A DNA stretch of 64,000 bases from Robiginitalea myxolifaciens (lineage in GTDB: Bacteria > Bacteroidota > Bacteroidia > Flavobacteriales > Flavobacteriaceae), in NCBI RefSeq assembly GCF_900115205.1, contig NZ_FOYQ01000001.1, positions 1,391,240 through 1,455,239 of the forward strand, in the 5' to 3' direction. Positions within the stretch are counted from its first letter, which is position 1; every line of letters begins with the position of its first letter. Position numbers and translations under genes: made by a program. Shown here in pieces: positions 1 to 64,000 of this stretch. The notes below the pieces were generated by a model that was not told where the DNA came from, made no database searches, and worked only from the letters and a program-made list of their open reading frames with translations.

Positions 1-718
1 TGTTCACCGACTCGGAGTGACCGCCAGCTGTGGGTATGCGCACGGCAGTGGCCGTTACGGAAAAAGTCCGGTCGTCCAGGATTTTCTGTGGTTCCCGGGC
101 GAGTTTCATTTCCTCTTTGGTATACCCATTTTCAGAAAACACATCGCAGTGGGGCAGGGCGTTCTTGTGGATGGGGTGCGGATAAGCTTTCTCTCCGTCT
201 CGTCCTGCAATCTCGTCTTCAAGCTGTTGTACCGCCTTGACTCCGGTTCCGGATACAGATTGGTAGGTGGAAACCACCACCCGCTTCATGCTGAAGCGCC
301 GATGCAAGGGCGCCAGTACCATAACGAGTTGAATGGTGGAGCAATTGGGGTTGGCAATGATTTTATCATCGGCATTCAGCTCGCCAGCATTGATTTCGGG
401 TACCACCAGCTTTTTTGTGGGGTCCATACGCCAGGCCGAGGAATTGTCGATTACCGTGGTTCCCGCATCGGCGAACTTCGGAGCCCACTCCAGGGAAGTA
501 GATCCGCCAGCGGAAAATATTGCAATGTCCGGTTTAGCCGCTACTGCTTCTTCCAGTCCGATAACGGTATGGTCAACTCCTTTGAAGGGAAGCGTTTTAC
601 CTACGGATCGCTCTGAAGCCACCAACAGGAGCTCTGTAATCGGAAACGCCCTTTCTTCCAGCACTTTTAGCATTACGGCGCCTACCATTCCGGTAGCCCC
701 TACAACTGCAACTCGCAT
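1..718 (-). CDS. asd: Aspartate-semialdehyde dehydrogenase, C-terminus cut by window edge
   Basis: Reduces aspartyl-phosphate to aspartate-4-semialdehyde with NADPH, the branch point to lysine/diaminopimelate, threonine and methionine. The frame opens with ATG at 718 and reads MRVAVVGATGMVG, a Rossmann nucleotide-binding start. The active-site segment ANPNCSTIQ places the catalytic Cys near residue 126. About 239 residues are visible and the frame is open to position 1. The family is usually near 330 residues, so roughly 90 C-terminal residues lie outside. A TAnnTTTG promoter lies 20 bases upstream, so the gene is probably transcribed on its own. Confidence 0.95.
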   Translation of the reverse strand, partial: MRVAVVGATGMVGAVMLKVLEERAFPITELLLVASERSVGKTLPFKGVDHTVIGLEEAVAAKPDIAIFSAGGSTSLEWAPKFADAGTTVIDNSSAWRMDPTKKLVVPEINAGELNADDKIIANPNCSTIQLVMVLAPLHRRFSMKRVVVSTYQSVSGTGVKAVQQLEDEIAGRDGEKAYPHPIHKNALPHCDVFSENGYTKEEMKLAREPQKILDDRTFSVTATAVRIPTAGGHSESVN

Positions 719-737
719 AGTCTTAATTTAGAGCTGC

Positions 738-768
738 CAAAGGTAGGTCAGGGATATAAGGTGCACAA
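738..768 (-). promoter_or_regulatory. Putative asd promoter (TTG-N20-TACCTTTG)
   Basis: On the minus strand TACCTTTG (745-738) matches the Bacteroidota -7 consensus TAnnTTTG, with TTG (768-766) 20 bases upstream. The asd start codon is 19 bases downstream of the -7 element. Called by motif and position only. Confidence 0.6.
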
Positions 769-839
769 GACTTCGATGGAATACTTTAAATAAATAACAA
801 ATTGTTATAAAAAACACAATTAAGACTACAGGCTTCCAC

Positions 840-874
840 AAAAAAACCGCCGGATGGGATTCCAAACGGCGGCT
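840..874 (-). terminator. Intrinsic terminator of mscL
   Basis: On the minus strand GCCGCCG pairs with CGGCGG across a loop of about 14 bases and is followed by a run of seven T. It sits 47 bases after the mscL stop and before the asd promoter, so it separates the two genes. Confidence 0.7.
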
Positions 875-920
875 TAAATTTAACGTGGTGTAGCGGTTGC
901 CGGCTACGCGGCAAGGAATA

Positions 921-1328
921 TTATTTCTTCAGCAAGTCGCGGATTTCCGCCAATAATTCTTCCTGAGTGGGTCCTTTTGGTGCTTCCGGAGCTGGTTCTT
1001 CTTTTGTTCGCACTTTGTTGTACGACTTTACAATCATAAACAACACAAAGCCTACAATGATCAGGTTGATGATGGAATTGATCCAGGCTCCATAGCGAAT
1101 AGCGCTCGCGGGCTTTTCGACCGTTCCGTCTGCAGCGACCACGGCTTCGGAAAGGACGTACTGCATGTCTGCAAAATCCATTCCTCCTGCAAAGTGCCCT
1201 ACAATAGGCATCATGATGTCGTTTACAAAGCCATTGACAACGAGGCCTACAGCCCCTGCGAGGATTACCGCAACTGCCAGGTCAATGACGTTGCCGGTCA
1301 TGATAAAATTCTTGAATTCTTTAAGCAT
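921..1328 (-). CDS. mscL: Large-conductance mechanosensitive channel MscL
   Basis: Inner-membrane pentameric channel that opens under membrane tension and releases solutes on hypo-osmotic shock. The 135 residues fit the family length. The N-terminus MLKEFKNFIMTGNVIDLAVAV is the family's amphipathic start, followed by a glycine-rich first membrane helix (about 14-42) and a second helix (about 80-105) that ends at KSYNKV. A charged tail of K, E and P-rich residues ends in the usual C-terminal bundle helix (LLAEIRDLLKK). It lies 63 bases after alr on the same strand and has a terminator behind it. A near-consensus TACCTTTC lies upstream of the start. Confidence 0.95.
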   Translation of the reverse strand: MLKEFKNFIMTGNVIDLAVAVILAGAVGLVVNGFVNDIMMPIVGHFAGGMDFADMQYVLSEAVVAADGTVEKPASAIRYGAWINSIINLIIVGFVLFMIVKSYNKVRTKEEPAPEAPKGPTQEELLAEIRDLLKK

Positions 1329-1391
1329 GGTTAAAGCGTTTATTGGTTAACTGAAGCGAAAGGTATAAAAAATGGCCAGAATGCAGCGATT

Positions 1392-2501
1392 TTAACCGCC
1401 AATTATCTCTCGACGAATGCGTTGGGAAATACCGGTAAGCAATTCATAGCTGATGGTTCCGGCCTGGCTTGCCTGGGTCTCTGCAGAAATTTCCGGACCA
1501 AAGAACAGCGCTTGATCCCCTTCCTTACACGGAATCCCACTCACCTCAACCATGACCATATCCATGCAAACGTTCCCAATGATAGGTGCGCGTTGCCCAC
1601 CGATTATGAAGCTCCCTCTTTCCTGCCCGTATTGCCGCCCGATCCCATCGGCATGTCCCACGGGTAGCGTGGCGATTTTTCCTCCTTTTGGCGATTGATA
1701 GCCCATATTATATCCCACATATTCCCCTGGTTCTATGAGGTGCAGCTGGGAAATATGGGTCCGTAAGCGAGCTACCGGCCGCAGGGCGTTATCGTACTGC
1801 GGCGCGTTCCCGTAGCCATACAACCCAATCCCGCATCGCACCATATCCCACTGGCCTTCCGGGTAATTGAGTACTCCGGAGGTGTTGAGCAGGTGCTTAA
1901 AGGGTTTGCCGGGAAGTTTAGTGGCTACCTCCCTGACAATAGCGGCAAAGGATTCGATTTGGCGTAGCGTAAAATCACGGGCTTTCGGATCGTCTGAGGC
2001 GGCCAGGTGTGAAAAAACAGAGCATATTTCAATCGCGCTAGAACCTTCCAGGGCCTCTGCAATCCAGTCCACATCGTTTTCCCAGAATCCAACCCGGTTC
2101 AGTCCCGTATTGAATTCCAGATGAACGGGATAGTGTTCCAGCCCGGTTTCACCAGCGAGGCTGAGAAACAGTTTCAACAACCTTGGACTATACAGATTAG
2201 GTTCCAGGCGATGCTCCGCCAGGAACTTCAAATCGGCCGGCTGCGGGTGCAGGACCAGTATGGGCAGGCTAATGCCAGCTTCGCGCAGGTGGATACCTTC
2301 CCGGGTGAATGCCACAGCCAGGTAGTCGGCACCGAGGGCTTCGAGCTTCCGGGCTATGGCGATGCTATCGCTCCCGTAAGCATAGGCCTTCACCACACCT
2401 AAGAAGTTGGTCTCGGGCTTGAGGCGGCTGCGCAGGAAATGGTAATTGTGCTCCAGGGCATCCAGATCTATTTCCAGGCAGGTTAGCGGGTCAACAGACA
2501 T
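1392..2501 (-). CDS. alr: Alanine racemase
   Basis: PLP enzyme that interconverts L- and D-alanine and supplies D-Ala for peptidoglycan. The 369-residue length is typical of the family. The PLP-binding lysine is Lys38 in VVKAYAYGSD, where most homologues read VKANAYGHG. The C-terminal beta domain carries GYNMGYQSPKGG with the catalytic Tyr region, and NVCMDMVMV is the conserved substrate loop. It follows tdk by 11 bases on the same strand, so the two are probably co-transcribed. Confidence 0.95.
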   Translation of the reverse strand: MSVDPLTCLEIDLDALEHNYHFLRSRLKPETNFLGVVKAYAYGSDSIAIARKLEALGADYLAVAFTREGIHLREAGISLPILVLHPQPADLKFLAEHRLEPNLYSPRLLKLFLSLAGETGLEHYPVHLEFNTGLNRVGFWENDVDWIAEALEGSSAIEICSVFSHLAASDDPKARDFTLRQIESFAAIVREVATKLPGKPFKHLLNTSGVLNYPEGQWDMVRCGIGLYGYGNAPQYDNALRPVARLRTHISQLHLIEPGEYVGYNMGYQSPKGGKIATLPVGHADGIGRQYGQERGSFIIGGQRAPIIGNVCMDMVMVEVSGIPCKEGDQALFFGPEISAETQASQAGTISYELLTGISQRIRREIIGG

Positions 2502-2512
2502 AGCCGGTGAGA

Positions 2513-3160
2513 TTAGGAAGCATTGGATGAATTCTTCTGGGAAAGGACTACAGGGTCCCGAACTTCCAGCTTGCTGATTTTCTCCTTTAGCATGGCTTTA
2601 TAAAAGGCTGCCCGACTCAGGGGTTCATACTCCTCGGTTTCTCCAAGGACCACCAGGCGTTCATTTTCGGACTTCCGAAAACTGTAGTTAGCCAGGTTGC
2701 CGGTTCGAGTACAGATGGCGTGTACTTTGGTCACGTATTCGGCAGTGGCCATCAGGGCAGGCATGGGACCAAAGGGATTGCCTTTAAAATCCATATCCAG
2801 TCCGGCAACAACAACACGTATGCCTCTGTTAGCCAGATCATTGCATACCGTCACGATTTCGTCATCGAAAAATTGTGCCTCGTCTATTCCAACTACCTGA
2901 CAGTCATCGGCAAGCAATCGGATATTGGCGGCGGCGGGCACAGGGGTGGAGCGAATCTGGTTTTCGTCGTGGCTGACCACGTTTTCTTCGTGATATCTCG
3001 TATCTACAATTGGCTTGAAGATTTCCACCTTCTGACGGGCAAACTGAGCCCGCTTTAACCGGCGTATCAATTCCTCCGTTTTCCCCGAAAACATGGACCC
3101 GCAGATCACTTCGATCCAGCCGAATTGTTCTTTAGGGTTAACAGTGTTTTCGAGAAACAT
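2513..3160 (-). CDS. tdk: Thymidine kinase (TK1 type)
   Basis: Salvages thymidine to dTMP with ATP. The Walker A site [11 protein letters not shown] (Lys near 27) and the GIDEAQFF motif that carries the catalytic Glu are clear. At the zinc site only AIC of the first CxxC is kept and the second pair is replaced (PLSRAAFY), so the structural zinc of the TK1 family is probably missing. Length 215. First gene of a probable tdk-alr unit. A candidate promoter TTTG-N18-TATCTTAA lies in the 179-base gap shared with the divergent gene at 3388. Confidence 0.93.
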
Positions 3161-3387
3161 TTTGTAATTTTAGACGAAACCTTTCGGGGGTTCCGTTATT
3201 AAGATACAGAAGGTATAAAAGTAACAAAAAGGCGACCCCGATAACAACGGGAATTGGAAAATAGCTATGAAATGAGCTTAAACTTTTTTAATCATACCTT
3301 ACAATAAGGATTAAAATAGGTTTAAGCGAATTACTGAAAATGCAGAAATTTTTAATTCATTTTCAGGAGATTAAAAATTTCAAATTG

Positions 3388-4152
3388 ATGAAACGCAAAC
3401 TAAAAGAAGAACTCAACCGCATCGCTACCGATATAATTACCAGTCGGGGCACCGAAGATCTGGGGGAATTGTACCTGCGTACACGCGAGCTTTATGAAAA
3501 GCTCGCTGTCCTGAAATTTATTGAAGAGAAACTCAGCGATGTTGAGGTAGACGTTACCAAAAGCGAGGTGGCTTCTAAGTTTGAGACGATTGCCAATGCC
3601 GTGCTTAATGAAAACAAGGAAGTTCCTGAATCCAACCCGCACGAAGAGGATATCATGGTCCCCGGCATGGATACGATCCGGCACATTGTATCGGAAATGC
3701 CAGGGGGAGAGGAATTGGAAGAAGTACTTGCCCGATTGATCGGCAAGAATGAATTTGTCAAGAATGACCGGGACGAAGTAACACCCAAACCTTCAGACAT
3801 AGCCCAAAATGCCATTGCTAATCCTTCTCGAGATACGACGCAAATTACCAACGAAGTAAAGGCCACCCTTGGCGATTTACCCAAGCCGCCGGCAGCGCGT
3901 TCCCTGAATGATACCCTCACGGAGCGCGAGATTAGTATTGGCCTGAACGACAGGCTGGCTTTTATTAAGCACCTCTTTCAAGACAATGCGGAGGCCTATA
4001 ACCAGGCCTTGTCTGCATTGAACGGTTTGGAATCCATGGCGGCCCTGGAAAAATTTATCGATGGGGAGCTCAAACCCCAATTCAATAACTGGGAAGGCAA
4101 GGAAGACTATGAATTGCGGTTCCGCGCCCTGGTCGAACGCAGGTTCAATTAA
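3388..4152 (+). CDS. Conserved hypothetical protein upstream of rsmI
   Basis: I do not recognise a named domain. The product is about 254 residues, soluble, charged, with no signal peptide or membrane helix. It opens with a predicted helical, K/E-rich segment (MKRKLKEELNRIATDI), has a Pro-rich middle, and ends in a helical part with many aromatic residues (FNNWEGKEDYELRFRALVERRF). ATG at 3388 is chosen because the protein composition becomes regular there. An in-frame ATG at 3340 would add 16 residues. The stop lies 3 bases before rsmI, so they are almost certainly co-transcribed. Function unknown. Confidence 0.75.
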   Translation: MKRKLKEELNRIATDIITSRGTEDLGELYLRTRELYEKLAVLKFIEEKLSDVEVDVTKSEVASKFETIANAVLNENKEVPESNPHEEDIMVPGMDTIRHIVSEMPGGEELEEVLARLIGKNEFVKNDRDEVTPKPSDIAQNAIANPSRDTTQITNEVKATLGDLPKPPAARSLNDTLTEREISIGLNDRLAFIKHLFQDNAEAYNQALSALNGLESMAALEKFIDGELKPQFNNWEGKEDYELRFRALVERRFN

Positions 4153-4155
4153 ACG

Positions 4156-4839
4156 ATGGCGGCTTCCCTTGGCGAACTCACTTTAGTTCCCACTCCTATT
4201 GGTAACCTCGGGGATTTTAGCCCACGCAGCCGGGAAGCGCTTGAAAAAGCCGACATTATTCTGGCCGAGGACACCCGAACCAGCGGCAAACTCCTGAAAC
4301 ATTTCGAAATTACCACGCCAATGCGATCCTATCATATGCACAACGAGCATAAGGTAGTCGAGGGCATTATTACAGCACTTGAGCAAGGGGCGAACTACGC
4401 TTTAATTTCGGATGCCGGGACGCCCGGGATCTCCGATCCGGGATTCCTGTTAGTCCGTGCCTGCGTGGAAGCGGGGATTTCGGTGCAGTGCCTCCCTGGT
4501 CCGGTAGCCCTGATCCCAGCCCTGGTTTTGAGTGGCTTTCCCTCAGACCGGTTTGTATTCGAAGGGTTTTTGCCGGTTAAGAAGGGCCGGCAAACACGAC
4601 TGATGTCCTTGCAGGAGGAAACACGAACCATGGTTTTCTATGAATCCCCGCATAAACTAATTAAGACCCTGAAGGACTTTGTTTCCGTCTTTGGCGCGTC
4701 CCGCAAAGTATCTGTGAGCCGGGAGCTTTCCAAACTTTATGAGGAAACCATTCGGGGAAGCCTTGCAGAGGTCCTTGAACATTTTGAGCAACAGGCGCCC
4801 CGGGGGGAATTTGTCCTGGTGCTGCAGGGAGGGGGGTAA
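4156..4839 (+). CDS. rsmI: 16S rRNA (cytidine-1402-2'-O)-methyltransferase RsmI
   Basis: SAM-dependent tetrapyrrole-methylase-fold enzyme that 2'-O-methylates C1402 in the ribosomal P site. The N-terminus LTLVPTPIGNLGDFSPR is diagnostic. AEDTRTSGKLLKHF, SDAGTPGISDPG and LPGPVALIPALVLSGFPSDRF follow in family order. At 227 residues it lacks most of the C-terminal extension of the E. coli protein (about 286), as is common for short RsmI versions. It is downstream of the hypothetical gene by 3 bases. Confidence 0.95.
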   Translation: MAASLGELTLVPTPIGNLGDFSPRSREALEKADIILAEDTRTSGKLLKHFEITTPMRSYHMHNEHKVVEGIITALEQGANYALISDAGTPGISDPGFLLVRACVEAGISVQCLPGPVALIPALVLSGFPSDRFVFEGFLPVKKGRQTRLMSLQEETRTMVFYESPHKLIKTLKDFVSVFGASRKVSVSRELSKLYEETIRGSLAEVLEHFEQQAPRGEFVLVLQGGG

Positions 4840-4854
4840 AAAGCTGGTTAGTAG

Positions 4855-5445
4855 TTACCCATGTTTCCCGGGAACCCAGCCGTGCTTGCCCAGGTATTGC
4901 TCTCCGCTTTCAACAGCGCCTTCTTCGATAGCCGTTCCCATAGAATCGTTCCAGCGGTTGAGATATCCGAACAGGGAGATTACCCCAAGCATCTCCACGA
5001 TTTCCCCTTCGTCCCAGTGCTCGTACAGTCGTTTTTTAATGTCCTCATCTACCGCATTGGGGACTTGTGAAGCCGCCAGCGAGAAGTCGAGGGCGGCACG
5101 CTCGGCTTCCGAAAAAGCAGGATGGGTACGATACTCCCAAATGTTGTCGAGTTGCTCGGCTTCAGCCCCGTAACGTTCTGCTGCGCGAATGGCATGCGCC
5201 TGGCAATACCGGCAGCCGGTTGCATTACTGCTGACCCAGGCAATCATGCGTTTGAGCGCAGAGGTAACCCGCCCTTCATTAGCCATTACGGCTTTATTCA
5301 GGCCAATAAAGGCTTTGGAAATGGCAGGTCTGCGCTGCATAGTAAGCACGGAATTCGGGCAAAAACCGAGGGTTTCATTAAAGAATTCTGCAAGCTTCCA
5401 GGTTTCCGGATCGGTATTCGGATCAAGGGGTGTTACCAGTGGCAT
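4855..5445 (-). CDS. Carboxymuconolactone decarboxylase / AhpD-like peroxidase-related protein
   Basis: Belongs to the AhpD/CMD fold. The segment NATGCRYCQAHAIRAAERYG carries the CxxC and following His used in peroxidase-type members for disulfide relay. The protein is 196 residues, all-helical by composition, with no signal peptide. It is divergent from the OsmC gene at 5494, another thiol peroxidase-like protein, with only 48 bases between starts. The pairing suggests a shared role in oxidative stress, which is inference. The substrate cannot be read from sequence. Confidence 0.85.
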   Translation of the reverse strand: MPLVTPLDPNTDPETWKLAEFFNETLGFCPNSVLTMQRRPAISKAFIGLNKAVMANEGRVTSALKRMIAWVSSNATGCRYCQAHAIRAAERYGAEAEQLDNIWEYRTHPAFSEAERAALDFSLAASQVPNAVDEDIKKRLYEHWDEGEIVEMLGVISLFGYLNRWNDSMGTAIEEGAVESGEQYLGKHGWVPGKHG

Positions 5446-5493
5446 AAACGTTGGGTTTTATTGTATTTTTATCCCACCCAAGAAACGAAAAAA

Positions 5494-5922
5494 ATGGCAG
5501 CTACCCATGAAATAACGACGCATTGGCTGGGCGACATGGCCTTTGAAAGCACCAACCCTTCCGGGAAGACCCTGAAGATAGATGCCGGACCCGAAGACGG
5601 GGGCCAGGGAGATGGTTTGCGGCCCAAAGCGCTTATGCTCAGTGGGCTTGCCGGTTGTTCGGGCCTGGATGTGGCCTCGCTGATAAAGAAAATGCGCCTC
5701 GAGGTAGATGATTTCCGTATGGAGACCCGGGGGGAATTGAGCGATTCCCATCCCCAGACTTATACGAAGGTTACGCTGGAATATCACTTTACAGGGGGAA
5801 ACCTGAACCGGGAAAAATTAGAGAAGGCCGTTGAGCTTTCTGTGGAAAAGTATTGCGGGGTCTTTGCTATGTTCCGCGATTTCGCGGAAATGAACACGGA
5901 GCTTTTCTTTCACGCTAGTTAA
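5494..5922 (+). CDS. OsmC family protein
   Basis: OsmC/Ohr-fold protein, a family that includes thiol-dependent organic peroxidases. The 142 residues include both conserved cysteines: one in SGLAGCSGLDVASLIKKM and one in VEKYCGVFAMF. ATG at 5494 (MAATHEITTHWLGDMAF) is chosen because sequence upstream in frame is the non-coding gap and the antisense of the divergent gene. TATTTTTA at 5464-5471 is a near-consensus -7 element. Whether it is OsmC or Ohr in activity is not decidable here. Confidence 0.88.
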   Translation: MAATHEITTHWLGDMAFESTNPSGKTLKIDAGPEDGGQGDGLRPKALMLSGLAGCSGLDVASLIKKMRLEVDDFRMETRGELSDSHPQTYTKVTLEYHFTGGNLNREKLEKAVELSVEKYCGVFAMFRDFAEMNTELFFHAS

Positions 5923-5957
5923 GGAAAAACAAACCGCCTCCTGCTCATTCGCTCCTG

Positions 5958-5990
5958 ACGCCCTGATAGGATTTTTCATCCTGAGGGCGT
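5958..5990 (+). other. Hairpin in the recJ leader
   Basis: ACGCCCT (5958-5964) pairs with AGGGCGT (5984-5990), with an inner AGGAT/ATCCT stem. No T-run follows on the plus strand, so it is not a standard terminator for osmC. It lies 12 bases before the recJ ATG and could be structured 5' leader. No function is claimed. Confidence 0.45.
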
Positions 5991-6001
5991 AATTCGAAAT
6001 T

Positions 6002-7759
6002 ATGGCAACGCTATCTGACGCTGGAAATATTGATTATCGTTCGCAAACGGAAACCCGGTGGACCTTTAAAACCCCGCCCGATCAGGCCAGTTCTGAAAAC
6101 CTGGCTGCGGCACTGGGTGTAAGTCCTTCCATAGCCGGACTACTGGTTCAGCGCGGAATCACTTCCTTTGAAGAGGCCCGATTATTTTTCAGGCCACAAT
6201 GGGAACATCTCCACGATCCTTTTTTGATGAAGGACATGGAAACTGCCGTAACCCGGATCCAAGAAGCTTTGAATGCGGGGGAACGGATCCTGGTCTATGG
6301 CGATTACGATGTGGACGGCACAACTTCCGTGGCCCTGATGACCACATTTTTAAGGGCACGCGATGCCGAGGTGGCCTATTATATCCCCGATCGCTATAAG
6401 GAAGGTTATGGTCTTTCAATGTCGGGGATCGATTTTGCGGAGGACAACGGATTTACCCTGATCATTGCATTGGACTGTGGGATTAAAGCCCTGGAACAAT
6501 CTGCATACGCAAGCGCTAAGGCTATAGACCTGATCATTTGTGATCACCACCGGCCGGGCCCAGAGCTGCCGCTGGCTGATGCTATATTGAATCCGAAGCG
6601 GGAGGATTGTAAGTACCCGTATAAAGAACTTTGCGGTTGTGGCGTGGGCTTTAAATTGATTCAGGCGCTGCAGCGGCATATGGGATTGCCGGAAACTTTG
6701 CTCTACCCGTATCTGGATCTGGTTGCCGTGGCCATAGGGGCCGATATCGTCCCGATTACCGGGGAAAACCGGATCCTGGCCAAGCTGGGCCTGGAGGTCG
6801 TCAACAACAATCCCCGGCCTGGGATAGCGGCCCTTTTAGACGACCAGCGAGCCGGGAACCTGGGAATCTCAGACCTCGTTTTCCGGATTGCCCCCCGGAT
6901 CAATGCAGCAGGCCGCATGGAACACGGGGAGTTGGCTGTAGACTTGCTTATCGAAGCAAATCCAAACCGGGCCAGACAATTAGCTCAGGGGATCGAGCAG
7001 CTCAATACCGAGCGGCGGGAAGCCGATGGAAGGATCACCGATGAAGCGCTGGCGCAGATTCAGGCTACGGGGGCCCGGGAGCATACAACCACTGTGGTAT
7101 TTAATCCCGATTGGCACAAGGGGGTCATTGGCATCGTTGCATCCCGATTGATGGAAACCTATTACCGGCCCACCCTGGTTTTCACTAAATCGGGGGATAA
7201 GCTGGCTGCCTCGGCACGTTCGGTTCGCGGCTTCGACATCTATCAGGCCCTGGAGCAGTGCAGCGATTATCTGGAACAATTTGGAGGGCATACCTATGCC
7301 GCGGGACTTACCCTCCACCCGGATCAATATGAAGGATTTAAGGCGCACTTTGAGACTGTGGTAAGCCGAAGCATATCCCCCGAGCTATTGCATCCCGAAG
7401 TACAGATCGACGCTGTGCTTCCTCTTGAAGCCATCAGTCCGAAACTCCTGCGCATCCTGGACCAGTTCGCTCCTTTTGGTCCCGGGAATCCCAGGCCGGT
7501 CTTTTTTACCGCTGGCCTGCGCGATACCGGATATGCGCAGACGGTCGGGGCAGACGGGAACCACCTGAAGTTTCAGGTAACTACCGAAAGCGGGCAACCG
7601 AGATATGGGGCTATTGGATTCGGGCAGGGCGAAGCGTTGCCCATTGTCAGGGGTGCTGTACCTTTTGAATTGGCCTATTCCCTGGAAGAAAACCGATGGA
7701 ACGGCAGAAGCGAAATTCAGCTTAAGGTGAAGGGGATTCGAAATACTCCAGCGACATAG
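6002..7759 (+). CDS. recJ: Single-stranded-DNA-specific exonuclease RecJ
   Basis: 5'-3' ssDNA exonuclease of recombination and repair. Motif I VYGDYDVDGTTSVALM carries metal-binding Asp near 101, 103 and 105. The DHH motif appears as IICDHHRPGP, and the DHHA1 part as GGHTYAAGLTL. A C-terminal OB-type domain follows to residue 585, the usual length. The end overlaps the convergent lpxH by 38 bases, so the two C-termini are coded on opposite strands of the same DNA. Confidence 0.96.
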   Translation: MATLSDAGNIDYRSQTETRWTFKTPPDQASSENLAAALGVSPSIAGLLVQRGITSFEEARLFFRPQWEHLHDPFLMKDMETAVTRIQEALNAGERILVYGDYDVDGTTSVALMTTFLRARDAEVAYYIPDRYKEGYGLSMSGIDFAEDNGFTLIIALDCGIKALEQSAYASAKAIDLIICDHHRPGPELPLADAILNPKREDCKYPYKELCGCGVGFKLIQALQRHMGLPETLLYPYLDLVAVAIGADIVPITGENRILAKLGLEVVNNNPRPGIAALLDDQRAGNLGISDLVFRIAPRINAAGRMEHGELAVDLLIEANPNRARQLAQGIEQLNTERREADGRITDEALAQIQATGAREHTTTVVFNPDWHKGVIGIVASRLMETYYRPTLVFTKSGDKLAASARSVRGFDIYQALEQCSDYLEQFGGHTYAAGLTLHPDQYEGFKAHFETVVSRSISPELLHPEVQIDAVLPLEAISPKLLRILDQFAPFGPGNPRPVFFTAGLRDTGYAQTVGADGNHLKFQVTTESGQPRYGAIGFGQGEALPIVRGAVPFELAYSLEENRWNGRSEIQLKVKGIRNTPAT

Positions 7760-8534
7760 ATTCCCCATCAAAGACGCCATAGCTGAAATAAGAGATCCAA
7801 TCCCCCAGGTTGAGGTATCGGGATTGCTCCTTGAGCTGGATATCCAGGGGGAGGTGCCGGTGGCCAAAGACAAAATAGTCGTAATGCTTTTGCTCTAGTT
7901 TTCGATGGGCGTATTGCACCAGCCATTCTTTGTCTTCCCCCAGGAACTTCACGTCTTCGTCCCCGGAAATCAGGCGGTTCTTTACCGAAAAGTACTGGGC
8001 CAGCCGCACTCCGATATCCGGATGTACCCATCGAAATAATCCCTGTGCAATCCTATTGGTAAATACCTTTTTCATGCGCTTAAAGCCCTTATCGCCGGGG
8101 CCTAATCCGTCGCCATGGCCTATGAAGAAACGCTTGCCACCCATCTCAAAGACCTGGGGTTTGTGGAAGACGGGAATCCCCAATTCCTCTTCAAAATATC
8201 CCCGCATCCAGAGGTCGTGGTTCCCTACAAAATAATAGATCGGAATGCCCGAATCGGCTAGAAAGGCCAGGCTTCCCAGGGTCCGCGTAAATCCCTTGGG
8301 GACAACCCGTTTGTACTCAAACCAAAAATCAAAGAGATCCCCCAGCAGGATTATTGCTGCCGCGTCCTTCTCGACGGTTCGCAACCAGCGCACGAATTTT
8401 TTTTCCCGGGGAAGGCTATCCTCACGGGTTGGTGCCCCGAGGTGGTTGTCACTGGCGAAGAAAACCTTTTTCCCTTTGGGGATTTCCAGGGGGATAACCC
8501 CTAAACCAGAGGTATTCTTCTCGCTTGCAGACAT
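7722..8534 (-). CDS. lpxH: UDP-2,3-diacylglucosamine diphosphatase (LpxH-type)
   Basis: Calcineurin-like phosphoesterase that cleaves UDP-2,3-diacylglucosamine to lipid X in lipid A synthesis. Metal motifs are in order: FASDNHLG (Asp29, His31), LLGDLFDFWFEY (Asp66), FVGNHDLW (Asn105, His106), GHGDGLG, and FGHRHLP. The 270-residue length suits Bacteroidota LpxH. Its ATG overlaps the queD stop by one base (TGATG), which implies translational coupling. The 3' end overlaps recJ. Confidence 0.9.
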   Translation of the reverse strand: MSASEKNTSGLGVIPLEIPKGKKVFFASDNHLGAPTREDSLPREKKFVRWLRTVEKDAAAIILLGDLFDFWFEYKRVVPKGFTRTLGSLAFLADSGIPIYYFVGNHDLWMRGYFEEELGIPVFHKPQVFEMGGKRFFIGHGDGLGPGDKGFKRMKKVFTNRIAQGLFRWVHPDIGVRLAQYFSVKNRLISGDEDVKFLGEDKEWLVQYAHRKLEQKHYDYFVFGHRHLPLDIQLKEQSRYLNLGDWISYFSYGVFDGESMSLEYFESPSP

Positions 8535-8998
8535 CAGGAGGCAGACTCTGGATTATCGGCGGCCACCCATTCGGCGTAGGCCGTCCCGGTTTCCCGTAGT
8601 TTGAGGGAGTGCAGCTGGATATTTGCCGGCAACCTTTTTGAGATACGCTCGGCGAAATCGATCACCATATTTTCGCTGGTGGGCTGATAATCGGCCAGGA
8701 TTACCCGATGTCCCTGAGATTCGAGGGTCCGGGCCAGTTCAATATGCGGGCTGTTTTTGTTGAAGACTGTGGCGTGGTCAAAGAGGTCTACCACTTCTTC
8801 ATTGACAATCTTTTTGAGATCGCCAAAATCCATCACCATCCCTAGCTTGATATGTCCGGTTTCGGTAATGGGGGTTCCGATGATCGTTACGGACAGGTGA
8901 TAGCTGTGGCCATGGACATTACGACACTTCCCATCGTAGCCATACAGGGCATGTCCGGTCTCAAAATTAAATTCCTTGGTAATGCGAATACGACTCAT
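8534..8998 (-). CDS. queD: 6-carboxytetrahydropterin synthase / PTPS family
   Basis: Zinc enzyme of the PTPS/QueD family, most likely acting in the queuosine pathway (7,8-dihydroneopterin triphosphate to carboxytetrahydropterin). KCRNVHGHSYHL holds the catalytic Cys and two zinc histidines. A third His lies in FETGHALYG, and MDFGDLK and LFDHATVFN are also family segments. ATG at 8998 (MSRIRITKEF) is preferred over a start 30 bases upstream, because a TACTTTTG promoter element sits at 9024-9017. Product about 154 residues. It may alternatively be a pterin synthase; no queuosine genes are nearby to decide. Confidence 0.85.
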   Translation of the reverse strand: MSRIRITKEFNFETGHALYGYDGKCRNVHGHSYHLSVTIIGTPITETGHIKLGMVMDFGDLKKIVNEEVVDLFDHATVFNKNSPHIELARTLESQGHRVILADYQPTSENMVIDFAERISKRLPANIQLHSLKLRETGTAYAEWVAADNPESAS

Positions 8999-9016
8999 AA
9001 ATCTGGCGACTCCCTG

Positions 9017-9024
9017 CAAAAGTA
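9017..9024 (-). promoter_or_regulatory. Putative -7 element for queD-lpxH
   Basis: TACTTTTG on the minus strand fits TAnnTTTG exactly. It stands 18 bases before the queD ATG and is divergent from the element at 9050. The -33 part is not clear. Confidence 0.5.
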
Positions 9025-9049
9025 GCAATTATCCTTCTGGCCTATTGCG

Positions 9050-9057
9050 TAACTTTG
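9050..9057 (+). promoter_or_regulatory. Putative -7 element for the ABC transporter gene
   Basis: TAACTTTG fits TAnnTTTG exactly. The GTG start is 11 bases downstream, so the transcript would have a leader of only a few bases. No convincing -33 element. Confidence 0.5.
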
Positions 9058-9068
9058 CGTAAAAAGCA

Positions 9069-10922
9069 GTGGCCGCTCCCCGACTTCGTTCTATAACCGA
9101 CTCCGACTCCCCTTCCCTTAAAGAGTCTTTCAGGGCCTGGAAATCCCTGCCGCGTTTTTTCCGTGAAATATTCCGCGCAAGCCCGGCTTTGTTTTCTGCC
9201 AACCTGCTTTGCCGGCTGCTCAAGGGCCTGACGCCGGTAGTACTGCTATGGGTGGGCAAACTCATTATCGATGAGATTGTGCGCCTGATGCAGACCTCGG
9301 GGCTGGACCTGGAGAATTGGGAAGCCATGCAGGGACTGTGGACCTATGTGGGGCTTGAATTGCTCATTGCCCTGGTAGCCGATCTGCTCAATCGGGCGGT
9401 TACCCTCACCGATGGTTTATTGGGCGACCGCTATTCCAACGATTCCTCGGAACGCATTATCCTGAAGACCCGGGAGCTTACCATGGCGCAGCTGGAAGAC
9501 CCGGTATTTTACGACAAACTGGAGCGAGCCCGGATGGAAACCAATCGCAGGGTATCCCTGATGAGCAATGTACTGAGCCAGGTGGAAAGCTTGCTCTCCA
9601 TAGGAAGCTTAATTGCCGGTCTGATCTATTTTGAACCCTGGTTGATCGTGTTGTTGGCTATCAGCATCCTGCCTGCCTTTATCAACGAACTCAAATTCTC
9701 TTCGGATCGTTATTCCCTGGCACGCAGCTGGACCAGCGAACGCCGGGAATTGGATTACCTGAGGTATATCGGAGCCAACAATCGCACCGCCCAGGAGGTA
9801 AAGCTGTTTGGGCTTACGGATTTTATTGCGGGCCGCTTCCGCAAACTCGCCTGGGAGTATTACAAATTAACGCGGCGGCTGGCTATTCGCCAGAGCCTGT
9901 TCGGCGCCCTGTTCAATATCCTGGGCATACTGGCCTATTACGGGGCCTATGTCCTGATTATCCTCAGGACTATTGGCGGGGTGTTGACCCTGGGGGAACT
10001 GACCTTCCTTTCGGGTTCTTTCAACCGGTTGCAATCCCAGATGCAGATGCTATTTTCCCGCTTCACCCGTATTTCGGAAAGCGCGCTGTACCTGCAGGAC
10101 TATTTTGATTTCCTGGATCTGGAACCGGAGGCCCAGGGGACCGGCGATGTTGCCTTACCCGATAAAATCCGCGAAGGGTTTGAATTCAGGGATGTCTATT
10201 TTACCTACCCGGAAGGGAAGGCCCCTGTTTTGGATGGATTGAGCTTTAAACTAAAAGCCGGGGAGAAAATGGCCTTTGTAGGCCAGAACGGGGCAGGAAA
10301 AACCACCCTGATCAAACTCATCCTGCGGTTTTATGAGCCCACTTCCGGAAGTATCCTGCTAGACGGGATTGACATCCGGCGGTTCGACAAAGAGGCTTAT
10401 CGGGCCCGTTTCGGCGTAATCTTCCAGGACTATTTCCGCTATGAGTTTACGTTACGGGAAAATATTGCCGTAGGGAATATCGGAGCCCTTAGCGAGGAGG
10501 AACGCATTCGCGAGGCCGCCCGAAAGAGTCTTGCCGATAGTGTAATTGCGGAAATGACGGACGGTTTGGACCAGCAGTTAGGCAGGCGTTTTGCACGGGG
10601 ACAGGACCTCAGTGGTGGACAATGGCAAAAGGTGGCCCTGGCCAGGGCTTACATGAAGAATGCCGATGTGATGATCCTGGACGAACCCACAGCCTCCCTG
10701 GATGCCCGGGCCGAATACGAAGTTTTTGAGCGTTTTATGGCCCTGACGCAGGAACGTACCAGCATCATTATCTCGCATCGATTCAGTACCGTACGTATGG
10801 CCGATAGGATTATGGTTCTGGAAAGCGGGAAGCTGGTTTCCCTGGGCACGCATGAGGAACTCATGGAACAAGGGGGATTGTATGCCGACCTCTTTACACT
10901 ACAGGCGGCGGGGTATCAGTAG
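9069..10922 (+). CDS. ABC transporter, fused permease and ATPase
   Basis: Type IV ABC exporter half-transporter. Residues about 1-340 hold the membrane domain with hydrophobic helices. The ATPase domain (about 365-617) has Walker A GQNGAGKTTLIKL, signature LSGGQWQKVAL, Walker B VMILDEPTASLD and switch His in IIISHRFSTV. The start is GTG at 9069, the only reasonable in-frame start before the conserved part. It stands alone, convergent with the crotonase gene 8 bases away. Substrate unknown; exporters of this class move lipids, peptides or drugs. Confidence 0.92.
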   Translation: MAAPRLRSITDSDSPSLKESFRAWKSLPRFFREIFRASPALFSANLLCRLLKGLTPVVLLWVGKLIIDEIVRLMQTSGLDLENWEAMQGLWTYVGLELLIALVADLLNRAVTLTDGLLGDRYSNDSSERIILKTRELTMAQLEDPVFYDKLERARMETNRRVSLMSNVLSQVESLLSIGSLIAGLIYFEPWLIVLLAISILPAFINELKFSSDRYSLARSWTSERRELDYLRYIGANNRTAQEVKLFGLTDFIAGRFRKLAWEYYKLTRRLAIRQSLFGALFNILGILAYYGAYVLIILRTIGGVLTLGELTFLSGSFNRLQSQMQMLFSRFTRISESALYLQDYFDFLDLEPEAQGTGDVALPDKIREGFEFRDVYFTYPEGKAPVLDGLSFKLKAGEKMAFVGQNGAGKTTLIKLILRFYEPTSGSILLDGIDIRRFDKEAYRARFGVIFQDYFRYEFTLRENIAVGNIGALSEEERIREAARKSLADSVIAEMTDGLDQQLGRRFARGQDLSGGQWQKVALARAYMKNADVMILDEPTASLDARAEYEVFERFMALTQERTSIIISHRFSTVRMADRIMVLESGKLVSLGTHEELMEQGGLYADLFTLQAAGYQ

Positions 10923-10930
10923 CATGAAAA

Positions 10931-11704
10931 TCAAGACTTATTCTTAAAGGCGCGGAGTCGCTCCTGGGTGGTCTCAGACAAGGCCAATTTCCCGGTAGCA
11001 ATGGCCCGTTCCATCAGCAGGCTTTCCCAGTGCTCCGTTCCTTCCCAAAGGGCTCGCTTCAGGGCTACCAGGGCTGCAGGGGCTTGCCGGGATAACTGGA
11101 CGGCAAAATTTTCAGCTTCCTCATCAAGGGCTGCCCGACTCTCAAATACCCGGGCGTATAAACCTTTTTCTTTGGCCCAGTAGGCGCTTTTCCAGGATGT
11201 TGGGTCCAGGGAAAGTTCGGCGAGACCGGAAGCTCCTGTTTTACGGGAAACGGCTGGAGCAATTACCAGGGGAGCGATGCCGATGGCAATTTCGGACAAA
11301 CGAATCGCGGAAGCTTCTGAGGCAAATACGTAATCACAGGCCGCTATGAGGCCTACGCCTCCACCCACAGCTTTACCGTGTACCCGGCCAACAATCGGTT
11401 TTTCACAACGGCGCATGGCATTGATAAGCCGGGCGAATCCACTGAAGAATTCGCGACTTTCCTCGGGCGAACTGACCTGGAGTAACTCATCAAAAGAAGC
11501 CCCGGCACAGAATGCCCGGTCCCCTTCGGATTGCAACAAGATAGCAGCTACCTGATCATCTGCTGATAATTCATTCACAGCCTTGATGAGTCGGTTCAGC
11601 AATTCGGAATTCAGGGAATTGCTTGCAGGATGCCCGAATTCGACCAGCGCCAGTGCCCCGGTTTTGCGAACATATAAACTGCCTTGCTGTCTTGTGGTAC
11701 CCAT
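10931..11704 (-). CDS. Enoyl-CoA hydratase/isomerase (crotonase) family protein
   Basis: Crotonase-fold protein of 257 residues. The oxyanion-hole segments AFCAGASFDEL and GRVHGKAVGGGVGLIAACDYVFAS are present. The two Glu residues of classical enoyl-CoA hydratase are not both evident: the second region reads IRLSEIAIGIAPLVIAPAV, so the reaction may be hydration, isomerisation or another CoA-thioester step. It lies 10 bases after the MATE gene on the same strand and is probably co-transcribed, with no obvious functional link. Confidence 0.85.
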   Translation of the reverse strand: MGTTRQQGSLYVRKTGALALVEFGHPASNSLNSELLNRLIKAVNELSADDQVAAILLQSEGDRAFCAGASFDELLQVSSPEESREFFSGFARLINAMRRCEKPIVGRVHGKAVGGGVGLIAACDYVFASEASAIRLSEIAIGIAPLVIAPAVSRKTGASGLAELSLDPTSWKSAYWAKEKGLYARVFESRAALDEEAENFAVQLSRQAPAALVALKRALWEGTEHWESLLMERAIATGKLALSETTQERLRAFKNKS

Positions 11705-11714
11705 AAGCTCAAAG

Positions 11715-13049
11715 TTAGGTCTTTTGTAAAAGTGGGCGAAATTTCCTTCGGAACTTCACCACCAGGGCCAGGCCGCGAACCAACATCCATAGGGTTAGGG
11801 CAAACCAGATACCATATAGTCCCCATTCCAACCATTTCCCCAGATACAGGGCGGGAATAAAAGCAAGGAAAGTGGCAGAAAGGAGTACGTTTCTAAGAAA
11901 TCGCATTTCCCCCAGGCCTTTAAAAATCCCGTCGTAGACGAAAGCCAGGGTATTGATGGGCATGGTCAGGATTACCACAAAGAAAATGGAATAGAAGGCC
12001 TGGAGGACCCTGGGGTCTGAAGAGAAAATCCTGCCCATGGGGTAGTAGGCAATAGCGCCGGTCAACATCAGACCTGCGGCTACAAGCCACCCGTAGACCA
12101 ATACCTTGCGGGCCAGGGTCCACAGTCGGTTGTAGTCTCCTGCGCCCAAAAACCTTCCTCCCAGAATTTTACCAGCGGCCGAATAACCGTCGATAAAAAA
12201 GGCCGAGAACAACCAGAGGTTGATGGCAATGGTATGTGCCCCGATGATTTCGTCCCCGAGGGCAGTGGCTTCGCGTACCGCGAGTAATAGGGCAATATTC
12301 AGCGATAAGGTGCGCACAAACAGGTTCAGGGCCATCCCGATTAATCGTTTTAACTCCGGGTGGAGTGGACCTTTTGGAAGGATACTGATGGAACTGTTCC
12401 GCCAAAGTAAGACCAGGGCCATCAGGGCCATTACTCCCTGGGCGATCAGGCTGGCCCATGCTGCCCCTTCGAGGTACATCGCCGGGATAAACCCCTCCCA
12501 ACCATAGACCAGTAAGAGATCGAGCAGGATGTTGAGGATGGTGCCGGTTAGGGCAATGATCATGGGGTAATAGGTGTTTTGCAACCCCTGGAAGATCCCC
12601 ATTATGGCAAAGGTGAACAGGGTAAGGGGGAAGCCCCAAACGCGGATATTGTAGTAATTCACGCTAAGGTCCAGAATGGTTCCTGAAGCGTTGAGGAGTT
12701 TAAAAATTTCTGTGCTTAAAGGGAGGGTCCCCAGCAGGATCAAAATGCTAATTCCAATATTCAGGGCAATGGCCTGGGCCGGGAGTGTTTTGATAGCATC
12801 CAGTTTATTGGCGCCTAAGTATTGTGAAATCAGTGCGGAGATGGCAGAACGGGTTTGTCCCAGGATCCAGATGAGCATCGACAGAAACGAACCGACAATT
12901 CCGGCGGCTGCAAGCGACTCCAGGCCCTGTTCAGGGATATTCCCCACGATGGCTGTGTCGGTAATACTCAGGACTGGTTCCGCAATCCCGGCGAAAACGG
13001 CAGGGATGGCCAGGCGATTGATGTTTCGACGACTCAATACGGGATCCAT
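11715..13049 (-). CDS. MATE family efflux transporter
   Basis: Integral membrane antiporter of the multidrug and toxin extrusion family, closest in look to the DinF branch. The 444 residues form about 12 hydrophobic helices. The N-terminal segment INRLAIPAVFAGIAEPVLSI with the following DTAIVGN is the family opening, and ILGQTRSAISALISQYLGA matches the conserved loop after helix 2. TATCTTCG (13062-13055) leaves only 5 bases before the ATG. Substrate unknown. Confidence 0.9.
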   Translation of the reverse strand: MDPVLSRRNINRLAIPAVFAGIAEPVLSITDTAIVGNIPEQGLESLAAAGIVGSFLSMLIWILGQTRSAISALISQYLGANKLDAIKTLPAQAIALNIGISILILLGTLPLSTEIFKLLNASGTILDLSVNYYNIRVWGFPLTLFTFAIMGIFQGLQNTYYPMIIALTGTILNILLDLLLVYGWEGFIPAMYLEGAAWASLIAQGVMALMALVLLWRNSSISILPKGPLHPELKRLIGMALNLFVRTLSLNIALLLAVREATALGDEIIGAHTIAINLWLFSAFFIDGYSAAGKILGGRFLGAGDYNRLWTLARKVLVYGWLVAAGLMLTGAIAYYPMGRIFSSDPRVLQAFYSIFFVVILTMPINTLAFVYDGIFKGLGEMRFLRNVLLSATFLAFIPALYLGKWLEWGLYGIWFALTLWMLVRGLALVVKFRRKFRPLLQKT

Positions 13050-13096
13050 GGGTGCGAAGATAAGGCGTAGCCGGGCCTCGTTCGCGCTAATTGGCG

Positions 13097-13104
13097 TACT
13101 TTTG
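13097..13104 (+). promoter_or_regulatory. Putative -7 element for the universal stress protein gene
   Basis: TACTTTTG matches TAnnTTTG exactly, 57 bases before the ATG at 13162. It lies in the 112-base gap shared with the divergent MATE gene. No clear -33 element. Confidence 0.45.
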
Positions 13105-13161
13105 CGGCGTAATCTGCGGCATTAACATTTTACGTACATTTAAGAAGAAAACTGGAGCAAT

Positions 13162-13956
13162 ATGAAAAATATCCTCGTACCTGTAGGTAATCCGGAAAGC
13201 GCATCGGATACCCTGAAATACGCTGTCGATTTCGCAGCGCAATTCTCGGCACAAGTTTATGTCATTGAGGCCTTAACCCTGGGGTCCCGCGCTGGGGATT
13301 TAACCAATGTCAAGGAAAAGGCTGTGGAAAGCAGCCAGGAACGCATGCGGGCATTGATTGGTGAACTGGGCGATAAGGGTAAAGGGATCAAAATAGCCAC
13401 CTATGCAGGGGATATTGTAGACGGGATAATAGAGGTTGCTGCAGAGTTAGAGATCGACCTGATGATCATTGCCTCTCGCAGCGTAGCCGTAGACGATGAC
13501 CTGTATTTAGGCAATACTTCCGGACGGGTCATTAAGCGAACCGATGTACCTACCCTCATCATTCCCCGAGGCGCGGTTTTTGCTCCCTATAAAAGTATTC
13601 TGACGGCCTTTCGTTCCGGGGTGCTGAAACGCAAGCGCATCCTCTATCCGCTGATCGCCATCAAGGAGAAATTCGAAGCGACAGTGAACCTCTTACTGGT
13701 CAAAACACCGAATTATACGGATGACGATTTAAAGATCAATACAGCCCTTATTGATCTGGCGGCTCAGGTAACCATGACCGAGCACGCTTCCACCTACCTG
13801 GGGACCTTAGAGCATTTGCAAATCCAAAACCCGGATATGCTTTGTGTATTCCGTCGCAAGCGCGGCTTTTTCAAGAATCTTTGGGAAAAGAACACTATCG
13901 CCAAATCTGAGTTTTCTGCACGTATTCCCGTGCTGGTGCTTAGTGTGAAGAAGTAG
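13162..13956 (+). CDS. Universal stress protein
   Basis: UspA-fold protein of 264 residues. The first domain (about 1-140) begins MKNILVPVGNPESASDTLKYAVDFA and ends with the nucleotide-binding-type segment LGNTSGRVIKRTDVPTLIIPRG. The second half (about 145-264) looks like a degenerate copy that ends ARIPVLVLSV but lacks a clean nucleotide loop. Cytosolic, no signal peptide. It is a single gene followed by a strong bidirectional terminator. Roles in this family are in stress survival; nothing specific can be read here. Confidence 0.88.
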   Translation: MKNILVPVGNPESASDTLKYAVDFAAQFSAQVYVIEALTLGSRAGDLTNVKEKAVESSQERMRALIGELGDKGKGIKIATYAGDIVDGIIEVAAELEIDLMIIASRSVAVDDDLYLGNTSGRVIKRTDVPTLIIPRGAVFAPYKSILTAFRSGVLKRKRILYPLIAIKEKFEATVNLLLVKTPNYTDDDLKINTALIDLAAQVTMTEHASTYLGTLEHLQIQNPDMLCVFRRKRGFFKNLWEKNTIAKSEFSARIPVLVLSVKK

Positions 13957-14003
13957 TACTTAAGTTACCGGTGATTGGTGTTGAGGAATGGTCATTATTG
14001 ATG

Positions 14004-14028
14004 ACCGGAGTCGCTTCGCAGCTCCGGT
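14004..14028. other. Hairpin after the universal stress protein gene
   Basis: ACCGGAG (14004-14010) pairs with CTCCGGT (14022-14028) around an 11-base loop, and the stem can be extended by GAT/ATC after one mismatch. No T-run follows. It lies in the 212-base gap between the stress gene and tRNA-Ala. Function unknown. Confidence 0.45.
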
Positions 14029-14047
14029 GATCTCCAGTCCTGCAAAT

Positions 14048-14159
14048 GCAATTTTCATTGGTCCAATTTCGCCTGAAGGCTCAAGCGCTTCAAAAACAAA
14101 AAAACCGCTCAAGTACTACTTGGCGGTTTTTATTTTTCGAATCGCGCAATGAAAATTGC
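14048..14159. repeat. 13-bp perfect inverted repeat flanking a terminator
   Basis: GCAATTTTCATTG at 14048-14060 is the exact reverse complement of CAATGAAAATTGC at 14147-14159. The arms enclose the terminator hairpin at 14098-14137, so the whole region can fold into a nested long stem. It ends 10 bases before the tRNA-Ala 3' end. Confidence 0.6.
14098..14137. terminator. Bidirectional intrinsic terminator
   Basis: Stem ACCGC/GCGGT with an inner CAAGT/ACTTG stem, A-run on the left and T-run on the right, so it works on both strands. It separates the plus-strand universal stress gene from the minus-strand tRNA-Ala gene. Confidence 0.8.
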
Positions 14160-14167
14160 GAGTGATC

Positions 14168-14242
<75 letters not shown>

Positions 14243-14353
14243 TGAAACTAGACCGCAAAGGAAATGTTTTTTGGGCCAACTTCCAAAAGCTCCCGAGTTT
14301 TTTTACCGTCTCCTCAGGCCTTGTTATCTTTAGGTTGAACAAAGAATTATGTG

Positions 14354-15064
14354 ATGGATTTGAAAGATAAAGTAGCCTATATCACCGGGGGTTCCAAGGG
14401 AATAGGGCTGGGGATTGCACGGGTGCTCACAGCTCAGGGAATGCGCGTGGCGATCAGCGGCCGCAATGAAGGGGTACTTCAGGATGCTGCCAGTAGCCTG
14501 AACCCGGAATTGGTGATGACCGTTGTCTCCGATGTGACCAGCCTGGAGGATGAAGAGCGCGCTATTCAAGCCATATTGGCGCATTGGGGTCGGATAGACC
14601 TGGTTGTTGCCAATGCGGGATTGGGCCACTTTGCGTCAGTAGATGAGCTTACTACCGAGCAGTGGAATTCCATGATCAACACCAATTTAACCGGGGCCTT
14701 TTATACGCTGAAGGCTTCTTTACCAGCCTTGAAGGATAGTAAAGGATATTACATTACAGTCGCCAGCCTGGCCGGTACAAACTTCTTTGCCAACGGGGCC
14801 GGGTACAACGCCACCAAATTTGGGGTGGTAGGCTTTACCCAGGCAGTGATGCTGGATTTAAGGCCTTTCGACATAAAAGTTTCTACCATAATGCCCGGCT
14901 CGGTAGCCACACACTTCAACGACAACGAACCCTCAGAAAAGGATTCCTGGAAGATCCAGCCCGATGACATTGGGCAATTGGTCCTGGACTTACTTAAGAT
15001 GCATCCCAGAACACTTCCCAGCAAGATCGAAGTTCGCCCCTCAAGGCCTGATAAGCGCAGCTGA
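14354..15064 (+). CDS. Short-chain dehydrogenase/reductase
   Basis: NAD(P)-dependent oxidoreductase of the classical SDR family, about 236 residues. The cofactor site is TGGSKGIGLGIA, the NAG segment is VVANAGLGHF, and the catalytic Ser-Tyr-Lys lies in TVASLAG and GYNATKFG. The C-terminal MPGSVATHF is the conserved region after the active site. ATG at 14354 follows a GTG one codon earlier; either could initiate. TATCTTTA at 14325-14332 is a candidate -7 element. Substrate not known. Confidence 0.9.
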   Translation: MDLKDKVAYITGGSKGIGLGIARVLTAQGMRVAISGRNEGVLQDAASSLNPELVMTVVSDVTSLEDEERAIQAILAHWGRIDLVVANAGLGHFASVDELTTEQWNSMINTNLTGAFYTLKASLPALKDSKGYYITVASLAGTNFFANGAGYNATKFGVVGFTQAVMLDLRPFDIKVSTIMPGSVATHFNDNEPSEKDSWKIQPDDIGQLVLDLLKMHPRTLPSKIEVRPSRPDKRS

Positions 15065-15073
15065 CGACAGTAT

Positions 15074-17806
15074 TTATGGTTGGGCAACCAACGCGCCCTC
15101 AGGATCGAATAATGCCCTTAATAATGCTTGCAAAACCGCTTCGAAGGCGATGACATCGCTTTGGGAGATGCGTTGGGGGTCACGGCCTTTTTCCATTGCC
15201 AGGCGAACCCATTGCCGCCCCATGCTGAGGTTCTTGAATGAAATGTTAGCGGCTTGCAGCGAATCACATTCGGAATGTCTGGCGTATAACCAGGAATAAC
15301 AGAGTAATTGAAATGCCTTGGCGCGCTTATCTCCATTGATGAGCTCCTCCCAGGAAGGAACGCGAAGCTGACTACTCGTTACGGCTCCCGACTTGTAATC
15401 AATGATGTGGATCTGGCCATCGACCTCTTCGATGCGATCTACCGTTCCTTTGAGGAATACGGGAAAATCGAGATTGGGGATTGGGAAGGGGAGTTTTATT
15501 TTCTCTTCCACCGCGAGCAAACGAACCCTGTGGTTTTTGATATAGGTCATCTCGGCCTGAAGGAAAAGCCTGGCGTATTGCTTGAGAACTTCAAGGGCGA
15601 TTAGATTTCTACCCTCGATTCGGCTGTGACTTAAGTAGTGTTTTTGATAGGCCGTCTCAATAGCGCCAGCTGCTTTGGTTTGCATATCGGAAATGTGCTG
15701 CGACTGCAGCAGGTCGCCGACATAAGGCCGGTACAACTGCTCTAAGGCTTCGTGCAACACCGTTCCGAAGGTATTATGGGCAATGGTACTCTCCAGGGTA
15801 TCTGATTCCTGAATTTCCAGGACATTTCGGGTATAGAACACCATGGGCTCTGCAATCAGACGGGAGAGTGCTGTGGGCGAAAAACCCCGTTCCCCCAGTT
15901 CTTTTAAGCGTTCCAACAGGGCTGGTGAATTGGGGATACTGAATTTGCCCTCTTGGATTCGCGGAGCCTGCGGGGCTATGGCGTGTTCCCGGACATAAGG
16001 GGAAAGTAGGGGATCGGTCCGAAGTTGCTGAATAAACCGGCTCGGTTCGCTGCCTTCCAGGACTTCGGGCTCCGTATTATAGCAGATATAGATCTTTTTT
16101 GCCCGTTGCAACAGCCTATAAAAGTGATAGGTATAAACCGCATCTTTCTCTTTGAAGGTGGGCATCTCATATTGCTTCTTGAGGGCATAGGGAATAAAGG
16201 AAGCATGCGATTTACCTGCTGGAAGTATACCCTCGTTTACTGAAGTCAGGATCACCGTATCAAAATCCAGGTTACGGCTCTCCAACATTCCCATAAGTTG
16301 CAGGCCCTTCAGAGGCTCCCCTTCGAAATCTACCTGTTGCTCGGCCAGCAATTCTTTGTACAGGTTGTGAAGGCCTTTGAGATCGGTAACAAAGCCATAG
16401 GTACGCAGCAGCGAATCCAGACGCGTGAACAGCTTGAAAAAGCGGTGTAAATAAGCGAGCCCCAGGGATTCTCCTTTTTCTGAAAAGCTTTCTTTGAGTG
16501 CCTCGATCAGTTCCAGAAAATGCTGAATAATATTTGCGGCTTTGGGTTTTGGATTTTCAGGAAGGAGCATATTGGCTACTGCCGAAGGAAGCCCTGCTTC
16601 GATAAGCTGATCGGGCGAAGTATAGGAGAAATTTGCATTGAGGAGTTGGTTTCTCAGTTGTTCCGGGCGCACTCCTTCCCCTTTTAACCAAAGAATTATA
16701 TCGGGTTCTGCGAGGAGGTTTAAGAGTTTGGAGGTGCGATAGCCTGAAGGTCGATATTCCAATAGCAACTCAAAAATGGTCTGGAAAACCTGCGCAAAGG
16801 AACTGCCGGAAATGGGATATCCCATGGTGATATTCACCGCCCCGGCACTAGCCGGGATACTGTGCAACATGGGCTGAAGCAGGCCTTCGTCTGCTAATAC
16901 CACAGCAAGACGATCAACAGGGGTGCCCGATTGCAATAAATCCTGAATCAGGGCCCCACAGTATTTGGCCTGAGAAACTGCCTTAGGCAGGCCAACCAGA
17001 TGTATTTCCCTGGGGGACTCCCAATAGTTGCCTGTACCTTGTAACGCTCCCTGGAGTTCAGGCCATTGCTTGAGGTGCTGTCGCATAAACAAACCGGCAT
17101 CATGAATAGGATCTTCGATAAAAGAACGATCGGCATCCCAGAAAATCTTAGCCCTCCCAGCGGATAGAAACTCCCGCACTATAAATTGTTCAGCAGCATT
17201 CATGGCATTAAACCCAAGGAATACAAATTGCTGCTGTTGATATTCCTCGAGATAGGCAGGAACCTTTTTGGTAGCTTCCCGGAAGAGTATGCCGGAATAG
17301 GCGAGCCCCTCGCTCAACAGACTTGCGCGAAAATGCTCGTAGATAGGCCAGAAATGCTTCCAGAACTCAAGCTGTCGCTGTATAAGCGGGGTCAGGGAAT
17401 CCGCTTCGCCCCAGTGGCGTATCTCATTGAGTGCTGCCAGTGTTTCGAAGAGGGATTCTGCCGGGACCAGGTAACGGTCGATCTCATTGAAATCCTGGAG
17501 CAATGTATTCCCCCAGCCGATAAAGTCATTAAAGCCTTCTTTTTCTTCGGGACCAGCGTCCAGATAACTTTGATAGAGTCGGAAAAGCAGATCTGTCGAA
17601 GACAGCAGGGACAGGCCGGCAATGTCCGCCACAAATTCCTCGATACTTAGTACCCGAGGTGCAATCAAGGTCCGGGAAGCTCGGGCAGCCATCTTTTGCC
17701 GAAGGAAAAACCCGGAACGTTTACTGGGGACTATAAAAACTACGGTATCGGAGGAGGATTCCCATTCGGGAATTTCGTCCAGTACCGAGTCCAGGAAGGA
17801 TTGCAT
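15074..17806 (-). CDS. addB: AddB-like PD-(D/E)XK nuclease subunit
   Basis: Second subunit of an AddAB-type double-strand-break helicase/nuclease. It has 910 residues. The N-terminal VPSKRSGFFLRQKMAAR is the degenerate ATPase start typical of AddB. The C-terminal nuclease shows GTVDRIEEVDG and HIIDYKSGAV, with the catalytic Asp and DYK. FGTVLHEALEQLYRP is the conserved helix before the nuclease. The four cysteines of an iron-sulfur staple are not apparent. Its partner addA (20555-23668) lies upstream on the same strand but two unrelated genes intervene. Only 4 bases separate a TATTTTTA element from the ATG. Confidence 0.88.
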   Translation of the reverse strand: MQSFLDSVLDEIPEWESSSDTVVFIVPSKRSGFFLRQKMAARASRTLIAPRVLSIEEFVADIAGLSLLSSTDLLFRLYQSYLDAGPEEKEGFNDFIGWGNTLLQDFNEIDRYLVPAESLFETLAALNEIRHWGEADSLTPLIQRQLEFWKHFWPIYEHFRASLLSEGLAYSGILFREATKKVPAYLEEYQQQQFVFLGFNAMNAAEQFIVREFLSAGRAKIFWDADRSFIEDPIHDAGLFMRQHLKQWPELQGALQGTGNYWESPREIHLVGLPKAVSQAKYCGALIQDLLQSGTPVDRLAVVLADEGLLQPMLHSIPASAGAVNITMGYPISGSSFAQVFQTIFELLLEYRPSGYRTSKLLNLLAEPDIILWLKGEGVRPEQLRNQLLNANFSYTSPDQLIEAGLPSAVANMLLPENPKPKAANIIQHFLELIEALKESFSEKGESLGLAYLHRFFKLFTRLDSLLRTYGFVTDLKGLHNLYKELLAEQQVDFEGEPLKGLQLMGMLESRNLDFDTVILTSVNEGILPAGKSHASFIPYALKKQYEMPTFKEKDAVYTYHFYRLLQRAKKIYICYNTEPEVLEGSEPSRFIQQLRTDPLLSPYVREHAIAPQAPRIQEGKFSIPNSPALLERLKELGERGFSPTALSRLIAEPMVFYTRNVLEIQESDTLESTIAHNTFGTVLHEALEQLYRPYVGDLLQSQHISDMQTKAAGAIETAYQKHYLSHSRIEGRNLIALEVLKQYARLFLQAEMTYIKNHRVRLLAVEEKIKLPFPIPNLDFPVFLKGTVDRIEEVDGQIHIIDYKSGAVTSSQLRVPSWEELINGDKRAKAFQLLCYSWLYARHSECDSLQAANISFKNLSMGRQWVRLAMEKGRDPQRISQSDVIAFEAVLQALLRALFDPEGALVAQP

Positions 17807-17817
17807 ACACTAAAAAT

Positions 17818-17850
17818 AAAAAAGCCCCGGCGAATTTCGCCGGGGCTTTT
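17818..17850 (-). terminator. Intrinsic terminator of ompA
   Basis: An 11-bp GC-rich perfect stem, GCCCCGGCGAA against TTCGCCGGGGC, is flanked by A-run and T-run. On the minus strand it follows the ompA stop by about 20 bases and its T-run continues into a TATTTTTA element just before addB. Confidence 0.9.
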
Positions 17851-17871
17851 ACAGATTATCGTGTGTGCTAC

Positions 17872-19239
17872 TTAGTTTTTAACCAAGTTGATCTCAACGC
17901 GGCGGTTTTGAGTTCTACCGGCACGTGTATTGTTAGAAGCGATTGGGCGATCTTCACCGTATCCAACTGCAGTCAGACGAGCAGCGTCGATACCTTCGTT
18001 GATCAGGAAGTCGCGAACACTGTTAGCGCGCTCTTCAGAGAGTTTCTGGTTCAGGCTAGCAGAACCTACGCTGTCAGTGTGACCTTCTACAGTAAAGTTA
18101 GCAGTTGGGTACTCTTCCAGGATTCGGATGATATCTACGAATACGGAAGTAGACTCAGGCTTCAGGGATGCTTTACCAGTATCGAAGAGGATGGTACGAG
18201 CGTAGTCGTTCAACTGCTTCTGTACTTCTTCAGTTACTTCAGGACATCCGTTGTTAGCAACAGTTCCAGCTACGTCAGGACATTGATCGTCTTTGTCCAG
18301 AACTCCGTCACCGTCAGTGTCAGGCCAAGGGCATCCGTTGTTTTCGGAAGGACCAGCTTCGCTTGGGCACTCATCGTCTTTGTCAGCAACACCGTCTCCG
18401 TCAGCGTCAGGGCATCCGGAAAGAGCAGGCAGACCAGCTTCGTTAGGACAGGCATCGTCTTTGTCAGCAACACCGTCTCCGTCAGAATCAGGGCATCCGT
18501 TCATTTCAGCAGAACCTGGTTGGTTCGGGCAGCTATCTTTTGCATCTTCGATACCGTCTCCGTCAGAATCAGGACATCCGTTGAAGGCTTCAAGACCAGC
18601 AACTTCTGGACAAGCATCGTCTTTGTCGTAGATTCCGTCACCGTCAGTGTCAGTTCCACCAAAGCGGATAGAAACACCGGCAGAGTGCTGGAAGTGCTTG
18701 ATACCGTAATCTTCGAAAGCGTGCTTGTACTGGCTTTGGAGGGTCAGACCTACAAAGTCGTTCAGCCAAAGGTTAACACCAATACCTCCGTTTACAGTTC
18801 CGAAACCAATTTCGTTAACCCAGGTATAACCACCACCTACATTAATGAAGGGATCAATAGTGGTTCCCTTAAGGATGTTGTACTTAATGTTACCGTCAAC
18901 GGCGTAGTGAGATAGATCGTCAGCAACTACATCTCCAAGTTTTTCGATGCGGTTCAGGGATCCAGTTACACCGAATACAAATCCGTCGCCGATGTAACGG
19001 CTAACGTTGATGTACGATACGGAAGGAAGAATATTATAGTGATCGTTTACATTGAAGTACTCGTCGAAGAGTCCTCCGGTTGGGTAAGCTGCATCAGCGT
19101 CGTTGGTTGGATAAACGTCAATGGCATTTATACCAACGGTAAACTGCCATGGATTATTCTCATCCTGCGCTTGAATGTTGTTCAAGCCTAAGACAAGAAG
19201 GCCAACAACCAATAATCTGCTAAGCTGTTTCATGTTCAA
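17872..19239 (-). CDS. OmpA family outer membrane protein with thrombospondin type 3 repeats
   Basis: Outer-membrane protein of 455 residues. Residues 1-24 are a signal peptide ending at NIQAQ. Residues about 25-193 look like an outer-membrane beta-barrel with alternating hydrophobic strands. Residues 195-333 are Asp-rich TSP3-type repeats of the DxDGDG...DxCP form, expected to bind calcium. Residues 340-455 are the OmpA peptidoglycan-binding domain, with [10 protein letters not shown] and the NRRVEI end. It has its own strong promoter and terminator, so it is probably an abundant independent transcript, as expected for a major porin-like protein. Confidence 0.93.
18241..18657 (-). repeat. 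In-frame repeats coding TSP3 calcium-binding motifs
   Basis: Five imperfect units of about 75-105 bases lie within ompA. Each codes SDGDGVxDKDDxCP followed by a linker with Asn-Gly-Cys-Pro. Units 2-4 are the most alike at DNA level, which points to duplication within the gene. Confidence 0.8.
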
Positions 19240-19267
19240 ATTTTTAAGTTTAAGTGTTTATCAGAGG

Positions 19268-19298
19268 CAAATGTAAGTTGTTAAATATTATTAACAAA
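19268..19298 (-). promoter_or_regulatory. ompA promoter (TTTG-N19-TACATTTG)
   Basis: On the minus strand TTTG (19298-19295) and TACATTTG (19275-19268) are separated by 19 bases and match the Bacteroidota -33/-7 consensus fully. The ompA ATG lies 28 bases downstream. This is the clearest promoter in the window. Confidence 0.85.
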
Positions 19299-19345
19299 AT
19301 CAAAACCCTATTTTTTTCAAGGGGTTTTCCTAGTGTTTTCGGGGC

Positions 19346-20539
19346 TCAGATAACCCCCAATTCACGACCCACTTCAGTGAATGCCGCAATGGCCTTATCG
19401 AGGTGTTCGCGGGTATGGGCAGCGCTTAATTGAACCCGGATTCTGGCTTTCCCTTTGGGAACTACCGGATAGAAGAACCCGATAACGTAAATGCCCCGCT
19501 CCAATAATTTGTCGGCCATATCCTGTGAGAGTTTGGCGTCGTAAAGCATTACAGGCACAATGGCACTATCTCCATCGATTATATCAAAGCCCCGCGCTTT
19601 CATTTCTTTTTTGAAATACGCCGTGTTCTCGTCGAGCTTCAGCTTTAGAGAGTTATCGGAAGACAACAATTCAAAAACTTTGATGGATGCACCGACTATA
19701 GCGGGCGCCAGACTGTTCGAAAACAAATAGGGACGGGAACATTGTCGGAGCATTTCAATAATTTCCTTCTTACCCGTGGTATATCCTCCCATAGCGCCTC
19801 CCATAGCTTTACCCAGGGTACCGGTAATAATATCGATGCGACCCAATACCCCTTTTTCCTCCAGGGTACCAATTCCGGTTTCTCCTATAAAACCGGTGGC
19901 GTGGCACTCGTCGATCATGACCAGCGCATCATAAGCATCTGCCAAATCACAAATCTCATCCAGGGGAGCCACCAGCCCATCCATGGAAAATACCCCGTCG
20001 GTTACAATGATCTTAAATCGAGCACCGTCGGCCTGAGCCTGTTTGAGCTGGGCTTCCAGGGAAGTCATATCTCCATTGTCATAACGATACCGCTTGGCCT
20101 TACACAGCCGAACACCATCGATAATAGAAGCGTGATTCAGGGAATCCGAGATAATGGCATCCTCAGGTCCCAGCAAGGGTTCAAAGACTCCCCCGTTGGC
20201 ATCAAATGCAGCAGCATATAATATGGTATCCTCGGTACCGTAGAAATCTGCAATGGTTTGCTCTAACTTTTTGTGGATGTCCTGGGTCCCGCAGATAAAT
20301 CGCACTGAAGACATCCCAAAACCATGAGAATCGAGGGTGTCCTTGGCGGCCTGTACCACGTCAGGATGGGCCGAAAGCCCGAGATAGTTATTCGCGCAAA
20401 AGTTCAGCACCTCCTGTCCGGTGGAAATTCGGATCACCGGACCCTGCGGGGAGGTAATTACCCGCTCCTTTTTAAATAGCCCCGCTTCGCGTATGGCCTC
20501 GAGTTCTTCAGTCAGATAGTCTTTAATTGTTCCGTACAT
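19346..20539 (-). CDS. kbl: Glycine C-acetyltransferase (2-amino-3-ketobutyrate CoA ligase)
   Basis: PLP enzyme that converts 2-amino-3-oxobutyrate and CoA to glycine and acetyl-CoA in threonine breakdown. The 397 residues match the family. The start [22 protein letters not shown] is close to known Kbl proteins. [24 protein letters not shown] and [14 protein letters not shown] (PLP lysine) are present. The partner threonine dehydrogenase is not in the window. It follows addA by 15 bases and is probably on the same transcript. Confidence 0.95.
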
Positions 20540-20554
20540 AGCTGGATATTCTGT

Positions 20555-23500
20555 TTACAGATAGTCTAAGTTAATTTGATTGGCCTGGGTATATACTAAA
20601 ATAGCAGCTTCCATTTCCAGGCCCATGGCTTCGATGGCATCGGCGTATGATTGCAACTGCATCCGGTGCTCCGGTTTGGGCTGGCCGGTCTTGTAATCAA
20701 GAATGGCCGCTTTTGACCCAATAAGCACGAGCCGATCCGGCCGTAAAATTACCGCTTTTCCAGAGAAGAGTTCGCGTTCGTTAAGGACCGTAAGGCCTTC
20801 CTCGAAATAGGGGGCCAATTCGGGATGATTTACTATGTCCGCCATCATCCTGCGCACTTCGGGAATGTCTTCAGCCATAAGTTCTCCTTCCCGTACTAAT
20901 TGATCCAGTGCGGTTGGTACATCTTGTGCGGTATGGATCAGGCTCATGCCGTAGTGCAGCAGGTTTCCGAACTCTTTTGCTTTACCCTGATCCCGGGCCC
21001 AATCGGTGCCAGGCCGGGTGACTACGCGGAGCTTCAGGTCCTCATACTGGGTAGGGGTAAAAGGGATGGATTCACCCGGAGGGATTGTACCCGAAGTTCC
21101 CGGGGGGAGTTTCCCGAAAGTATAAACGTTGTTTTCTGCTGTCCATAACCCCTTAGTTTTTAAAAATTCGGCGTACAGACCCGGATAGTTCTGCAAGGGA
21201 TCCGACTTGCCTTTACCAGGCGGTTCGCTCAATACGAACAACGCATCCCTGGCCCGGGTATGCGCTACATACAGGACATTCAGGAAATCGAGTTTCATGT
21301 GTTCCCGCTCCTGAATAAAGGTTGCTGTTGCCGGGGGATAGTGCTCCAGATCTGCTTTGTTGTTCACGCGTAAAAAAGGGAAATCGGCAAATTCGCTTTT
21401 GGGTAGGGGGACCCAGATTTTATCTCCGGGACGTCTGGACAACCGGTGGGTGGCAAAGGGCAGGATTACCACGGGGAATTCCAGGCCCTTGGATTTATGA
21501 ATGGTCATTAGCCTCACGGCGCGCTGACCGTCGGGAGATTTAAGGCTGAGGTCATTATTGCGGAGCGTCCAGGCCTCCAGGAAACTATGGATCCCCTTAT
21601 CTCCTCGATTTCCCGTTTCCAGGCAAAAATCCAGCAAGGCTGTGACATAGGGAGTGGCATCCCCGGCCAGGTCAAATCGGGCTGTTGCCGTTTCGAGGAT
21701 ATCATATACCGATTCCCCGGTAAACGCCGACGTCCTGAAATTGTACTCCCTTTCCAGAAAGGTCGGAAGGGCGGGCAGTTTTTCGATGATCCATGCATGG
21801 GCGTTTTCTGATTCCGGACAGAGGAAGCGCAGTAGCCCTAGGCGGAAATTTGCGTCTTCGGGATTCCTCAAATGCTCCAGCAAATCGATCAAAAACTGTA
21901 TTGCCGGGTGGTTCCGGAGCAACAAGGTTTCCGAGGAAATAATGGGGATGTCGGCCTCGGTAAGGGCAAGGGAGAGTTTTTCTCCTTCCTTTCGGCTGCG
22001 TGTCAGGATGCAAATAGCCTCCCAGCCGTATCCCGCATCCTGTAATTCCTGTAGGATTTCGATAACCCGGGTTGCATGGATGTTGTCTTCGTCAGCCTCA
22101 TCATTGGACAGTAACTCCAGACGCACCAGTCCGATCTGATCGGATTGGCCTTGTTGCCGGCTGGTTGTCGCGTACAGCTGCGCGTAGTCTTCCCGATCAA
22201 AAATCCGTGAGGCGAACTCGAAGAGCTCATTGTTGAATTCAACCAGCGTTTTCCTACTTCTGTAATTGTGTTCCAGGGTTTGCTGGGCAACAGGAAGGCT
22301 AAAAGGCCGTTCGGCACCTGAAGCCAGGTCAATGAACTGCTCCGCGTCCCCGCCCCGCCAACGATAGATCGCTTGCTTGGCATCACCAACCAGGATAAGC
22401 TGGCCCTGATCCTCCGGGCGTTCTGCACTGGTAAGGGCATGATCGACCAGGGGGATGAGGTTTTTCCACTGCATTCGCGAGGTATCCTGAAATTCGTCGA
22501 TCAGGTAATACCGGAATTGCTCCCCTAGTTTTTCGTACAGGTATGGAGCAGGCTGATCGGACAATTCATCCGCAATGATGCGGTTGAAGTAGGCAATGGG
22601 AAGCAGGCCCTCCTCTGCTTCGAGTTGATTCAGTTCGGCCCCCAGTAAACCAATAAGCGTGAAGGGGCCGAAATTGCGTTTGGCATTTTCATAGAAGGCA
22701 TGGGCATATAGCACTTCCTTAACGCGCTGGAACATGGGAGTGAATTCCTCCAGTAAACCATCCATGATGGCTTTCTTTTCAGGTTCCCGGGATTTGGGGT
22801 ACAGGGGCTCGTTTCCAAAATTTTGTTTCCATTTGGCTTCGAAGTCCGGGGTAAAATCACCAGCTGCAATCTTTTGCAGGAAAGCCGGGAAAAAGCCCCG
22901 GGTAAAATCAGCGGGTTCCAGCCCTGTTGTTGCAATGCGTTCTAACATCTCCCGGACCAGGGTCACGACTTCTTTTTCAGAGGCTTTCAGGTGCGCCTCT
23001 ATGGCGGCATTAAGTTCCAGGTAGTCCTCAATTTTTTTATCCCGCAGGGCGCGCAAGAAGGGCATGTCCACTTCGCTGAAGACCGAAGCGCCCATGTCCT
23101 GGAGGTCCAGGGACAGGTCCCAATGCCTGTCCTCTGCCGATTTTTCCAGGGCAAAATTCAGCAGCAACTCGGTGATTACCGGTTCATTCCCCGCTTTTTC
23201 CACCAAATGTGCTACCGCCCTGCTGAGCAGGTCGTCTGTGTCCAGCACCACCTCAAATCCTGAGGAAAGGCCCAACTCCCGGGAAAAAGTCCTTAGGATC
23301 CTGTGGTTGAACGTGTCTATGGTCGAGACATCAAAGTAGGCGTAGTTATGCAGGATAAGACGGAGCATGCGCTGGGAACGCCGCTGTAGTGCTTCAGCGG
23401 AGATTCCCAATTCTTGTTTGAGATCCTCAAAAAGGGGCAGGAATTTTTCCTCCGGGTTGTCCTTTCCAAAGGCCATCAGGGCGTTGAGTATCCGGGACTT

Positions 23501-23668
23501 TAGTTCACCTACCGCTTTATTGGTAAAGGTTATAGCCAGGATATTTCTGAAGCGCAGAGATTCCGGTGCGGAAAACAGGAGGAAGAGGTAGGTCCGGGTA
23601 AGAGTGTACGTCTTCCCGGAACCCGCCGAAGCGTTATAGATTTGAAACGGGGAAGTATCCTGTGGCAT
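20555..23668 (-). CDS. addA: AddA-like UvrD/RecB-type helicase-nuclease
   Basis: Helicase-nuclease subunit for double-strand-break processing, about 1037 residues. The N-terminal Walker A is YNASAGSGKTYTLTRTYL. Helicase motifs DEFQDTSRMQW, LVGDAKQAIYRWRGGD, LEHNYRS and MTIHKSKGLEFPVVILPF follow. The C-terminal RecB-type nuclease has GNLLHYGMSLIH, RPDRLVLIGS and AILDYKTGQ. ATG at 23668 (MPQDTSPFQ) is chosen over a TTG six codons upstream. addB lies downstream beyond kbl and ompA. Confidence 0.92.
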   Translation of the reverse strand: MPQDTSPFQIYNASAGSGKTYTLTRTYLFLLFSAPESLRFRNILAITFTNKAVGELKSRILNALMAFGKDNPEEKFLPLFEDLKQELGISAEALQRRSQRMLRLILHNYAYFDVSTIDTFNHRILRTFSRELGLSSGFEVVLDTDDLLSRAVAHLVEKAGNEPVITELLLNFALEKSAEDRHWDLSLDLQDMGASVFSEVDMPFLRALRDKKIEDYLELNAAIEAHLKASEKEVVTLVREMLERIATTGLEPADFTRGFFPAFLQKIAAGDFTPDFEAKWKQNFGNEPLYPKSREPEKKAIMDGLLEEFTPMFQRVKEVLYAHAFYENAKRNFGPFTLIGLLGAELNQLEAEEGLLPIAYFNRIIADELSDQPAPYLYEKLGEQFRYYLIDEFQDTSRMQWKNLIPLVDHALTSAERPEDQGQLILVGDAKQAIYRWRGGDAEQFIDLASGAERPFSLPVAQQTLEHNYRSRKTLVEFNNELFEFASRIFDREDYAQLYATTSRQQGQSDQIGLVRLELLSNDEADEDNIHATRVIEILQELQDAGYGWEAICILTRSRKEGEKLSLALTEADIPIISSETLLLRNHPAIQFLIDLLEHLRNPEDANFRLGLLRFLCPESENAHAWIIEKLPALPTFLEREYNFRTSAFTGESVYDILETATARFDLAGDATPYVTALLDFCLETGNRGDKGIHSFLEAWTLRNNDLSLKSPDGQRAVRLMTIHKSKGLEFPVVILPFATHRLSRRPGDKIWVPLPKSEFADFPFLRVNNKADLEHYPPATATFIQEREHMKLDFLNVLYVAHTRARDALFVLSEPPGKGKSDPLQNYPGLYAEFLKTKGLWTAENNVYTFGKLPPGTSGTIPPGESIPFTPTQYEDLKLRVVTRPGTDWARDQGKAKEFGNLLHYGMSLIHTAQDVPTALDQLVREGELMAEDIPEVRRMMADIVNHPELAPYFEEGLTVLNERELFSGKAVILRPDRLVLIGSKAAILDYKTGQPKPEHRMQLQSYADAIEAMGLEMEAAILVYTQANQINLDYL

Positions 23669-23737
23669 CCCTTGCAAAATAAGCAAACGCGCGGGGTTCT
23701 TAACAATATCTTAGCGGAAAGTAACTGTTAAAACCCT

Positions 23738-23745
23738 TAACTTTG
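23738..23745 (+). promoter_or_regulatory. Putative -7 element for sodA
   Basis: TAACTTTG matches TAnnTTTG exactly, 37 bases before the sodA ATG. The -33 region is weak (TTA about 24 bases upstream). Confidence 0.5.
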
Positions 23746-23782
23746 AGCTTTATCGAATTTCACACCTAAAAACAGAAAATAT

Positions 23783-24391
23783 ATGTCATTTCAGTTACCT
23801 AATTTGCCGTACGCTTATGACGCTTTGGAGCCTCATATCGACGCGCGCACTATGGAAATCCACCATACAAAACACCACAACGGATACACCACCAAACTCA
23901 ACGGAGCTATTGAAGGGACAGACCTCGCCGGGCAGTCTATTGAAGATATCCTCGGCGGACTCGATATGAATAATGGAGCTGTAAGGAATAATGGAGGCGG
24001 TTTTTATAACCACTGCTTATTCTGGGAAGTTATGTCACCCGATGGTGGCGGGGAGCCTTCTGGCGAACTGGCAGCAGCCATCAATGATGCGTTCGGGAGT
24101 TTCGAAGGATTTAAAGAAAAGTTCAGTTCAGCCGCGGGAACGCGATTCGGTTCCGGATGGGCCTGGCTATGCGTCCACCCTGGAGGTAAATTGGAAGTTT
24201 GCTCAACACCAAACCAGGACAATCCACTAATGCCCGGTGTAGGATGTGAGGGCTACCCAATCCTCGGGATTGATGTTTGGGAACACGCCTATTATCTGAA
24301 CTATCAGAATCGTCGCCCGGATTATATTGCGGCATTTTTCAACGTCGTCAACTGGGATAAGGTTTCTGCTGAGTACGCCAGTCATAAATAG
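23783..24391 (+). CDS. sodA: Superoxide dismutase (Fe/Mn family, Mn-type signature)
   Basis: Dismutates superoxide to peroxide and oxygen. The 202-residue chain has metal-ligand segments [30 protein letters not shown] and [20 protein letters not shown]. Gly-Gly before the second His and Gln in STPNQDNPL are features of manganese rather than iron enzymes, but cambialistic members exist, so the metal is inferred. No signal peptide, so it is cytosolic. It is a single gene with a terminator just downstream. Confidence 0.95.
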
Positions 24392-24410
24392 AACAATACC
24401 GCTTAAAGAG

Positions 24411-24442
24411 AAAACCCCGGGGTATTCCCTCGGGGTTTTTTT
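24411..24442 (+). terminator. Intrinsic terminator of sodA
   Basis: ACCCCGGGG pairs with the CCCTCGGGGT segment with an A-run before and a T7 run after. It begins 19 bases after the sodA stop. Confidence 0.85.
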
Positions 24443-24455
24443 ATGCGATACCTTA

Positions 24456-24530
24456 AATAGAAAAGGGCGGAGCAAGCTCCACCCTTTTCATCCCAAATCT
24501 TACCATAAACTTAACCTACTTATGCTATGG
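24456..24530 (-). ncRNA. Putative small RNA, copy 1 of 3
   Basis: Read on the minus strand, the unit starts with CCATAGCATAAGTAGG at 24530, runs through a core of about 40 bases ending AAGATTTGGG, then forms a terminator hairpin (GGGTGGAGC/GCTCCGCCC) with a T-rich tail, about 75 nt in all. Its promoter fits the Bacteroidota consensus: TTTG-N19-TAATTTAG. In the core this copy has T where the other two have C, which gives a CCATA/TATGG pairing at the 5' end. The same core recurs at 24663-24736 and 24904-24978. No protein role is apparent. It could belong to a known flavobacterial RNA family; a covariance search would tell. Confidence 0.7.
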
Positions 24531-24536
24531 CAGGGA

Positions 24537-24567
24537 CTAAATTACTGGTATTAAGAGAAATAACAAA
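24537..24567 (-). promoter_or_regulatory. Promoter of small RNA copy 1
   Basis: TTTG (24567-24564), 19 bases, then TAATTTAG (24544-24537) on the minus strand. The conserved RNA core starts 6 bases after the -7 element, which fits a transcription start at or near its first base. Confidence 0.65.
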
Positions 24568-24662
24568 GAAATTAAGGGAAATTTTAAGTTCTTCGCCCCT
24601 TGTCAGCTGCGGTAATTTAAGTCGAAACGGACTACAGAGGCGTTAATTCTTTGGGTATCAAC

Positions 24663-24736
24663 AAATAAAAAAGGCAAGGTTATCCCTTGCCTTTTTCCCC
24701 AAATCTTACCATGAACTTAACCTACTTATGCTATGG
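24663..24736 (-). ncRNA. Putative small RNA, copy 2 of 3
   Basis: Minus-strand unit of about 74 nt with the same 5' core (starts at 24736), followed by a hairpin AAGGCAAGG/CCTTGCCTT and a T6 tail. TATTTTCG (24749-24742) stands 5 bases upstream with TTTC 19 bases further up. The stem sequence is unlike copies 1 and 3 but pairs fully, so structure rather than sequence is kept in the 3' part. A ten-codon frame starting MVRFG lies inside; it ends in the hairpin. Confidence 0.7.
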
Positions 24737-24903
24737 TGATCCGAAAATAAGGCGGGCTTCCGGATGCCGAAAAGGTTTTGGATAAACGGGGGAGAAAACC
24801 GATGAATGACCCGATCCCAATACAATATGTAAGAACCGGTATTTTTTGTTGTGGAAATTACGCGCAAAAAATGTAAGAAGGCCAAAGGGTGCGCGGGGTT
24901 CAG

Positions 24904-24978
24904 AAAATAAAAAAGGTGGAGAAACTCCACCTTTTTTGCCCCAAATCTTACCATGAACTTAACCTACTTATGCTATGG
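24904..24978 (-). ncRNA. Putative small RNA, copy 3 of 3
   Basis: Minus-strand unit of about 75 nt, core starting at 24978, hairpin AAAAGGTGGAG/CTCCACCTTTT with a T6 tail. The -7-like element is TACCTTAG (24991-24984), again 5 bases before the core, but no TTG is seen at the -33 position, so this copy has the weakest promoter. The core differs from copy 2 by no base that I can find. It is the copy nearest to the end of purF. Confidence 0.65.
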
Positions 24979-25040
24979 CATTTCTAAGGTATGCAGGGTT
25001 GCTCCGGATAGGTCGATTAATCCGATTAAAGGTGAATTTT

Positions 25041-25076
25041 ATCGATGAAATGCAGTTTTTTGTGCATTTCATCGAT
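25041..25076 (+). other. 14-bp perfect hairpin after purF
   Basis: ATCGATGAAATGCA (25041-25054) pairs perfectly with 25063-25076 around an 8-base loop GTTTTTTG. A T-run follows on the plus strand, while on the minus strand, where purF ends 5 bases away, the downstream side is A-rich. It may still end or protect the purF transcript, or stop plus-strand read-through. Confidence 0.6.
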
Positions 25077-25080
25077 TTTT

Positions 25081-26973
25081 CTAGTACGCTCGTTGATTTT
25101 TCCCCTCGTAAAAATTCATAAACGCACGGTTTACCACGCGGTTTCCGCCGGGTGTAGGATAATCACCGGTAAAGTACCAGTCGCCCAGGTTATGCGGGCA
25201 AGCCTGGTGCAGGTTTTCGATGGTTTGGTAGATTATCTGCACCTCAGCTTTTATTTCAGTAGGACTGAGTAATTCTGCGATCTTAACGGATAATTCCTCA
25301 GCGGTAAACGGTTCGTAGAATGCCTTGACAAAATTTTCTGGTTCTGCCTCTTCAGCAGACGCCTGGCACTGCTTGTATATGTCTTCGATGACCTCTGTCG
25401 TGCCCCGATCCTGGTGCAGCGCGTAGGCAGCCCGGAAGGCGATGAAGTCTTCCAGCTTTGCCATATCGATTCCGTAACAATCCGGATAACGGATTTGAGG
25501 AGCAGAGGAAATGACAATGATCTTTTTAGGGCCCAAGCGGTCCAAAATACGGAGGATACTTTTTTTCAGGGTGGTTCCCCGAACAATACTATCGTCTATA
25601 ATCGCCAGATAATCGCCGGGGTTTACAGAACCGTATGAAATATCGTAAACGTGGGCGACCAGATCGTCCCGGCTGCTATCCTGAGTGATAAAGGTCCTCA
25701 GCTTGGCATCTTTGATCGCTACTTTTTCGATCCGGGGCCGAACATCCAGGATCTCGTGAAGTTCCTCACGGGTCATCTCAGGTCCCCGGGCCAGGATTTG
25801 TTCTTCCTTTTTCGCATTGAGGTAATTCTGAGCTTCCCGCAGCATTCCCAAAAAGGAAGTTTCCGCCGTGTTGGGGATGTAAGAGAATACCGTGTGCCGC
25901 AAATCTTCGTCAATAGCCTTCAGGATTTGTGGAAATAGCAACCGCCCCAGTTCTTTACGCTCTTCGTAGATCTCTTTGTCGTTACCACGTGAGAAATATA
26001 TGCGTTCAAAAGAACAGGCTTTGCGCTGTCTGGGTTCCTGGATTTGCTCGACGGAAAGCCCGCCGTCTTTTTTGACGATCACGGCTGCTCCCGGAGGCAA
26101 CTCCTTTACCTGGTCATAAGAGGTATTGAAAACGGTTTGAATCGCCGGCCGTTCTGAGGCAACCACAACCACTTCGTCGTCCTGATAGTAATAGGCAGGG
26201 CGAATCCCGGATGGATCCCTGAGGACAAAGGCATCCCCATGGCCCACCAAACCGGCCATGGCGTATCCGCCATCCCAGTTCTTAGACGATTTTCTCAGGA
26301 TTTTCCCCAATTTGAGTCGTTCTGCGATAAGCGGGGTTGCTTCGAGCTTGGTGAATCCCTCTTTCTTGATTTGCTTGTAAAGCTTGGCTACGGCATCGTC
26401 CAGAAAGTGTCCGATTTTCTCCATCACCGTAATGGTGTCGGCCATTTCCTTAGGATGCTGACCCAGGGTCACGAGGTTGTCAAAAAGTTCCCGGACATTG
26501 GTCATGTTGAAATTCCCTGCAACGATCAGGTTCCGGTGCATCCAGTTGTTTTGGCGGAGGAAAGGGTGAACACTCTCGATACTGTTTTTCCCAAAGGTGC
26601 CGTAGCGCACATGTCCGAGGAGTAGTTCCCCTACATAGGGAATATGCTCCTTTTGCCATTGTGTATCGGTAGTGCGGTCCGGGTTTTCTTTCAGGGCCGT
26701 ATTGATCCGTGCGTTGATCTGGTCAAAGATATCCTGGATCGGCTGAGAGGCATTTGACCGTACCCGACTCATGTAGCGTTGGCCGGGAGCCATATCCAGT
26801 TTGATGCTCGCAAAGCCCGCACCGTCCTGACCGCGATTGTGCTGCTTTTCCATCATCAGGTACATTTTGTTTACCCCGTAAAAGGCCGTACCATATTTTT
26901 CCTGATAGTATTCGAGGGGTTTAAGAAGGCGGATTAATGAGATCCCGCATTCGTGTTTGATGGCGTCGCTCAT
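25081..26973 (-). CDS. Amidophosphoribosyltransferase family protein, long form
   Basis: Class II glutamine amidotransferase fused to a phosphoribosyltransferase, as in PurF, which makes phosphoribosylamine from PRPP and glutamine. The N-terminal nucleophile is Cys9 in KHECGISLIRL, and HNRGQDGAGFASIKL is the Ntn-hydrolase segment. The PRPP site is YLAIIDDSIVRGTTLKKSILRIL. At 630 residues it is longer than ordinary PurF (about 500), with extra sequence in the glutaminase half and at the C-terminus. It may be a second PurF-type paralogue, so I leave the symbol blank. It ends the purN-rnh-pfkB run. Confidence 0.85.
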   Translation of the reverse strand: MSDAIKHECGISLIRLLKPLEYYQEKYGTAFYGVNKMYLMMEKQHNRGQDGAGFASIKLDMAPGQRYMSRVRSNASQPIQDIFDQINARINTALKENPDRTTDTQWQKEHIPYVGELLLGHVRYGTFGKNSIESVHPFLRQNNWMHRNLIVAGNFNMTNVRELFDNLVTLGQHPKEMADTITVMEKIGHFLDDAVAKLYKQIKKEGFTKLEATPLIAERLKLGKILRKSSKNWDGGYAMAGLVGHGDAFVLRDPSGIRPAYYYQDDEVVVVASERPAIQTVFNTSYDQVKELPPGAAVIVKKDGGLSVEQIQEPRQRKACSFERIYFSRGNDKEIYEERKELGRLLFPQILKAIDEDLRHTVFSYIPNTAETSFLGMLREAQNYLNAKKEEQILARGPEMTREELHEILDVRPRIEKVAIKDAKLRTFITQDSSRDDLVAHVYDISYGSVNPGDYLAIIDDSIVRGTTLKKSILRILDRLGPKKIIVISSAPQIRYPDCYGIDMAKLEDFIAFRAAYALHQDRGTTEVIEDIYKQCQASAEEAEPENFVKAFYEPFTAEELSVKIAELLSPTEIKAEVQIIYQTIENLHQACPHNLGDWYFTGDYPTPGGNRVVNRAFMNFYEGKNQRAY

Positions 26974-27006
26974 GCTCGCAATAATGTCAATTTAGCCTGT
27001 GGCCGG

Positions 27007-27936
27007 TTAGGGTTCAATCTCGATATCAAATTGGGTTAGTTCGCGGAAAGCCGCTAACCTTTCAGCCAGCTCGCCTGGGGTTACTTCCTGCAAGCGTTCC
27101 GTTCCAAATCGTTCTACGCAAAAAGAGGCCAGGTTAGAGCCATGGATAATCGCGTTTTTAAGCTGGTCAAAGGACAAATTCCCGGATTGTGCCAGGTAAC
27201 CCGCAAATCCTCCGGCAAAGGTGTCCCCGGCCCCGGTAGGGTCAAAGACTTCTTCGAGGGGCAGGGCCGGAGCAAAGAAGATCCGGTCGTTCTCAAACAG
27301 CAGGGCCCCGTTCTCTCCTTTCTTGATTACGACAAACCGCGGTCCCATCGCTGAGATTTTAGTGGCGGCCCTGACCAGGGAATATTCCCCACTGAGTTGC
27401 CGGGCTTCCTCGTCGTTGATCGTGATTACATCGCAGCGACTGATGACTTCCATTAAGGTATCCCAGGTGTGCTCCATCCAAAAATTCATGGTATCCAGTA
27501 CAACCAGCCTGGGGCTGGGTTCCATCTGTTCGATTACCTGAAGTTGTACCTGGGGATGCAGGTTACCCAGCATTAGGATATCTGCATCGCGGTAATCTTC
27601 GGGAACCTGCGGGTCAAAATCAGCGAGGACATTGAGTTCGGTAACCAGGGTATCCCTCTTGTTGAGATCGTTGTGATAACGACCACTCCAGAAAAAGGTT
27701 TTACCCCCATTGACGATTTCTACCCCACTGAGATCGATACCCCGGTCCTTGAGCAGATCCAGGTATACAGGTGGAAAATCGTCGCCCACAACGGAAACGA
27801 TGGCGGCGTCGGTTTTGAAGTGGGAAGCGGCCAGGCCAATAAATGTAGCGGCTCCCCCTAGTATTTTATCAGTTTTTCCGAAAGGCGTTTCAATAGCGTC
27901 AAAAGCCAGTGTGCCCACAATCAGAAGTTTGCCCAT
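27007..27936 (-). CDS. PfkB family sugar/nucleoside kinase
   Basis: Ribokinase-like kinase of 309 residues. The N-terminus MGKLLIVGTLAFDAIETPFG and LGGAATFIGLAASHF form the substrate side. The anion hole and catalytic base are in FDPTGAGDTFAGGFAGYLA. Substrate specificity is not readable; adenosine, ribose or fructose-type sugars are all possible. It lies between rnh and purF, 33 bases before the latter, so a role in nucleoside or ribose salvage is plausible but is inference. Confidence 0.88.
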   Translation of the reverse strand: MGKLLIVGTLAFDAIETPFGKTDKILGGAATFIGLAASHFKTDAAIVSVVGDDFPPVYLDLLKDRGIDLSGVEIVNGGKTFFWSGRYHNDLNKRDTLVTELNVLADFDPQVPEDYRDADILMLGNLHPQVQLQVIEQMEPSPRLVVLDTMNFWMEHTWDTLMEVISRCDVITINDEEARQLSGEYSLVRAATKISAMGPRFVVIKKGENGALLFENDRIFFAPALPLEEVFDPTGAGDTFAGGFAGYLAQSGNLSFDQLKNAIIHGSNLASFCVERFGTERLQEVTPGELAERLAAFRELTQFDIEIEP

Positions 27937-27982
27937 TCGCGGCGCTTAAATTTTGCTGCAAATATACGCTTTTACAATGGGA

Positions 27983-28618
27983 TCATTTCCGTCCGAAATC
28001 TGCCGGGATTTCTCCCCAGGCTTTGGTCTCCCACTTGACTATTTTGTTGGGGTAGGTATTGGTCTTGAGCCAGGTCTCGGCCCTTGTGATAAGTTCAAAA
28101 AGCGGGGCATTCTGTTCGCTGCGTTCCAGTTTGGTATTGCAGTGTTTTTTACGTACCCAACTCATTGCCGTACGCGAATCGGTATAAATTAGCCGATCGC
28201 TTTTATGTTGCTGGAGGAAGGCCAGGCCGTGGACAATGGCAAGAAATTCACCAATGTTGTTCGTTCCTTCTTCAAATGGCCCCTGATGAAAAAGCCTTTT
28301 TCCCGTTCCGGTTACCACACCCTGATATTCCATTTTGCCAGGATTCCCGCTGGAGGCGGCATCCACAGCAATGGAGTTCATATTGGGCTGGCCGTATTTT
28401 TTTAAGTCTGCAGGGTTGGGTTTTTTTGCCTTCTTGCGCGCAGCAAGGGCAGCTTTGTATCCTTTATCAAGTGCCTCTTGGGCGGCAGCCCGCGTGGGGA
28501 AACCCATGTACTGGGCCCCTTTGATGCCTTTTATTTGTTTTTTGCAGTTTTCCCAACCGGTATAAATGCCAGGCTTGTCGCCGTTCCAGATGGTGTAGTA
28601 TTTATTCTTGACGGCCAT
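27983..28618 (-). CDS. Ribonuclease H with viroplasmin-like N-terminal domain
   Basis: RNase HI-type enzyme that cleaves RNA in RNA/DNA hybrids. About 211 residues. The N-terminus YYTIWNGDKPGIYTGWENCK and the following QYMGFPTRAAAQEAL are the viroplasmin/RNase H hybrid-binding domain. The nuclease part shows the acidic residues in SIAVDAASSG, NNIGEFLAIVHGL and LIYTDSRTAMSW. ATG at 28618 (MAVKNKYYT) is chosen because similarity begins there; it overlaps the purN end by 17 bases. An upstream ATG at 28639 would add seven residues. Confidence 0.88.
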   Translation of the reverse strand: MAVKNKYYTIWNGDKPGIYTGWENCKKQIKGIKGAQYMGFPTRAAAQEALDKGYKAALAARKKAKKPNPADLKKYGQPNMNSIAVDAASSGNPGKMEYQGVVTGTGKRLFHQGPFEEGTNNIGEFLAIVHGLAFLQQHKSDRLIYTDSRTAMSWVRKKHCNTKLERSEQNAPLFELITRAETWLKTNTYPNKIVKWETKAWGEIPADFGRK

Positions 28619-29195
28619 CGCTAAACAATAATTCGGCAATAACTTGCGGATAATAGGTGTATTCCAGCTCGTGCACCTTGGCTGCGATGCGGTCGGGATC
28701 CTCCCCGGCCTTTATGTTCACATGTTCCTGCCGAATGATATTACCCTCATCATAAGCGGCATTAACCCAGTGGATGGTAATGCCCGTAGCCGTGTCTCCA
28801 GCCTCGCTAACTGCCTGGTGAACGTGGGCGCCATACATGCCTTTGCCACCGTATTTAGGGAGTAAGGCAGGATGAATATTGATTATTTGGTTGGGAAATT
28901 CCCTGACGAAACGCTCGGGTATTTTCCAGAGAAAGCCCGCAAGGACAAGGAGGTCGGGGTTCAGACCTTTAAGCAATGCAAGTAGCCCGGATTCTTCCTT
29001 AAAGGCTTCCCGATTAAAGCAGTACAGGGGGATTTTCAGGCGGTGGCACCGCTCAATAACACCCGCATTGGTTTTGTTGCAGAGCACTCCGGCGATTCGA
29101 ACCTGGTTGTTGTCGCGGAAGTAATCCGCAATATTTTCCACATTACTTCCTGATCCTGATGCAAATAGGACAATGTTTTTGATGGGATCGGACAT
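28602..29195 (-). CDS. purN: Phosphoribosylglycinamide formyltransferase
   Basis: Transfers formyl from 10-formyl-tetrahydrofolate to GAR in purine synthesis. 197 residues. The start KNIVLFASGSGSNVENIADYF is the phosphate-binding loop, and IINIHPALLPKYGGKGMYG carries the catalytic Asn and His. VNAAYDEGNII holds the Asp of the active site. It heads a minus-strand run that ends with the PurF-like protein, so two purine-pathway enzymes share one probable operon. Confidence 0.95.
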   Translation of the reverse strand: MSDPIKNIVLFASGSGSNVENIADYFRDNNQVRIAGVLCNKTNAGVIERCHRLKIPLYCFNREAFKEESGLLALLKGLNPDLLVLAGFLWKIPERFVREFPNQIINIHPALLPKYGGKGMYGAHVHQAVSEAGDTATGITIHWVNAAYDEGNIIRQEHVNIKAGEDPDRIAAKVHELEYTYYPQVIAELLFSDGRQE

Positions 29196-29303
29196 GGGCG
29201 GGAAGGCTGTATATTCGGGACTAAAAGTAGTATTCTTGTTGTTTATATGGGTAATTTGGAGTACATTTTAGCGGGATTTTCTGTATTTAATCCAAGAGTT
29301 TCT

Positions 29304-29311
29304 TATTTTTG
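29304..29311 (+). promoter_or_regulatory. Putative -7 element for acpP
   Basis: TATTTTTG matches TAnnTTTG exactly and lies 30 bases before the acpP ATG, in an A/T-rich leader. A TTTTC about 22 bases upstream is a weak -33 candidate. Confidence 0.6.
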
Positions 29312-29341
29312 CCATCAATTTAAATTTTAAAACCAAACAAT

Positions 29342-29575
29342 ATGTCAGACATTGCATCACGAGTAAAGGCTATCATAGTGGACAAGCTCGGTGTAGACGA
29401 GAATGAAGTTGTTGCTGAAGCTAGCTTTACGAACGACCTGGGTGCAGATTCCCTCGACACAGTAGAGTTGATCATGGAATTTGAAAAAGAATTCGACATC
29501 CAGATCCCTGACGATCAAGCAGAAAACATTGCAACTGTAGGACAGGCCATCAGCTACATAGAGGAGGCCAAGTAA
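29342..29575 (+). CDS. acpP: Acyl carrier protein
   Basis: Carries growing acyl chains in fatty acid synthesis on a phosphopantetheine arm. 77 residues, strongly acidic. The attachment site is Ser37 in [16 protein letters not shown]. Four-helix ACP pattern throughout. It is upstream of fabF, the usual order, but a strong terminator stands between them, so most transcripts probably end after acpP, which fits its need in large amounts. Confidence 0.97.
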
Positions 29576-29604
29576 CTACATGTTTCGCTCACATACGAAT
29601 TAAC

Positions 29605-29646
29605 AATTATCCATGCGGTGATCAGGCTGCATGGATAATTTTTTTT
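29605..29646 (+). terminator. Intrinsic terminator between acpP and fabF
   Basis: AATTATCCATGC (29605-29616) pairs over 12 perfect bases with 29629-29640, loop of 12, then six T. It leaves 43 bases to the fabF ATG. Partial read-through or a separate fabF promoter is needed to express fabF. Confidence 0.9.
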
Positions 29647-29689
29647 AATTTACGCTTAGGTTAACGCGCCATCTAAACGAAATCTCTTC

Positions 29690-30940
29690 ATGGAGTTAAA
29701 ACGAGTAGTGGTTACCGGACTGGGAGCCCTGACACCTATCGGAAATAATAAGGACGCCTATTGGGAAGGCCTTAAAAATGGCGTCAGCGGATGCGCTCCC
29801 ATTACCTATTTTGACACCGAAAAGTTCAAAACCAAGTTCGCCTGCGAACTCAAGGGCTACGACCCCAATGACTTTTTTGACCGAAAGGAAGCTCGCAAAC
29901 TAGACCGTTTTGCCCAGTATGCTCTGGTTTCTTCAGACGAAGCCATTGCCGATGCTGGCCTGGATCTTGAGCACATAGACAAGTTTCGCGTGGGGGTAAT
30001 CTGGGGAGCCGGGATCGGAGGTTTGGAAACCTTCCAGACCGAAGTCCTGAACTTTGCCTCCGGAGATGGAACTCCCCGCTTTAATCCCTTCTTTATCCCG
30101 AAAATGATCGCCGATATTGCCCCGGGTAATATCTCCATCAAACACGGGTTTATGGGACCGAACTATACCACCGTTTCTGCCTGCGCAAGCTCAGCAAATG
30201 CCCTGATTGATGCGCTGAATTATATCCGATTGGGCCACTGCGATGTAGTGGTTACAGGAGGAAGTGAAGCGGCAGTAACGATAGCGGGAATGGGCGGGTT
30301 TAATGCCATGCATGCGCTTTCCACCCGAAATGAAAGCCCGGAGACAGCCTCCAGGCCTTTCGACGCTACCCGCGACGGTTTTGTACTTGGAGAGGGGGCA
30401 GGAGCCCTGATCCTGGAAGAGTACGAACATGCTAAGGCACGTGGAGCCAAGATATATGCAGAAGTTGCGGGAGGGGGACTCTCCAGCGATGCCTATCATA
30501 TGACCGCTCCCCATCCGGATGGAATCGGAGTGGTTCAAGTAATGAAGAACTGCCTTCGGGATGCCGGGGTAGCTCCCGAAGAAGTAGATGCCATCAATAC
30601 CCATGGTACCTCAACGCCTTTGGGAGATGTTGCCGAATTGAAAGCGATTTCACAGGTTTTCGGCAAACACGCTTCGAACATCAATATCAATTCCACCAAA
30701 TCCATGACCGGTCACTTACTGGGGGCCGCGGGAGCTATTGAAGCCATTGCTTCTATCCTGGCCATGGAACACGGCCTGGTGCCACCGACCATTAATCACT
30801 CGGTAGTAGACGAGAATATTGATCCCACCCTGAACCTGACGCTCAATAAGGCGGAGGCCCGGGAGGTAAATGTAGCCATGAGTAATACCTTTGGTTTCGG
30901 CGGTCACAACGCCTGTGTTTTGTTTAAGAAACTATCCTGA
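29690..30940 (+). CDS. fabF: Beta-ketoacyl-ACP synthase II
   Basis: Condenses acyl-ACP with malonyl-ACP in fatty acid elongation. 416 residues. The nucleophile is Cys165 in TVSACASSANAL. The catalytic histidines are in NTHGTSTPLGD and GHLLGAAGAIEA. The start RVVVTGLGALTPIGNN is typical of FabF. It is followed by rnc 8 bases later. Normal length and motifs, nothing odd. Confidence 0.97.
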   Translation: MELKRVVVTGLGALTPIGNNKDAYWEGLKNGVSGCAPITYFDTEKFKTKFACELKGYDPNDFFDRKEARKLDRFAQYALVSSDEAIADAGLDLEHIDKFRVGVIWGAGIGGLETFQTEVLNFASGDGTPRFNPFFIPKMIADIAPGNISIKHGFMGPNYTTVSACASSANALIDALNYIRLGHCDVVVTGGSEAAVTIAGMGGFNAMHALSTRNESPETASRPFDATRDGFVLGEGAGALILEEYEHAKARGAKIYAEVAGGGLSSDAYHMTAPHPDGIGVVQVMKNCLRDAGVAPEEVDAINTHGTSTPLGDVAELKAISQVFGKHASNININSTKSMTGHLLGAAGAIEAIASILAMEHGLVPPTINHSVVDENIDPTLNLTLNKAEAREVNVAMSNTFGFGGHNACVLFKKLS

Positions 30941-30948
30941 TTCATAGC

Positions 30949-31683
30949 ATGACGTTTCCCGGAAACATCTTTAATTCCCATTCCAAAGCGGATGGGGATT
31001 TTTTTTTGGGAATCAGCAGAATACTCGGATTTAAGCCCCGCAAGCTCGATATATACAAGCGTGCTTTCCTGCACCGATCGGCCAATAAGAAGGACAAGAA
31101 AGGGAATCCGATGAATTATGAACGCCTGGAATTCCTGGGAGACTCCATGCTGGGCACGATAATTTCAAAACACCTCTTTAAAGAGGTACCGGCAGGGGAT
31201 GAAGGGTATTTAACCAAGATGCGTTCCAAGATCGTAAGCCGGAAGCACCTCAATGAACTGGGGAAGGACCTGGGCCTGTTGCAGTATGTGGAAAGCCGGA
31301 TACCCAAAACACATTTTGGGGAAAACATCCACGGCAATGTCTTCGAGGCCCTGGTTGGGGCCATTTACCTGGACCGCGGGTACAGCTACTGCGAGAAGTT
31401 CATCAATAGCCGGGTTATTGAGCCTTACGTGGATATTGAACAACTCGAGGGTCAGGTGATCAGTTATAAAAGCCTGGTCATCGAATGGTGCCAGAAGCAG
31501 AAAAAGGAATTCGATTTTGAGGTTTATGAGGACAGTGGAAACGACCCGATCAAACATTTTGCTGTAAAATTGCGAATCGACGGCAGGATGATGGCAAAGG
31601 CGCGTGCCACTTCCAAAAAGAAAGCCGAAGAGAAGGCTTCCAAGCGGGCTTACTTCGCCCTCCAGGAAAAAATCGACAAATAA
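30949..31683 (+). CDS. rnc: Ribonuclease III
   Basis: Double-strand-specific endoribonuclease for rRNA and mRNA processing. 244 residues. The signature ERLEFLGDSMLGTIIS and the second acidic site FEALVGAIYLDRG lie in the nuclease domain. The C-terminal dsRNA-binding domain ends ARATSKKKAEEKASKRAY. It is co-transcribed with fabF, a common order in this group. Confidence 0.96.
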   Translation: MTFPGNIFNSHSKADGDFFLGISRILGFKPRKLDIYKRAFLHRSANKKDKKGNPMNYERLEFLGDSMLGTIISKHLFKEVPAGDEGYLTKMRSKIVSRKHLNELGKDLGLLQYVESRIPKTHFGENIHGNVFEALVGAIYLDRGYSYCEKFINSRVIEPYVDIEQLEGQVISYKSLVIEWCQKQKKEFDFEVYEDSGNDPIKHFAVKLRIDGRMMAKARATSKKKAEEKASKRAYFALQEKIDK

Positions 31684-31740
31684 TTACAATTTCATAAAGG
31701 CCTGAGTGCCGCCCTTCTAGGTGAAATCAGTCATATCCTG

Positions 31741-31748
31741 TATATTTG
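31741..31748 (+). promoter_or_regulatory. Putative -7 element before the IPExxxVDY gene
   Basis: TATATTTG matches TAnnTTTG exactly, 10 bases before the ATG at 31759, so the leader would be very short. No good -33 element. Confidence 0.5.
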
Positions 31749-31758
31749 AGATTCGTCA

Positions 31759-32229
31759 ATGAGGCAAATGGGCACAACGCATTCGATATGGGAGGACCTG
31801 TTAGAGGAAACTTCCTTTACCTTGTTCGCCTTACATAGTAATCTGGAGGATTACGCCTTGGCCTATCACCTGAACCTCGGGTGCGGTTTACGGCTTTCGA
31901 GGTATAAGGAGGATTTGGAGTTGGCCTCAGATGTGGCCTTTCCGTTCTTTCATTGGGATGATGAGGTCAATCAGCGGGAGTGGACCCTCTTTGCAAATCG
32001 GGCCGATATCCTGGAAACCCAGCAGACCGGAGGGTTATTTTCAGAAGCTGGTGCAGCGAGGCGCCACTACCTGATCCCGGAGCGTAAGAATGTGGATTAC
32101 TTCCTGAAGATCGAGGGCGATGTTTCTGAGAGCCAGGTACACGAAAGCCTCCGATCCCTGCCCCAATTGACGACTGCCTATGCCCTTGAGCCCGACGGGC
32201 TTAAGTCCAAACTAAATCTAATTCTATAG
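31759..32229 (+). CDS. IPExxxVDY family protein
   Basis: Small protein of 156 residues that carries the family hallmark IPERKNVDY near residue 114. It has no signal peptide or membrane helix and is rich in aromatic and acidic residues. The family is known from Flavobacteriia and its function is not established. It ends 6 bases before pyk and is almost certainly co-transcribed, as often seen for this family. An alternative ATG lies three codons downstream (MGTTHS). Confidence 0.88.
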   Translation: MRQMGTTHSIWEDLLEETSFTLFALHSNLEDYALAYHLNLGCGLRLSRYKEDLELASDVAFPFFHWDDEVNQREWTLFANRADILETQQTGGLFSEAGAARRHYLIPERKNVDYFLKIEGDVSESQVHESLRSLPQLTTAYALEPDGLKSKLNLIL

Positions 32230-32235
32230 CAGCAC

Positions 32236-33678
32236 ATGCCAAACCAGAAAAAGACCAAGATCGTTGCCACCTTAGGGCCAGCGACCAGTGATAAAGAGAC
32301 GCTAAAAGCCATGATCCTGGCCGGTGTTGACGTATTCCGGATCAATTTTTCCCATGCCAATTACGACGATGTCCGGGAGCGAGTCGAAATGATTCGCGCC
32401 CTGAGCGAAGAACTCGGGTTGTATACGGCAATTCTGGCCGACCTTCAGGGGCCAAAACTCCGGGTAGGGGTAATGTCCGGGGAGGTGGTTGTTTCGCCGG
32501 GAGATACCATAACGTTCCGTACCGGGAAGCCTTTTGAAGGAAATGCCGAAGAGGTCTACATGAATTACGAAAGTTTCCCCCAGGATGTAAAACCCGGAGA
32601 ACGCGTATTACTGGACGATGGGAAGCTCATTTTTGAGATTGAATCCACCGACAAAAAGGAAAAGGTAGTTGCTAAAGTAGTTCAGGGAGGCCCGTTGAAA
32701 TCCAAGAAAGGGGTTAACCTGCCCAACACCAATATCTCCTTGCCGGCGCTGACCGAAAAAGATGTCAAGGATGCCATTTTTGCCTGTTCCCTTAAGGTAG
32801 ACTGGATGGCGTTGTCATTCGTAAGGCATAGCGAGGACCTGATGGACCTGCAAAAACTCATCGAGGAGCATGCGGAACACAAGATTCCGATTATTGCCAA
32901 AATAGAGAAGCCCGAAGCGGTTGAAAACATCGACAAAATCGTAGCCTATTGCGACGGACTTATGGTTGCCCGGGGCGACCTCGGAGTCGAGGTTCCTGCC
33001 CAGGAAGTGCCCTTGATACAGAAGCGCCTGGTTATCCGGGCCAAGAAAGCGCGGATTCCGGTCATCATCGCAACCCAAATGATGGAAACGATGATTACCT
33101 CCCTGACCCCGACACGCGCCGAGGTCAATGATGTGGCTAACTCCGTAATGGATGGGGCCGATGCCGTGATGCTTTCCGGAGAAACCTCTGTGGGGAACTA
33201 CCCGGTGCAGGTTATTGAAAAAATGACCAGTATTCTTAAAAGCGTAGAGGGATCCGAGCTCATTAAGGTGCCTCATGATCCACCGCAGATCCGAACCGTC
33301 CGCTACATAACCAAATCGGTTTGTTATCACGCAGCCTTAATGGCCAATGAAATTGGGGCCAAAGCCATTTCGACCCTGACTAATAGCGGGTACACCGCTT
33401 TCCAGATTTCTGCCTGGCGCCCAAGCGCACACATCCTGGTATTTACTTCGAACAAGGCTATCCTTTCCCAGCTCAACCTCTTGTGGGGGGTAAAGGCATT
33501 TTATTACGACCGCTTTGTCTCTACGGATGAAACCATCGAAGATGTGAATGCCATTGCCTGTAAAAAAGGATTTCTCGATGTAGGAGACATGCTTATTAGC
33601 CTGGCGGCAATGCCCATCAAGGATAAGGGGATGGTCAATACCCTGAGGGTTACCGAAATCGAATCCTGCCCGGTCTGA
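32236..33678 (+). CDS. pyk: Pyruvate kinase
   Basis: Last step of glycolysis: PEP and ADP to pyruvate and ATP. 480 residues. KTKIVATLGPATSD opens the barrel. GVDVFRINFSHA, KIPIIAKIEKPEAVENIDKI (catalytic Lys) and MVARGDLGVEVPA follow, and the signature after them is PVIIATQMMETMI. The C-terminal domain (about 360-480) is complete. It follows the IPExxxVDY gene and is convergent with dinB. Confidence 0.97.
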   Translation: MPNQKKTKIVATLGPATSDKETLKAMILAGVDVFRINFSHANYDDVRERVEMIRALSEELGLYTAILADLQGPKLRVGVMSGEVVVSPGDTITFRTGKPFEGNAEEVYMNYESFPQDVKPGERVLLDDGKLIFEIESTDKKEKVVAKVVQGGPLKSKKGVNLPNTNISLPALTEKDVKDAIFACSLKVDWMALSFVRHSEDLMDLQKLIEEHAEHKIPIIAKIEKPEAVENIDKIVAYCDGLMVARGDLGVEVPAQEVPLIQKRLVIRAKKARIPVIIATQMMETMITSLTPTRAEVNDVANSVMDGADAVMLSGETSVGNYPVQVIEKMTSILKSVEGSELIKVPHDPPQIRTVRYITKSVCYHAALMANEIGAKAISTLTNSGYTAFQISAWRPSAHILVFTSNKAILSQLNLLWGVKAFYYDRFVSTDETIEDVNAIACKKGFLDVGDMLISLAAMPIKDKGMVNTLRVTEIESCPV

Positions 33679-33707
33679 TAAAGGCAGTATTCCGCAACGA
33701 CTTAAGG

Positions 33708-34802
33708 TTAAAAGTCGAAGCGCAGTTGCACGGAGACATCTTCCGCTGCAGGGGCAGACGAGTCTTGCTCCGTATTGAGATTGGAGAGTGAGATTCCCAG
33801 CAGCCGAACCGATTCCCGGAGGGGTTGTTGGTATAGCAGTTCCCGTGCAATGGCCAGAATCTCTGCTTTTTTCGACACAAAATGCCCCCCGGTGTGCGAG
33901 CGGGTCTGCAATTGAAAATCCGAGTATTTGATCTTGAGCGTAATCGTCTTTCCGGCCCGGTCCTTCGATCCCAGGCGTTTTTCCAGCTCCTCCGCAATAC
34001 CCTCGAGTTTTTCCAACATAAAAATTTCGCTGCTCAGATTCTCCCGGAAGGTGCGTTCCGCCCCAATAGACTTGGGAATACGGCTGGGTTGAACCGGGCT
34101 GTTGTGGATTCCCCGCACCACCTTATAGTAGTGTGCCCCGCTATTCCCGAAATGGGTAGTTAGAAAGTCCTCGTCCTTACTGTGGAGATCGGCCCCGGTA
34201 AAGATGCCCAGGCGGTACATTTTCTCAGCGGTAACCTTGCCAACACCGAAAAATTTCCGGACTTCCAGTTGCATTAGGAAATCATGGACTTCTTCAGGAG
34301 GAATTGTCTTTTGCCCGTTGGGTTTGTTTACATCACTGGCAATCTTAGCCAGGAACTTATTTACAGAGATTCCCGCCGACGCGGTAAGCCCGGTGGTTTT
34401 CAGGATCCGTTGCCGGATTTCCCGGGCGAGCAGGGTAGCCGAGGGCATCCCGGTTTTATTCTGGCTAACATCGAGATAGGCTTCATCGAGGGAGAGGGGT
34501 TCTACCAGGTCGGTATATTCAAAGAAGATCTCCCGGATGCTATGAGAAATCTCGCGGTACCGGTTGAATCGGGGACTTACAAAGATGAGCTCAGGACACT
34601 TCTTACGAGCCAGTTGACCGCTCATAGCGGAATGGACCCCGAATTTGCGCGCTTCATAACTCGCAGCAGCGACCACCCCACGGGCGCCCCCACCGCCCAC
34701 GGCCAGTGGTTTCCCTTTCAGTTCGGGATTATCCAATTGTTCTACGGAGGCGTAGAAGGCGTCCATATCTACATGGATTATCTTGCGACTTTCCTCAGCC
34801 AT
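33708..34802 (-). CDS. dinB: DNA polymerase IV
   Basis: Y-family translesion polymerase. About 364 residues. IIHVDMDAFYASVEQLDNP holds the first catalytic Asp pair and PLSLDEAYLDVS the second. FLAKIASDVNKPNG and KFFGVGKVTAEKM (helix-hairpin-helix) follow, with a little-finger domain to the end. ATG at 34802 is used, as the TTG two codons earlier overlaps the promoter. No C-terminal clamp-binding motif of the usual QxxLF form is obvious. A consensus -7 element leaves only 3 bases before the ATG. Confidence 0.95.
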   Translation of the reverse strand: MAEESRKIIHVDMDAFYASVEQLDNPELKGKPLAVGGGGARGVVAAASYEARKFGVHSAMSGQLARKKCPELIFVSPRFNRYREISHSIREIFFEYTDLVEPLSLDEAYLDVSQNKTGMPSATLLAREIRQRILKTTGLTASAGISVNKFLAKIASDVNKPNGQKTIPPEEVHDFLMQLEVRKFFGVGKVTAEKMYRLGIFTGADLHSKDEDFLTTHFGNSGAHYYKVVRGIHNSPVQPSRIPKSIGAERTFRENLSSEIFMLEKLEGIAEELEKRLGSKDRAGKTITLKIKYSDFQLQTRSHTGGHFVSKKAEILAIARELLYQQPLRESVRLLGISLSNLNTEQDSSAPAAEDVSVQLRFDF

Positions 34803-34805
34803 ACC

Positions 34806-34813
34806 CAAAATTA
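34806..34813 (-). promoter_or_regulatory. Putative -7 element for dinB
   Basis: TAATTTTG on the minus strand matches TAnnTTTG exactly, 3 bases before the dinB ATG at 34802. The transcript would start at or after the A of the start codon, so either it is leaderless or the real start of transcription is elsewhere. Confidence 0.5.
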
Positions 34814-34853
34814 CGGTATATTGAACTCAAGACCAGTTTATTTAATTCCATCG

Positions 34854-35330
34854 ATGCATCTGGAAATTGAACGTAAATTTTTGGTCCGGGGGGAAGCCTT
34901 CAAATCTATGGCCTCCCACACCCTGGAAATGGTACAGGCCTTCCTGAGTACTGACCCGGAGCGAACGGTTCGCGTTCGGAAGATAGACGATCGGGGTTGG
35001 CTGACTATCAAAGGAATTACTGAGGCAGGCGGAACAACACGGCGGGAGTGGGAGTTTCCCATTTCGGGAGAAGAGGCCGAGACCTTGCTGGAAATTTGCC
35101 TGCCAGGGGCTATCCACAAAACCCGCTATCGGGTACCTTTTGAGGGGTTGGACTTCGAGGTCGATGAATTCCACGATCAGAATGAGGGCCTGGTCCTGGC
35201 GGAAGTGGAGCTTTCCAGTGAAGCCCAGGAGGTAGCCTTACCGGATTGGATCGATGAGGAAGTTACCGGCGATCCGGCCTATTACAATTCGCAATTAAGC
35301 ATAAAACCGTATACCACATGGAACAAATAA
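34854..35330 (+). CDS. CYTH domain protein
   Basis: Member of the CYTH (triphosphate tunnel metalloenzyme) superfamily, which includes inorganic triphosphatases, thiamine triphosphatases and class IV adenylate cyclases. 158 residues. The N-terminal hallmark ExExK is seen as LEIERKFLV, then TVRVRKIDDRGWLTIKG and RREWEFPI. Later strands show KTRYRVPFEGLDFEVDEF and VLAEVELSS. ATG at 34854 puts the motif at residue 3, as in the family. It overlaps the next gene by 13 bases. The substrate is uncertain; polyphosphate or tripolyphosphate is a usual guess. Confidence 0.9.
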   Translation: MHLEIERKFLVRGEAFKSMASHTLEMVQAFLSTDPERTVRVRKIDDRGWLTIKGITEAGGTTRREWEFPISGEEAETLLEICLPGAIHKTRYRVPFEGLDFEVDEFHDQNEGLVLAEVELSSEAQEVALPDWIDEEVTGDPAYYNSQLSIKPYTTWNK

Positions 35331-35863
35331 AAGTACTGATCGGAGCTGTTGCAATCCTGCTCCTGCTGGGCAGTTGCGGGCAGCAGGCCACAGAAACCAA
35401 TGCTGATCCTCAATCTGAAGCTGAAGTTGTGGATCAACAGCTGGGCAAGCAGGATGGCGTCAGCACCACGGGGGAATCTTATGCCGCCCTTAGCGCACGG
35501 TTAAAGTCGGAAGGCTTTGAAATCTTTGATTATATCGATGAAGCCAGCGGGGATACCGTCTTGATGCAACAGTATTATATCGCTTTTTTAAAACGCGGGC
35601 CGTCCCGCTCCCAAACCGATGCGGAAGCAGATAGCCTCCAGATCCTCCATATGGATCACCTTTCGAAAATGTATGAGCTCGGCTACGCCGACATTTCAGG
35701 GCCCTTCGGGGATGATGGCGATATCCGGGGAATAACGATTTACAATGTACCTACCCTGGCCATGGCGGATAGTCTTGCCAATGCCGACCCTATGGTTAAG
35801 GCCGGGCGTTTGGTAATTGAAGTACACCCCTGGTGGGCTGCTAAAGGCTTTCCCTTGCGCTGA
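35318..35863 (+). CDS. YciI-like lipoprotein
   Basis: Lipoprotein with signal peptide and lipobox LLGSC (lipid-modified Cys20), so it is expected on the periplasmic side of a membrane. Residues about 90-178 resemble the YciI/YCII fold: YIAFLKRGPSRSQ, HMDHLSKMYELGYADISGP, and DPMVKAGRLVIEVHPWW. Cytosolic YciI proteins are common; an exported form is less usual. The gap between lipid anchor and domain is acidic. It overlaps the CYTH gene by 13 bases. Function unknown. Confidence 0.8.
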   Translation: MEQIKVLIGAVAILLLLGSCGQQATETNADPQSEAEVVDQQLGKQDGVSTTGESYAALSARLKSEGFEIFDYIDEASGDTVLMQQYYIAFLKRGPSRSQTDAEADSLQILHMDHLSKMYELGYADISGPFGDDGDIRGITIYNVPTLAMADSLANADPMVKAGRLVIEVHPWWAAKGFPLR

Positions 35864-35865
35864 GT

Positions 35866-36885
35866 CTAGGGCGCGCTCTTGAATTGCTTGAGGAAACGCA
35901 TATCGTTTTCACTCAGCAGACGAATATCCGGAATTTGATAAAGTAGGAGGGCAATACGATCTATCCCCATCCCAAAGGCATAGCCGGAGTAGGTTTTGGA
36001 ATCGATCCCGCAATTGTCCAGGACATTGGGATCGACCATCCCACAGCCCATGATTTCGAGCCATCCGGTTCCCTTGGTCATCTTATAATCCGTTTCAGTT
36101 TCCAGACCCCAGTAAACATCGACTTCTGCACTGGGTTCGGTAAAGGGAAAGTAGGAAGGCCGAAGGCGAATACGGGACTTGCCAAACAACGCCTGGGTAA
36201 AATACTGCAGGGTCTGTTTTAAATCTGCGAAGGAAACCCCCTTATCGATGTAAAGGCCCTCCACCTGATGGAAAAAACAATGGGAACGCGCCGATATGGC
36301 CTCATTTCGGTACACGCGTCCGGGAGAAATGGTCCGGATGGGCGGTTTGTGGTTTTCCATGTAGCGGACCTGTACAGAAGAGGTATGGGTACGCAGCAGG
36401 ATATCCGGGTCGGTTTGCAGGAAGAACGTATCCTGCATGTCCCGGGCCGGATGGTATTCCGGAAGGTTCAGTGCCGTAAAATTATGCCAGTCGTCTTCGA
36501 TTTCAGGTCCTTCGGAAACGGTAAAACCAATTCGGGAAAAGATATCGATGATTCGGGAGCGAACAATGGATATTGGATGGGCAGATCCCAGAGGTAGCGG
36601 CTCACCGGGGCGCGTTAAATCCCCGTATTGGGTTTGCCTGGCCTTAGACGAACCAGCAGTAGCCTTCAGAGCGGCTACTTTCTCGGTTGCTGCCTGTTTC
36701 AGTGCGTTTACCGTTTGCCCGAATTCCTTTTTTTCGGCAGGGGGTACATTCTTTAACTCCGCAAAGAATGTGGTCAGGACACCCTTTTTACCCAAATACT
36801 TGATGCGGAACTCCTCAATTTCGGCTTCCGTTTTGGCGGTAAAGGCTTCTACCTCTTTTATGTGTTGCTGTAATTGCTCAATCAT
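35866..36885 (-). CDS. pheS: Phenylalanyl-tRNA synthetase, alpha subunit
   Basis: Catalytic subunit that charges tRNA-Phe with phenylalanine, as an alpha2-beta2 enzyme with PheT. 339 residues. An N-terminal coiled-coil arm (about 1-85) is followed by the class II core: LGSAHPISIVRSRIIDIFSRI, RTHTSSVQVRYM (motif 2 region), RPSYFPFTEPSAEVDV and FGMGIDRIALL (motif 3). pheT is not in the window. It is convergent with the lipoprotein gene, with 2 bases between stops. Confidence 0.96.
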   Translation of the reverse strand: MIEQLQQHIKEVEAFTAKTEAEIEEFRIKYLGKKGVLTTFFAELKNVPPAEKKEFGQTVNALKQAATEKVAALKATAGSSKARQTQYGDLTRPGEPLPLGSAHPISIVRSRIIDIFSRIGFTVSEGPEIEDDWHNFTALNLPEYHPARDMQDTFFLQTDPDILLRTHTSSVQVRYMENHKPPIRTISPGRVYRNEAISARSHCFFHQVEGLYIDKGVSFADLKQTLQYFTQALFGKSRIRLRPSYFPFTEPSAEVDVYWGLETETDYKMTKGTGWLEIMGCGMVDPNVLDNCGIDSKTYSGYAFGMGIDRIALLLYQIPDIRLLSENDMRFLKQFKSAP

Positions 36886-36922
36886 AGCTTCCCAGGCATC
36901 TGGCCTCTTTTCAAGGCAGCGA

Positions 36923-36950
36923 CAAAGGTAAACATTTCTTTAAACCGCAA
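36923..36950 (-). promoter_or_regulatory. Putative pheS promoter (TTG-N17-TACCTTTG)
   Basis: TACCTTTG (36930-36923) is an exact -7 match with TTG (36950-36948) 17 bases upstream. The leader to the pheS ATG is about 37 bases. Confidence 0.6.
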
Positions 36951-36983
36951 CAGCGAAAGTGCAGCTTGTCCGCAGGGTACGGA

Positions 36984-37613
36984 TCAGGCCATGAAGGAGA
37001 CCTTGCCTGTAGCGATATCGTACATGGCTCCGACAATACTGATTTCTCCGTTATCCTCCATTTCTTTGAGGACGGCACTTTGTTTCCGGATGTTGTCGAG
37101 GGTAAGGCGGACATTGGTTTCGGCTACCGTATCGACAAAAGAAGCATTTTTAGAATTTCGCAGCGCTTCATCTTCGGGTTCCTTAACGGCATGGACGGCC
37201 GGTTTGATTTTGGATACCAGGGCCGTGAGATTTCCCAGGCGGGCATCGTCGCAGGCACCTTTTACAGCACCGCAGGCCGTGTGCCCCAAAACCACCACCA
37301 CCTTGGTGCCGGCAAGTTTGCAGGCAAATTCCATACTACCCAGGACATCTTCATTGACGATATTCCCGGCCACCCGGGCGCTGAAAATATCCCCAACCCC
37401 CTGATCAAAGACCAACTCTGCGCTTACCCGGGAATCGATACAACTCAGGATAGTTGCAAAAGGGTACTGTCCATCGGCAGTTTGCTTAACCTGTTCGAGC
37501 AGATCGCGATCTGCCAGTTTACGTTGTACAAATCTCTGGTTGCCCTCTTGAAGCAGGGCAATGGCGCCTGAAGGGCTAATCTGGTCCTGGGACTCTTTAG
37601 TATGTGCAATCAT
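36984..37613 (-). CDS. Beta-class carbonic anhydrase
   Basis: Zinc enzyme that interconverts CO2 and bicarbonate. 209 residues. The zinc ligands and dyad are seen as SCIDSRV (Cys58, Asp60, Arg62) and LGHTACGAV (His111, Cys114). VAGNIVNEDVLGSMEFA is the conserved segment between them. No signal peptide. The gene begins 11 bases after a SulP transporter ends, so the two probably act together in bicarbonate uptake and use or pH control. Confidence 0.94.
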   Translation of the reverse strand: MIAHTKESQDQISPSGAIALLQEGNQRFVQRKLADRDLLEQVKQTADGQYPFATILSCIDSRVSAELVFDQGVGDIFSARVAGNIVNEDVLGSMEFACKLAGTKVVVVLGHTACGAVKGACDDARLGNLTALVSKIKPAVHAVKEPEDEALRNSKNASFVDTVAETNVRLTLDNIRKQSAVLKEMEDNGEISIVGAMYDIATGKVSFMA

Positions 37614-37624
37614 GGATGTTTATT

Positions 37625-39208
37625 TTAGGTTTTAGGGGGTTTCTCCAGCTTGAAGAATTCGATATAACTCGGCGGATTCTCTACAGTCCCCCGCTCGGAG
37701 ATCAACTTGATATTAATATTGCGATTTTTCGCTTTAAAGGCAAAGTCTTCCAGGATTTCAATGATGTCATTATCCAGATACCGTGTTTTGCGCACATCCA
37801 ATTCCAGGAAAGAATCTTCCGGAATGGCATCCAATTCCTTCAGGATGGCACCCTTGTTAAAGAAAGTTACTTCTTCGGCCAGGGTCATCTGCAAATGGTG
37901 TCCGCCGGAGTCCGGGGTTTTAATGTGCAGGAAGTGGGAATTCTGGTAACTCTTGATCAGGATTACCACGATTCCAACAGCCAACCCAAGGCCTATACCG
38001 ATGAGTAAGTCTGTAAAGACAATTCCAACAACGGTTACCACGAAAGGCACCCATTGCTTCCAGCCCTTGTGGTACATTTCTTTGAATAGCTGGGGCTTGG
38101 CCAGTTTATAGCCTACCAGAAACAGTATAGCGGCCAGAACAGAGAGCGGAATGAGATTCAGCAAGGTGGGAATCAGCATTACGGAAAGCAACAGGAAGAT
38201 TCCGTGAATGATCGCAGAGGCTTTTGTTTTTCCACCCGACTGGATGTTCGCCGAACTGCGGACAATTACCTGGGTTATTGGGAGCCCGCCGATCAGGCCG
38301 GACAATATATTCCCAGTACCCTGGGCCAACAATTCCCGGTTGGTCGGGGTTACCCGTTTCTCCGGATCTAATTTATCGGTCGCCTCAACACAGAGCAGGG
38401 TTTCCAGACTGGCCACCAGCGCAATGGTAAATGCGGTAACCCAAATGGCGGGGTTGGTAATTACCCCGAAATTCGGGAACTGGAATTGCCCGAAAAAGGA
38501 GGCAGCATCTTCAGGAACTGGTACGCTAACCAGGTGTTCTGTAGCGATCGCCAGGGTTTCGTGGGAACGCGTCAGTACGTAAAAAATAATTCCGGTTACA
38601 ACAGCAACCAAGGGTCCCTGGATGAGTTGAAAAATCTTAGCTTTCTTGGAAAGCACCTTTTCCCAGAGGATCAGGATCGCCATCGCTATCAGGGCAATCA
38701 GGGTTGCCCCGGGGGAAATGTTATCTACAATATTAAAAAGCTCCGAAAACGTATTTTCGCCATCGACCTGGGAGAAGGCAAAATCTCCTTCCGGATCTGC
38801 ATCGTATCCGAAGAAGTGCGGGATCTGTTTCAGGATAATGATGATACCAATTCCGGTAAGCATCCCCTTAATCACAGAAGACGGGAAATAATACCCGATA
38901 ATTCCGGCTTTCAGGACACCGAACAAAATTTGAATGGCCCCTCCGAGCACAACGGCAACCAAGAAATTCTCCCAGCCACCCAGGGCTCCAATAGCACTGA
39001 GCACAATGGCAGCCAGACCTGCGGCCGGTCCGCTAACTCCGATCTCGGATCCGCTTAATGAGCCTACGACAATCCCCCCGATAATCCCTGCAATCAAGCC
39101 GGAAAACAATGGGGCTCCACTGGCCAGGGCAATCCCGAGACAGAGCGGGATCGCTACAAAAAAGACTACGATACTTGCGGGGAGGTCCCGCCGAAGCGAT
39201 GCGAACAT
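37625..39208 (-). CDS. SulP family anion transporter (probably bicarbonate)
   Basis: Membrane transporter of the SulP family, 527 residues, with about 10-12 membrane segments and a C-terminal STAS domain (about 435-520; SFLELDVRKTRYLDNDIIEI). The N-terminus FFVAIPLCLGIALASGAPL and the following GLIAGIIGGIVVG are the family opening. Members carry sulfate, bicarbonate or other anions. Coupling to carbonic anhydrase 11 bases downstream supports bicarbonate, which is inference. It resembles the many marine bacterial SulP-carbonic anhydrase pairs. Confidence 0.9.
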   Translation of the reverse strand: MFASLRRDLPASIVVFFVAIPLCLGIALASGAPLFSGLIAGIIGGIVVGSLSGSEIGVSGPAAGLAAIVLSAIGALGGWENFLVAVVLGGAIQILFGVLKAGIIGYYFPSSVIKGMLTGIGIIIILKQIPHFFGYDADPEGDFAFSQVDGENTFSELFNIVDNISPGATLIALIAMAILILWEKVLSKKAKIFQLIQGPLVAVVTGIIFYVLTRSHETLAIATEHLVSVPVPEDAASFFGQFQFPNFGVITNPAIWVTAFTIALVASLETLLCVEATDKLDPEKRVTPTNRELLAQGTGNILSGLIGGLPITQVIVRSSANIQSGGKTKASAIIHGIFLLLSVMLIPTLLNLIPLSVLAAILFLVGYKLAKPQLFKEMYHKGWKQWVPFVVTVVGIVFTDLLIGIGLGLAVGIVVILIKSYQNSHFLHIKTPDSGGHHLQMTLAEEVTFFNKGAILKELDAIPEDSFLELDVRKTRYLDNDIIEILEDFAFKAKNRNINIKLISERGTVENPPSYIEFFKLEKPPKT

Positions 39209-39303
39209 AAAGTTGGTATTAGGTTGTAGGTGGCTAAGACTTAAATAAAGAGGTAATATACAAAGATTACCCGGCAGGAGTCCTGAATACTTCGCAAGAA
39301 GTG

Positions 39304-40074
39304 CTAAAAATCCTTCAATTGCCGAAGCCCTTCGGCAGGCATCCAGCCGGTTTGACCATCGGCCAGTTCAATTTTTTTCCAGGTGGTCAGGGAATCGAGC
39401 ACCTGCACTTTGGTGCCTTCATGGAGGAGGAAGGCTTCCGAGGCGTTATCATTGGGTTCTGCGCGGACGGTTACCACTTCGCTAAAGATAATCGCGGGCT
39501 GGTCCTGAAGGTAGGCATTGTAACTCAGGTAGGCCGCTGCAGTACTCAACAGGGAGAGGACCAGCATAAAAAATCCTGCGATAAGCGAAATGCGTTTCAG
39601 GTTGGGCTGGGACAGACCAAAGTATAGCAGGTATGCGATTACAAATAGCGACATCAGGACAATTCCGACAATTGCCCACTGATCCATGCTAAGACTACCG
39701 ATCAGTCCTCGGAAGGCGCGCCCAATTTCGGTCTCCGGAATGGGTTGTATGGCATCGACGGTCATATTTTGGGCAAAGGCCAGGTTGGATTTGATTTCCT
39801 GATCTGCAGGATCCAATAAAAGGGCCTTTTCGAAGTAGTAGATACTCGGGGCGATATCGCCGAGCTTGTAGTGGGCATTCCCCATATTAAAATATAGGGC
39901 AGCGGAATGTTTTCCGGATTTCAGAATCTCTTCATAGTACCCGAGCGCTTCCTGATAGGATCCGGAATTGTAGGCTTCCGTAGCCTTTTCAAAATTACTG
40001 TCCCCCTGACTTGCCCGTAGGGAGTCCGGAACAACCAGGCATATAAGGAGCGCTATGAAGAGGAGGTTACGCAT
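39304..40074 (-). CDS. batE: BatE: TPR and SH3-like protein
   Basis: Last gene of the Bat (aerotolerance-related) operon. About 256 residues. A signal peptide (MRNLLFIALLICLVVPDSLRA) is followed by TPR repeats, EAYNSGSYQEALGYYEEIL and LYFNMGNAHYKLGDIAPSIY. Two membrane helices lie near 140-200. The C-terminal 60 residues form a bacterial SH3-like domain ending WMPAEGLRQL. ATG at 40074 lies one base after the batD stop; longer frame upstream runs into batD and is rejected. Confidence 0.88.
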   Translation of the reverse strand: MRNLLFIALLICLVVPDSLRASQGDSNFEKATEAYNSGSYQEALGYYEEILKSGKHSAALYFNMGNAHYKLGDIAPSIYYFEKALLLDPADQEIKSNLAFAQNMTVDAIQPIPETEIGRAFRGLIGSLSMDQWAIVGIVLMSLFVIAYLLYFGLSQPNLKRISLIAGFFMLVLSLLSTAAAYLSYNAYLQDQPAIIFSEVVTVRAEPNDNASEAFLLHEGTKVQVLDSLTTWKKIELADGQTGWMPAEGLRQLKDF

Positions 40075-40075
40075 G

Positions 40076-41857
40076 CTACAGATTTTTATCAAGGGCATTA
40101 ATGACCTGGCTGGCCGTTTCGTAATCCTGTTCCATTTGCACCCTGGAAAAGGGGCTGTACCGGGCCATCTCACAGTTCTCCAAAAGCCCGAGGAATTCGC
40201 CGATAACGGCATCATCGGCTCCGCGACTACTGAGCAATTCCCGGATTTTGTCTTTGCTGAATTCCGAGGTTTCAATTTTAAGGCGGGCTTTCAGGTAATT
40301 GTGAAGCGCCTTTTCCAAAGCCACGTAAAAGGCCTCTTTGTCTCCCAGGGTTTTGCGTGCGGCAGAAAGGTATTTGCGCGCCAGGCGGTTGGCTCTCCGG
40401 ATCTTGTTGCCCTCCACATCTTGCTGTGATTTCTCCCGTCTTTTTCTGACCAGGAGGAAAAGTGGAATCAGCGCCAGGGGTCCCAGCCAGGAAATCCAGT
40501 GGGTACTTGTCCCGAAGAACGGGGTCCAGGCCCTGGGTTCCAGATTAGGCCGCAACTTGATAAAGTGAAACTGATCCGAGCTCACCACTGGTGTCCGGGT
40601 GCTTACCGCAGGAGGTGTTCCCGGGGTAGGTACTGCGGTGGGTCCCTCGGCGACTTCAATAGTCAGCTCATTGGAGGAGCGCCTTTCATATCGCTGGGTT
40701 CTCGGATTAAAATAACTAAAGCTGATTTCCGGAATGGGATACTTCCCCCGGTAGCTCGGCACGATGGTATAATTTTCACTGACTTCCCCACGCATGCCCG
40801 AAAGCGTTGTCCGGACCTCTTCCTCAAATTCGGGTTCATAGACTTCCAAAGCGCTTGGGAGGTTGAGCTTGGGCAATTCGAACAGTTTGAGATTTCCCGA
40901 TCCCTTTACCCGAACCTTCGCCTGAAGGGATTCGGAAGCGTTGAGGATCCGGCGGCTAACGTCTACGGTGAACTCAAAATCTCCCACAGCTCCGCTGAAG
41001 TCTTCCGGCTTCCCTTCTTCGGGCAGGGGCTTGGCCTGAATGAGGCGTTTCCCTGCTGAAACCGTCTTTTCTGTGCTCGCATAGAGGCGTTCCCCAAAGA
41101 AGTTGCGCCGTTCGGTAGGTACCTCAAGATTAACCTTCAACACCATAGGCTCGATCTCGAGTTCCCCACTTTTCTGGGGGTAAAGTACCATGCGCTTGAT
41201 TACGATGAAATATGCCGGCTGCCCCTGATACATCCCGTTTTCAATACGGTATTTGCTGAACGGGATTTCCTGGTTCCAAAAGTTGTTATACTTGGGATTA
41301 TCGAGAAAATCGAAGTTGGTTACCACCAGCGAATTGCGGAAATACAACTTGTAGACCACACTGATGGGTTCGTTCAGATAGGGATTGGTATCAGAGACTT
41401 CGGCAACCAGGTGAAGATTTTCATCGGCTATATCTGCAACGGTAGGTGGAGCGTTCGGGGTATCCACCGCGTCGGTAACCACTACTTTCTTAGGGATGGT
41501 TTTATAGGTATTCCCGGCGATAACGATGGTTCCCTGTCCGATGGTAAAAGTCCCTTTAGATTCAGGAGCCAGGATATAGGAATAGGTTTTGGAATAATAC
41601 CGCTTTCGGTTGGCGAAGGTAGAACTCACCGCCTGGGTGGGGCCCATTACTATCCGGAATCCATTGAAATCAGGGGGAATGAAATTATCCCCATCCTGGT
41701 TCATGCTAAAATCCACGCGCAGCTTCTCGTTTACCCCGAGTTTCTCCTTGCTGAGCTTCAACTCAAAGCTTACCTCCTCCTGTTCCTCCTGGGCCCATAA
41801 CGGCCCTGTAAAACACAGGAGAGCGTAAATCCAGATATGAAACAGTTTGCGAATCAT
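40076..41857 (-). CDS. batD: BatD: large membrane protein of the Bat operon
   Basis: Protein of 593 residues with a signal peptide (MIRKLFHIWIYALLCFTGPLWA), then a long periplasmic part with several Ig-like beta domains, a membrane helix near 455-475 (WISWLGPLALIPLFLLVRKR) and a cytosolic helical tail. The family is annotated as an oxygen-tolerance protein in Bacteroides. Its role is not established biochemically. It starts immediately after batC stops, without a gap. Confidence 0.9.
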   Translation of the reverse strand: MIRKLFHIWIYALLCFTGPLWAQEEQEEVSFELKLSKEKLGVNEKLRVDFSMNQDGDNFIPPDFNGFRIVMGPTQAVSSTFANRKRYYSKTYSYILAPESKGTFTIGQGTIVIAGNTYKTIPKKVVVTDAVDTPNAPPTVADIADENLHLVAEVSDTNPYLNEPISVVYKLYFRNSLVVTNFDFLDNPKYNNFWNQEIPFSKYRIENGMYQGQPAYFIVIKRMVLYPQKSGELEIEPMVLKVNLEVPTERRNFFGERLYASTEKTVSAGKRLIQAKPLPEEGKPEDFSGAVGDFEFTVDVSRRILNASESLQAKVRVKGSGNLKLFELPKLNLPSALEVYEPEFEEEVRTTLSGMRGEVSENYTIVPSYRGKYPIPEISFSYFNPRTQRYERRSSNELTIEVAEGPTAVPTPGTPPAVSTRTPVVSSDQFHFIKLRPNLEPRAWTPFFGTSTHWISWLGPLALIPLFLLVRKRREKSQQDVEGNKIRRANRLARKYLSAARKTLGDKEAFYVALEKALHNYLKARLKIETSEFSKDKIRELLSSRGADDAVIGEFLGLLENCEMARYSPFSRVQMEQDYETASQVINALDKNL

Positions 41858-42754
41858 TTACCAGTCCTTTTCAGTAGTCGGTGGACCGCCTTTAATTTTT
41901 TGGGCGTCTATTTTTTCTTTTACTTTCTTCTCTTCATTTTCCATGGCCTGCAACAAATTTGCAATTTGCTCTTTGGAAAGCTGGTTGGGCCTGGGTTGCT
42001 GGTCCGAAGGTTTGGGCTGGTCCTTGGAGTCTTGCTTTTCGTCCTGGTTCTGGCTTTTTTTCTCTTCTTCCTCCTTCTTCATATCATCTTCCGATTCCCC
42101 TTCCTGAGCTTTATCGGATTCGCCATTATCCCCTTCCTGGTTCTCCTTATCCTCAGCGTCATCTTCATCTCCGGAGTCTTGTTGATCCTGTTGATCCTGG
42201 TCTTGTTGCTCCTGCTCATTTTCACCCCCGTCGTCCTGTTTTTGCTCCTCCTGCTCTTTCTTGAGCATTTCCTTGGCGAGGGCCAGGTTGTAGCGGGTTT
42301 CTTCGTCTGTGGGATCGTTGCGAAGGGATTCTTTGTACGCCTCTACAGCGTTCTGATATTGTTTTTGCTGCATGTAGACATTCCCCATATTGTGATAGGC
42401 CTTGTGTTTGTCGCCCTTGGCTCCGGCACGGTCTCCGGCTTCCTTGTAGCGTCCAAAAGCTTCGCCGTAACTTCCATCGGTGTAATAGGCATTCCCCAGG
42501 TTGTATGGAGCCGCACTGTTGGCTTCGCTTTTAGCGATCGCCCTGCGAAATTTGGCTTCGGCCTGAACAAAATCGCTATCGGCCAGATCTTCATTGGCTT
42601 CCGCAGTCAGGGCCTGGGAGCTTCGAATAGCCTCGGGATTTGGTACTTGTTCTGCTGAAGGGTTCCCGGAATTCGAGCGCGCGGGGTCCCCGCCTTCCTG
42701 AGCGTGGGCCAGGAGGGAAAAACCAAATACAAAAATGAGGATCAACTGCTTCAT
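41858..42754 (-). CDS. batC: BatC: TPR protein with acidic tail
   Basis: 298 residues. Signal peptide (MKQLILIFVFGFSLLAHAQ), then TPR units at about 45-150 (APYNLGNAYYTDGSYGEAFGRY and HNMGNVYMQQKQYQNAVEAY). From about 165 it is a low-complexity stretch rich in Glu, Gln, Asp and Lys with no aromatic residues, and ends in a helical segment. The tail is probably disordered. Periplasmic protein of the Bat complex, likely a scaffold. It starts right after batB. Confidence 0.9.
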   Translation of the reverse strand: MKQLILIFVFGFSLLAHAQEGGDPARSNSGNPSAEQVPNPEAIRSSQALTAEANEDLADSDFVQAEAKFRRAIAKSEANSAAPYNLGNAYYTDGSYGEAFGRYKEAGDRAGAKGDKHKAYHNMGNVYMQQKQYQNAVEAYKESLRNDPTDEETRYNLALAKEMLKKEQEEQKQDDGGENEQEQQDQDQQDQQDSGDEDDAEDKENQEGDNGESDKAQEGESEDDMKKEEEEKKSQNQDEKQDSKDQPKPSDQQPRPNQLSKEQIANLLQAMENEEKKVKEKIDAQKIKGGPPTTEKDW

Positions 42755-43804
42755 CTATGCTGCATTTTTTCGTTCGTCAAATAAATCCAGGCGCCTGAGC
42801 CATGCCGTTTTGCGCTCCAAAACGAAAAGGTCCAAAAATAACAAGATCAGCGCAGCCGCGAGAAACCACTGAAACTGATCTTTGAAATCGGCGAATTGCT
42901 GGGCTTCGAATTCGGTGCGGTCCATTCGATCCAGAATCTCTGAAAAGGCAGCCACAGCACCGGCCGTGTTCGCGCCATCTATGTAGGCTCCATCTCCGTC
43001 ACTGGCGATTTCTTCCAGGATATCCGGGTTGAGCTTGGTAATCACCACTTCCCCCTGCATGTCTTTCTTCAGGCTCTCCAGGACCCCGTTGCGCTTGATC
43101 GGGATGGGCGCACCTTTGGTTTGTCCCACGCCTATCGTAAATACCCGGATGCCCTTTTCCCGTGCCAGATCTACAGCATCGGTTACCGCACCTTCGCTAT
43201 GGTCTTCCCCATCGGAGATGATGACCAATACCCGGTTGGTCTGAAATTCATCATCGAAATATTCAGTGGCAAGCTCTATGGCTTCTCCGATGGCAGTTCC
43301 CTGGGAGGAAAGCATATCGGTGTTCATACTTTGCAGGAACATCTTGGCGGCACCATAGTCCGTGGTAATGGGCAGTTGCGGGTAGGCCTGCGCTGCGTAG
43401 GCAATGATTCCGATCCTATCCGCGGTGAGTTCGTTGATAATCTCGCTCACCAGCCGCTTAGCTTTCTCCAGTCGGTTGGGAGCGATATCTTCGGCCAGCA
43501 TGCTCTTGGAAACATCGACAGCAAACACGATATCCACGCCTTCCCGCTTCACGGTTTCCAGTTTCGTGCCCATTTTTGGATTTACCAGACCAATAATCAA
43601 AAAGAACAGGGCAGCCACATACAAAATTAGCTTTAGTGCCGGTTTGAAACGGGAACGATCCGGCGCCAGCCTGTCGAGCAGGGCCGGGTCGGCAAAGCGT
43701 CGCTGAACACGTCGTTTCCACAACTGATACCCCACGAACATGAGGATGATCAGCGGGATAACCGCCAGCAGATAGAAATATATTTTTTCGTCCAGTTGAA
43801 TCAT
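42755..43804 (-). CDS. batB: BatB: membrane-anchored VWA domain protein
   Basis: 349 residues. Two membrane helices at about 9-27 and 57-77, then a von Willebrand A domain with MIDAS motif DVSKSM (in VFAVDVSKSMLAED), TAIGEAIELATEYF and ISDGEDHSEG. A membrane helix near 310-330 closes the protein. It is a partner of BatA in the membrane; the VWA domains face the periplasm or cytosol depending on topology, which is not decidable here. Confidence 0.92.
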   Translation of the reverse strand: MIQLDEKIYFYLLAVIPLIILMFVGYQLWKRRVQRRFADPALLDRLAPDRSRFKPALKLILYVAALFFLIIGLVNPKMGTKLETVKREGVDIVFAVDVSKSMLAEDIAPNRLEKAKRLVSEIINELTADRIGIIAYAAQAYPQLPITTDYGAAKMFLQSMNTDMLSSQGTAIGEAIELATEYFDDEFQTNRVLVIISDGEDHSEGAVTDAVDLAREKGIRVFTIGVGQTKGAPIPIKRNGVLESLKKDMQGEVVITKLNPDILEEIASDGDGAYIDGANTAGAVAAFSEILDRMDRTEFEAQQFADFKDQFQWFLAAALILLFLDLFVLERKTAWLRRLDLFDERKNAA

Positions 43805-43811
43805 GTTCCAA

Positions 43812-44813
43812 TCAGATAAAACTCCGCATAAGTGTAAACTTCAGGAGGAGTTCGAGCAGCAATAACCCGCCTGCCAGGAAAATCCAGGAACGGTATTTTT
43901 CCTCGTAACGGGAATACTTGATCTCTTCAATCTCTGTTTTTTCCAGCTTATTGATCTCGTCGTATATCGCCTCGAGCTGGTCGTTGTCGGTTGCCCGGAA
44001 GTACTGACCCCCGGTAACCTGTGCAATCTCCTGCAGCAGGGCCTCGTCGATTTCCACCTGCCGCATGCCAAAGCGGAAACTGCCGTCGGCGTTATAACCA
44101 ACAGGCGAGGGAGCATTGCCATTGGTCCCAAGCCCAATGGTATAGGTTTTTATTCCGTACTCCAACGCGAGGTCGGCGGCTGTTTTTGGTTCTATAAAGC
44201 CGGTATTATTCACTCCGTCGGTAAGCAGGATGATAACTTTTGAGATGGCCTTGCTGTCTTTGAGACGGTTTACTGAAGTAGCCAGCCCCATCCCAATAGC
44301 CGTTCCATCGTTGAGCTGACCGTAGGAGATTTCTTTTAGGGCACGCAGCACAATAGCCTTGTCCGTGGTAATCGGAGTTTTGGTATAACTCTCACCGGCG
44401 TAGACCACGAGTCCGATACGGTCGTTCGGCCGTTTACCAATAAATTCTGTCGCTACCCCTTTCAATGCCGCCAGGCGGTTTGGTTTCAGGTCGCGGGCAA
44501 GCATACTTGTACTCACGTCAATGGCCATAACAATATCGATACCCCGCGTGGTCTTCGTACGGGTGCTGACATCCAGGGTTTGTGGCCGGGCCATGCCGGT
44601 AATGACGGCTGCCAGCGCCAATAAACGAAGGGCAAAAGGCAGCGCCTGCAGTTTGCTGAGTAAGGACGACTTTCCAAAACCGCTCAACCCGGGCATTTTC
44701 AAGGTCGGGCTGAATTTCTCCCGTTTGAAGATGTACCAAAGGATGGCTGCCGGAAGTAGTAGAAGCAACCAGAAAAACTCCGGATTCGCAAAGGCGATGT
44801 TTTCTCCGATCAT
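43812..44813 (-). CDS. batA: BatA: membrane-anchored VWA domain protein
   Basis: 333 residues with the same layout as BatB: two N-terminal membrane helices, VWA domain with MIDAS DVSTSM in IVMAIDVSTSMLARD, and ILLTDGVNNTGF. C-terminal membrane helix at about 308-330 (WIFLAGGLLLLELLLKFTLM). It overlaps the end of the upstream gene by 4 bases (ATGA), indicating translational coupling, and lies 7 bases before batB. BatA and BatB appear to be paralogues. Confidence 0.93.
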   Translation of the reverse strand: MIGENIAFANPEFFWLLLLLPAAILWYIFKREKFSPTLKMPGLSGFGKSSLLSKLQALPFALRLLALAAVITGMARPQTLDVSTRTKTTRGIDIVMAIDVSTSMLARDLKPNRLAALKGVATEFIGKRPNDRIGLVVYAGESYTKTPITTDKAIVLRALKEISYGQLNDGTAIGMGLATSVNRLKDSKAISKVIILLTDGVNNTGFIEPKTAADLALEYGIKTYTIGLGTNGNAPSPVGYNADGSFRFGMRQVEIDEALLQEIAQVTGGQYFRATDNDQLEAIYDEINKLEKTEIEEIKYSRYEEKYRSWIFLAGGLLLLELLLKFTLMRSFI

Positions 44814-46438
44814 ACCGAAAGTTTTACATCCAGGTTTTCGAGAATACGCTCGATCGTCGCTTCGTTATAGGTGTTGTCGGTGCGCCAGGACAGGATAATT
44901 TGCTGCATGAAGCCTTTGCCGCCGAAAATTAGAATGGTGTACTCGCCTTCGTGCTGTTCATCTGAATCGGGCAGAGTAAAACGGCCGCTTCCAAAGACCT
45001 TTAACCCCTTAACCCCGGATTTGGTTTCATATTCCTCCTGCTTGGTGATCAGGTTCTTCGCTCCCTGGGCTTCCATCTGGGTCAGCACTTCCTCGACGTT
45101 TTGCGCAAAGTCGGGTTCTTTTTCCCTGTCGGCAAAAGCCATTGATCTGGCAAAGATGGAAACGCCTGCCCCAGGATCGCTGAACATGAAGACATCCATA
45201 TCCTGGATTCCGGCTTTGATCAGCCTTTCTTCGGGTACCTCCTGGCGGAGTAGGACTTCAGGGGTCTCCAAGAGAATAGGGGGGTAGCCGTAGGAACTCG
45301 CAATCCATTCCCCTTCCAGCAAAGACTTGCTCGGACTGCCAAAAATGGATTCTTTCACGGTTTGGAAACCGTAGAGGGAGACAGCGCCGACAAACCCAAG
45401 GACCAGCACACCAGCCAGGCTTATACCTGCAATGCGCAGGCGCTTTTTGCGTTTTTCGGCCTCCAGGGCTTCCCGATAAGCTTCCTGTTGGAGTAGTTCT
45501 TCTTCGGTCGGTTCAGGGATGGCTTCATGGGTGCGCTCCACAATGTTGCGTATGGCCTCCCGATCGGCTTCTGCCTGTTTCATTTCCGGGCGGGAACGCG
45601 CGAACTTAACCAAATCTGCAGTCTGCAGTATTTTCTGAAACTGGATCAGGGTCCCGGGCTCCAGATTTAACTTTCCGGCATCCCGCATAATTTCCAACTT
45701 CGTAATTAATTGGTCCGTGGTACTTTCCAGGGCGTCTACTTCGATTTCCTCCTCCAGATAGGAACGGACAATACCAGTAAGTTCGGTGTAATAGGGTTTA
45801 AAGGCGTCTTGTATGAGATAGGGGGATTCTTCCAGTTTTTTGAGATTCAGCATCGCCCGTTCGTAAGGAGGAAGTAGGGCCTCCTGTTCTTCCTCGGTCA
45901 GCGGCTTTTCCCGAAAGAAAAAATAATAAACGCCTCCGCCAATAAGTGCGAGAACGGCCAATCCCAGTAACCAGGGCCATAAGCGCATCGGTGGGGCTTC
46001 CACTTCCCGGGAAGCCTTAATGTCGTAGAGTTTCTGAGCCGTGGTATCGACTGCAACATCACCGACAGCAATCCGAAGGGAGTCGGTGAAAAATCCAGCC
46101 CCATCTACTTCGATTCGCTGGGTGGGTAAGAGGTAGTTTCCGGAATCGAATTGGGTCAGGGCATAGGTCTTGATCAATTCCATTCGCCCGTCGCGGATGG
46201 TCGTATCTGTTTTTAGAGCTTCCACCGTTTCCAGTGGGGCAAAGGTCTGCCCTTCAGGAAAGATGACCTGTGCGGTAGTATCGGCTTCGACCCGTACCGT
46301 AAAGCGAATCTGTTCCCCGATCCGGATGTTCGTGGTATCGACCTCGGACCGGATTACCGGGCCTTCCTGAGCCCGAGCCAAACTCAGGGACAACAGGCAG
46401 AGGGCAAGCAGGAAGACGCGCTGCCTTTCCCTTGCCAT
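44810..46438 (-). CDS. DUF4381-like membrane protein of the Bat operon
   Basis: About 542 residues. Signal peptide (RVFLLALCLLSLSLARAQ), a periplasmic beta-domain to about 150, a first membrane helix near 160-180 (LWPWLLGLAVLALIGGGVYYF), a cytosolic helical part with a charged stretch, a second membrane helix near 335-355, and a further domain of about 190 residues to the end. The helical middle resembles DUF4381 proteins in this operon position. ATG at 46438 gives the best signal peptide. An ATG at 46456 or a GTG at 46468, coupled to the previous stop, are alternatives. Function unknown. Confidence 0.82.
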   Translation of the reverse strand: MARERQRVFLLALCLLSLSLARAQEGPVIRSEVDTTNIRIGEQIRFTVRVEADTTAQVIFPEGQTFAPLETVEALKTDTTIRDGRMELIKTYALTQFDSGNYLLPTQRIEVDGAGFFTDSLRIAVGDVAVDTTAQKLYDIKASREVEAPPMRLWPWLLGLAVLALIGGGVYYFFFREKPLTEEEQEALLPPYERAMLNLKKLEESPYLIQDAFKPYYTELTGIVRSYLEEEIEVDALESTTDQLITKLEIMRDAGKLNLEPGTLIQFQKILQTADLVKFARSRPEMKQAEADREAIRNIVERTHEAIPEPTEEELLQQEAYREALEAEKRKKRLRIAGISLAGVLVLGFVGAVSLYGFQTVKESIFGSPSKSLLEGEWIASSYGYPPILLETPEVLLRQEVPEERLIKAGIQDMDVFMFSDPGAGVSIFARSMAFADREKEPDFAQNVEEVLTQMEAQGAKNLITKQEEYETKSGVKGLKVFGSGRFTLPDSDEQHEGEYTILIFGGKGFMQQIILSWRTDNTYNEATIERILENLDVKLSV

Positions 46439-46467
46439 CAATGACCATATGTCCATGTTATAGTTCA

Positions 46468-47334
46468 CTATCCGCGTTGTTTGAAATACCCTAAAAGTTT
46501 ACGAACGTAACTCTCATCTACCCGGCAATCCAGACTTCCGGACCCGGCCCGGGTAAAGCTTTCCCGGAAGTAATTTTCCCGTTCCCGGAATTGCTCGGCA
46601 TACTGGCGCCGCAAACGAGCCGACTGGGTATTGACCAATCGGGTGCGCCCCGTTTCATTATCATACATGCGTACTAACCCCAGATTGGGTATTTCCCGCT
46701 CTTTGGGATCGTAAACCCGGATCCCGGTTACATCGTGTTTCTTCCCGGTTATACTGAGGGTTTGGTCATAGTCTTCGGCCATAAAATCCGACAGGATAAA
46801 GACAATTGACTTTTTCTTCAGGACATTGGACAGGAATTTCAGGGCCCCGGCCAGGTCTGTCTTGCGGCTCGAGGGCTCAAATTCCAGCAATTCGCGAATT
46901 ATGCGAAGCATGTGGCTCTTTCCCTTTTTAGGCGGAATAAATAATTCCACCTCGTCGGAGAAGAGGATTAATCCAACCTTATCGTTGTTTTGCAAGGCCG
47001 AAAAAGCGAGGGTTGCCGAAATCTCGGTCAGGACCTCCTGCTTGAATTGCGCAACGGTTCCAAAGTATTCCGAACCACTGACGTCGACCATGAGCATAAG
47101 GGTCAGTTCCCGTTCCTCCTCAAAAACTTTTACAAAGGGTTCGTTGTAACGCGCGGTCACGTTCCAGTCTATGGCCCGTACGTCGTCTCCATACTGGTAC
47201 TGCCGAACTTCACTAAAGGTCATACCCCGCCCCTTGAAGGTGGAATGGTATTCCCCTCCGAAGATATGATCGGACAGACGCCGCGTCTTGATCTCGATCT
47301 TACGGACTTTTCTAAGAAGTTCTTTGGTATCCAT
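46468..47334 (-). CDS. DUF58 domain protein of the Bat operon
   Basis: 288 residues, cytosolic. KTRRLSDHIFGGEYHSTFKG, DDVRAIDWNVTARYNEPFVK and EERELTLMLMVDVSGSEYFG are the conserved DUF58 blocks; the last contains a VWA-like DVSGS motif. Together with MoxR it forms the AAA ATPase/VWA pair found in this operon type. It lies 62 bases after moxR, and its stop overlaps a possible start of the next gene. Confidence 0.92.
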   Translation of the reverse strand: MDTKELLRKVRKIEIKTRRLSDHIFGGEYHSTFKGRGMTFSEVRQYQYGDDVRAIDWNVTARYNEPFVKVFEEERELTLMLMVDVSGSEYFGTVAQFKQEVLTEISATLAFSALQNNDKVGLILFSDEVELFIPPKKGKSHMLRIIRELLEFEPSSRKTDLAGALKFLSNVLKKKSIVFILSDFMAEDYDQTLSITGKKHDVTGIRVYDPKEREIPNLGLVRMYDNETGRTRLVNTQSARLRRQYAEQFRERENYFRESFTRAGSGSLDCRVDESYVRKLLGYFKQRG

Positions 47335-47396
47335 GTCTGATCCCGGTTTAGCGCGTTGGCAGTTTTAGTTGGCTTGTGGTTGGCCGAACCTAAAAT

Positions 47397-48398
<1,002 letters not shown>

Positions 48399-48556
48399 AG
48401 AATTGGTTTAGTAATCGTGTTTCAATAAGCTGTTTAGTTGTGCCTCGCAAATTGAAAATTTATTTCAGTTCCCCCTGTTAATGATTGGTTAAAAAATCCG
48501 CAAAACCCCCAGTTTTATAATGGTTTTAAGAGATTTTATTTCTACTTTCACTTCCT

Positions 48557-49432
48557 ATGCAAGACTATTGGAAAACGGCTGATATTATCGCCGGAACAAT
48601 GACCTGGGGAGTGTGGGGCAAAGGGTATTCCACAAAGGTAATGGCAGACCTTATCGAAAGCTGTCTCGATATGGGCATTACGGTCTTTGACCATGCGGAT
48701 ATCTATGGCGGCTATACCACGGAAGCCGACTTTGGAAAAGCCCTAACAGCGAGCGGTGTTGCCAGGGACAGATTCAGTCTGATCAGTAAGTGCGGGATCC
48801 AGTACGCCTGCGAGGCTCGACCCAATATCATCAAGCACTATCAGTACGACACAGCGTACATCATCGCTTCCGCGGAAGCCTCCCTGAAAAATCTGGAAAC
48901 CGAATACCTGGATCTTTTGTTGCTGCATCGCCCCAGCCCTCTGATGCATCCTGAGGAAGTGGCTGCGGCCTTTGACAAGCTCAGGAGCTCGGGAAAAGTC
49001 AGGGCTTTCGGGGTCTCAAATTTCACGCCATCCCAGATTGCTTTAATCGAATCGGGGAGCCCTTTGGAGGCCCATCAATTCGAGTGTTCCCTGACGGCAC
49101 GGGACGCCCTTTACGACGGAACCCTCGACGATTGTTTGCTCCACGGGCGAACGGCGATGGCCTGGAGTCCGCTGGGAAGTTATTTCAGGGAAGAATCCGA
49201 AACCACGGAGCGAATCCGGCAGGTTCTCGACCCGTTGTGTGCTAAATATGAAGCCACGGCCGATCAGCTTTTACTCGCCTGGCTACTGCGTCATCCCGCG
49301 CGCATCCGACCGGTTGTTGGGACGACCCGGGAAGATCGTATTGCCATGGCACTGGAGGCAGCAAAAATTACCTTGGAACGTGAGGAGTGGTTTTCACTGC
49401 TGGTGGCCGCCCAGGGACACAAGGTGCCTTAA
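48557..49432 (+). CDS. Aldo/keto reductase (YdhF-like)
   Basis: NADPH-dependent TIM-barrel oxidoreductase, 291 residues. The catalytic Asp and Tyr lie in ITVFDHADIYGGYTTEADFG, the Lys in LISKCGIQ, and the His in LLLLHRPSPLM. The opening TMTWGVWGKGYST and GVSNFTPSQIALIES are typical of the YdhF branch. Substrate unknown. A TACTTTCA element leaves 6 bases to the ATG. An SDR gene follows 53 bases later on the same strand. Confidence 0.92.
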   Translation: MQDYWKTADIIAGTMTWGVWGKGYSTKVMADLIESCLDMGITVFDHADIYGGYTTEADFGKALTASGVARDRFSLISKCGIQYACEARPNIIKHYQYDTAYIIASAEASLKNLETEYLDLLLLHRPSPLMHPEEVAAAFDKLRSSGKVRAFGVSNFTPSQIALIESGSPLEAHQFECSLTARDALYDGTLDDCLLHGRTAMAWSPLGSYFREESETTERIRQVLDPLCAKYEATADQLLLAWLLRHPARIRPVVGTTREDRIAMALEAAKITLEREEWFSLLVAAQGHKVP

Positions 49433-49485
49433 GCCTTGAAAAACAGGACATTCACGAATACCAAACAAGAATAATACGTTACATA

Positions 49486-50229
49486 ATGGGAATTATATGC
49501 ATCACCGGGGCAAGTAGTGGAATCGGAAGGGCAACGGCTTTCCATATGGCCCGATTGGGGTGGAAAATTGTTGCGTGTGGCCGTCGGGAAGAGCGCCTTG
49601 AAGAATTGGTTGCTGCCTTTCCCAAGCAGGTGCACCCCTTGGTGTTTGATGTACGGGATCGGGCAGCAGTAGAAGCGGCCTTTGCCAGCCTTCCCCCTGA
49701 ATTTAGCGCAGTTGAGGTCCTGATCAATAACGCCGGTAATGCCCACGGTCTTGATCCCATTCAGGAAGGTAACCCGGACGACTGGGATGCCATGATGGAT
49801 ATAAATGTCAAAGGACTGCTCTATGTAACCCGGGCACTCCTGCCCATACTGCAGCAACAGGAGAACGCCCAAATCCTCAATATCGGTTCTACCGCCGGCA
49901 AGGAGGTCTATCCCAAAGGGAATGTGTATTGCGCCAGCAAGCACGCCGTAGATGCGATAAACCAGGGCCTGCGTATGGATCTCAACGAAACCGGTATCCG
50001 GGTAGGAGCAATCAATCCGGGTCTGGTGGAAACAGAATTCAGCGAGGTGCGTTTTAAAGGAGATTCCCAAAGGGCTTCCGGGGTCTATCAAGGGTATCAA
50101 CCCCTGACCCCTGAGGATATCGCCGAGGTCATCGCTTTCGCCATAAGCCGCCCGGCCCACGTTAACATCGCCGACCTGGTTGTCATGCCAACCGCCCAGG
50201 CCAGTAGCACCATCATCCGCAAGACATGA
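49486..50229 (+). CDS. Short-chain dehydrogenase/reductase (YdfG-like)
   Basis: NADP-dependent SDR of 247 residues, close in look to YdfG-type 3-hydroxy acid or serine dehydrogenases. TGASSGIGRATAF and CGRREERLEELV (cofactor side), INNAGNAHGLDP, and the catalytic Ser-Tyr-Lys in LNIGSTAGKEVYPKG and VYCASKHAV. ATG at 49486 starts the conserved part (MGIICITGASSG); a longer frame upstream runs back into the reductase gene. It overlaps the next gene by 4 bases (ATGA). Confidence 0.92.
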   Translation: MGIICITGASSGIGRATAFHMARLGWKIVACGRREERLEELVAAFPKQVHPLVFDVRDRAAVEAAFASLPPEFSAVEVLINNAGNAHGLDPIQEGNPDDWDAMMDINVKGLLYVTRALLPILQQQENAQILNIGSTAGKEVYPKGNVYCASKHAVDAINQGLRMDLNETGIRVGAINPGLVETEFSEVRFKGDSQRASGVYQGYQPLTPEDIAEVIAFAISRPAHVNIADLVVMPTAQASSTIIRKT

Positions 50230-51362
50230 TCAATAAGCGGCTGTTGATCAAAAACCTGCTGGCCCACAATGATGAGAACAGTTTTTACGACAAAAAACGG
50301 ATCATCGATATAGGCCAGAAGCAGGGGAAGGCGAAATTTCTGAAACACGTCTGCGCCTTGGCCAACAGTAATCCAAACAACCTTTCCTATATCGTCATTG
50401 GTGTAGAAGACGACGACAATTCCATTCCCGGGGTAGACTTCTTCGACGACAGTAAGATTCAGAACCTGGTAAACGCCTACCTGGAAAATCCACCCCGGAT
50501 TACGTACGAGAATGTGCTCTTTCCCCATCTTCCGGAAGGAAAAGTTGTTGGCCTGGTCAGCATTCTTTCGTCCGGGAAGCGCTGTTCCCTGAAAAAGGGA
50601 ATTTGGAAGTACCGCTCGGGGATGTCTTTTATCCGGGCCGGGAGTATCAGCAAGCCGGCTGAAGATATCGGGGAGCTACGCGATACAAATGCAGCGCTGG
50701 TATCGGAAATTGAAAACAATGCCCGAAACAATATTGAGCTTACCCTGGACGGAGTTATCGATTTCATCAATCACCGACATAGCGACCTGCCTAGTTTTTA
50801 TAAGGTTTTTAAGGAACAGTTCGTGGTATGCTGGGCGGGGAACCGAAAGAAAGTTGGGACAGAGGAGTATTTTTCGCGCGTCGACATCGAACTGATCAAC
50901 GAACAGGTTAAGCTCTTTTATTCCGCCCTGGACGAGGTGAGTATCCTCTCAGGGGAATCGACTTTCGAAATCACCGAGTACGTCTATATGGGTCTGGAAA
51001 GCGAGAAGCGATACTATCCGCTGGAACGGGTAGCGATTGAGTTTTCGGATAACGGAACCTATCAGATCCGAAGCGAACTGATCTTTGAGCCTCCGCAGTA
51101 CGACAAGAAAACCTTACTGCACCTGATCAATGCCCACAAGGCTTTGCTGGGTAAGATGGAGAAACAACGGCCTTTGTTGCCGAGGGAAAAGAACGACCTG
51201 CGCCAGATGCCGGCCACCTTACTTATTTGCTATCTCAATGGTTTTGAAAAAGCCGCGACCCTCATGCAGCAGGCCCGCCAACCCTTAAAGGACAACGACC
51301 CTGCAGCCTATACTTCCCTGAAAGAGGCCCTGAGGATTTTACGAAAAGTGAGGTATAATTAG
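50226..51362 (+). CDS. Schlafen AlbA_2-type protein
   Basis: 378 residues. The segment about 15-150 resembles the AlbA_2 (Schlafen-like) domain: LLAHNDENSFYDKKRI, GKAKFLKHVCALANSNP and IVIGVEDDDNSIPGVDFFDD. The rest is helical and not recognised. Such proteins may bind or process nucleic acid, and some sit in defence or regulatory loci, but nothing else here suggests defence. Its start overlaps the SDR stop, so it is translationally coupled. It ends convergent with amylosucrase, overlapping by 4 bases. Confidence 0.72.
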   Translation: MINKRLLIKNLLAHNDENSFYDKKRIIDIGQKQGKAKFLKHVCALANSNPNNLSYIVIGVEDDDNSIPGVDFFDDSKIQNLVNAYLENPPRITYENVLFPHLPEGKVVGLVSILSSGKRCSLKKGIWKYRSGMSFIRAGSISKPAEDIGELRDTNAALVSEIENNARNNIELTLDGVIDFINHRHSDLPSFYKVFKEQFVVCWAGNRKKVGTEEYFSRVDIELINEQVKLFYSALDEVSILSGESTFEITEYVYMGLESEKRYYPLERVAIEFSDNGTYQIRSELIFEPPQYDKKTLLHLINAHKALLGKMEKQRPLLPREKNDLRQMPATLLICYLNGFEKAATLMQQARQPLKDNDPAAYTSLKEALRILRKVRYN

Positions 51363-53305
51363 TCTTCCCCTGTAGCTTCCATTTGCTCCAACCACAGCAA
51401 TCCCAGGGGTTCCATTTCCAAAAGTCCGCTGCGAACCGCTCCGCTACTACCCGCGAGAAGATCCCGGTATTTGCCGGCTTTGAGGTATCCGATGCGCTCC
51501 AGCCAACCCGCGTTCACAACCTGACGGGTGCGGTCAAAATTCGCAATACACAAGACGCCTGGTGCTCCGATGCGTTCCAGAATAAACAGGTGGTTATTCC
51601 CGGAATTATGAATTCGGGTGTTCGAGGTGTCAGCAAAAACAGCAAGGGATTTCCGAAGCGCAATCATGTCCCGTAAGATGTTGAAAATCCGGGTTGAGGG
51701 TAATTGTTCCTGATCGAGTGCAGCCACTTTATCCCAATCGTGGAAGGGACGATTCAACCAGCGGCTGTCATCGGCCTGGTCTGGGTTCTTCAAATAGCTG
51801 TAATCATTGAGCATGCCTATTTCATCCCCGGCATAAACCAGGGGAATCCCCGGTGCGGCAAGGACGATTCCATACAGCAGTTTTATAGCGTCAATGGCTC
51901 GGGCAACGGAGCCTGCATCGCCATCTTCCAGCGCTTTTTCAAGCCCTAAAAGCGATGCGGCGGAGCCGGTTATCCGGCCATCTCCCGTTTCGGGATTGTA
52001 CATGAATATGGCCCCTTTAGCCGGTGACCAGTCCAGGCGCTGGCAAAAATAGTCCAGCAGGAATTTGCGATGGCTGTCTGGATTCCACCCCAGAGCCGCG
52101 ATATGGGAATCATCAAACCCAAGGCCAATATCGTCGTGGCAGCGCACGTAATTGATCCAGGTACCTTCCCTGGGTTTCTCCGGCATATGTTCCAGGCTGT
52201 GCCGGAGTAAGGTGGATTTTTTTGTGGCAATAGAATTCCACAGGCAGGCCATAAAGGTTGCGTGATATGCGATTTCACATTCATTGCCTTCACGGGAACC
52301 TTCACCAAAATAGCGGACAATTTCTTTTGGTGCCACTATGGCTTCAGCCAGTAAAATGGCCCCCGGAGCCACCACCTGGAGGCAAAGGCGGAAAAGCGAT
52401 ATCAACGTATGCGCTTCGGGAAGGTTTTGGGAGTCTGTGCCAATGCGCTTCCATAAAAACGCAAGCGCATCAAAACGAACAATGTCTACCCCAAGGTTTA
52501 CCAGGGCAGCCAAATTTTCGAACATGGCCAAAAATACCCTGGGGTTGGTGTAGTTCAGATCCCATTGGTAGCTATTGAATACTGTCATTACCCAGCGTTC
52601 CATTTCGGGGATCCAGGTAAAGTTTCCCGGGGAGGTTGCGGGGAAGACCTCGGGTAAGGATTCCTCGAACTGGTCCGGGATGTGGCGGTTTGGATAGGTA
52701 TAATAATATTCCCTGAATTCGGTTTCCCCAGCCTTTGCTTTGAGCGCCCAAGGGAACTCATCAGAAGTGTGATTTACCACAAAATCCAGCATGAGTATGA
52801 TTCCTTTTTCACGAAATCGCGCCGTGAGTCGCTGCAAGTCCTCGTCTGAACCAAATTTTGGATCGATCTCGGTATAGCTGCTCACGGCATAACCCCCATC
52901 GTTTTCTCCTGCAGGGCGTTTAGTAAGGGGCATTAAATGGAGAAAGTTGATTCCCAGGGATTGGAAGTATGGGATTTTGCGTTCCAAAGTAGCCAGGTCG
53001 CCACAAAAACGATCCACATAGAGTTGCATCCCTACCCAGTGTTGTTGCTGGTACCAATCATCTTCCAAAACCCTTTTGGAATCGACTTCACGCAGCTGCG
53101 GACCCCGGTTTTTAAAGGAGGCTTCGAGGAGCTGTATTAAATCTTTGAAGCGTTCTTCCTGTCCGGGATAAAGTTGCAGGAAGAGCGACTGCATTAAGCT
53201 GAGATTGGCAGCCAGGCGAGATTCGAAATAGTCCCGGGCAGTTGGTTTTCGCTTGCCCTTTTTCCCATTCTCGGCCAGAAAGCGATGTATCGCGCTTTGA
53301 TTCAT
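51359..53305 (-). CDS. Amylosucrase (GH13)
   Basis: GH13 alpha-amylase-type protein of 648 residues, very similar in layout to amylosucrases, which split sucrose and pass glucose to a glucan chain. The catalytic nucleophile Asp is in VDIVRFDALAF, the acid/base Glu in ILLAEAIV and the third acid in YVRCHDDIG. DYFESRLAANLSLMQSLF and GYAVSSYTEIDPKFG are typical. No signal peptide, so it acts in the cytosol. It is 19 bases after a fructokinase, which would take up released fructose. Sucrose hydrolase is an alternative. Confidence 0.85.
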   Translation of the reverse strand: MNQSAIHRFLAENGKKGKRKPTARDYFESRLAANLSLMQSLFLQLYPGQEERFKDLIQLLEASFKNRGPQLREVDSKRVLEDDWYQQQHWVGMQLYVDRFCGDLATLERKIPYFQSLGINFLHLMPLTKRPAGENDGGYAVSSYTEIDPKFGSDEDLQRLTARFREKGIILMLDFVVNHTSDEFPWALKAKAGETEFREYYYTYPNRHIPDQFEESLPEVFPATSPGNFTWIPEMERWVMTVFNSYQWDLNYTNPRVFLAMFENLAALVNLGVDIVRFDALAFLWKRIGTDSQNLPEAHTLISLFRLCLQVVAPGAILLAEAIVAPKEIVRYFGEGSREGNECEIAYHATFMACLWNSIATKKSTLLRHSLEHMPEKPREGTWINYVRCHDDIGLGFDDSHIAALGWNPDSHRKFLLDYFCQRLDWSPAKGAIFMYNPETGDGRITGSAASLLGLEKALEDGDAGSVARAIDAIKLLYGIVLAAPGIPLVYAGDEIGMLNDYSYLKNPDQADDSRWLNRPFHDWDKVAALDQEQLPSTRIFNILRDMIALRKSLAVFADTSNTRIHNSGNNHLFILERIGAPGVLCIANFDRTRQVVNAGWLERIGYLKAGKYRDLLAGSSGAVRSGLLEMEPLGLLWLEQMEATGED

Positions 53306-53324
53306 AGATTACTTCAGGGAGGTT

Positions 53325-54275
53325 TTAGATTACGGCCGTAAGCTGCTCCTGGTGAGGCAGGGCTTCAATGGCTCCGAATTTAGTAGTGGTCAGGGCTCCG
53401 GCAGCATTGGCGCGTTTCACCATCTCAGCAAAAGCGTCAAAATCACTAGCCGCCTCATGGGCGTTCTCCAAGGTACTTATCTGGTACAAAAGACAACCGA
53501 TAAAGGCATCACCGGCACCTGTTGTATCTACCGGATTGACAGCAATACTGGGGATAGTGGCGGTTTGACCTCCGGAACTCAAATAGGTGCCTTCGCCCCC
53601 AAGGGTAACTACAATAGTTGCTGTGCCCATTTCGTGTAAGGACCGGCAGGCCTCCTCCAGATTGTGTGCCCCGCTCAGTAAAAGGGCTTCTTCCAGGCTA
53701 AACTTGCAGAGGTCGGATTTTTCAATAAAGGGGGTGCATTTTTTAATGAACTCTTTCTCGTTGTCTCTCCAGAGGTCCTGGCGGAAGTTGGGATCAAAGG
53801 AAATAAAGGAGCGTTCGGTTAGTGCGTCGAAGAAATAGTGCCCGTAAGCCGCTTCTAGGGGGCCTCCCAGAAGGGCAGTGGCTGCTCCAAGATGTACCAT
53901 ATGCGATTTGAATCCGGTCCGGATTTTGGAATTATAAGTGAGTTCCCGGTCTGCGCCCCTACTAAATACGAAGTCCCGCTCGCCATCTTCTGCAATGGAG
54001 ACAAAGGCCAGTGTGGTAAAGGTTTTACTCTGCTGCATTTGCCGGATATCTACCCGGTTTTCTTCTAATACCCGGGAGAGGAAAACGCCGAAGGGATCAT
54101 CCCCAACACAGCCGATAAAAGCGCTGTTGCCTCCAAGGCGTGCAATAGCACAGGCCACATTTGCCGGAGCACCTCCCGCCTTTTTGGTAAAGGTATTTGC
54201 CCGCGAGAGGTCACTGCCCTGATTCTCTGCAACAAAGTCTATCAGCAATTCCCCGATACAATATACTTTCTTCAT
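53325..54275 (-). CDS. Fructokinase (PfkB family)
   Basis: Phosphorylates a sugar, probably fructose, with ATP. 316 residues. CIGELLIDFVAEN, KKAGGAPANVACAIARLGG (PfkB signature 1) and AVNPVDTTGAGDAFIGCLLYQ (signature 2, catalytic Asp) are present. The amylosucrase gene follows 19 bases later on the same strand, which supports fructose from sucrose as substrate; this is inference. A TACATTTC element at 54314-54307 is a likely -7, with a 16-bp palindrome upstream. Confidence 0.88.
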   Translation of the reverse strand: MKKVYCIGELLIDFVAENQGSDLSRANTFTKKAGGAPANVACAIARLGGNSAFIGCVGDDPFGVFLSRVLEENRVDIRQMQQSKTFTTLAFVSIAEDGERDFVFSRGADRELTYNSKIRTGFKSHMVHLGAATALLGGPLEAAYGHYFFDALTERSFISFDPNFRQDLWRDNEKEFIKKCTPFIEKSDLCKFSLEEALLLSGAHNLEEACRSLHEMGTATIVVTLGGEGTYLSSGGQTATIPSIAVNPVDTTGAGDAFIGCLLYQISTLENAHEAASDFDAFAEMVKRANAAGALTTTKFGAIEALPHQEQLTAVI

Positions 54276-54346
54276 TTTTTGTAGCGCTTCGAGCGGTTTC
54301 GATCCCGAAATGTACTTAAGTTTAAGGGTTTGCCCTAAAATTTCCC

Positions 54347-54362
54347 CGAATTATATAATTCG
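54347..54362. promoter_or_regulatory. 16-bp perfect palindrome, candidate operator
   Basis: CGAATTATATAATTCG reads the same on both strands. It lies 33 bases upstream of the TACATTTC element of the fructokinase gene and 108 bases before the divergent SPFH gene. Such palindromes are often regulator sites; no regulator gene is adjacent. A single copy was found in the window. Confidence 0.45.
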
Positions 54363-54469
54363 CCTTTTATCTGTTGGGCAAAGGACGTAAATTCATGGGC
54401 ACTTAAAAACGAGCAGAAAAAACTACTGGAGCATCCAGAAGGAAAACCTTACCATTAACACCTAGCATC

Positions 54470-55597
54470 ATGGGACTTTTTGACGAGATTAAAAAAAAGC
54501 TGAGTCATGAATTCATCGATATTGTCGAATGGCTCGACGATTCACAGGATACGATTGTGCATCGTTTTGAACGCTACCAGAACGAGATTAAAAACGGGGC
54601 TAAGCTCGTGGTTCGCGAAGGGCAGCAGGCGGTTTTTGTGAATGAAGGGCAACTGGCCGATGTCTTCGGGCCGGGAACCTATGAACTGACGACCAAGAAT
54701 CTACCTATCCTGACCACATTAAAGGGCTGGAAATACGGATTCAACAGCCCGTTCAAGGCAGAAGTTTACTTTGTGAATACCCGATTGTTTACCGATGAGA
54801 AATGGGGGACTAAAAACCCTGTAATGCTCAGCGATGACCGTTTTGGACTCACAGAAATCCGCGCCTTTGGAACCTACAGTTTCCGGATTTCAGATCCCGG
54901 AAATTTTGTAATCAATGTCGTGGGAACAGATAGCAATTTCACCAATTACGAGGTCAATGAACACCTGAAAAGCCTCATCGTAACCCGCTTTACCGATACC
55001 GTCGGGGAGGCCAATTTGCCGCTCGAACTGTACGCAGCAAACACCAGTGAACTTTCGGAAACCTGCCAGGAGGTTATGCATCCTGAATTTGAGCGGATCG
55101 GAATAGACCTGGAGAAATTCTACATCGAGAATGTTTCCATGCCGGAAGAACTCAAGAAGGAAATCTTCGAATACAGCCGGCTCGATAAGCTCGACATGGG
55201 TAAACTGGCACAGTTCAAGGCTGCGAAGGCCATGGAAGCCGCCGCCAAGAATGAAGGCGGCACGGCTGGCGCAGGTATGGGGATGGGTATGGGCTTTGTC
55301 CTCGCACAACAAATGGGGGGTCTGGTTAGTCCGGCACCTGTTGCTGCGACTGGTGCAGCAGCCCAGCAGGCGGCTCCACCACCAATACCCCAATTGGCCT
55401 ATTTCTATGCCCTGGAAGGGAAACAACAGGGACCGGTTAGTTTTGAGCGCCTGGGAGAGTTGTTTGCAGCCCGAAGTATCAACCGGGACACGCTTATCTG
55501 GAAACAGGGCATGGCTGCCTGGACAGCGCTAAGCGAGGTGGACGAATTAAAATCTTTCCTGGGAGGAAATACTCCGCCACCCCTTCCCGGAGCCTGA
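54470..55597 (+). CDS. SPFH domain protein with C-terminal GYF domain (YdjI-like)
   Basis: 375 residues. Residues about 30-265 form an SPFH/band-7-like domain of the YdjI (virion core protein-like) type: EGQQAVFVNEGQLADVFGPG, FGTYSFRISDPGNF and NLPLELYAANTSELSETCQ. A Gly/Met/Ala-rich linker (about 270-300) leads to a GYF_2-type domain (about 306-360; QQGPVSFERLGELFAARSI and TLIWKQGMAAWTAL). No membrane helix, so it is probably recruited to a membrane by a partner. The next gene, 36 bases downstream, codes such a candidate. Confidence 0.82.
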   Translation: MGLFDEIKKKLSHEFIDIVEWLDDSQDTIVHRFERYQNEIKNGAKLVVREGQQAVFVNEGQLADVFGPGTYELTTKNLPILTTLKGWKYGFNSPFKAEVYFVNTRLFTDEKWGTKNPVMLSDDRFGLTEIRAFGTYSFRISDPGNFVINVVGTDSNFTNYEVNEHLKSLIVTRFTDTVGEANLPLELYAANTSELSETCQEVMHPEFERIGIDLEKFYIENVSMPEELKKEIFEYSRLDKLDMGKLAQFKAAKAMEAAAKNEGGTAGAGMGMGMGFVLAQQMGGLVSPAPVAATGAAAQQAAPPPIPQLAYFYALEGKQQGPVSFERLGELFAARSINRDTLIWKQGMAAWTALSEVDELKSFLGGNTPPPLPGA

Positions 55598-55633
55598 TCC
55601 TGAACGACGACGGCCCTTTAGGTAATTCACTTA

Positions 55634-56716
55634 ATGGACGAGATCCTACAATCGGAAGTAAAGAAATCCTGCGAGAGCTGTGGTGCAGAGTTAACCTATG
55701 CGCCCGGTTCCGATCATATCCAGTGTGCGTATTGCGGCTATGAAGCGTTCATCAACGCGGCCAAAAACAGTTTTGAGGAGCTGGAATTGCGCCATTATTT
55801 GGAGACTACCGGGGAGCACCGTTTTACGGAAACAGTAGAAATTCTCCACTGTAAAAACTGCGGAGCCAATCAGAATGTGCAGGAGAACTTCAAATCCCTG
55901 AGTTGCGTTTACTGTGGCGAACCCTTGATCAGGGAGGACAGCGATAAAGAGCTCTGGATCCGCCCGGGGGCTCTGGTTCCTTTTCAACTCACCACCGAGC
56001 AGGCCAGGCGCCTTTTTCGCAAATGGGTGCAGGGGCTTTGGTTTGCGCCGGGTGCGGTAAAACGGGCTGCCCTGGATCCCGAAGGGATGCATGGATTATA
56101 CTTGCCCTTCTGGACCTTTGATGCCCAGATGGAGGCTTCGTACCGGGGGCAACGCGGAGACTACTATTACGAGACCAAACGCGTTCGCACCAAAGATGGG
56201 GTCCGGACCCAACAAGTACGCAAAACCCGGTGGACCCCGGCTTCCGGAAAGGTGTCCGGCTTTGTCGACGACATCCTGATCCTTGCGGCTTCCGGCAGGG
56301 GCAAGCAGCTGCCACAGGGCTTGTTTTTCTGGGACCTGAAAGCGCTCAAACCCTTCCACTCGGATTACCTCTCCGGATTTGTAACCGAAAAATACACCCT
56401 GTCCTTGAAGGATGGGCACCATCAGTCCTTTAAGAAGGCCAAAGAGATTGCCCGAACCTGGATCCGACGTGATATCGGGGGCGATACCCAGCGGATACTC
56501 GACATGGACATTGGCCTGGATCAGGAGACCTTTAAGCACATCCTATTACCGATATATATCAGTAGCTATCGCTACAAGGGCAAGGAGTATAGTTTTTATG
56601 TCAATGGACAAACCGGGAAGGTCCACGGCAGCCGACCCTACAGTTTTTGGAAAATATTCCTGACTGTAGTGGGCGCCCTCTTGATTTTTGCGCTATTGAT
56701 TTTTGTCCTGAAATGA
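55634..56716 (+). CDS. Zinc-ribbon membrane protein
   Basis: 360 residues. Two zinc ribbons at the N-terminus: Cys13/16/31/34 (CESCG...CAYCG) and Cys73/76/91/94 (CKNCG...CVYCG). A beta-rich middle with many Trp and Tyr (LYLPFWTFDAQMEASYRG) follows. One membrane helix near 338-360 ends the protein. The layout resembles the zinc-ribbon membrane partner (YdjG) of YdjI in Bacillus. Similar proteins are often mislabelled as helicase PriA because of the ribbons, but no helicase motif exists here. Its stop overlaps the next start by 4 bases. Confidence 0.72.
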   Translation: MDEILQSEVKKSCESCGAELTYAPGSDHIQCAYCGYEAFINAAKNSFEELELRHYLETTGEHRFTETVEILHCKNCGANQNVQENFKSLSCVYCGEPLIREDSDKELWIRPGALVPFQLTTEQARRLFRKWVQGLWFAPGAVKRAALDPEGMHGLYLPFWTFDAQMEASYRGQRGDYYYETKRVRTKDGVRTQQVRKTRWTPASGKVSGFVDDILILAASGRGKQLPQGLFFWDLKALKPFHSDYLSGFVTEKYTLSLKDGHHQSFKKAKEIARTWIRRDIGGDTQRILDMDIGLDQETFKHILLPIYISSYRYKGKEYSFYVNGQTGKVHGSRPYSFWKIFLTVVGALLIFALLIFVLK

Positions 56717-57444
56717 AAACCTTTGTAGTAGGCGATATTCACGCGGGATTGCGCGGGCTGGAGCAGGTCCTGGAACGGCTACAGGCCAATACTGCGGACC
56801 ACTTCATTTTTCTAGGAGACTACGTAGACGGCTGGAGTACGGCTGTGGAAACGATTGAGTTTCTCATGGCATTCTCCCAGAAGTATAACTGTACGTTTCT
56901 CAGGGGGAATCACGACGCCCTGACCCTGGATTGGCTGCGGGACAAAAAAGACAATCCGCTCTGGCTCGCTTCGGGAGGAGCGGCAACCCAACAATCCTAT
57001 CGGGGAGTCGGACAGGAAACCCGGGGAAAGCATATTCATTTTCTGGAGTCCCTGGCAGACTACTACCTCGATGCGCAAAACAGACTTTATCTGCATGCGG
57101 GATTTACCCATCCCAAGGGGATCGATTATGAGTACTTTACGGTTAATTTTTATTGGGACCGGACCCTTTGGGAAATGGCATTATCGCTCAATCCTGCCCT
57201 GGATCCTGCCGATAAAAAATACCCGGCACGGCTGCGATGTTACCGGGAAATCTACATTGGTCATACCCCGGTTACCCGCCTGGGGAAAACCCTTCCGCTG
57301 CAAGCCGGAAATGTTTGGAATGTAGATACCGGGGCTGCCTTTAAAGGGCCGCTTTCTATTATCGATGTGGATAGTAAAGCCGTAGTTCAGAGCGATCCGG
57401 TTTACGAACTTTACCCGGAAGAACAAGGACGCAACCCGGGCTAA
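56713..57444 (+). CDS. Metallophosphoesterase (Ser/Thr phosphatase-like)
   Basis: Calcineurin-like phosphoesterase, 243 residues. Metal motifs: VVGDIHAG, FLGDYVDGWST, FLRGNHDALTL, LHAGF and YIGHTPVTRLG. The GDxHG...GDxxDRG...GNHE order is that of PPP-type phosphatases and ApaH-like hydrolases. ATG at 56713 overlaps the previous stop (ATGA). Its place after the SPFH and zinc-ribbon genes suggests a regulatory phosphatase for that module, which is inference. No protein kinase is nearby. Confidence 0.88.
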   Translation: MKTFVVGDIHAGLRGLEQVLERLQANTADHFIFLGDYVDGWSTAVETIEFLMAFSQKYNCTFLRGNHDALTLDWLRDKKDNPLWLASGGAATQQSYRGVGQETRGKHIHFLESLADYYLDAQNRLYLHAGFTHPKGIDYEYFTVNFYWDRTLWEMALSLNPALDPADKKYPARLRCYREIYIGHTPVTRLGKTLPLQAGNVWNVDTGAAFKGPLSIIDVDSKAVVQSDPVYELYPEEQGRNPG

Positions 57445-57462
57445 CGAACCCCGCGGAGTGAA

Positions 57463-57993
57463 TTACAGTTTCCCGTGATCGTGCTGGTCCTGCCACTTCT
57501 TCAACTCCTTCCATTTGCCTTCATAGGCCATACGGGCTTGCATGGGCCAGGAGGAAGGGTCGTGGATTTTATAGCGGTCGCCCCCGGAATCGAGGACTTC
57601 CTGACATTTAGCCACGCTGACTTCTGAAAGTGATTTCCAGGTTTTGATATCGTAGTTGTGGAAGAGGCTTTCGATTTTGGGGCCGATCCCTTCCACCAGT
57701 TTTAAATCATCCTCTTTAATACGCTTGCCAAAGGCTGCCTTTGCGCTAGCAGCGTTGAAGGCGATAGCTGGGGCAACGGCGGCTGCCAGGGACGCCGAAG
57801 CCGATAGTTTTTCCCTGCAGGCCTCAAGCTCGGCCTGAAGGCGATTGTGGTCTACTTCCATACTGGTCAGGCGGGCGCTGAGGTCTTTTGCATTGCCACT
57901 GCCCTTTCCCCAGAAATAACCAATAATGCCACAGATTAGCCCTACCAGCAATAGGATAACCCAGTACCATATACTTGTGTTCGCGAAATCCAT
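57463..57993 (-). CDS. Membrane protein with helix-hairpin-helix-like domain
   Basis: 176 residues. One N-terminal membrane helix (about 9-28, VILLLVGLICGIIGYFWG), a coiled-coil segment (about 35-65), an Ala-rich linker and a helix-hairpin-helix-like domain (about 98-140) with KLVEGIGPKIESLFHNYDIK and VAKCQEVLDSGG. The tail is WMPxx-like and ends His-rich. The domain resembles DUF4332 or ribosomal-type HhH folds that bind nucleic acid or proteins. Role unknown. It is convergent with the phosphoesterase gene. Confidence 0.75.
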   Translation of the reverse strand: MDFANTSIWYWVILLLVGLICGIIGYFWGKGSGNAKDLSARLTSMEVDHNRLQAELEACREKLSASASLAAAVAPAIAFNAASAKAAFGKRIKEDDLKLVEGIGPKIESLFHNYDIKTWKSLSEVSVAKCQEVLDSGGDRYKIHDPSSWPMQARMAYEGKWKELKKWQDQHDHGKL

Positions 57994-58277
57994 ATCAACG
58001 GTTTAGTGTTTGAAATACAATGTATTAAAAAAATACGAGCTGGACTAAGCCCCGTTTTTGACGCACAAAACCAGTAATACAGATTTTGCTGCAGACTATA
58101 CAAAGTCATAGGCAGACTTCGCAGGTGCAACTTAATTTTAAGCTATTCCCACATTCCGGTCCACAGTGGGATGTTTTGGATTAGTTTGGTTAGCTGGAAA
58201 CCTGCCAATCACCTTGCTAAGCGGTGAAGGCAGGTTTTCCACGTTTCTAACCCCTTGTACCGGCTGTTAAGAAGGTA
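57994..58277. other. 284-base gap with two hairpins and a palindrome
   Basis: Between the ALDH stop and the HhH start. It holds a 12-base palindrome CTTAATTTTAAG (58131-58142), a hairpin TCCCAC/GTGGGA near 58147-58171, and a larger hairpin 58196-58239 with outer CCTGCC/GGCAGG and inner CACC/GGTG stems. No clear promoter element, no T-run on either strand. No gene seen. Confidence 0.5.
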
Positions 58278-59828
58278 TTACAGATCGAATTTGATCCCTT
58301 GAGCCAACGGTAATTCAGTGGAGTAGTTTATCGTATTGGTTTGGCGTCTCATATAGACTTTCCAGGCGTCAGAACCAGATTCGCGACCCCCGCCGGTTTC
58401 TTTTTCCCCACCAAAGGCACCACCGATTTCCGCCCCGGAAGTACCTATATTGACGTTGGCGATACCACAATCGCTACCTGCTGCGGAGAGGAAGGCTTCT
58501 GCCTCTCGCAAATCGCGGGTCATGATGGCTGATGAAAGCCCCTGACGTACACCGTTCTGAAGGGCGATGGCTTCCCGAACATCCCCGCTGTATTTCAACA
58601 GATAGAGGATGGGGGCAAAGGTTTCCTCCTGAACAATGTCAAAATGGTTTTCTGCTTCGGCAATCGCAGGTTTTACGTAGCATCCGCTTTCATAACCCGA
58701 ACCTTGGAGCACACCTCCCGGAACCAGGATGTTTCCCCCTTCGGCTTCAACTTTTTCTAAAGCACTTTCGTATTGGGCTACGGCATCGGTATCGATCAGC
58801 GGCCCAACATGGTTGTTCTCGTCCAGGGGATTCCCGATTTTAAGTTGTGCGTAAGCATCGGTTAAAGCCTGCTTTACTTCATCGTAACGGGATTCGTGAA
58901 CGATGAGCCTTCGTGTGGAGGTACAGCGTTGGCCACAGGTTCCCACCGCACCGAAGACAGCTCCGATAACGGTCATTTTCAGGTCGGCTTCGGGACTGAC
59001 GATAATGGCGTTGTTTCCTCCTAACTCCAGGAGCGATTTCCCCAAACGTGCCCCAACAGCCTGAGCCACTAGTTTACCCATCCGGATAGACCCGGTTGCA
59101 GAGATCAGGGGTAGGCGGGTGTCGGAGGTCATCCACTGACCCACTTGAGCGTCTCCGGTTATCAGACAGGAAATTCCTTCCGGCAAGCCGTTCTCGGCAA
59201 ATACTTCTGCCGCAATTCGCTGGCAGGCAATACCACAAAGGGGGGTTTTCTCGGAGGGTTTCCAGATACATACATCACCGCACACCCAGGCCAGGGCAGT
59301 ATTCCAGGCCCAGACGGCAACCGGAAAATTGAAAGCTGAAATTATACCGACGATACCCAGGGGGTGGTACTGTTCATACATCCGGTGTCCGGGGCGTTCG
59401 GAATGCATGGTCAGTCCGTGCAATTGCCGGGAAAGCCCCACAGCAAAGTCACAGATATCGATCATCTCCTGGACTTCTCCCAGCCCTTCCTGGTACGATT
59501 TCCCCATTTCGTAGGAAACCAGTTTCCCGAGGGGCTCCTTGAGTTCGCGTAGTTTTTCGCCGAATTGCCGGACAATTTCACCGCGCTTTGGGGCTGGCAT
59601 CATACGCCATTGTTCAAAGGCCGAAACTGCCGTGGCTACTACTTTGTCGTAATCGGCACGGGTTGTGGTATTGACTCGTGCAATAGCTGCCCCATCGACC
59701 GGGGAAGAAGATATTATTTCCGGGCCGGAGCCGAAATTGTCCACTCCCGTGGATGTGCCGGCATTGGCAGCATTGATACCCAGCTGTTTCAGGGCGTTAT
59801 CGATTCCAAAATCCGTTGCGACATCCAT
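58278..59828 (-). CDS. amaB: Aldehyde dehydrogenase, ALDH7 type (probable 2-aminoadipate semialdehyde dehydrogenase)
   Basis: NAD(P)-dependent aldehyde dehydrogenase of 516 residues. The ALDH7 signatures FNFPVAVWAWNTALAWVCGD and SATGSIRMGKLVAQAVGARLG are clear, with the general base Glu in LLELGGNNAII and catalytic Cys in GTCGQRCTSTRRL. The antiquitin/AmaB branch oxidises 2-aminoadipate-6-semialdehyde in lysine breakdown, so that is the likely role. The rest of that pathway is not in the window. It has its own promoter element at 59869. Confidence 0.85.
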   Translation of the reverse strand: MDVATDFGIDNALKQLGINAANAGTSTGVDNFGSGPEIISSSPVDGAAIARVNTTTRADYDKVVATAVSAFEQWRMMPAPKRGEIVRQFGEKLRELKEPLGKLVSYEMGKSYQEGLGEVQEMIDICDFAVGLSRQLHGLTMHSERPGHRMYEQYHPLGIVGIISAFNFPVAVWAWNTALAWVCGDVCIWKPSEKTPLCGIACQRIAAEVFAENGLPEGISCLITGDAQVGQWMTSDTRLPLISATGSIRMGKLVAQAVGARLGKSLLELGGNNAIIVSPEADLKMTVIGAVFGAVGTCGQRCTSTRRLIVHESRYDEVKQALTDAYAQLKIGNPLDENNHVGPLIDTDAVAQYESALEKVEAEGGNILVPGGVLQGSGYESGCYVKPAIAEAENHFDIVQEETFAPILYLLKYSGDVREAIALQNGVRQGLSSAIMTRDLREAEAFLSAAGSDCGIANVNIGTSGAEIGGAFGGEKETGGGRESGSDAWKVYMRRQTNTINYSTELPLAQGIKFDL

Positions 59829-59868
59829 GTATTTATAACTTTTTGGGGTTCTATTGTTAGATTTCGCA

Positions 59869-59876
59869 CAAAATTA
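59869..59876 (-). promoter_or_regulatory. Putative -7 element for the ALDH gene
   Basis: TAATTTTG on the minus strand matches TAnnTTTG exactly, with TTTG 16 bases upstream, which is a little short. The leader to the ATG is about 40 bases. It lies 7 bases downstream of the DUF1304 stop. Confidence 0.55.
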
Positions 59877-59883
59877 CGAAATC

Positions 59884-60246
59884 TTACTGGCTCAAAAGCA
59901 AGCCAAATAAGGCAGCTGCAGGAATTCCCTGAATCCAGAATATTTTTCGGCTTGCGGTAAGGCCGCCGTATATGCCTGCGACGGCAACACAACCGGCAAA
60001 GAATAGCCCCACGTTCCTAGACCAGTCGGCATCCGCGATAAATAAGGACCAGATGAGTCCAGCCGCCAGGAAGCCGTTATAAAGGCCCTGATTTGCTGCT
60101 AGGGTCTTGGTTGGCGGAAATAATTCTTTGGGAAAACTCCGGAACACTTTGGGTCCCCGCGTGGTCCAGGCAAACATTTCAAGCCACAGAAAGTACAGGT
60201 GTTGTAAGGCGATCAACGCGGTAAGTCCGATAATGACGTATTCCAT
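59884..60246 (-). CDS. DUF1304 family membrane protein
   Basis: 120 residues with about four membrane helices. YVIIGLTALIALQHLYFLWL and FAWTTRGPKVF open the protein, ANQGLYNGFLAAGLIWSLF is the second conserved part, and VAVAGIYGGLTASRKIFWIQ the third. DUF1304 proteins are small inner-membrane proteins of unknown function. It lies between the dioxygenase and the ALDH gene, 54 bases after the former. Confidence 0.88.
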   Translation of the reverse strand: MEYVIIGLTALIALQHLYFLWLEMFAWTTRGPKVFRSFPKELFPPTKTLAANQGLYNGFLAAGLIWSLFIADADWSRNVGLFFAGCVAVAGIYGGLTASRKIFWIQGIPAAALFGLLLSQ

Positions 60247-60300
60247 AACTACGAATTTTCGTTAAAGCAATTAGGTGGCCACAAGGTTAAACTTTGGGAA

Positions 60301-60855
60301 TCAATCTCCCGTAAAGCGCTCATCCACCTCCATGACGGTCCCACAATTGGAACAGGTGCGCAAGTCTTCGGAGCCGTAAAAGTGTTTGAAATGTTGCAGG
60401 AAATCCCGTTCGATATCTTCCAGGGTAAAGTAGGCCTCGTAGAGTTTTTGATTGCAATTGTCGCAAAACCAAAGCAGCCCATCCCGGGCATCTGACTCAT
60501 TGCGTTTTCGTTCTACCACCAGACCCAGGGAACCCTTGTGGCGCACCGGAGAATGCGGTATGCCGGCCGGGTGTAAATACATATCGCCGGGTCCCAGGTG
60601 GAAAGTGCGTTTTTCTCCTTCGTCCTGGATGTGGACTTCTATTTCGCCTTCCAGCTGATAGAAAAGTTCTTCAGTTTCGTTGTAGTGATAATCCTTTCTG
60701 GCATTCGGACCAGCCACAATCATTACGATGTAATCCCCGGATTCTTTGTACAGGTTTTTATTCCCGACAGGGGGTTTTAACAGGTCGCGGTTCTCTTCGA
60801 TCCAGGCATTGAGGTTGAAAGGGGGGGATACAGCCATAGGTTTCCTTTTGGTCAT
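60301..60855 (-). CDS. nbaC: 3-hydroxyanthranilate 3,4-dioxygenase
   Basis: Iron enzyme that opens 3-hydroxyanthranilate to the precursor of quinolinate, in the kynurenine pathway of tryptophan. 184 residues, cupin fold. Iron ligands His57 (YHYNETEELFY), Glu63 and His95 (DMYLHPAGIPHSP) are in the right order. The C-terminal rubredoxin-like site is complete with CDNC and CSNC. ATG at 60855; an alternative ATG lies six codons in. TACCTTTA (60887-60880) is a near-consensus -7. It may serve NAD synthesis or tryptophan catabolism; other kynurenine genes are not visible. Confidence 0.94.
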   Translation of the reverse strand: MTKRKPMAVSPPFNLNAWIEENRDLLKPPVGNKNLYKESGDYIVMIVAGPNARKDYHYNETEELFYQLEGEIEVHIQDEGEKRTFHLGPGDMYLHPAGIPHSPVRHKGSLGLVVERKRNESDARDGLLWFCDNCNQKLYEAYFTLEDIERDFLQHFKHFYGSEDLRTCSNCGTVMEVDERFTGD

Positions 60856-60904
60856 CTGCGCTGATTAAGCGCTGTGGCCTAAAGGTATGAAATTGCGGGC
60901 TGCT

Positions 60905-61384
60905 CTACTCCAGGAAGAATATCTGGGTGTAGTAGAGGGTGCCGTCCGGGGCCTCCTTTACACTTATAGCCGTATGGGAGAAATTACCTTCCATGGTGGA
61001 GCGGTGGCTCGGACTGTCAATCCAGCCCTGGAGGGCCATCTCCGCCGAGGGATAATCTTTGGCCACATTTTCCGCCACAGCCTTAGCATTGGTCTGTTGA
61101 CTGATCTGAGAGGCTCTGGAAGTGAAGTTATCGTGACTTAGATTTCCGGAAGCGATCATATAATCCGTATGCGTATTGGCATACTGATAGGCCACCGCAC
61201 TAAAGGTGAGCGGCTCCATTCCGGAAGTGGTCCGAAAGTTATTGACAAGACTAAGTAGTTCGCCCTCGAGGGCAACGCGATTCTCGGCTTGCGGAACTTC
61301 TGTTACGGATACCGTTTCCTTACTACAGGAAGCAACTACCAGCGCAAAGCATACCGAGAAGGCCAAAAGCATTCTCCGTTTCAT
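60905..61384 (-). CDS. CAP-domain lipoprotein
   Basis: 159 residues. Signal peptide with lipobox VASC (lipid-modified Cys20). The CAP (SCP/YkwD) domain follows: LLSLVNNFRTTSGMEPLTF, NTHTDYMIASGNLSHDNF, AENVAKDYPSAEMALQGW and SPSHRSTMEGNFSHTAISV. The fold binds small ligands or cleaves peptide or cell-wall substrates in some members; its role in Bacteroidota is not known. It lies 49 bases before the dioxygenase gene on the same strand. Confidence 0.88.
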   Translation of the reverse strand: MKRRMLLAFSVCFALVVASCSKETVSVTEVPQAENRVALEGELLSLVNNFRTTSGMEPLTFSAVAYQYANTHTDYMIASGNLSHDNFTSRASQISQQTNAKAVAENVAKDYPSAEMALQGWIDSPSHRSTMEGNFSHTAISVKEAPDGTLYYTQIFFLE

Positions 61385-61588
61385 ATAGTGTTCTTTCTCG
61401 CAGGTAGGCGTAATGGCGAAGATTGGGGGATCTTCTGGAAATCCGTGTTCTCGAATTTCTACCCACTCTCCAGCTTGCGGCGAGCAGGGTCTGTAATAAT
61501 ACGCATAAAGAGAACAAGGGGATGTCTCCGGATAGGCTTATTCGTTAAAAAGCACAATTCTATCGAATAAAAGCAAGGGGGTAACGGG

Positions 61589-62107
61589 CTAATCTTCAGC
61601 GGAAAAGTCTGCCGGTTTTCGCCGATCCGGCTCCAGTACCCAGTCGAAAACGAAAGCCCCGGTTTCCATAAGCGGAGCATAAAGAACGGAATTAGCGATG
61701 TAATCCGATTTAACCACATTGAGGGAGCTGTTCGCCCGATCAAAAAAGATCAATATTGCACCGAGGATTACGGCAGCCTTCAGGACACCAAAAACGCCAC
61801 CGGCCAACTTATTCAACCATCCCACGAATGCGAAATCCGCAACCTTGGTAAGCGCTTTGCCCAACAGGTGCACCACCCCGACAATACATAAAAAGGTAAT
61901 GATAAAAGCGGCAATTTTCAGGGTTCGAAGCTCCCAGTTCACGCGTTCGCTCAAGTAGTCTGCCGTGATATAGGAAAAGTGGATGGCTCCATAAATTCCG
62001 GCGATCAGGGCTATGATCGAAGCTAGCTCCAGAAAGAGGCCGTTCTTTAAACCCTTGTACAAGCCCAATGCGAGCAACGCACCCAATATAATATCCAATA
62101 GTCCCAT
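61589..62107 (-). CDS. CvpA family membrane protein
   Basis: 172 residues with four membrane helices. LLDIILGALLALGLYKGLKN is the family start, with VHLLGKALTKVADFAFVGWLN and LAGGVFGVLKAAVILGAIL as further blocks. E. coli CvpA is linked to colicin V production and envelope function, but its molecular role is not settled. TATATTTG (62120-62113) leaves only 5 bases to the ATG. A 204-base gap without a gene follows before the CAP lipoprotein. Confidence 0.88.
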   Translation of the reverse strand: MGLLDIILGALLALGLYKGLKNGLFLELASIIALIAGIYGAIHFSYITADYLSERVNWELRTLKIAAFIITFLCIVGVVHLLGKALTKVADFAFVGWLNKLAGGVFGVLKAAVILGAILIFFDRANSSLNVVKSDYIANSVLYAPLMETGAFVFDWVLEPDRRKPADFSAED

Positions 62108-62112
62108 ACTCG

Positions 62113-62120
62113 CAAATATA
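62113..62120 (-). promoter_or_regulatory. Putative -7 element for cvpA
   Basis: TATATTTG on the minus strand is an exact TAnnTTTG match, 5 bases before the ATG. It is divergent from the element at 62134, only 13 bases away. Confidence 0.5.
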
Positions 62121-62133
62121 GAACATCGCTTTG

Positions 62134-62141
62134 TACCTTTG
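62134..62141 (+). promoter_or_regulatory. Putative -7 element for the gene at 62164
   Basis: TACCTTTG is an exact TAnnTTTG match, 22 bases before the ATG. No clear -33 element. Confidence 0.5.
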
Positions 62142-62163
62142 GGGGGAATTAGCTCCGTAAGCT

Positions 62164-62520
62164 ATGTCGCGTGACCTTGACCTGAAGAAGCGCTGGGACC
62201 AGTTGCTTTCAAAGCTTTCCGAACAATTTGCCGATGGGGATACCCTGGACCTGGACGCGGTAATCTACCTCGTGGGCGTACAGGAATTGGGACAGCTGGG
62301 CAGAACGTTTAAAAAGGACGAGAAAGTGAACCTCATGCACATTGCCATCTGCCGTTTGTTAGAGCCCTACGGCTATTATGCCTTTGAATATTTTGATCCC
62401 GATGGATGGCCCCATTATCGCTTATTGGAACCGTTGCCTGCTCTGAAAGCCGGAGAGCAATCGGTTTTGATGAAAGAGGCAATCGTAAATTATTTCCTGG
62501 CGAATAGTTACATCGAATAA
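62164..62520 (+). CDS. Conserved hypothetical protein
   Basis: 118 residues. No domain recognised. The protein is helical and soluble: MSRDLDLKKRWDQLLSKL, then a middle VIYLVGVQELGQL and a C-terminal part with YGYYAFEYFDPDGWPHY. It has no signal peptide. It is divergent from cvpA with a two-way promoter gap of 56 bases, and lies 10 bases before the monooxygenase-like gene, so both are probably co-transcribed. Function unknown. Confidence 0.75.
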   Translation: MSRDLDLKKRWDQLLSKLSEQFADGDTLDLDAVIYLVGVQELGQLGRTFKKDEKVNLMHIAICRLLEPYGYYAFEYFDPDGWPHYRLLEPLPALKAGEQSVLMKEAIVNYFLANSYIE

Positions 62521-62530
62521 CGGAGGAACA

Positions 62531-62854
62531 ATGAATAACGGAGCACCTTACTACGCCGTAATCTTTACCAGCAAACGAACGCAAGCCGATCCGGAAGGCT
62601 ATGGACAAATGGCGGAACAAATGATGGAACTTGCCGCCCGTCAACCCGGGTATCTCGGTGTTGATCACGCCCGGGAAGACATCGGGATTACGATCAGCTA
62701 TTGGGATTCCCTCCAGGCCATTTCCAACTGGAAACAGCAAGAAGACCACCTTCAGGCACAACGACTCGGCCGGGAACGCTGGTATGAACATTTCACCCTG
62801 CGCATTTGCCGCGTGGAACGGGAGTATGGCTTCAATGGCCCCGAATCGGACTAA
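62531..62854 (+). CDS. Antibiotic biosynthesis monooxygenase (ABM) domain protein
   Basis: 107 residues, one ABM-type dimeric alpha/beta-barrel domain. PYYAVIFTSKRTQADPEGYG, MELAARQPGYLGVDHARED and ISYWDSLQAISNWKQQEDH followed by LGRERWYEHFTLRICRVERE are the usual blocks. Members are monooxygenases, haem-degrading enzymes or of unknown activity; without a context this stays general. It is downstream of the hypothetical gene. Confidence 0.88.
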   Translation: MNNGAPYYAVIFTSKRTQADPEGYGQMAEQMMELAARQPGYLGVDHAREDIGITISYWDSLQAISNWKQQEDHLQAQRLGRERWYEHFTLRICRVEREYGFNGPESD

Positions 62855-62857
62855 TAA

Positions 62858-62929
62858 AAATCCCAAATTCCAAATCCGAGGTTACAGATTCCAAATCCCA
62901 AATCTCAGATCCAAATCCCTGACTATCCG
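62858..62929. repeat. Short tandem repeat of TCCAAATCCCAAA type
   Basis: Imperfect repeats of TCCCAAATTCCAAATCC-like units, about 13-25 bases each, fill the gap between the ABM gene and glpD. Similar TTCCAAATCC runs are known from Bacteroidota intergenic regions. No gene here. Confidence 0.65.
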
Positions 62930-62938
62930 TAGCGGGAC

Positions 62939-62969
62939 TTGAATGGTCCTGGTATATGTTGTAACTTTA
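62939..62969 (+). promoter_or_regulatory. Putative glpD promoter (TTG-N20-TAACTTTA)
   Basis: TTG (62939-62941) and TAACTTTA (62962-62969), 20 bases apart, near-consensus. The ATG at 62981 is 11 bases downstream. Confidence 0.6.
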
Positions 62970-62980
62970 GGGAGCTAAAA

Positions 62981-64000
62981 ATGACTATGAAAAAGCCTAT
63001 TGCCTTTAGCGGAACAGACCGCCAAAACCAACTTACTAACCTGGGTGCAGAGACCTATGATCTCATCGTTATCGGCGGGGGGATTACCGGAGCCGGAATA
63101 GCCCTCGACGCCAGTTCCAGGGGCTTGAAAACACTCTTGCTGGAAAAGGGGGATTTTGCCTCTGGCACCAGTAGTAAATCCACCAAACTCATCCACGGCG
63201 GGTTGCGGTACCTGAAGCAATTCGATTTTTGGTTGGTCAAGGAAGTTGGCTCAGAACGCGCTATCGTTCATAAGCTGGCACCCCACCTGGTGATTCCCGA
63301 GAAAATGCTGCTACCCCTTATCGAAGGGGGGTCCTATGGGAAATGGCTAACCTCCATAGGCCTGAAAGTTTACGATATCCTGGCACAGGTCGAGGGCGAT
63401 GACAAACGCCGGATGCTGGAAAAGAAAGAGGCCCTTAAAAAAGAGCCTTTGCTTCCCAAAAAACGACTCAAGGGAGCCGGATTCTATGCGGAATACCGTA
63501 CGGACGACGCACGCCTCACGATTGAGCTCCTGAAAACAAGCCTGCAATATGGGGTAACGGCCCTGAACTACATGCGCGTAGAGTCTTTTTCCTATGATAA
63601 AGACGGGCAGGTCAATGGCCTGAGCGCTAAAGACCTCTTGTCGGACACTGTGGTAGACTGCAAGGCCAAAAATATCATAAACGCCGCCGGTCCCTGGGTA
63701 GATGAATTGCGGGGTGTGGATAAGAGCCGGCGGGGCAAACGCCTCCACTTAACCAAAGGCGTACACCTGGTTTTTCCTCATGAAAAATTGCCGGTGGAGC
63801 AGTCGGTTTACTTCGATGTTCCGGATGGCCGGATGATCTTTGCCATTCCGCGAGGAGGGATTACCTATGTCGGGACTACAGATACCAATTACGATGGGGA
63901 CAAGAATGAGGTGCGTACCGACCTTGCCGATGCCATCTATCTGATCTCGGCGGTAAACAATATGTTCCCGGATATAGAATTGGGCCTTGAGGACATACAA
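62981..64000 (+). CDS. glpD: Glycerol-3-phosphate dehydrogenase, C-terminus cut by window edge
   Basis: FAD enzyme that oxidises glycerol-3-phosphate to dihydroxyacetone phosphate and passes electrons to quinone. 340 residues are visible and the frame is open at the right edge; the family is about 520-560 long. The FAD site DLIVIGGGITGAGIALDA, SKSTKLIHGGLRYLKQFDF and the later NAAGPWVDELRG and AIPRGGITYVGTTDT are typical of GlpD/GlpA. ATG at 62981 (MTMKKPIAFSG) is used; an alternative ATG lies two codons in. No glycerol kinase or transporter is visible in the window. Confidence 0.95.
   Translation, partial: MTMKKPIAFSGTDRQNQLTNLGAETYDLIVIGGGITGAGIALDASSRGLKTLLLEKGDFASGTSSKSTKLIHGGLRYLKQFDFWLVKEVGSERAIVHKLAPHLVIPEKMLLPLIEGGSYGKWLTSIGLKVYDILAQVEGDDKRRMLEKKEALKKEPLLPKKRLKGAGFYAEYRTDDARLTIELLKTSLQYGVTALNYMRVESFSYDKDGQVNGLSAKDLLSDTVVDCKAKNIINAAGPWVDELRGVDKSRRGKRLHLTKGVHLVFPHEKLPVEQSVYFDVPDGRMIFAIPRGGITYVGTTDTNYDGDKNEVRTDLADAIYLISAVNNMFPDIELGLEDIQ

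Follow-up and report, generated by a model that had tools for sequence, protein, structure and literature searches.

Three tandem gene copies of a small RNA, here called RNA A, lie on the minus strand of the window, the 64,000-nucleotide stretch of the Robiginitalea myxolifaciens genome that was analysed. The sequence of RNA A, its conservation in the Flavobacteriaceae, and its complementarity to a second RNA, RNA B, as well as to the translation starts of mRNAs, were observed directly. RNA A is probably a trans-acting sRNA with several gene copies that prevents translation from starting, and in one clade RNA B would titrate it as a multi-site sponge; transcription, repression, sponging and an activator at a direct repeat in the promoters are the steps that we infer from these sequences. 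Under the proposed mechanism, a 5' hairpin of RNA A would present the loop AGUAGGUUAA, followed by the single-stranded linker AGAUUUGGGG and then by the terminator, and the linker, joined by the loop where complementarity is best, would pair with an mRNA directly before its start codon, such that translation is blocked, as is known of FopS in Bacteroides (PMC11697453). Promoters that differ among the copies would feed different input into the same output, and several differently controlled copies would scale the amount of RNA A. RNA B, encoded mostly beside hflX in one clade and carrying up to three antisense sites, would act as a sponge for RNA A; it would there impose a threshold or hasten shutdown, in the manner of QrrX and CrfA. 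Post-transcriptional control in the Bacteroidota is known mainly from Bacteroides, and to our knowledge the phylum has no Hfq. If the proposal is correct, the Flavobacteriaceae have a family-wide sRNA encoded at a fixed place in the genome, an mRNA target that can be tested, whose site lies directly before the start codon, and a natural sponge with several sites. The system would then allow the action of sRNAs and sponges to be studied in bacteria that are not known to have Hfq.

Anatomy of the three copies between purF and sodA

The array of RNA A genes is located between two convergent genes. The upstream neighbour, on the same strand as the array (25081..26973, minus strand), encodes a 630-aa protein with glutamine amidotransferase domains only, according to Pfam, and is presumably purF; the neighbour on the other side is sodA (23783..24391, plus strand), which encodes an Fe/Mn superoxide dismutase. 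Copy 1, on the sodA side, occupies 24456..24530 (core 24491-24530, terminator hairpin 24460-24489), copy 2 occupies 24662..24736 (core 24697-24736, terminator hairpin 24668-24696), and copy 3, on the purF side, occupies 24904..24978 (core 24939-24978, terminator hairpin 24909-24937), all on the minus strand. From the start of the core through the T-run, each copy measures about 75 nt, matching the 74-75 nt given in the initial annotation. The 40-nt cores of copies 2 and 3 are identical, and that of copy 1 has two differences (C/T in mid-core and A/G at the end).

The flavobacterial promoter consensus is TTTG-N19-TAnnTTTG. A -7 box precedes every core on the minus strand (TAATTTAG at 24537..24544 for copy 1, TATTTTCG at 24742..24749 for copy 2 and TACCTTAG at 24984..24991 for copy 3), with 5-6 nt between the end of the box and the core in all three; a clear -33 box, TTTG at 24564..24567 (minus strand), 19 nt upstream of TAATTTAG, is present in copy 1 only. 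Copies 2 and 3 each have a direct repeat with 20-bp spacing on their 5' side, TTCATC/TTTATC at 24781..24806 (minus strand), a candidate activator site, and TTCATC/TTAATC at 25024..25049 (minus strand), respectively. The distal half of the latter (25044-25049) falls inside the terminator-like hairpin of purF (25041..25076, minus strand), so that terminator and operator have bases in common. The sequence between the copies had been described as unrelated; this does not hold throughout, as copies 2 and 3 have a common upstream repeat, TTCATC...TT[TA]ATC with 20-bp spacing, that is kept in relatives.

Folding z-scores of the three RNAs were -3.5, -4.4 and -3.6 against 200 shuffles, and a simple terminator scan reported copies 2 and 3 and missed copy 1. 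When the source genome (3.2 Mb, three contigs) was searched for the core at up to three mismatches, three matches were found, and the reversed-pattern control gave none, which excludes chance. No conserved reading frame was seen when the core was inspected by eye for a small ORF. The array does not fit a cis-regulatory leader or riboswitch, as no same-strand gene lies directly 3' and copy 1 faces the convergent sodA. These data bear out the tandem architecture first described, with three minus-strand units, each with its own -7 box and terminator and with a 40-nt core that is nearly the same in all. The same anatomy in other genomes supports, at the level of sequence, the earlier suggestion of three separately transcribed RNAs of one family, and with several near-identical, apparently independent transcription units, at 1-6 copies per genome, RNA A resembles a multicopy sRNA.

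Distribution, promoters and fold of RNA A

The core was present at up to three mismatches in 69 of 199 genomes of Flavobacteriaceae, with 1-6 copies in each, and the reversed-pattern control gave no match. A covariance model of RNA A matched 33 of 395 genomes taken from across the phylum, and all 33 belong to the Flavobacteriaceae. Eight listed genomes of the family gave no match to the model under strict filters; purF was located in these eight, and the gap between purF and sodA was visible in two only. The purF-sodA spacer of genome G521 (L064) holds a strongly diverged RNA A copy with a terminator, at about 1300-1365 on the minus strand, that the model missed, and the gap in L067 holds no RNA A copy. 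A scan over named genomes yielded at least 118 stretches with RNA A; the genera among the matches listed, mostly Flavobacteriaceae, include Maribacter, Zobellia, Arenibacter, Flagellimonas, Flavobacterium, Aquimarina and Winogradskyella, and some of the stretches come from unclassified Bacteroidota MAGs. One MAG labelled Lentimicrobium (L176) has a Flavobacterium-like RNA A locus, for which mis-binning seems likely.

Synteny was scored at 178 loci, some of which come from one and the same genome. Both the same-strand purF and the convergent sodA were found at 135 loci, purF alone at 26, sodA alone at 11 and neither gene at six, and hence 172 of the 178 loci have one or both neighbours. Two loci with neither gene (L160 and L185) are close to where the retrieved stretch stops, and four loci flagged as having an opposite arrangement were false matches inside coding sequence. 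Single copies away from purF and sodA seem real at four loci of named genomes (L078, L087, L129 and L139). Rows of up to five copies occur at L025 and L036, where some spacers are nearly identical, suggesting recent tandem duplication. The tandem, near-identical copies with unrelated spacers could also be expected of a non-transcribed DNA element or a REP-like mobile repeat. This reading is very improbable, given only three copies in the genome, the fixed purF-sodA synteny, and promoters and terminators that are kept in place while their letters change. The initial annotation had named a scattered mobile repeat without promoters as the case that would speak against RNA genes; with three copies at one place and one or both neighbours present at all but six of the 178 loci, such a repeat was rejected.

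For comparison of the copies, a loose search returned 415 matches, of which 400 remained after filtering (those dropped include matches within sodA and other coding sequence) and 375 were distinct. The core occurs in 44 variants among these 375 copies, and 139 of them have one identical 39-nt core; across genomes, the letters of the terminator stem vary while the core stays frozen. The promoters differ among the copies even though the core is frozen. Forty-eight of the 375 copies have the class A promoter of window copy 1, with a conserved spacer, TTTGTTATTTC-C-CACAATACCAGTAATTTAG, and most of the other 327, like window copies 2 and 3, have the direct repeat, which reads about GCATTTCATC and GC-TTYRTC at 20-bp spacing. 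Its proximal half begins 52-53 nt upstream of the aligned core in 278 of these 327 copies, within a search that was confined to a short range there. LytTR-type half-sites are usually spaced by 21-22 bp, and we take the repeat to resemble them. An activator may bind the repeat; that it is a response regulator would be a guess by analogy.

The fold of each copy consists of two hairpins, one at the 5' end and one that forms the terminator. Pairs were counted on 29 of the 44 core variants; in these, 87.5% of the cells in the 5' hairpin were paired, compared to 18-54% when the partners were slid. Four cells had both sides changed, a number reached by 1 of 500 shuffles; the count of double-changed pairs, which was two, was reached by 118 of 500. 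The inner A-U pair of this hairpin fails in 16 of the 29 variants, and RNAalifold, applied to 36 whole copies, found no pair changed on both sides. The outer stem of the 5' hairpin is likely real, and we take it as likely that the AGUAGGUUAA part is mostly an open loop. In many genomes the linker AGAUUUGGGG is 1 nt shorter and reads GGTAGATTTGGGG, suggesting that AGAUUUGGGG is one unit.

Complementarity of RNA A to translation starts and to RNA B

In the source genome, the linker complement CCCCAAATCT stands directly before the ATG of a gene for a 424-aa PD40-propeller protein (L197, L396; domain assigned by Pfam); other matches to CCCCAAATCT in this genome were L202, L207 and L222. Orthologues of the PD40 gene were found in 15 of 20 genomes, and 13 of the 15, from eight genera, were used for comparison. 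L406 and L410 were dropped because no start could be set. For L399, an ATG further upstream was chosen by hand, and in L408 and L409 the start is distant from the position that the alignment predicts. Two of the 13 (from the source genome and G191) were found via the site itself, and 11 were chosen independently of it. Mean conservation upstream of the 13 starts was 1.35 bits per site at -20..-11 and 1.02 at -10..-1, compared to 0.2-0.8 further up, and the pattern before the ATG is about AACCCCAA-ATCTT...TTATG. Compared to 552 background starts, 11 of the 13 genes had a duplex energy with RNA A in the best 2%; the other two have weak sites, for which 40 of the 552 did as well. These data point to the PD40 gene as a predicted target of RNA A.

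Further candidate sites were found through the complement itself, so that they count as candidates and the energies of most mRNA sites are selected values. In 6 of 22 Flavobacterium genomes, CCCCAAATC-RAAC..(T)AC.T stands directly before the start of a gene for a 113-aa TPR protein. Two single cases are the starts of what are presumably an M28-type peptidase gene, with CCCCAAATCTACCTAACCTACC before the ATG, a duplex of -31.7 kcal/mol that no start among the 552 of the background equalled, and a gene for a 404-aa lipoprotein, with a duplex of -27.2. In two Flavobacterium genomes (L307 and L309), the ATG of a 195-aa gene is immediately followed by CCCCAAATCTAC, for which coding constraint may be the reason. 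The start regions of 54 ORFs in the window contained no strong RNA A site (best -20.5). Several wider searches for targets were set aside. CCCCAAATC..ATG gave 125 matches in the 22 Flavobacterium genomes versus 36 for the reversed pattern, but enrichment is not claimed because codon use spoils the control and overlapping matches were counted twice. Thirty loci and 20 regions out of the 125 matches were inspected; many lie inside genes, and 10 of the 20 regions had no ORF of at least 80 aa at the ATG, or only part of a longer frame. The loop complement TTAACCTACT alone, used as a seed in five genomes, gave counts at or below the reversed control and no targets; in the source genome it had three matches, all in RNA A genes, versus six for the reversed pattern, which is a poor control because of its stop-codon content. 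A target list for the source genome, drawn from an 8-mer before ATG, was discarded as too noisy.

RNA B was reached by searching five genomes for CCCCAAATCT, which in two genera (L204, L210) matched in the intergenic spacer beside hflX. When hflX was recovered from 26 of 26 genomes, an RNA B gene was found downstream of it in 11. The gene consists of a -7 box, a leader GTGTAATTAAGTGATAGTGTT, antisense sites and then a terminator, and it is often multicopy, with two or three genes in a row in several genomes. Each RNA B has up to three sites antisense to the RNA A core, which read about CCCCAAATC..CTTGAACTTAACC, CCCCAAATCGG-ACTTAACCTA and CCAATCTTAC..ACCTACTTA. Against 300 dinucleotide shuffles of RNA B, the A-B duplex reached z<=-3 for 11 of 15 RNA B sequences and stayed above -3 for four; among the 13 that were found by synteny, not by complementarity, 10 reached this threshold. 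The best duplex had -43.2 kcal/mol versus a shuffle mean of -19.2. The first sites were unbeaten by any of 300 shuffled RNA A cores in 11 of the 15 sequences, and reversed RNA A paired better than RNA A itself with two (L255_3165 and L257, the latter from the source genome). Of 30 loci that a sequence model of RNA B returned, 27 have a duplex z<=-3, a set that is not independent because the model contains the antisense sites. Beside hflX, the source genome has a B-like promoter and leader and has lost the antisense sites (L257, duplex z +0.47). On sequence, RNA B resembles a sponge, being an independent non-coding gene complementary to the seed of an sRNA, except in the source genome, where, with RNA A intact and the sites of RNA B lost, only the mRNA-directed part of the mechanism would act.

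The RNA B model matched 107 of 397 genomes of the family at E<=0.01 and 54 of 397 at E<=1e-5; some of the weak matches are the antisense strand of RNA A loci, as expected. All 23 genomes with a strong RNA B match that were also in the RNA A survey have at least three RNA A copies, compared to 33 of 199 genomes overall, and this co-occurrence may be explained by shared ancestry. The RNA B promoter also contains a TTCATCG box, and an operator profile built from RNA A promoters outscored each of 100 shuffles in 13 of 30 RNA B promoters (median z 1.96), about half of the alignments covering one half-site only. A common regulator for RNA A and RNA B is thereby hinted at, weakly, as a possibility. 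Upstream of RNA B in L273-L302 there is also a direct repeat, TTCACAACA, with 21-bp spacing, perhaps the site of a second regulator.

Both in the mRNA sites and in RNA B, pairing uses the linker and the loop and skips the 3' strand of the hairpin. This pattern bears on an unlikely alternative, in which RNA A binds a protein as a decoy of the CsrB or 6S kind, the frozen core is the protein site, and RNA B is a competitor or a decayed antisense copy. Short multicopy RNAs can titrate proteins, and nearly the entire core of RNA A is frozen, beyond the typical need of a seed, as the prevalence of one 39-nt core illustrates; however, protein binding does not predict sites at start codons that recur in RNA B with the same strand of the hairpin skipped. 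The roles could also be reversed, with RNA B the main regulator and RNA A an abundant decoy or co-degradation partner that controls it. The conserved 5' leader GTGTAATTAAGTGATAGTGTT and elaborate promoter of RNA B are what an active sRNA would have, but we give this arrangement little credence, as RNA A occurs in many genomes where the RNA B model gives no strong match, the source genome keeps RNA A intact though its RNA B sites are lost, and the conserved mRNA sites match RNA A. Taken together, the conserved complementarity to translation starts and to RNA B supports by inference the regulatory role that the initial annotation had proposed, and RNA A is best read as the sRNA and RNA B as its candidate sponge. 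A more specific version is tentative, and its chances are somewhat below even: a tandem array of start-codon-blocking sRNAs at purF-sodA, whose copies receive separate promoter inputs, would be set in one clade against tandem three-site sponges at hflX, maybe with related direct-repeat, LytTR-like activator sites at both arrays. If this two-array arrangement is real, it would be a Qrr/QrrX-type circuit of independent origin that uses dedicated multi-site sponges, in a phylum that is not known to have Hfq.

Comparison with known RNAs

The initial annotation had considered a match to Flavo-1, which was not supported. In a search of the window against Rfam, tRNA alone reached its gathering score, and Flavo-1 was absent from the 45 sub-threshold matches at E<=10 in 24380-25080. 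Among sub-threshold matches, sraA (30.4 of 56 bits), STnc320 (26.4 of 50) and BASRCI337 (22.6 of 229) were far below gathering and were taken as chance. The covariance model of FopS (RF04319) scored 19.1 and 18.9 bits, compared to a gathering score of 56, with E values of 2.5 and 2.8. No report of RNA A or RNA B was found in open-licence papers. RNA-seq studies of F. psychrophilum (PMC9723704) and F. columnare (PMC5395568) list unnamed or numbered sRNAs, and RNA A may be among these without a family, array or sponge having been noted. The RNA A family and its putative sponge RNA B appear to be new, although RNAs of this kind are already known from Qrr/QrrX, Sis/CrfA and FopS.

Rfp18 of Flavobacterium psychrophilum is an sRNA conserved in flavobacteria for which metalloprotease targets were predicted (PMC9723704). 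Likewise, some candidate sites of RNA A precede peptidase genes; by description, however, Rfp18 is predicted to pair via its third stem-loop and RNA A folds into two, and RNA A may be identical to one of the RNAs in that study. In Caulobacter, four sibling sRNAs, SisA-D, are inactivated by one sponge sRNA, CrfA (PMC12559287); these are Hfq-associated RNAs of the Alphaproteobacteria and are set beside RNA A and RNA B by description. FopS of Bacteroides thetaiotaomicron binds around start codons and represses translation (PMC11697453), and, similar to RNA A, it comprises paralogous Bacteroidota sRNAs in several copies, which measure about 65-70 nt and are conserved in the seed part at the 5' end. 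The 14 FopS members are described as intergenic, antisense and, in one case, 3'-UTR-derived, with one promoter type, and the main text of that paper does not use the word sponge (PMC11697453). Dissimilar from FopS, RNA A forms a tandem array fixed at purF-sodA, has two promoter classes and shows no sequence match to it. Qrr1-4 and QrrX of Vibrio cholerae resemble the proposed pair in that the sRNA copies have a pairing domain in common, at which a dedicated sponge with transcriptional control of its own is aimed (PMC9732341). That system is Hfq-dependent, and QrrX has one pairing region as described (PMC9732341), whereas RNA B has up to three sites and is often multicopy.
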